From NCBI GenBank assembly GCA_029942265.1, contig JAOZTO010000034.1:1-11918 (forward strand): a DNA stretch of 11,918 nt. Reading direction: 5' to 3'. The translations under genes and the position numbers were made by a program. Positions 1 to 11,918 of this stretch are shown one piece after another (the stretch's first letter is position 1; each line of letters opens with the position of its first letter). The stretch is from Desulfocapsa sp. (GTDB taxonomy: Bacteria; Desulfobacterota; Desulfobulbia; Desulfobulbales; Desulfocapsaceae). The notes below the pieces were generated by a model. That model did not search any database and was not told the DNA's origin. It saw only the letters and a program-made list of their open reading frames with translations.

Positions 1-276
1 AACACGCGTAATAACAGGAACACCGGGTTTATGTGGCTTGTTACTATCTTTAAGTAGTAGTGCTATTAGTAAAGCACCCGTTTGAAACAGGGCCTCGCAT
101 AATAAAACGCCTGGTAGTATAGGATGCTCAGGGTAATGTCCCTGGAAAACATCTAAATCCTCAGAGATAAACTTTTCAGTAGTTAGAGATGTTTTATCGT
201 ATTCAAGCATCGTATCAACCCAGAGAAATGGTGGGCGATGAGGAATGAGATCGGTTATCTTGATGTCTTGGATCAT
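1..276 (-). CDS. FabZ/FabA-like 3-hydroxyacyl-ACP dehydratase (hotdog fold), 3' end beyond window
   Basis: The first 92 codons of a dehydratase that removes water from 3-hydroxyacyl-ACP to give the trans-2-enoyl-ACP. The start ATG is at 276-274. Visible family signatures are PHRPPFLWVD at residues 12-21 and GHYPEHPILPG at 46-56, followed by the LLCEA helix. His47 and Glu61 stand 14 residues apart, the same spacing as the catalytic His/Glu pair of FabZ. A GGAGG ribosome-binding site lies about 10 bases before the ATG, inside the last codons of the upstream ketoreductase gene; only 3 bases separate the two genes, so they are probably translationally coupled. It would supply the dehydration step for the ketosynthase/ACP encoded in the same operon. 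The gene runs off the left edge, so total length and any fused domain are unknown. A non-FabZ hotdog enzyme of a secondary lipid pathway is equally compatible. Confidence 0.88.
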   Translation of the reverse strand, partial: MIQDIKITDLIPHRPPFLWVDTMLEYDKTSLTTEKFISEDLDVFQGHYPEHPILPGVLLCEALFQTGALLIALLLKDSNKPHKPGVPVITRV

Positions 277-279
277 ATC

Positions 280-1017
280 TCACAATCCTCCGTTCACATC
301 AAGAACCGTTCCACTGATATAGGAAGCATTCTTTGATGCTAAGAAAAGCACAGCATCTGCGATTTCTTCAACTTTTCCAAAGCGGCGCATCGGCACGGAT
401 TTTTTATATTCTTTAAGTAGCTCTGGGCTGAGATCATCAATAAGTTCAGTATCTATAAATCCGGGCGAAACACAATTAACGGTAATTTTTTTTCGTGCAA
501 CTTCTTTACATAAACTCCTTGTAAGACCAATTTGTCCGGCTTTTGATGCACCATAATTAGTCTGTCCGGCAAAACCGATGTGGGCAACAGGAGATGTAAT
601 GTTAATAATGCGGCCATATTTTTGTTTCAACATGAGCATTACTGCGTATTTACACATGTTAAATGTTCCAGTGAGATTGACATCAATAACTCTTTGCCAG
701 TTTTCCTGATCCATTAATACCAGGAGTTTATCCTGGCGAATACCAGCATTATTAACAAGAATATCAATGGTGTCGTATTGCTCTTCTATGGTATTAAAAA
801 AGCTCTGCACCTGTTGCGTATCAGCTACATCGCATTGGTGTAGTTGTAGATCTCCACTCAGGTGTTGGCACTCACTTTGAAATCTGTTTGCTGCTTCTTT
901 GTTTCCACCATATATTCCAATGACTGTTGCTCCACGTTCCAGGAATGAAACACTGACAGCTTTTCCAATTCCACGGGTTGCGCCGGTAATAACAACTTTT
1001 TGTTTTATAAAATCCAT
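280..1017 (-). CDS. fabG: FabG-type 3-oxoacyl-ACP reductase (short-chain dehydrogenase)
   Basis: A 245-residue classical short-chain dehydrogenase, the normal length for FabG, which reduces 3-oxoacyl-ACP to 3-hydroxyacyl-ACP with NADPH in the cytoplasm. The nucleotide-binding motif TGATRGIG is at residues 11-18 and NNAG at 89-92. The catalytic set N114, S142, Y155 and K159 is complete, with the YxxxK motif in NYGASK. The C-terminus ends in NGGL, close to the usual GG-terminated end of FabG. The gene follows the first flavoprotein gene by 7 bases and is followed by the dehydratase after 3 bases, so it sits in the middle of a tight operon. The context suggests a pathway-dedicated copy rather than the housekeeping fabG, which normally lies with fabD/acpP/fabF. 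Family assignment is firm; the exact substrate is inferred. Confidence 0.93.
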   Translation of the reverse strand: MDFIKQKVVITGATRGIGKAVSVSFLERGATVIGIYGGNKEAANRFQSECQHLSGDLQLHQCDVADTQQVQSFFNTIEEQYDTIDILVNNAGIRQDKLLVLMDQENWQRVIDVNLTGTFNMCKYAVMLMLKQKYGRIINITSPVAHIGFAGQTNYGASKAGQIGLTRSLCKEVARKKITVNCVSPGFIDTELIDDLSPELLKEYKKSVPMRRFGKVEEIADAVLFLASKNASYISGTVLDVNGGL

Positions 1018-1024
1018 AATATAT

Positions 1025-2434
1025 TTAATCTCTGCTTCTCATATATGCATCAACATCATTAGAGACAATCACACCATAGTTAATGGCACCGAGCCACCCA
1101 GACATGATAATGCCCACCGAACCGACGTGAAACAAACCGCCAATTTCTTTGAAAATTGATCGTGATACGTCAAGTCCTTCAAACTTAGTTCCAAAGGAAG
1201 TGCCTTGTGTATGAAGAGTATAACGGTTGAAGGTTTTAGGTGTTGCTGCTTCAATCCAATTCATTCGTTCCCTAGCATTTGGAAAATAGCGATTGAGGTC
1301 AAGGAGAGTACGCTCAATAAGGGCTTCTTTCTCTATGGCATACTCTTCTTTTGTAAAATGTTCCCAGTCGCCATAGTTGGAATTCATAGATGCAACTATG
1401 GTGTATTTATTGTGACCTGGACGAGTTTTTGGGTAATATACTGAGAATGTTTTAGATTCAGTTTTAAAGTCGCACAGTTCTTTCGAGGCAAATTCTTCAG
1501 CTGTGGATGTGAAAAGTAGATCGCCAATGTTGTCTATTTTTTCATCAGGTTTAAGCCCCATGTATACTTGGCATGAGGAGTTATTCACACGAATGGCATC
1601 AGCTTTTTCAAGAAATTCATCTGAAAAAGCTCGTTTATCTGTAAGGTTGTGAATGGTATTGGTAATTCCTGAATTGGAAACAACGGCCCCTGATTCAATA
1701 ATTCTCCCCTGACATTCAACTCCTCTAACCTTGCCTTTTTCAACAATAACACGATCAACTTTAGCATTGGTACATATGGTGACGCCGTTGTTTTCAAGTT
1801 CTGTTGTCATCATGGCGATGAGTTTGTCTGTTCCACCTTCAAAGGTAAATACACCTTTATTCATAAAGTTAGAAAACACAATGCCGTATGTTATGGCAGG
1901 GTCATCAAGTGTTGATCCGTTGGCGTAACTGATTGGTTCCATAAGTAGTCGATGAACATCACTACGTCCTGGAAAAAACTCCTCAAACAGTTCCCTGGTT
2001 GTCATGCTCTGGTCGTCATAAAAATTCATTCCGGAAACTCTGGTGAAAAAGGCATCTATTACTGATTGTGAAATCTTGAATTGATGATTGAGTTTATGGG
2101 TGAAATCAATACGATCAAATGTTGTTTTTAGGTGAAACTGAGGGTTATCAAAAACAATATTTTTTAACTGGACAATGGAGTTCATTATCTCCTTATTCCA
2201 GTATTTCCTACAGGTTTTAACCATCCCGTATGGAAATCCATGGAGTGAGACGTCAAAAATATGTCCCTTGCGCTTAAACCAGGTGGCTAGCCCACCAAGT
2301 TGGCTGTGATATTCAAGGAGAAGGATACTGTAACCGCAGTAGGCAAGCCTGTTAGCAGACGTTAGCCCTCCAAGGCCGGATCCTATAACAATTACATCAT
2401 ATGAGTCAGAAGCTTGTGAAAACGAAACAGGCAT
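1025..2434 (-). CDS. CrtI/phytoene-desaturase-like FAD-dependent oxidoreductase (first of two, operon-distal)
   Basis: A 469-residue flavoprotein. The N-terminal FAD-binding Rossmann fold is clear: DVIVIGSGLGGL at residues 13-24, the acidic ribose-binding Glu41 and the second-shell GGLA at 47-50. A C-terminal FAD-contacting segment typical of the CrtI/carotenoid-isomerase/retinol-saturase group (LFHVGS, then a glycine-rich MSGWLGAINYG) lies near residues 435-455. Family members desaturate, saturate or isomerise long conjugated or isolated double-bond chains. Here the gene lies between a second, divergent family member and fabG in a fatty-acid-type operon, so the likely substrate is an acyl chain. 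The ATG at 2434 has no strong Shine-Dalgarno; the gap upstream (2435-2558) is filled largely by a truncated repeat. Family confidence is high; the reaction is inferred. Confidence 0.85.
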   Translation of the reverse strand: MPVSFSQASDSYDVIVIGSGLGGLTSANRLAYCGYSILLLEYHSQLGGLATWFKRKGHIFDVSLHGFPYGMVKTCRKYWNKEIMNSIVQLKNIVFDNPQFHLKTTFDRIDFTHKLNHQFKISQSVIDAFFTRVSGMNFYDDQSMTTRELFEEFFPGRSDVHRLLMEPISYANGSTLDDPAITYGIVFSNFMNKGVFTFEGGTDKLIAMMTTELENNGVTICTNAKVDRVIVEKGKVRGVECQGRIIESGAVVSNSGITNTIHNLTDKRAFSDEFLEKADAIRVNNSSCQVYMGLKPDEKIDNIGDLLFTSTAEEFASKELCDFKTESKTFSVYYPKTRPGHNKYTIVASMNSNYGDWEHFTKEEYAIEKEALIERTLLDLNRYFPNARERMNWIEAATPKTFNRYTLHTQGTSFGTKFEGLDVSRSIFKEIGGLFHVGSVGIIMSGWLGAINYGVIVSNDVDAYMRSRD

Positions 2435-2457
2435 AATTAATTTGTAGTAATGTTTGA

Positions 2458-2524
2458 ATGGATTCGTAAAAACTCTTCATCTTCTTTGTTACTGCAAATC
2501 TCGTATCATTTCAACGTACTCTAG
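2458..2524. repeat. Truncated copy of the palindromic repeat family B, inside the lipid operon
   Basis: These 67 bases align without gaps to 11606-11672, the left half of the complete element near the right edge, with 4 differences (63/67 identical by eye). Homology stops abruptly after the shared ACGTACTCTAG. The complementary right arm is missing here, so this copy cannot form the long stem of the full element. The following bases carry CTAGAG (2559-2564), which can pair with CTCTAG (2519-2524). The fragment occupies most of the gap between the two flavoprotein genes. Confidence 0.85.
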
Positions 2525-2558
2525 GAGGCTGTCCGGGAATGCCTTTTCGGCCAAGCTT

Positions 2559-3944
2559 CTAGAGACGAGGTAGAATATGCTGGTTAACAATTGAAACGCC
2601 ACTTAACATAGAACCAACGATACCAAGAAACCCCTGGTCAGTTCCTGCTAAGAAGAGATTGTTGTATCCAATGTTCCCATCTTTTATTTTGATGGGGTTA
2701 CCGTAAATGGAACCTTTCTTTTTCCCTGTGTAACGCTCTATTGTTAGTGGAGTAAAAGTATCACAATATACAACATTTTGAGCAAAATTACCAAGAATTT
2801 TCTCTGCAATCAAAAGGGATGAGTGGGCAGTGTGTTCTTTTGCTTTGTTATAAGTAAATGGATCATTATGGATCAAGTGCCATTCATCGTAATTTGCAAG
2901 GTGGGTAGTCCTTATTTCTTTAAATGGTAATTGAGGAAGACCATAGAAATTTTGAGGCATACAGATGACTCCCGAATTGCAATCAAAGAGTGATTCAGGT
3001 TGCTGATATGAAAATTTTTCGGCACTATTGAAAAATATTATAGTACTGTCATGCGCATGTTCGAGAGGTGTGCTTTTCTCAATCTCAAATATTGTTTCTA
3101 TAAAGCCAAGTCTTGGTAATTTTTGAATACCAGAGGGTTCGTCAAGAAGTGTAAACGTCTCCTCTGAACCGATGGTTGAAAGAATATAGTCACAGGTGAT
3201 TTCTTCACCACTAGCGAGGGTGACTCCTTGAATAGTCTTGTTTGTGTGAAGTATACGTTTGACAGATGCATTTTTTCGGATCGAACCACCATGTGTAGCG
3301 TAATGTTTCAGCAGCAAATCGAGCAAGTCTTTTATGGTACCACCTGGTCTAAACATCCCCTCAAGGAATATAGCTCTAAACATAATCACAAACTGGCTGA
3401 AATCCATGTCCCGCTCGATTGCTGATCCGTAGTACATGAGTGGACAGAGGAGCATGTCTGTAAGAAGATCGTTTTTAAGATAATTATTAAGAACTTGTTT
3501 TGCTGATATGAATGGAAGAGGAATAAATGGATCGTAGGATTCAATGTACTGTAACAACGCAATAAATCCATGGCTACAGTCTGGAAACTTTGTTTGTATC
3601 TCAGACTGTAGAAGGGAGAAATCATTGGAAAAAGAGAGCGATTCCTGGTCAATAAATCGAATTTCACTATGGTTTTGTTGATGAATTTCAAGTTCGGAAC
3701 GCTTGATTTTTAATTGTCTGAGGAGTCTGTTTAGCGGTGCATGTTTATCTTTAGGATGGGCGAAATTGGTAATAGCATGGAGACCAGTCTCAAAGAGCCG
3801 ACTGTTTCTGTAATAGTAGGAGTTCAACCCACCAACCCGTGAGTGTTGTTCAAGAAGCAGGACATCTGGAATAAAACGTGCGAAACGTAAAGCGGCGGCA
3901 AGCCCAGAAAGGCCGCCGCCGATAATCAGTAAAGGAACATGCAC
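2559..3944 (-). CDS. CrtI/phytoene-desaturase-like FAD-dependent oxidoreductase (second, follows ACP)
   Basis: A 461-residue flavoprotein of the CrtI/CrtISO/retinol-saturase group. The FAD motif LLIIGGGLSGL is at residues 5-15, Glu32 is the likely ribose ligand and GGLN is at 38-41. The C-terminal cofactor segment NLFLAGTDQGFLG followed by MLSG lies at about 427-446. It shares only motifs with the other flavoprotein of this operon, so the pair is not a recent duplication. The start must be the GTG at 3944-3942: the ACP stop TAG is in the same frame with a single CAA codon between, so no longer start is possible and a later one would break the Rossmann strand. The junction has no visible Shine-Dalgarno, which suggests reinitiation or coupling to ACP translation. 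It probably oxidises or reduces an acyl chain carried by that ACP; the reaction is inferred. Confidence 0.85.
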   Translation of the reverse strand: MHVPLLIIGGGLSGLAAALRFARFIPDVLLLEQHSRVGGLNSYYYRNSRLFETGLHAITNFAHPKDKHAPLNRLLRQLKIKRSELEIHQQNHSEIRFIDQESLSFSNDFSLLQSEIQTKFPDCSHGFIALLQYIESYDPFIPLPFISAKQVLNNYLKNDLLTDMLLCPLMYYGSAIERDMDFSQFVIMFRAIFLEGMFRPGGTIKDLLDLLLKHYATHGGSIRKNASVKRILHTNKTIQGVTLASGEEITCDYILSTIGSEETFTLLDEPSGIQKLPRLGFIETIFEIEKSTPLEHAHDSTIIFFNSAEKFSYQQPESLFDCNSGVICMPQNFYGLPQLPFKEIRTTHLANYDEWHLIHNDPFTYNKAKEHTAHSSLLIAEKILGNFAQNVVYCDTFTPLTIERYTGKKKGSIYGNPIKIKDGNIGYNNLFLAGTDQGFLGIVGSMLSGVSIVNQHILPRL

Positions 3945-3947
3945 TTG

Positions 3948-4199
3948 CTAAACGTTTACGAGCAATGGTTCCAAATAATTTACACAAGAATCCAAGGTCG
4001 CAAGTTCAGGGTAGTCTTCTTCGGGGATCTGTAATTTATGCCGTTTTCGAAGTTCCATTACAATATCCAGGAAATCCATTGAATCAAGGTCTAGCTGATC
4101 CCGTAATGGTTGGTCTGATTGAAGAGTGTCAAAATCAGCATCTTCGTCAATATCTTCTATTATTTCGAGGATGAGATTTTTAATTGAATCGCGAGTCAT
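3948..4199 (-). CDS. Acyl carrier protein, pathway-dedicated
   Basis: An acidic 83-residue carrier protein. Ser40 in the motif QLDLDSMDFLD is the expected 4'-phosphopantetheine attachment site and is followed by the usual helix II (DIVMELRKRHKLQI). The length is normal for an ACP. The start at ATG 4199 is supported by GGAGA about 7 bases upstream; an in-frame start further upstream would add an unrelated hydrophobic stretch and was not used. It tethers the growing chain for the ketosynthase upstream and for the FabG- and FabZ-type enzymes downstream. Placement directly between the ketosynthase and a CrtI-like flavoprotein suggests that the flavoprotein also works on an ACP-bound chain. The stop TAG lies one codon before the flavoprotein start, in the same frame. 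The sequence differs from housekeeping AcpP, in which the serine motif is DSLD. Confidence 0.92.
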   Translation of the reverse strand: MTRDSIKNLILEIIEDIDEDADFDTLQSDQPLRDQLDLDSMDFLDIVMELRKRHKLQIPEEDYPELATLDSCVNYLEPLLVNV

Positions 4200-4450
4200 A
4201 TGTGTATCTCCGGCCGTTGCCTGAATGATATGAATAAAATGTATTATTGCGTAAAATAATAAAATTTTGCAATATAGCACACTGGAGTAAATTTACACAT
4301 ATTTTTTCAAAGTGCCATAAAAAAGAATGTGTTATTAATTGTTAAGGCGCTGAGTCGTAAATATTCGGCTAGCACCCCATCTTCGTTCGATCCGGCTTGT
4401 TCGCATATGAACAAGTATATCGGGTACTTCGAGATCGTGCAGGGTTGTGT
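4200..4450. other. Non-coding gap between ketosynthase and ACP genes
   Basis: A 251-base gap interrupts an otherwise tight operon. Its right half is the truncated family A repeat (4357-4428, listed separately). The left half is very AT-rich and holds a palindrome GTAAATTTAC at 4287-4296 and inverted arms TATTGC/GCAATA at 4245-4250 and 4269-4274. A secondary promoter for ACP and the downstream genes could sit here, but I see no convincing -35/-10 pair. Confidence 0.4.
4357..4428. repeat. Truncated inverted copy of palindromic repeat family A
   Basis: Bases 4357-4419 match the reverse complement of 8149-8211 at 61 of 63 positions, including an uninterrupted 46-base identity (4357-4402 against 8166-8211). 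The next bases (CGGGTACT, to 4428) resemble a later part of the other copy (GGGGTACT), as if about 30 bases of the second hairpin arm had been deleted. A short hairpin remains: CTTGTTC (4396-4402) pairs with GAACAAG (4409-4415). It lies immediately downstream of the ketosynthase stop codon, inside the operon. Confidence 0.85.
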
Positions 4451-5695
4451 TCATGGAGCGCTTACTTTTTTAATAATTATCACTGAATTAATACCAACCA
4501 TTCCAAACGAATTATTCAGTATGGTGTTCACTGAATCCAATTTAACTGGGGTATCAAAAACCATATTATTTAAAGTACATTCAGGATCAAGATCATCGCA
4601 GTTGATAGAGGGATGCACCATATTGTCCTCAAATGCTAGGAGGTTTCCTGCAAGTTCCAGGACGCCTGCCGCACCCATCGCGTGCCCTATAATAGATTTA
4701 GTGTTGTTGATGTACGGCTTGTTTTTTTTACCGAAAACTTTTTGAATGGCTTTGCATTCTTCAATATCTCCTTGTTTAGTACCTGTTGCATGGGTATTGA
4801 GAATATCAATATCGTCAGGCGCAAGACCTGCTCTTTCAAGTGCAAGCTCCATGCATTCTGCCTGTCTTTCATAAAAGGGAAGTACATAATCTCTAGCATC
4901 TGAATTTATAGCGTAGCCAGCGATTTCAGCATAAATAGTAGCCCCCCTTTCAAGGGCACTTTCAAGACGTTCAAGTACGTAGATACATGCACCTTCAGAG
5001 ACTACTATCCCGTTACGAGAAGTGTCGAATGGTCTGCATGCTTTTCTTGGGTCATCGGCAGAACCCAACGCACCCTGAGCCTGAAAACTGGCAAATATTC
5101 CAAATGAACCAGTTGATTCGGAAACTCCTCCGGCAAGAGCCATATCTACCTCGCCAAGGCGTATCATCTGAACTCCCTGGATGAGTGATGCGTTTCCGGC
5201 AGCACATGCAGCACCAATGGCATAGTGCGGTCCGGTAATCCCAAGGTTCATCTTAATTTCACCGGCGGGATTATTCAAAACTGTTCGGGGATTATGGTGA
5301 TGAGTCCAATAGTCCACATTATGGCCATATTGGCTAATATTATACACTTCATTTTCTGTTTCTACTGTGCCATGTTCTGTGAGTCCGACATACACGCCAA
5401 CACGAGAAGCTCCATAGTGCTCAATGGAAAGATCGGCATCTGCAAGTGCTTCATTGGCGCAATATACACCTAGGCATCCAGCACGGGTTCCCCGTTTGTT
5501 TTCTTTTTTCTTGCGGTATTTAGTTTCATTGAAGCTACAGATACCAGCAGGCGCTTTTCCGAAATAACGTAGGTCAATTTCTTGAATTTCACTGATACCT
5601 TTAAGGAGTTTTTCACGATAGCTTGAAAGATTGTCAGCATTGGGTGAAGCAAGGCCGACACCAGTTATTACAATTCTTGGTAGTTGTGTATTCAT
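4451..5695 (-). CDS. FabF-type 3-oxoacyl-ACP synthase (ketosynthase)
   Basis: A 414-residue thiolase-fold condensing enzyme, the usual FabF length, which adds two carbons from malonyl-ACP to an acyl-ACP. The Cys-His-His triad is complete: C164 in GAACAAG, H302 in NTHATGT and H338 in KSIIGHAMGAAG, with the conserved K333. The first strand (RIVITGVGLASPN) starts at residue 6, supporting the ATG at 5695. The loop that in E. coli FabF reads GFGGTN with the gating Phe400 reads GMVGIN here (398-403), so the gate Phe is Met and the next Gly is Val; chain selectivity may differ. It is the first gene of the lipid operon, 77 bases from the lipoprotein gene upstream. I see no acyltransferase or chain-length-factor partner, so malonyl-ACP is presumably loaded by the housekeeping FabD. 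Confidence 0.92.
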   Translation of the reverse strand: MNTQLPRIVITGVGLASPNADNLSSYREKLLKGISEIQEIDLRYFGKAPAGICSFNETKYRKKKENKRGTRAGCLGVYCANEALADADLSIEHYGASRVGVYVGLTEHGTVETENEVYNISQYGHNVDYWTHHHNPRTVLNNPAGEIKMNLGITGPHYAIGAACAAGNASLIQGVQMIRLGEVDMALAGGVSESTGSFGIFASFQAQGALGSADDPRKACRPFDTSRNGIVVSEGACIYVLERLESALERGATIYAEIAGYAINSDARDYVLPFYERQAECMELALERAGLAPDDIDILNTHATGTKQGDIEECKAIQKVFGKKNKPYINNTKSIIGHAMGAAGVLELAGNLLAFEDNMVHPSINCDDLDPECTLNNMVFDTPVKLDSVNTILNNSFGMVGINSVIIIKKVSAP

Positions 5696-5749
5696 AGTCT
5701 TATTCTGCAGAAAATGGTTTTAGGGTAGATAGTATATAAGGTATTGGTA

Positions 5750-5775
5750 AATGAAGAGTTGTCACGATGCCATCA
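5750..5775 (-). repeat. Short terminus-like fragment of repeat family B overlapping a stop codon
   Basis: Bases 5750-5774 match the reverse complement of the left terminus of the complete family B element (11605-11629) at 19 of 25 positions, with the conserved ATGAAGA, ACGA and CCATC blocks. The terminal TGATGG, read on the minus strand, supplies the TGA stop of the lipoprotein gene. It may be a decayed element end or a chance resemblance. Confidence 0.4.
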
Positions 5776-6390
5776 AAGGTGCTTTGAAGTAAGGTCACTG
5801 GTGAGGATATCCGTAATCCCTTGGTAATATTTTTTTGTCATAACAGGATCAATTGATTTTGTACGTGCTGACCAAATAAGGTTTTCTGTTTTGACATCAT
5901 AGAGGTTGCTTTCAAGTACCACAATTGTTTTGTTAACATAACTTCCCATGTCTGAGACTGAACTTCGCACAAAAGGATAATAGCTATATAGCCTCCCTGG
6001 AGCATAACTATTTGATCCAACAACATAGCTTGATGGTATAAAAGAATTTTCTTCTTTTGCATCAAGAATATGGGTGATTAATACTGTGCCAGCAGCAGCT
6101 TTTTTAATAATTGAACGTAATGATTGTTCATTAGGTTCAATAGGCTGCTCGCTGATGGTGTGGCTTGGTATTGCAAGAATTTTAGCTTTAGCAAAGCTGT
6201 TCACGAAAGTGTCTTCGTATATATTTCGTATGGTTGGGTTGTTATTGGCAACACCTATAATGAGAACAGGTTCTATGGGAGATTTTTGGGCTGATTTATC
6301 ATTCCAGCTTGATAGGAGTTGGGTTGAAGAACATCCTGTAAGCAGGATACTGATAACTAAATAACTAAATAAAAAAAATATTGTTTTCAT
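5773..6390 (-). CDS. Lipoprotein of unknown function, DUF4136-like
   Basis: A 205-residue predicted lipoprotein. The signal peptide is a Lys followed by a hydrophobic run (residues 4-16) and ends in the lipobox LTGC at 17-20, with Cys20 as the lipid-anchored residue. SerSer at +2/+3 gives no inner-membrane retention signal, so the outer membrane is expected. The mature part begins with a SSWND motif and has a late VxSNLYDVKTENLIWSA-type strand, reminiscent of the DUF4136 group; I do not recognise a precise family. A good AAGG ribosome-binding site lies 7 bases before the ATG. It follows lptF by about 100 bases and precedes the ketosynthase gene on the same strand, so it may be cotranscribed with either. 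Function is unknown; an envelope role is likely from the location signal. Confidence 0.78.
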   Translation of the reverse strand: MKTIFFLFSYLVISILLTGCSSTQLLSSWNDKSAQKSPIEPVLIIGVANNNPTIRNIYEDTFVNSFAKAKILAIPSHTISEQPIEPNEQSLRSIIKKAAAGTVLITHILDAKEENSFIPSSYVVGSNSYAPGRLYSYYPFVRSSVSDMGSYVNKTIVVLESNLYDVKTENLIWSARTKSIDPVMTKKYYQGITDILTSDLTSKHL

Positions 6391-6424
6391 GGTGTTACCT
6401 TGGTTTTATAAATTTTTGAAAGGT

Positions 6425-6448
6425 AATAAAGATTTAAGCATCTTTATT
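6425..6448. other. AT-rich perfect hairpin between lptF and the lipoprotein gene
   Basis: AATAAAGAT (6425-6433) and ATCTTTATT (6440-6448) form a 9-bp perfect stem with a 6-base loop. The stem has almost no GC and no clean T-run on either strand, so a classical intrinsic terminator is doubtful. It could be an mRNA processing or weak attenuation structure. Confidence 0.35.
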
Positions 6449-6492
6449 TGTATATGGGGGTTGAATAATCAACATAATGGTTCAAGTAAGAG

Positions 6493-7986
6493 CTATTTTG
6501 CAGTGTAATCATCTTTTTCAAGAAGAGTCTTACAGAAACGGCACGGTATAAAACCAGAATCCTCAGCCAACTGCGTGTTTTTAAATTCAATAGTACAATT
6601 TTTACAATAATAAAATTCACAGCCGGGTAAATGAAAAACATGACTGTTAACATTTCCATGTACGGTGCCTTCTGTTAAAAAATCTGATCCTGCTATAATT
6701 TCTTTTTTGGTATTTGCTGTAAGCCCTAGTGTTGCCTGATCATCTGTTACTGCCGATTTGGTGTTTAATCCCGGAAGCAAGCTTTTAAGTTTTTTGAGGA
6801 TGGGAGAAATAAATTTATCAAAGAATAGTATAAAAATATTCTTTATTGACGATGGAATAATCTGGTGTTCATTGGCAACCTGTCGAATAAAGTAGAGTGT
6901 TAAAAATAAAAAAACAACATTAGGAAGCCACATAGCTGGAGCAACAGGGTACCCACCTTCTTCTGCAAGGGCTTTTCCAAAAGTAAAAAGAATATAGTAC
7001 AAAATAAAAAGCGCAAGCCCTAATGGAACACCTACGGCTTTTTTCCCAGGACCTGCTTGCAAGCCAAGGGGCATGCCAAGCAGACTTAAGATAAAACACC
7101 CGACGGGAAGCACGAGTCGTTTGTGGTATTGAACCAGTATATCTCTTCCTTCAGGGGTGTCATAGCCGACTTTTTCAAGAGCGTCATCAAGCTCTTTCAT
7201 TGTAAGTGATGAGACTACCAGGCGAGTGACATCTTCTCCATCAAGAATGGTTGGTGGTTGCAAGGGGATATTAATAGTGTATTCATCAAAATTTATAACC
7301 TGTGATCTGAACGTATCTGGCCGATGTAAGCTACCATTTTTTAAAGTAATGGTAACCATCATAGTCTCAATGTGCGCTTCCATGATCCCAGATTGTGCCA
7401 TAGTGATAATAGGGTATACTTGGCCGCGCATATCGGAAACCCACACATTTTGCCATTCATCAGTGTCTTTGTCTATAACATCGACGTAGACTACAAGATC
7501 ACCAAGTGCCTCAGTAAACTGATCTTCTTTAATCCCTTTATCAATTTTTTCCTTAGCAACTTGAAACATTAACTGTTTCATGGCAATTTCTGATTTAGGG
7601 ATCAAAGTTGCCGAGAAATAACCTGTGAGAAGTGCAATAGCAGCAGAAACCATAATAACAGGGGGAATCATTTGATAGAGACTGACGCCGCTTGCTTTAA
7701 ATGCTAATATTTCACTATCAGTGGAGAGTCTAGTGAATGCAATGATTGTACTCATCATTGCAGCCATAGGAATTGAGTAGAGAAACATATTTGGAAATAG
7801 ATACAAAAAAAGACGAACAAAATCGACGAATCCGATTTCCAGTTCTAGTACCACATTCAGAAACGGAATAAGTTTGACCAGAAAAAAAACACTGTTCATG
7901 ATCAAAAAACTGGCAAAAAAAGGAGCCAGCATTTCTGTAGCGAGGTAGCTGTATAGGAGCTTTGGCAATCTTGAGAGTTTTAGCAT
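6493..7986 (-). CDS. lptF: LptF/LptG-family lipopolysaccharide-export permease with C-terminal Ada-type zinc-binding tail
   Basis: A 497-residue YjgP/YjgQ-family permease, the inner-membrane part of the Lpt machine that extracts LPS and passes it to LptC/LptA. Three membrane helices (about residues 21-41, 54-84, 107-129), a periplasmic beta-jellyroll-like region (about 130-288) and three more helices (about 291-370) give the family layout. About 370 residues would be a complete permease. The remaining 125 comprise a linker and, from about 440, a segment GNVNSHVFHLPGC...GFIPCRFC. This resembles the Ada metal-binding domain, with His452, Cys456, Cys482 and Cys485 as likely ligands and extra Cys461 and Cys464. 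I chose the ATG at 7986; an in-frame TTG 12 codons upstream is also possible, and neither has a clear Shine-Dalgarno. No second permease gene lies alongside. LptF rather than LptG is a judgement. Confidence 0.88.
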   Translation of the reverse strand: MLKLSRLPKLLYSYLATEMLAPFFASFLIMNSVFFLVKLIPFLNVVLELEIGFVDFVRLFLYLFPNMFLYSIPMAAMMSTIIAFTRLSTDSEILAFKASGVSLYQMIPPVIMVSAAIALLTGYFSATLIPKSEIAMKQLMFQVAKEKIDKGIKEDQFTEALGDLVVYVDVIDKDTDEWQNVWVSDMRGQVYPIITMAQSGIMEAHIETMMVTITLKNGSLHRPDTFRSQVINFDEYTINIPLQPPTILDGEDVTRLVVSSLTMKELDDALEKVGYDTPEGRDILVQYHKRLVLPVGCFILSLLGMPLGLQAGPGKKAVGVPLGLALFILYYILFTFGKALAEEGGYPVAPAMWLPNVVFLFLTLYFIRQVANEHQIIPSSIKNIFILFFDKFISPILKKLKSLLPGLNTKSAVTDDQATLGLTANTKKEIIAGSDFLTEGTVHGNVNSHVFHLPGCEFYYCKNCTIEFKNTQLAEDSGFIPCRFCKTLLEKDDYTAK

Positions 7987-8301
7987 TGTTGTCGATTCAT
8001 GATACAAAATAAAAAATAACAATAAAAGACGTATGAAAAAAGTTGATTATCTATGTAAATATTAGAGTTGGCTTCAAGAATAAGCTAACCCACTGAATTG
8101 TAAATGTTTGGATAGTACCCCCAGGTTCGTTTGATCCGGCTTGTGAACTATATTTGTTCATATGTGAACAAGCCGGATCGAACGAAGATGGGGTGCTAGC
8201 CGAATATTTACTTATCTATATACCAAAACTTATTAAAAAAGGGTAGATAAGGTGAACGAATATAAAAATATGAACAAAAAAAACTTTTAGAGGTCAAAAA
8301 A
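7987..8301. other. Divergent intergenic region between lptF and the zinc-ribbon gene
   Basis: This 315-base stretch separates two divergently transcribed genes. Half of it is the complete family A element (8055-8211) with its flanking direct repeats. The remaining AT-rich flanks must hold the promoters of both genes unless the element supplies them; I could not identify a convincing -35/-10 pair. The only clear signal is the AGAGG ribosome-binding site at 8290-8294 for the zinc-ribbon gene. Confidence 0.6.
8047..8219. mobile_element. Complete MITE-like element, family A (157 bp, candidate 8-bp target duplication)
   Basis: The element spans 8055-8211. It begins GTAAATATT, ends AATATTTAC (9-bp terminal inverted repeat) and is flanked on both sides by TTATCTAT (8047-8054 and 8212-8219). 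Inside, 8100-8211 is a long imperfect palindrome: its left arm (GTAAATGTTTGGATAGTACC, then TTCGTTTGATCCGGCTTGT) pairs with the right arm (ACAAGCCGGATCGAACGAA, then the GGGGTGCTAGCC end). The loop is about 8144-8163. The element has no coding capacity. An inverted, truncated relative is at 4357-4428. Mobilisation in trans by an unlinked transposase is inferred. Confidence 0.72.
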
Positions 8302-8469
8302 ATGCATTTATTTGAAACGGACGAGGGGGATATCTGGGTCTGCGTAACATGTGGAAGAGAGCGTGAACAAGAAATAATATCTCTTAAATGGGAATATATT
8401 TTCGACAAAGATGATCCAGAACTGCGCTGTAAATTGTGTAGCCGTCCAGACTATGAAATAGATGGTTAA
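8302..8469 (+). CDS. Small zinc-ribbon protein, 55 residues
   Basis: A short, acidic, plus-strand reading frame with two CxxC knuckles: C14-V-T-C17 and C43-K-L-C46, spaced 25 residues apart, as expected for a minimal zinc ribbon. It starts at ATG 8302 with AGAGG 7 bases upstream and ends at TAA 8467-8469. The coding look (ribosome-binding site, balanced residues, WVCVTCGRE and ELRCKLCSRPD knuckles) argues for a real gene although it is small. It is divergent from lptF across a repeat element and convergent with the M23 peptidase gene. I do not recognise a family; small zinc ribbons of this kind often bind nucleic acid or act as protein adaptors, but nothing here shows which. Confidence 0.72.
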   Translation: MHLFETDEGDIWVCVTCGREREQEIISLKWEYIFDKDDPELRCKLCSRPDYEIDG

Positions 8470-8516
8470 AAAAAACTGATTCCTGTGGTAACTTATTAAT
8501 TTGAAATAACGAAGCA

Positions 8517-8542
8517 GATGGAGAGTTTTTACGTTGCCATCA
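8517..8542 (-). repeat. Short terminus-like fragment of repeat family B
   Basis: Bases 8517-8541 match the reverse complement of the family B left terminus (11605-11629) at 20 of 25 positions and also match the fragment at 5750 at 20 of 25. It lies between the convergent zinc-ribbon and M23 genes, 3 bases beyond the M23 stop codon. GATGG at 8517 and CCATC at 8537 are inverted to each other. Confidence 0.45.
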
Positions 8543-8545
8543 TAA

Positions 8546-9922
8546 CTAAAACTTAGCGTCAGTTAATGGATCAACAATGGTTACGTCTATCCAGTGTTGA
8601 TCCCACCATTCTTTTGGGTCAACAAAAATGCCATTAACCAGCATTGAGAAATGAAGATGATCACCTCCCGCCATACCGCTTGTCCCTGACTTTCCGAGAA
8701 GATCGTCTTTGTTAAGAGTATCTCCAGGAGAAACTATTATTTGACTTAGGTGAGAATAGAGGCTGAATATTCCTTGGCCATGATCAAGTAGAACCATATT
8801 ACCATAGATCCCAAGATAGTCTGCAAAAACAACTTTACCTGCCCCCGCTACTTTAATTCCTACATGCTTTGTTGAGGCTATATCCATTCCAAGGTGTACT
8901 TGCTTATCAATTGCTTTGCCTTTGTAGAAATAAGTCCTGTGATCAGCAAACCCAGCCTTTCCACTACCAGGCATGCGTAAAAAACGTCCAGACCACAACT
9001 GAGTGTGTTCAGGATTCATGCAAAGATCGTGTATTTTTGTATTGTTGTCTTTGCGTATGGTGCGATTTGAATACAAGTATTTTTCAACCATGTTTCCTGT
9101 CATTTCAGGATAGTATTGTTCAAATTCAGGGATTTTCTTCGAAAGAAAACCGTCCCCAACATTGATCCTGTCTTTTTTGTGTTTAGGATCTTTAAGGACA
9201 GGTTTGAAAAAAATCTTTGAGGAATTTCCGGCAGCATCTTCTGCAAAAACAATTGCCTCTGAGATTGATTCTGCATTATAAGGAAGCCCAATATAGGCAA
9301 TATATTTTGAATCAGATCCATCCGTAACAGGAAAGCCAGGGTGATACGTATCATTGAGCAGTACGCCATGTTTTACAGCATCATCAACTTGGTAAATAGC
9401 GATGCCAGCACCACCTGGTTTGATGTATTTTTCACTATGAATTACTGTGATTTTCGGTGCCTTGGTATCTATCGTAACTGTGTGTGACAAAACAGTGGAA
9501 TTGCCTTTGAAAAATCCGCGTAAAGAATAATCTGCAGCGGAAATATGAATGACTGCTTGACCATCCTTAAGTTTAAGTTTCTTAGGATTTATTTCAATGG
9601 AAAGTGATTCAGTTGTGGTTCCACCACTGCTATCTTTTCCCTGCCGTTGAAAAGATTTTGTAAAAATTACTTTTTCTTTTCCCGCTTGATCAATACTAAC
9701 TTTAATAGAGCGTAACCCACTCTTAGGATCACTTATTGTGATGGGTAATGATGTGGCATTCCCGATGAAATCAGGTAATAAATTGGCTTGTATTATCGGT
9801 TTATCCCCTTCAAACCATGTGAGAAATACAAATCCACCTGCTCCGATAAGGAGAAGAATGATTATGAGGAAAAGCGAGAATGAAGAACGTTTTTTTCTGC
9901 GGCTTGTATGGAGTCTTGTCAT
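8546..9922 (-). CDS. Membrane-anchored M23 (LytM-type) metallopeptidase
   Basis: A 458-residue envelope protein predicted to cut peptidoglycan cross-links or to act as an activator of amidases. A basic N-terminus (RRKKR at 8-12) precedes one membrane helix at about 14-36. A long beta-rich extracytoplasmic region follows (about 45-250, with a bacterial Ig-like flavour around DTKAPKITV and AEDAAGNS). The M23 domain is C-terminal: H343 and D347 in HLGMD, H391 in LYSHLS, and H422/H424 in DHLHF give a complete zinc site and catalytic histidine, so it should be an active peptidase rather than a degenerate LytM factor. It begins 36 bases after the RNase G stop on the same strand, so the two are probably cotranscribed. 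The ATG at 9922 has only a weak ribosome-binding site. Confidence 0.9.
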   Translation of the reverse strand: MTRLHTSRRKKRSSFSLFLIIILLLIGAGGFVFLTWFEGDKPIIQANLLPDFIGNATSLPITISDPKSGLRSIKVSIDQAGKEKVIFTKSFQRQGKDSSGGTTTESLSIEINPKKLKLKDGQAVIHISAADYSLRGFFKGNSTVLSHTVTIDTKAPKITVIHSEKYIKPGGAGIAIYQVDDAVKHGVLLNDTYHPGFPVTDGSDSKYIAYIGLPYNAESISEAIVFAEDAAGNSSKIFFKPVLKDPKHKKDRINVGDGFLSKKIPEFEQYYPEMTGNMVEKYLYSNRTIRKDNNTKIHDLCMNPEHTQLWSGRFLRMPGSGKAGFADHRTYFYKGKAIDKQVHLGMDIASTKHVGIKVAGAGKVVFADYLGIYGNMVLLDHGQGIFSLYSHLSQIIVSPGDTLNKDDLLGKSGTSGMAGGDHLHFSMLVNGIFVDPKEWWDQHWIDVTIVDPLTDAKF

Positions 9923-9958
9923 GATAGTATTCTTGGTATATTTTTACGAAATGAAGTG

Positions 9959-11518
9959 TTAATTGTGAGGTTGCTTGAGACAATGATCGTTCCAGATTAT
10001 TTCATACTTTTCGATATGCAATTTCTTACTGGCAACAATGGTGAGCCTTTTTCCAATTTCATTTTCCAGCTCATTTGTTACAGATTCTTCTTCTTTGAGC
10101 AACATATCAGCAATTAATGGATGAACATTGAGCGTAACATTTGCACTGTTGTGTCGCCTTGCTTTACGAGATATTTTTCTAAAAATTTCATAGCAGATTG
10201 TTCGGCGAGATTTTAGCATACCATCGCCTGCACAATAATGGCAAGGTTCGGACATCATTTGAGAGAGATTTTCACAATTACGTTTGCGGGTCATCTGGAC
10301 AAGGCCAAGTTCGGATAATTTCAGGATGTTAATCCTGCTTTTATCTTTTTTCACTGCCTCTTTGAAGGAAACAAACAGTTCATCACGATGTTCCTCGTCA
10401 TCCATGTCAATAAAATCAATTATGATAATACCACCAATGTTACGCAATCTCAGTTGGTAAGCTATTTCTTTGACTGCTTCCATATTGGTTTTAAAGATAG
10501 TTTCTTCAAGATCATTTTTACCAACAAAACGACCTGTATTCACATCTATAACAGAGAGTGCTTCAGTGGATTCTATGATTATATATCCACCTGATCGTAA
10601 CCAAACCTTTTTTTCAAGAGCCCGGCTGATCTCAATGTCAATACCATGGGATTCAAAGAGGGGGGCATCACCTTGGTAGTATGAAATGCGATCCTGGAGC
10701 TTGGGAGCAAATGTCTGCACAAATTTAAATAATTTTTCGTAGGTTGCATGATCATCAAGAGTCAAACTACGTACATCTTCTGTGAAAAGATCACGTACAG
10801 AACGAAATATAATATCAAGATCTTCGTAAATAATTTTTGGAACTGTTGAACATTTATTTGACATATCTTGAATTTCATCCCACAGCAGAAGAAGAAATTC
10901 CATGTCGGCTTCAAGTTCTTCCATAGTTGCATTTTCAGCGACTGTTCGAACAATAAATCCGGTTCCTTCGGGGCGTAATTCCTCAATCCGTTCTTTGAGT
11001 ATTTTCCTGCTGTCATCACCCTGAATTTTTCGGGATATCCCAATATGATCAGTGAGAGGCATAAAAACAAGATTTCTGCATGGAAGTGTGATATGACAGG
11101 TTAGCCTTGCACCTTTGGTTCCTATTGGATCTTTTCCAACCTGCACCGTAATTACTTGTCCTTCGGCGAGAAGATCTTCTATGCTCATTCCGGGGGAACG
11201 ATTGATGTCTGTGTCCGGTAATGAAGATGAAAATTCGAGTTTTCCACAAGGCGTTTCCCGTTTCATCATTCGTGCATCGATGTCAACATTGGAAATATAG
11301 ACATCATCAACATAAAGGAACCCTGTGCGATCTAGTCCAATATCAACAAATGCAGCCTGCATGCCAGGAAGAACACGCACAACTCGTCCCCTGTAAATAT
11401 TGCCAACCAGCCCTTTTTCGGTAGGGCGCTGGAGGTGGAATTCTGCTAGATGACCGTTTTCAACAAGCGCAATGCGAACTTCATAGCTTGTAGAATTAAT
11501 AAGGATTTCACTGCTCAT
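9959..11518 (-). CDS. rng: Ribonuclease G (RNase E/G family endoribonuclease)
   Basis: A 519-residue RNase E/G family enzyme, close to RNase G length and without the long scaffold tail of RNase E. It begins with the family N-terminus, then an S1-like RNA-binding domain (about 38-150) containing GNIYRGRVVRVLPGMQAAFVDIG-type sequence. The S1 region carries an insertion of about 30 residues (85-115) rich in Ser and Pro. The Mg-binding aspartates are D325 (in VIDVNTGRF) and D368 (in IIIIDFIDMD). The Zn-link that joins subunits is C426/C429 in PCHYC. The family processes rRNA 5' ends and degrades mRNA from 5'-monophosphate ends. It is the first gene of a likely two-gene transcript with the M23 peptidase. 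The upstream sequence is AT-rich with no clear Shine-Dalgarno for ATG 11518. Confidence 0.94.
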   Translation of the reverse strand: MSSEILINSTSYEVRIALVENGHLAEFHLQRPTEKGLVGNIYRGRVVRVLPGMQAAFVDIGLDRTGFLYVDDVYISNVDIDARMMKRETPCGKLEFSSSLPDTDINRSPGMSIEDLLAEGQVITVQVGKDPIGTKGARLTCHITLPCRNLVFMPLTDHIGISRKIQGDDSRKILKERIEELRPEGTGFIVRTVAENATMEELEADMEFLLLLWDEIQDMSNKCSTVPKIIYEDLDIIFRSVRDLFTEDVRSLTLDDHATYEKLFKFVQTFAPKLQDRISYYQGDAPLFESHGIDIEISRALEKKVWLRSGGYIIIESTEALSVIDVNTGRFVGKNDLEETIFKTNMEAVKEIAYQLRLRNIGGIIIIDFIDMDDEEHRDELFVSFKEAVKKDKSRINILKLSELGLVQMTRKRNCENLSQMMSEPCHYCAGDGMLKSRRTICYEIFRKISRKARRHNSANVTLNVHPLIADMLLKEEESVTNELENEIGKRLTIVASKKLHIEKYEIIWNDHCLKQPHN

Positions 11519-11818
11519 AATTTGTATATATACATAAATAGTTACAATAATAGCTTGATTTGCAAACCGAAGATGTCATAATTAAAGTATGATAACCATA
11601 CTGTGATGGATTCGTAAAAATTCTTCATCTTCTTCGTTACTGCAAATTTCTTATCATTTCAACGTACTCTAGTGCGCCGAAATGATAAGAAATTTACGTG
11701 CCTCGAATATGAAGTTTTTTGCAAATCCATCTTAAATTCATACTTTTTGCGAGTCCATCATACTGTATTTTTTATAAGAAATCTCCATTTTATTCAAAAA
11801 TATTCAATTGAGCATTAT
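11519..11818. other. Divergent intergenic region between rng and the glycosyltransferase gene
   Basis: This 300-base stretch lies between divergent genes and is half occupied by the complete family B element (11604-11760). The leftmost 85 bases, AT-rich, should hold the rng promoter. The rightmost 58 should hold the glycosyltransferase start signals, where only a weak TTGAG lies upstream of ATG 11819. I see no convincing promoter consensus. Confidence 0.55.
11599..11765. mobile_element. Complete MITE-like element, family B (157 bp, candidate 5-bp target duplication)
   Basis: The element spans 11604-11760. It begins TGATGGATTCGTAAAAA and ends TTTTTGCGAGTCCATCA (imperfect terminal inverted repeats, 14 of 17 matching) and is flanked by TACTG on both sides (11599-11603 and 11761-11765). 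Inside is a long imperfect palindrome with a perfect 17-bp core stem: 11644-11660 pairs with 11679-11695 around an 18-base loop. A second copy of the right terminus (TTTTTGCAAATCCATC) ends at 11731. There is no coding capacity. A 67-base truncated copy lies at 2458-2524. Confidence 0.72.
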
Positions 11819-11918
11819 ATGCAAATAGGTATTTCTGTAATTATCCCAACGTATAACCGTGATAAATCACTTATGCGTGCCTTGGCTTCAGTTATTCGTC
11901 AAACGTGCAGTTGCGATG
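11819..11918 (+). CDS. Family 2 glycosyltransferase, N-terminal fragment cut by window edge
   Basis: The first 33 codons of a reading frame that runs off the right edge. The opening strand ISVIIPTYNR (residues 5-14) followed by a helix ending in ASVIRQT is the classic start of the GT-A fold of family 2 glycosyltransferases, where this strand begins the nucleotide-sugar site. Such enzymes build surface polysaccharide or LPS, but the acceptor cannot be guessed from the fragment. It starts at ATG 11819 with a weak TTGAG upstream and is divergent from rng. A paralogous in-frame start further upstream was not seen. Confidence 0.8.
   Translation, partial: MQIGISVIIPTYNRDKSLMRALASVIRQTCSCD

What the first reader, a model, noticed from the sequence alone, without database searches (positions are those of the whole stretch)
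1..5695. Dedicated fatty-acid-type operon combining ketosynthase, ACP, two CrtI-like flavoproteins, FabG and FabZ
Seen: six minus-strand genes in the order FabF-type KS, ACP, CrtI-like, CrtI-like, FabG, FabZ, mostly 3-8 bases apart, with all catalytic residues that I could check present. Known: KS/ACP/FabG/FabZ form an elongation cycle, and CrtI-family enzymes insert, remove or isomerise double bonds in long hydrocarbon chains. From memory, sets combining FabF-like KS, ACP, FabZ and CrtI-like enzymes were proposed as ladderane-lipid candidates in anammox bacteria by comparative genomics. I cannot verify that link here. Inference: an oxygen-independent route to an unusual polyunsaturated or cyclised acyl lipid. 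This is the best candidate for an undescribed system in the window.
Basis: partly seen in the sequence, partly recalled or inferred. Interest (0 to 1): 0.75.

Follow-up and report, generated by a model that had tools for sequence, protein, structure and literature searches.

The report
Oxygen-free polyunsaturated hydrocarbon gene cassette
A conserved set of six genes in sulfur-metabolising bacteria most likely builds highly unsaturated fatty chains without oxygen and hands them to a hydrocarbon-making enzyme, which could explain how such anaerobes make unusual long polyunsaturated hydrocarbons without the giant enzyme other bacteria use.

Summary
The six genes are real and form a conserved cassette (KS-ACP-CrtI-like A-CrtI-like B-FabG-FabZ): complete and in order in 61 of 80 related loci, cut by contig ends in 16, altered in 3. 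It is neither the genome's only fab locus nor a carotenoid locus. Partly published: Rattray 2009 reported flavoprotein-bearing FASII clusters in Desulfotalea psychrophila, proposed anaerobic PUFA synthesis, and found C31:8/C31:9 hydrocarbons but no ladderanes. New here: the cassette tracks OleA, the head-to-head hydrocarbon condensing enzyme: 10 of 12 cassette-bearing against 11 of 185 cassette-free Desulfobacterota; 49 of 50 named cassette genomes. In other families oleABCD lies behind the cassette and a FabI, and in one genome nests inside it between the flavoproteins. In 7 of the 11 cassette-free OleA genomes a giant KS-containing synthase (PfaA-like in both tested) takes that place. Best reading: a dissociated polyunsaturated-acyl synthase feeding OleA, the flavoproteins setting cis double bonds (inferred). 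Weaknesses: in the window's family OleA stands alone with no OleB-D nearby, two cassette genomes showed no OleA, and no chemistry was tested.

The parts
4451..5695 (-). FabF-type ketosynthase; catalytic Cys/His/Lys/His kept, gate loop G-M-V-G instead of G-F-G-G
   Evidence: PF00109/PF02801; TIGR03150 314 bits, below the equivalog cut-off 493.75; alignment, loop count
3948..4199 (-). acyl carrier protein, 83 aa, with the LDLDSMD attachment site
   Evidence: PF00550 (scanned as the longer ORF); sequence; 54-95% identity in relatives
2559..3944 (-). CrtI-like flavoprotein A (GTG start)
   Evidence: PF01593 62 bits; NCBIfam carotenoid models far below cut-off; model pLDDT 92.8, first PDB match 4rep carotenoid desaturase, TM 0.74
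1025..2434 (-). CrtI-like flavoprotein B, the better conserved of the two
   Evidence: PF01593 47.9 bits; TIGR02733 104.5 bits against cut-off 549.7; model pLDDT 87.8, first PDB match 4rep, TM 0.77
280..1017 (-). FabG-type 3-oxoacyl-ACP reductase
   Evidence: TIGR01830 297.2 bits, cut-off 297.75; over cut-off for two FabG-type subfamily models
1..276 (-). FabZ-type 3-hydroxyacyl-ACP dehydratase, 92 aa, cut off by the contig end; 138-162 aa in the relatives read gene by gene where it is not fused by the ORF caller
   Evidence: PF07977 44.4 bits; truncated piece TIGR01750 72.3 against FabA 19.9 bits; full-length relative PF07977 60.7 bits; lengths

Best explanation
The cassette encodes a dissociated (type II) synthase for polyunsaturated acyl-ACP that works without oxygen and supplies OleA, whose head-to-head condensation starts the route to long polyunsaturated hydrocarbons such as C31:8 and C31:9. 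The special KS elongates on the dedicated ACP; FabG and FabZ make the trans-2-enoyl intermediate; a FabI-type reductase (last gene of the cassette in other families; here presumably encoded elsewhere, not sought) completes the fully reductive rounds. In selected rounds the CrtI-like flavoproteins set the cis double bond. Shown: genes, order, conservation, co-occurrence with OleA, and operon-type linkage with oleABCD in other families. Inferred: polyunsaturation, C16 chain length, use of the product by OleA in this genome, and what each flavoprotein does. By my own arithmetic C31:9 equals two 16:4(n-3) acyl chains plus one new olefin bond, and making 16:4(n-3) by PUFA-synthase logic needs two kinds of cis-isomerisation.
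For: In one 197-genome Desulfobacterota sample, flavoprotein B (E<=1e-80) is in 12 and OleA (NF006720, E<=1e-60) in 21, 10 shared: 10/12 against 11/185, Fisher p 1e-9; outside the window's order 3/5 against 11/183, p 0.003 (relatedness not corrected). OleA is over cut-off in 49 of 50 named cassette genomes. OleA lies 2-3.5 kb from flavoprotein B on the same strand in 5 of the 10 genomes, and beside FabG-FabZ and a FabI-like gene in a sixth, L183. L166: KS-ACP-A-B-FabG-FabZ-FabI-OleA-(regulator)-OleB-OleC-OleD. L169: KS-ACP-A-OleA-OleB-OleC-OleD-B-FabG-FabZ-FabI, with A/OleA overlapping by 4 bases and OleD/B abutting; OleC 652 and 620 bits against cut-off 478. 9 of 80 named loci have FabI and OleA downstream, 8 of them also OleB and 7 OleC within the fetched stretch. 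In 7 of the 11 OleA-positive, cassette-negative genomes a 2264-2375-aa KS-containing ORF sits directly before OleA; the two tested are PfaA-like with a FabA-type domain. D. psychrophila makes C31:8/C31:9 and its authors found no PUFA-type PKS in it. No PfaA-like hit at E<=1e-60 in 36 of 50 cassette genomes (at most 5 candidates scored per genome).
Against: OleA alone might give ketones (recalled). Two cassette genomes of one family (G014, G051) show no OleA at E<=1e-60, one of them with FabI beside the cassette. Of the 11 cassette-negative OleA genomes, 3 (L177, L179, L180) show neither cassette nor giant synthase beside OleA and one (L178) is cut by the contig end. Two of 50 cassette genomes have a PfaA over cut-off as well. 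Within the window's family OleA is nearly universal (72 of 73, 71 over cut-off), so only wider comparisons are informative. One cassette genome (G033) also has a sub-threshold FabA-like match. No compound from any genome examined here was measured; D. psychrophila's own cassette was not examined. Desaturase and isomerase roles cannot be told apart by fold.
Confidence: 0.68

Rival explanations
1. The cassette makes ordinary monounsaturated membrane fatty acids in place of FabA/FabB; the tie to OleA only reflects that OleA uses what is there.
For: FabA (TIGR01749) is over cut-off in 0 of 197 phylum genomes, 6 sub-threshold, none in the window genome; C16:1 makes up 54% of the D. psychrophila lipid extract; the KS is strongly conserved (71-89% identity in the 80 best of 156 loci).
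Against: 185 of 197 genomes lack flavoprotein B at the threshold used and also lack a FabA over cut-off, so the cassette is not the general solution. One search missed FabA-type domains inside the PfaA-like proteins of G181 and G147, so its count is not complete. A housekeeping route would not be expected to be interleaved with oleABCD (L169), or to stand where a PUFA-type synthase stands elsewhere.
Confidence: 0.17
2. Ladderane-type pathway: the cassette desaturates chains that radical SAM enzymes then cyclise, as proposed for anammox.
For: Rattray 2009 reports synteny of D. psychrophila FASII clusters with Kuenenia candidate clusters. Cassette relatives G005 and G006 also carry a separate tandem-KS/radical-SAM locus, and the window genome has pieces of it.
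Against: No ladderanes in D. psychrophila. No radical SAM match among the six window genes. D. aestuarii has the cassette but no match to the tandem KS of that locus. The 2016 expression study of Kuenenia candidate genes in E. coli was by its own words not successful in elucidating the pathway, and the two flavoproteins did not make lycopene (PMC4790861, passages).
Confidence: 0.05
3. The flavoproteins desaturate finished acyl-ACP stepwise, like phytoene desaturase; KS/FabG/FabZ only lengthen the chain. The product is still polyunsaturated and goes to OleA.
For: The first PDB match of both models is a carotenoid desaturase; this is Rattray's proposal. Isomers of C16:1 and C18:1 share carbon-isotope values with the C31 polyenes.
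Against: A dedicated KS, ACP, FabG, FabZ and, in other families, FabI argue for building double bonds during elongation. The first desaturation of a saturated chain is chemically hard, as Rattray notes. This rival differs from the best explanation only in the last step, so its confidence overlaps with it and is not part of a sum to one.
Confidence: 0.35
4. Carotenoid or conjugated pigment (aryl-polyene-like) biosynthesis.
For: CrtI-like fold; KS/ACP/KR/DH without an enoyl reductase in the window.
Against: No phytoene synthase match in the genome. All carotenoid family models listed are far below cut-off. Other families add FabI and oleABCD to the cassette.
Confidence: 0.03

Closest known systems
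FASII clusters of Desulfotalea psychrophila with DP2405/DP2406, and Kuenenia kuste3603-3608 (Rattray 2009; Javidpour 2016)
   Same: FabF-type KS, ACP, FabZ and pfam01593 flavoproteins; D. psychrophila has two flavoprotein genes with successive numbers
   Different: Kuenenia's cluster has one flavoprotein, a non-canonical FabF and a radical SAM gene. In the parts seen neither paper mentions Ole. D. psychrophila's genes were not compared here by sequence.
[quoted passage not shown] 'Type I' cluster of Geobacter, Shulse and Allen 2011)
   Same: stands directly before OleA and is thought to supply the polyunsaturated chains of C31:9
   Different: type I megasynthase with FabA-type dehydratase/isomerase; the cassette has discrete proteins, a FabZ-type dehydratase, no FabA-type domain, and two CrtI-like flavoproteins
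OleABCD head-to-head hydrocarbon pathway
   Same: OleA in 49 of 50 named cassette genomes, full gene set beside the cassette in other families
   Different: the cassette itself contains no Ole gene in the window; it would be the acyl supplier
CrtI/CrtD/CrtISO carotenoid flavoproteins
   Same: fold and FAD-binding region
   Different: 14-18% identity to 4rep and 4dgk, far below family cut-offs, fatty-acid gene context, no phytoene synthase match

Membership tests
Pfa-type PUFA synthase | type I multidomain PfaA protein | tested here: not met
   six separate proteins; PfaA over cut-off in 2 of 50 cassette genomes, no hit at E<=1e-60 in 36 of 50, at most 5 candidates scored each
Pfa-type PUFA synthase | FabA-type dehydratase/isomerase domain | tested here: not met
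   truncated dehydratase scores FabZ 72.3 against FabA 19.9 bits; the window genome has two PF07977 matches, this one and C179
Pfa-type PUFA synthase | gene linkage to oleABCD (frequent, not universal) | tested here: met
   in other families; not in the window's own family
Canonical FAS II locus | sole or main fab locus of the genome | tested here: not met
   separate fabG-acpP-fabF (C80) and plsX-fabH (C182)
Canonical FAS II locus | KS with G-F-G-G gate loop | tested here: not met
   G-M-V-G; G-M-[VLI]-G in 85 of 91 KS-like proteins
Carotenoid biosynthesis | phytoene synthase in the genome | tested here: not met
   PF00494 0 matches, genome 88.85% complete
Carotenoid biosynthesis | flavoproteins over the family cut-off | tested here: not met
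   best 104.5 bits against cut-off 549.7
Ladderane candidate cluster (anammox) | radical SAM gene in the cluster | tested here: not met
   none among the six window genes
Ladderane candidate cluster (anammox) | ladderane lipids in carriers | not testable with these tools
   absent in D. psychrophila in the literature
Deltaproteobacterial cluster of D. psychrophila | orthology of DP2405/DP2406 to flavoproteins A and B | not tested
   no locus named Desulfotalea was fetched; inferred from gene numbers and Pfam family in the paper
Acyl supply for the Ole pathway | OleA in the same genome | tested here: met
   L096:5582-6616, NF006720 430.8 bits, cut-off 285
Acyl supply for the Ole pathway | OleB, OleC and OleD in the same genome | tested here: inconclusive
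   none on the 7-kb stretch with OleA; rest of the genome not searched for them

The most novel reading that the evidence does not exclude
A second, independently assembled kind of polyunsaturated fatty acid synthase: discrete type II proteins in which two CrtI-like flavoproteins replace the FabA-type dehydratase/isomerase, acting as redox-neutral trans-to-cis isomerases on enoyl-ACP, one for the 2,2- and one for the 2,3-shift, so that all-cis methylene-interrupted chains are made without oxygen. The same chemistry could make the polyunsaturated precursor of ladderanes in anammox bacteria.
Probability: 0.25. Interest if true: 0.85.

Novelty: new variant of a known kind. Interest (0 to 1): 0.68.

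Why it matters
D. psychrophila makes C31:8/C31:9 hydrocarbons although its authors found no PUFA-type synthase in it, a question open since 2009 as far as my searches show. The oleABCD linkage names a compact, testable gene set for it, suggests that a PUFA-synthase role was filled twice (type I and type II) for the same hydrocarbon pathway, and offers an oxygen-free enzyme pair for making cis double bonds. It would also redirect work on ladderane precursors, where similar flavoproteins remain without a known activity in the papers seen.

Tried and rejected
UFA idea: I expected cassette genomes to lack FabA and cassette-free ones to have it; FabA is over cut-off in 0 of 197, so the test does not discriminate. 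That search also missed FabA-type domains inside two PfaA-like proteins (G181, G147) that one search shows, so its count covers stand-alone proteins at best, and other genome counts may have misses too.

Carotenoid reading: rejected. Ladderane reading: not needed for the cassette.

Structure comparison was meant to separate desaturase from isomerase; it only returned the CrtI/amine-oxidase fold.

The search for OleC relatives listed 120 of 7999, most without names; no listed name says Desulfocapsa, which says nothing about absence. The search for flavoprotein A relatives listed 120 of 2437, the best ones, so anammox relatives were not reached.

Looking for D. psychrophila among family genomes by size and contig number failed. 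The PfaA cut-off is a poor yes/no test, since the PfaA-like proteins before OleA also score below it; I give both counts.

Literature: searches of an open-access library. 0 papers hold Desulfotalea+hydrocarbon+olefin, 0 hold oleABCD+phytoene; most subscription papers are not covered, and PMC2893475 is not held. Of PMC2649909 I saw abstract, sections 9 and 10 and passages; of PMC4790861, PMC3098273, PMC6463001, PMC9702510, PMC9821293 and PMC7064751 passages only; other papers as listings.
Full report
What is there. The window is a whole 11,918-base contig (G000:C34) of a 2.93-Mb, 588-contig, 88.85%-complete genome. Its genus is that of Desulfocapsa sp. NORP205: the genome of L007 and a same-genus genome carry OleA at identical contig coordinates. 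The six genes are real: KS 4451-5695, ACP 3948-4199, CrtI-like A 2559-3944, CrtI-like B 1025-2434, FabG 280-1017, FabZ 1-276 (cut by the contig end), all on the minus strand. Three of five gaps are 3-7 bases; the others are 124 and 251. Relatives show what lies beyond the contig end: a full-length FabZ and then, in the four relatives read first, genes that I read as tolQ-tolR-tolA-tolB-pal; a TolQ match lies within 50 of the 80 loci.

Conservation. One scan with the KS found 156 relatives and kept the best 80, titled mostly as Desulfocapsa, Desulfobulbaceae or Deltaproteobacteria, metagenome bins and some isolates. The six-gene order is complete in 61, cut by a contig end in 16 and different in 3. 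Identity to the window, where found, is roughly 71-89% for KS, 68-88% for flavoprotein B and 48-77% for flavoprotein A. The KS keeps its catalytic residues but has G-M-V-G at the loop where FabF has G-F-G-G; that this loop gates the acyl pocket is general knowledge, so altered chain selection is an inference.

It is not the housekeeping set and not a carotenoid set. The genome has a separate fabG-acpP-fabF cluster and a plsX-fabH cluster, and no phytoene synthase match. Both flavoproteins are far below every listed carotenoid family cut-off, although their predicted structures (pLDDT 87.8 and 92.8) match carotenoid desaturase 4rep first (TM 0.77 and 0.74).

What was already known. Rattray et al. 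2009 (PMC2649909; abstract, sections 9 and 10, passages) described FASII clusters of Desulfotalea psychrophila with three pfam01593 genes, two of them with successive numbers (DP2405, DP2406), compared them with Kuenenia clusters, proposed anaerobic PUFA synthesis, and found C31:8 and C31:9 hydrocarbons (5% of the total) but no ladderanes. They found no PUFA-type polyketide synthase in that genome. Javidpour et al. 2016 (PMC4790861, passages) found that the two Kuenenia flavoproteins do not make lycopene, and call their efforts to elucidate the pathway not successful. I did not see D. psychrophila's own sequence; that DP2405/DP2406 are A and B is inferred.

The new lead: OleA. The window genome has an OleA-family protein (NF006720, 430.8 bits, cut-off 285; that this model corresponds to OleA is my recollection, supported below by its neighbours). 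In one sample of 197 Desulfobacterota genomes, flavoprotein B (E<=1e-80) is in 12 and OleA (E<=1e-60) in 21; 10 genomes have both. That is 10 of 12 against 11 of 185 (Fisher p 1e-9), and outside the window's order 3 of 5 against 11 of 183 (p 0.003) (numbers entered by me; shared ancestry not corrected). Among 50 named cassette genomes (those of the 80 loci of at least 14 kb) 49 have OleA over cut-off; the miss is L022/G212, a metagenome bin. In the window's family OleA is in 72 of 73 genomes, 71 over cut-off.

Physical linkage. Of the 10 genomes with both, five have OleA 2-3.5 kb from flavoprotein B on the same strand, and a sixth has FabG-FabZ-(FabI-like)-OleA together (L183) while KS, A and B lie on another contig (L194). 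L166 reads KS-ACP-A-B-FabG-FabZ-FabI-OleA-(response-regulator-like)-OleB-OleC-OleD. L169 reads KS-ACP-A-OleA-OleB-OleC-OleD-B-FabG-FabZ-FabI, with a 4-base overlap of A and OleA and no gap between OleD and B. In these two loci OleC scores 652 and 620 bits (cut-off 478), OleD about 390 (below its cut-off of 580), OleB matches haloalkane-dehalogenase-like models below cut-off, and FabI matches below the equivalog cut-offs. Nine of the 80 named loci have FabI and OleA downstream of the cassette, eight of them also OleB and seven OleC within the fetched stretch; a tenth shows FabI at its contig end. Two different arrangements of the same two modules argue for a common pathway rather than chance neighbours; the nested one was seen in one genome.

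The place of a PUFA synthase. Of the 11 OleA-positive genomes without the cassette, seven have a 2264-2375-aa KS-containing ORF directly before OleA (L170-L176), one is cut by the contig end (L178), and three (L177, L179, L180) show neither. In the two loci tested the big protein matches PfaA (553 and 506 bits, below the cut-off of 1010) and contains a FabA-type dehydratase domain (about 200 bits). Shulse and Allen 2011 (PMC3098273, passages) describe such clusters in Geobacter and note that G. bemidjiensis makes the C31 polyene. Conversely 36 of 50 cassette genomes have no PfaA-like hit at E<=1e-60 and 2 have one over cut-off, with at most five candidates scored per genome. One of those two, G235, has two OleA genes, and one of them groups with the Pfa-linked OleA (L195). 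In that OleA tree of 48 sequences (some loci of one genome enter twice) the cassette-linked OleA of 14 loci and the lone OleA of the window's family form one group (support 0.87) apart from the Pfa-linked group (1.0), with the nested L169 copy branching separately (groups labelled by me, L178 among them without a profile test; species relatedness could give a similar tree).

How it most likely works. KS, ACP, FabG and FabZ run elongation rounds on a dedicated carrier; FabI completes saturated rounds. In prokaryotic PUFA synthases the FabA-type dehydratase makes cis bonds by 2,2- or 2,3-isomerisation (PMC9702510, passages). The cassette has only a FabZ-type dehydratase, so the cis bonds must come from something else, and the two flavoproteins are the candidates in it. 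C31:9 corresponds to two 16:4(n-3) chains plus one new olefin bond; this and the need for two isomerisation types are my derivation. That carotenoid isomerases of this fold can act without net redox is recalled. Stepwise desaturation of finished chains, Rattray's idea, remains about as likely.

Against the reading. In the window's family OleA is alone: no OleB, OleC, OleD, FabI or cassette gene matched in 10 of 10 fetched 20-kb stretches around it or on the window genome's own 7-kb stretch, and I could not search the rest of these genomes for them. Two cassette genomes (G014, G051) show no OleA; G051 has cassette and FabI together and two further lone flavoprotein-B relatives. FabA is over cut-off in none of the 197 sampled genomes (6 sub-threshold, among them cassette genome G033), though that search missed embedded FabA-type domains seen, so many of these bacteria seem to make unsaturated lipids by other means, and a wider lipid role of the cassette is not excluded. 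No product has been measured for any genome examined here.

Verdict. The set is best described as a type II variant of a polyunsaturated-acyl synthase feeding the Ole pathway; known in part since 2009, with the Ole linkage not found in print by the searches listed in Tried and rejected.

Noticed in passing
L191:7280-18889, L192:1-16489; pieces in the window genome: L093, L094, L095: A separate locus with tandem KS genes, radical SAM-type genes (one B12-binding), ACP, FabZ-like, thioesterase, dehydratase-like, MMPL-type transporter, glycosyltransferase and acyltransferases (names partly by eye); it resembles Rattray's description of D. psychrophila clusters, and the B12-radical SAM protein matches the NCBIfam 'ladder' lipid model below cut-off (96 against 360 bits).
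   Followed up: partly
L096:5013-6616, L209, L211: In the window's family OleA is a lone gene; in the three stretches read gene by gene it lies beside an AMMECR1-type gene (PF01871 confirmed for L096). An OleA without OleBCD nearby may make ketones.
   Followed up: partly
L165:9432-9674 and L167:9870-10166: A small protein lies between the FabI-like gene and OleA in two genomes (DUF1232, PF06803, confirmed for L165).
   Followed up: no
L085:10001-12928: This locus keeps only KS-ACP-flavoprotein A; B, FabG and FabZ did not match although the contig goes on. It may be a decaying or simplified cassette.
   Followed up: no
L187:9335-10789 and L188:9324-10796: Genome G051 has two extra flavoprotein-B relatives (about 51% identity) without KS or FabG matches in the 20-kb stretches around them.
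   Followed up: no
L042: A cassette-bearing contig filed under a Candidatus Roizmanbacteria bin; at 75% KS identity to the window it is probably mis-binned Desulfobulbales DNA.
   Followed up: no
window 6493-8022: LptF/LptG-type permease with a Cys-rich C-terminal tail that reminded me of an Ada-type metal site (recalled; no Pfam match there).
   Followed up: no
protein ids P0236, P0237: OleC relatives (62% identity to the L071 query) in cable bacteria (Candidatus Electrothrix), which suggests Ole products there.
   Followed up: no
window 5773-6390: Lipoprotein-like ORF (205 aa) without a Pfam match; similar-looking proteins precede the cassette in L007, L010 and L014.
   Followed up: no
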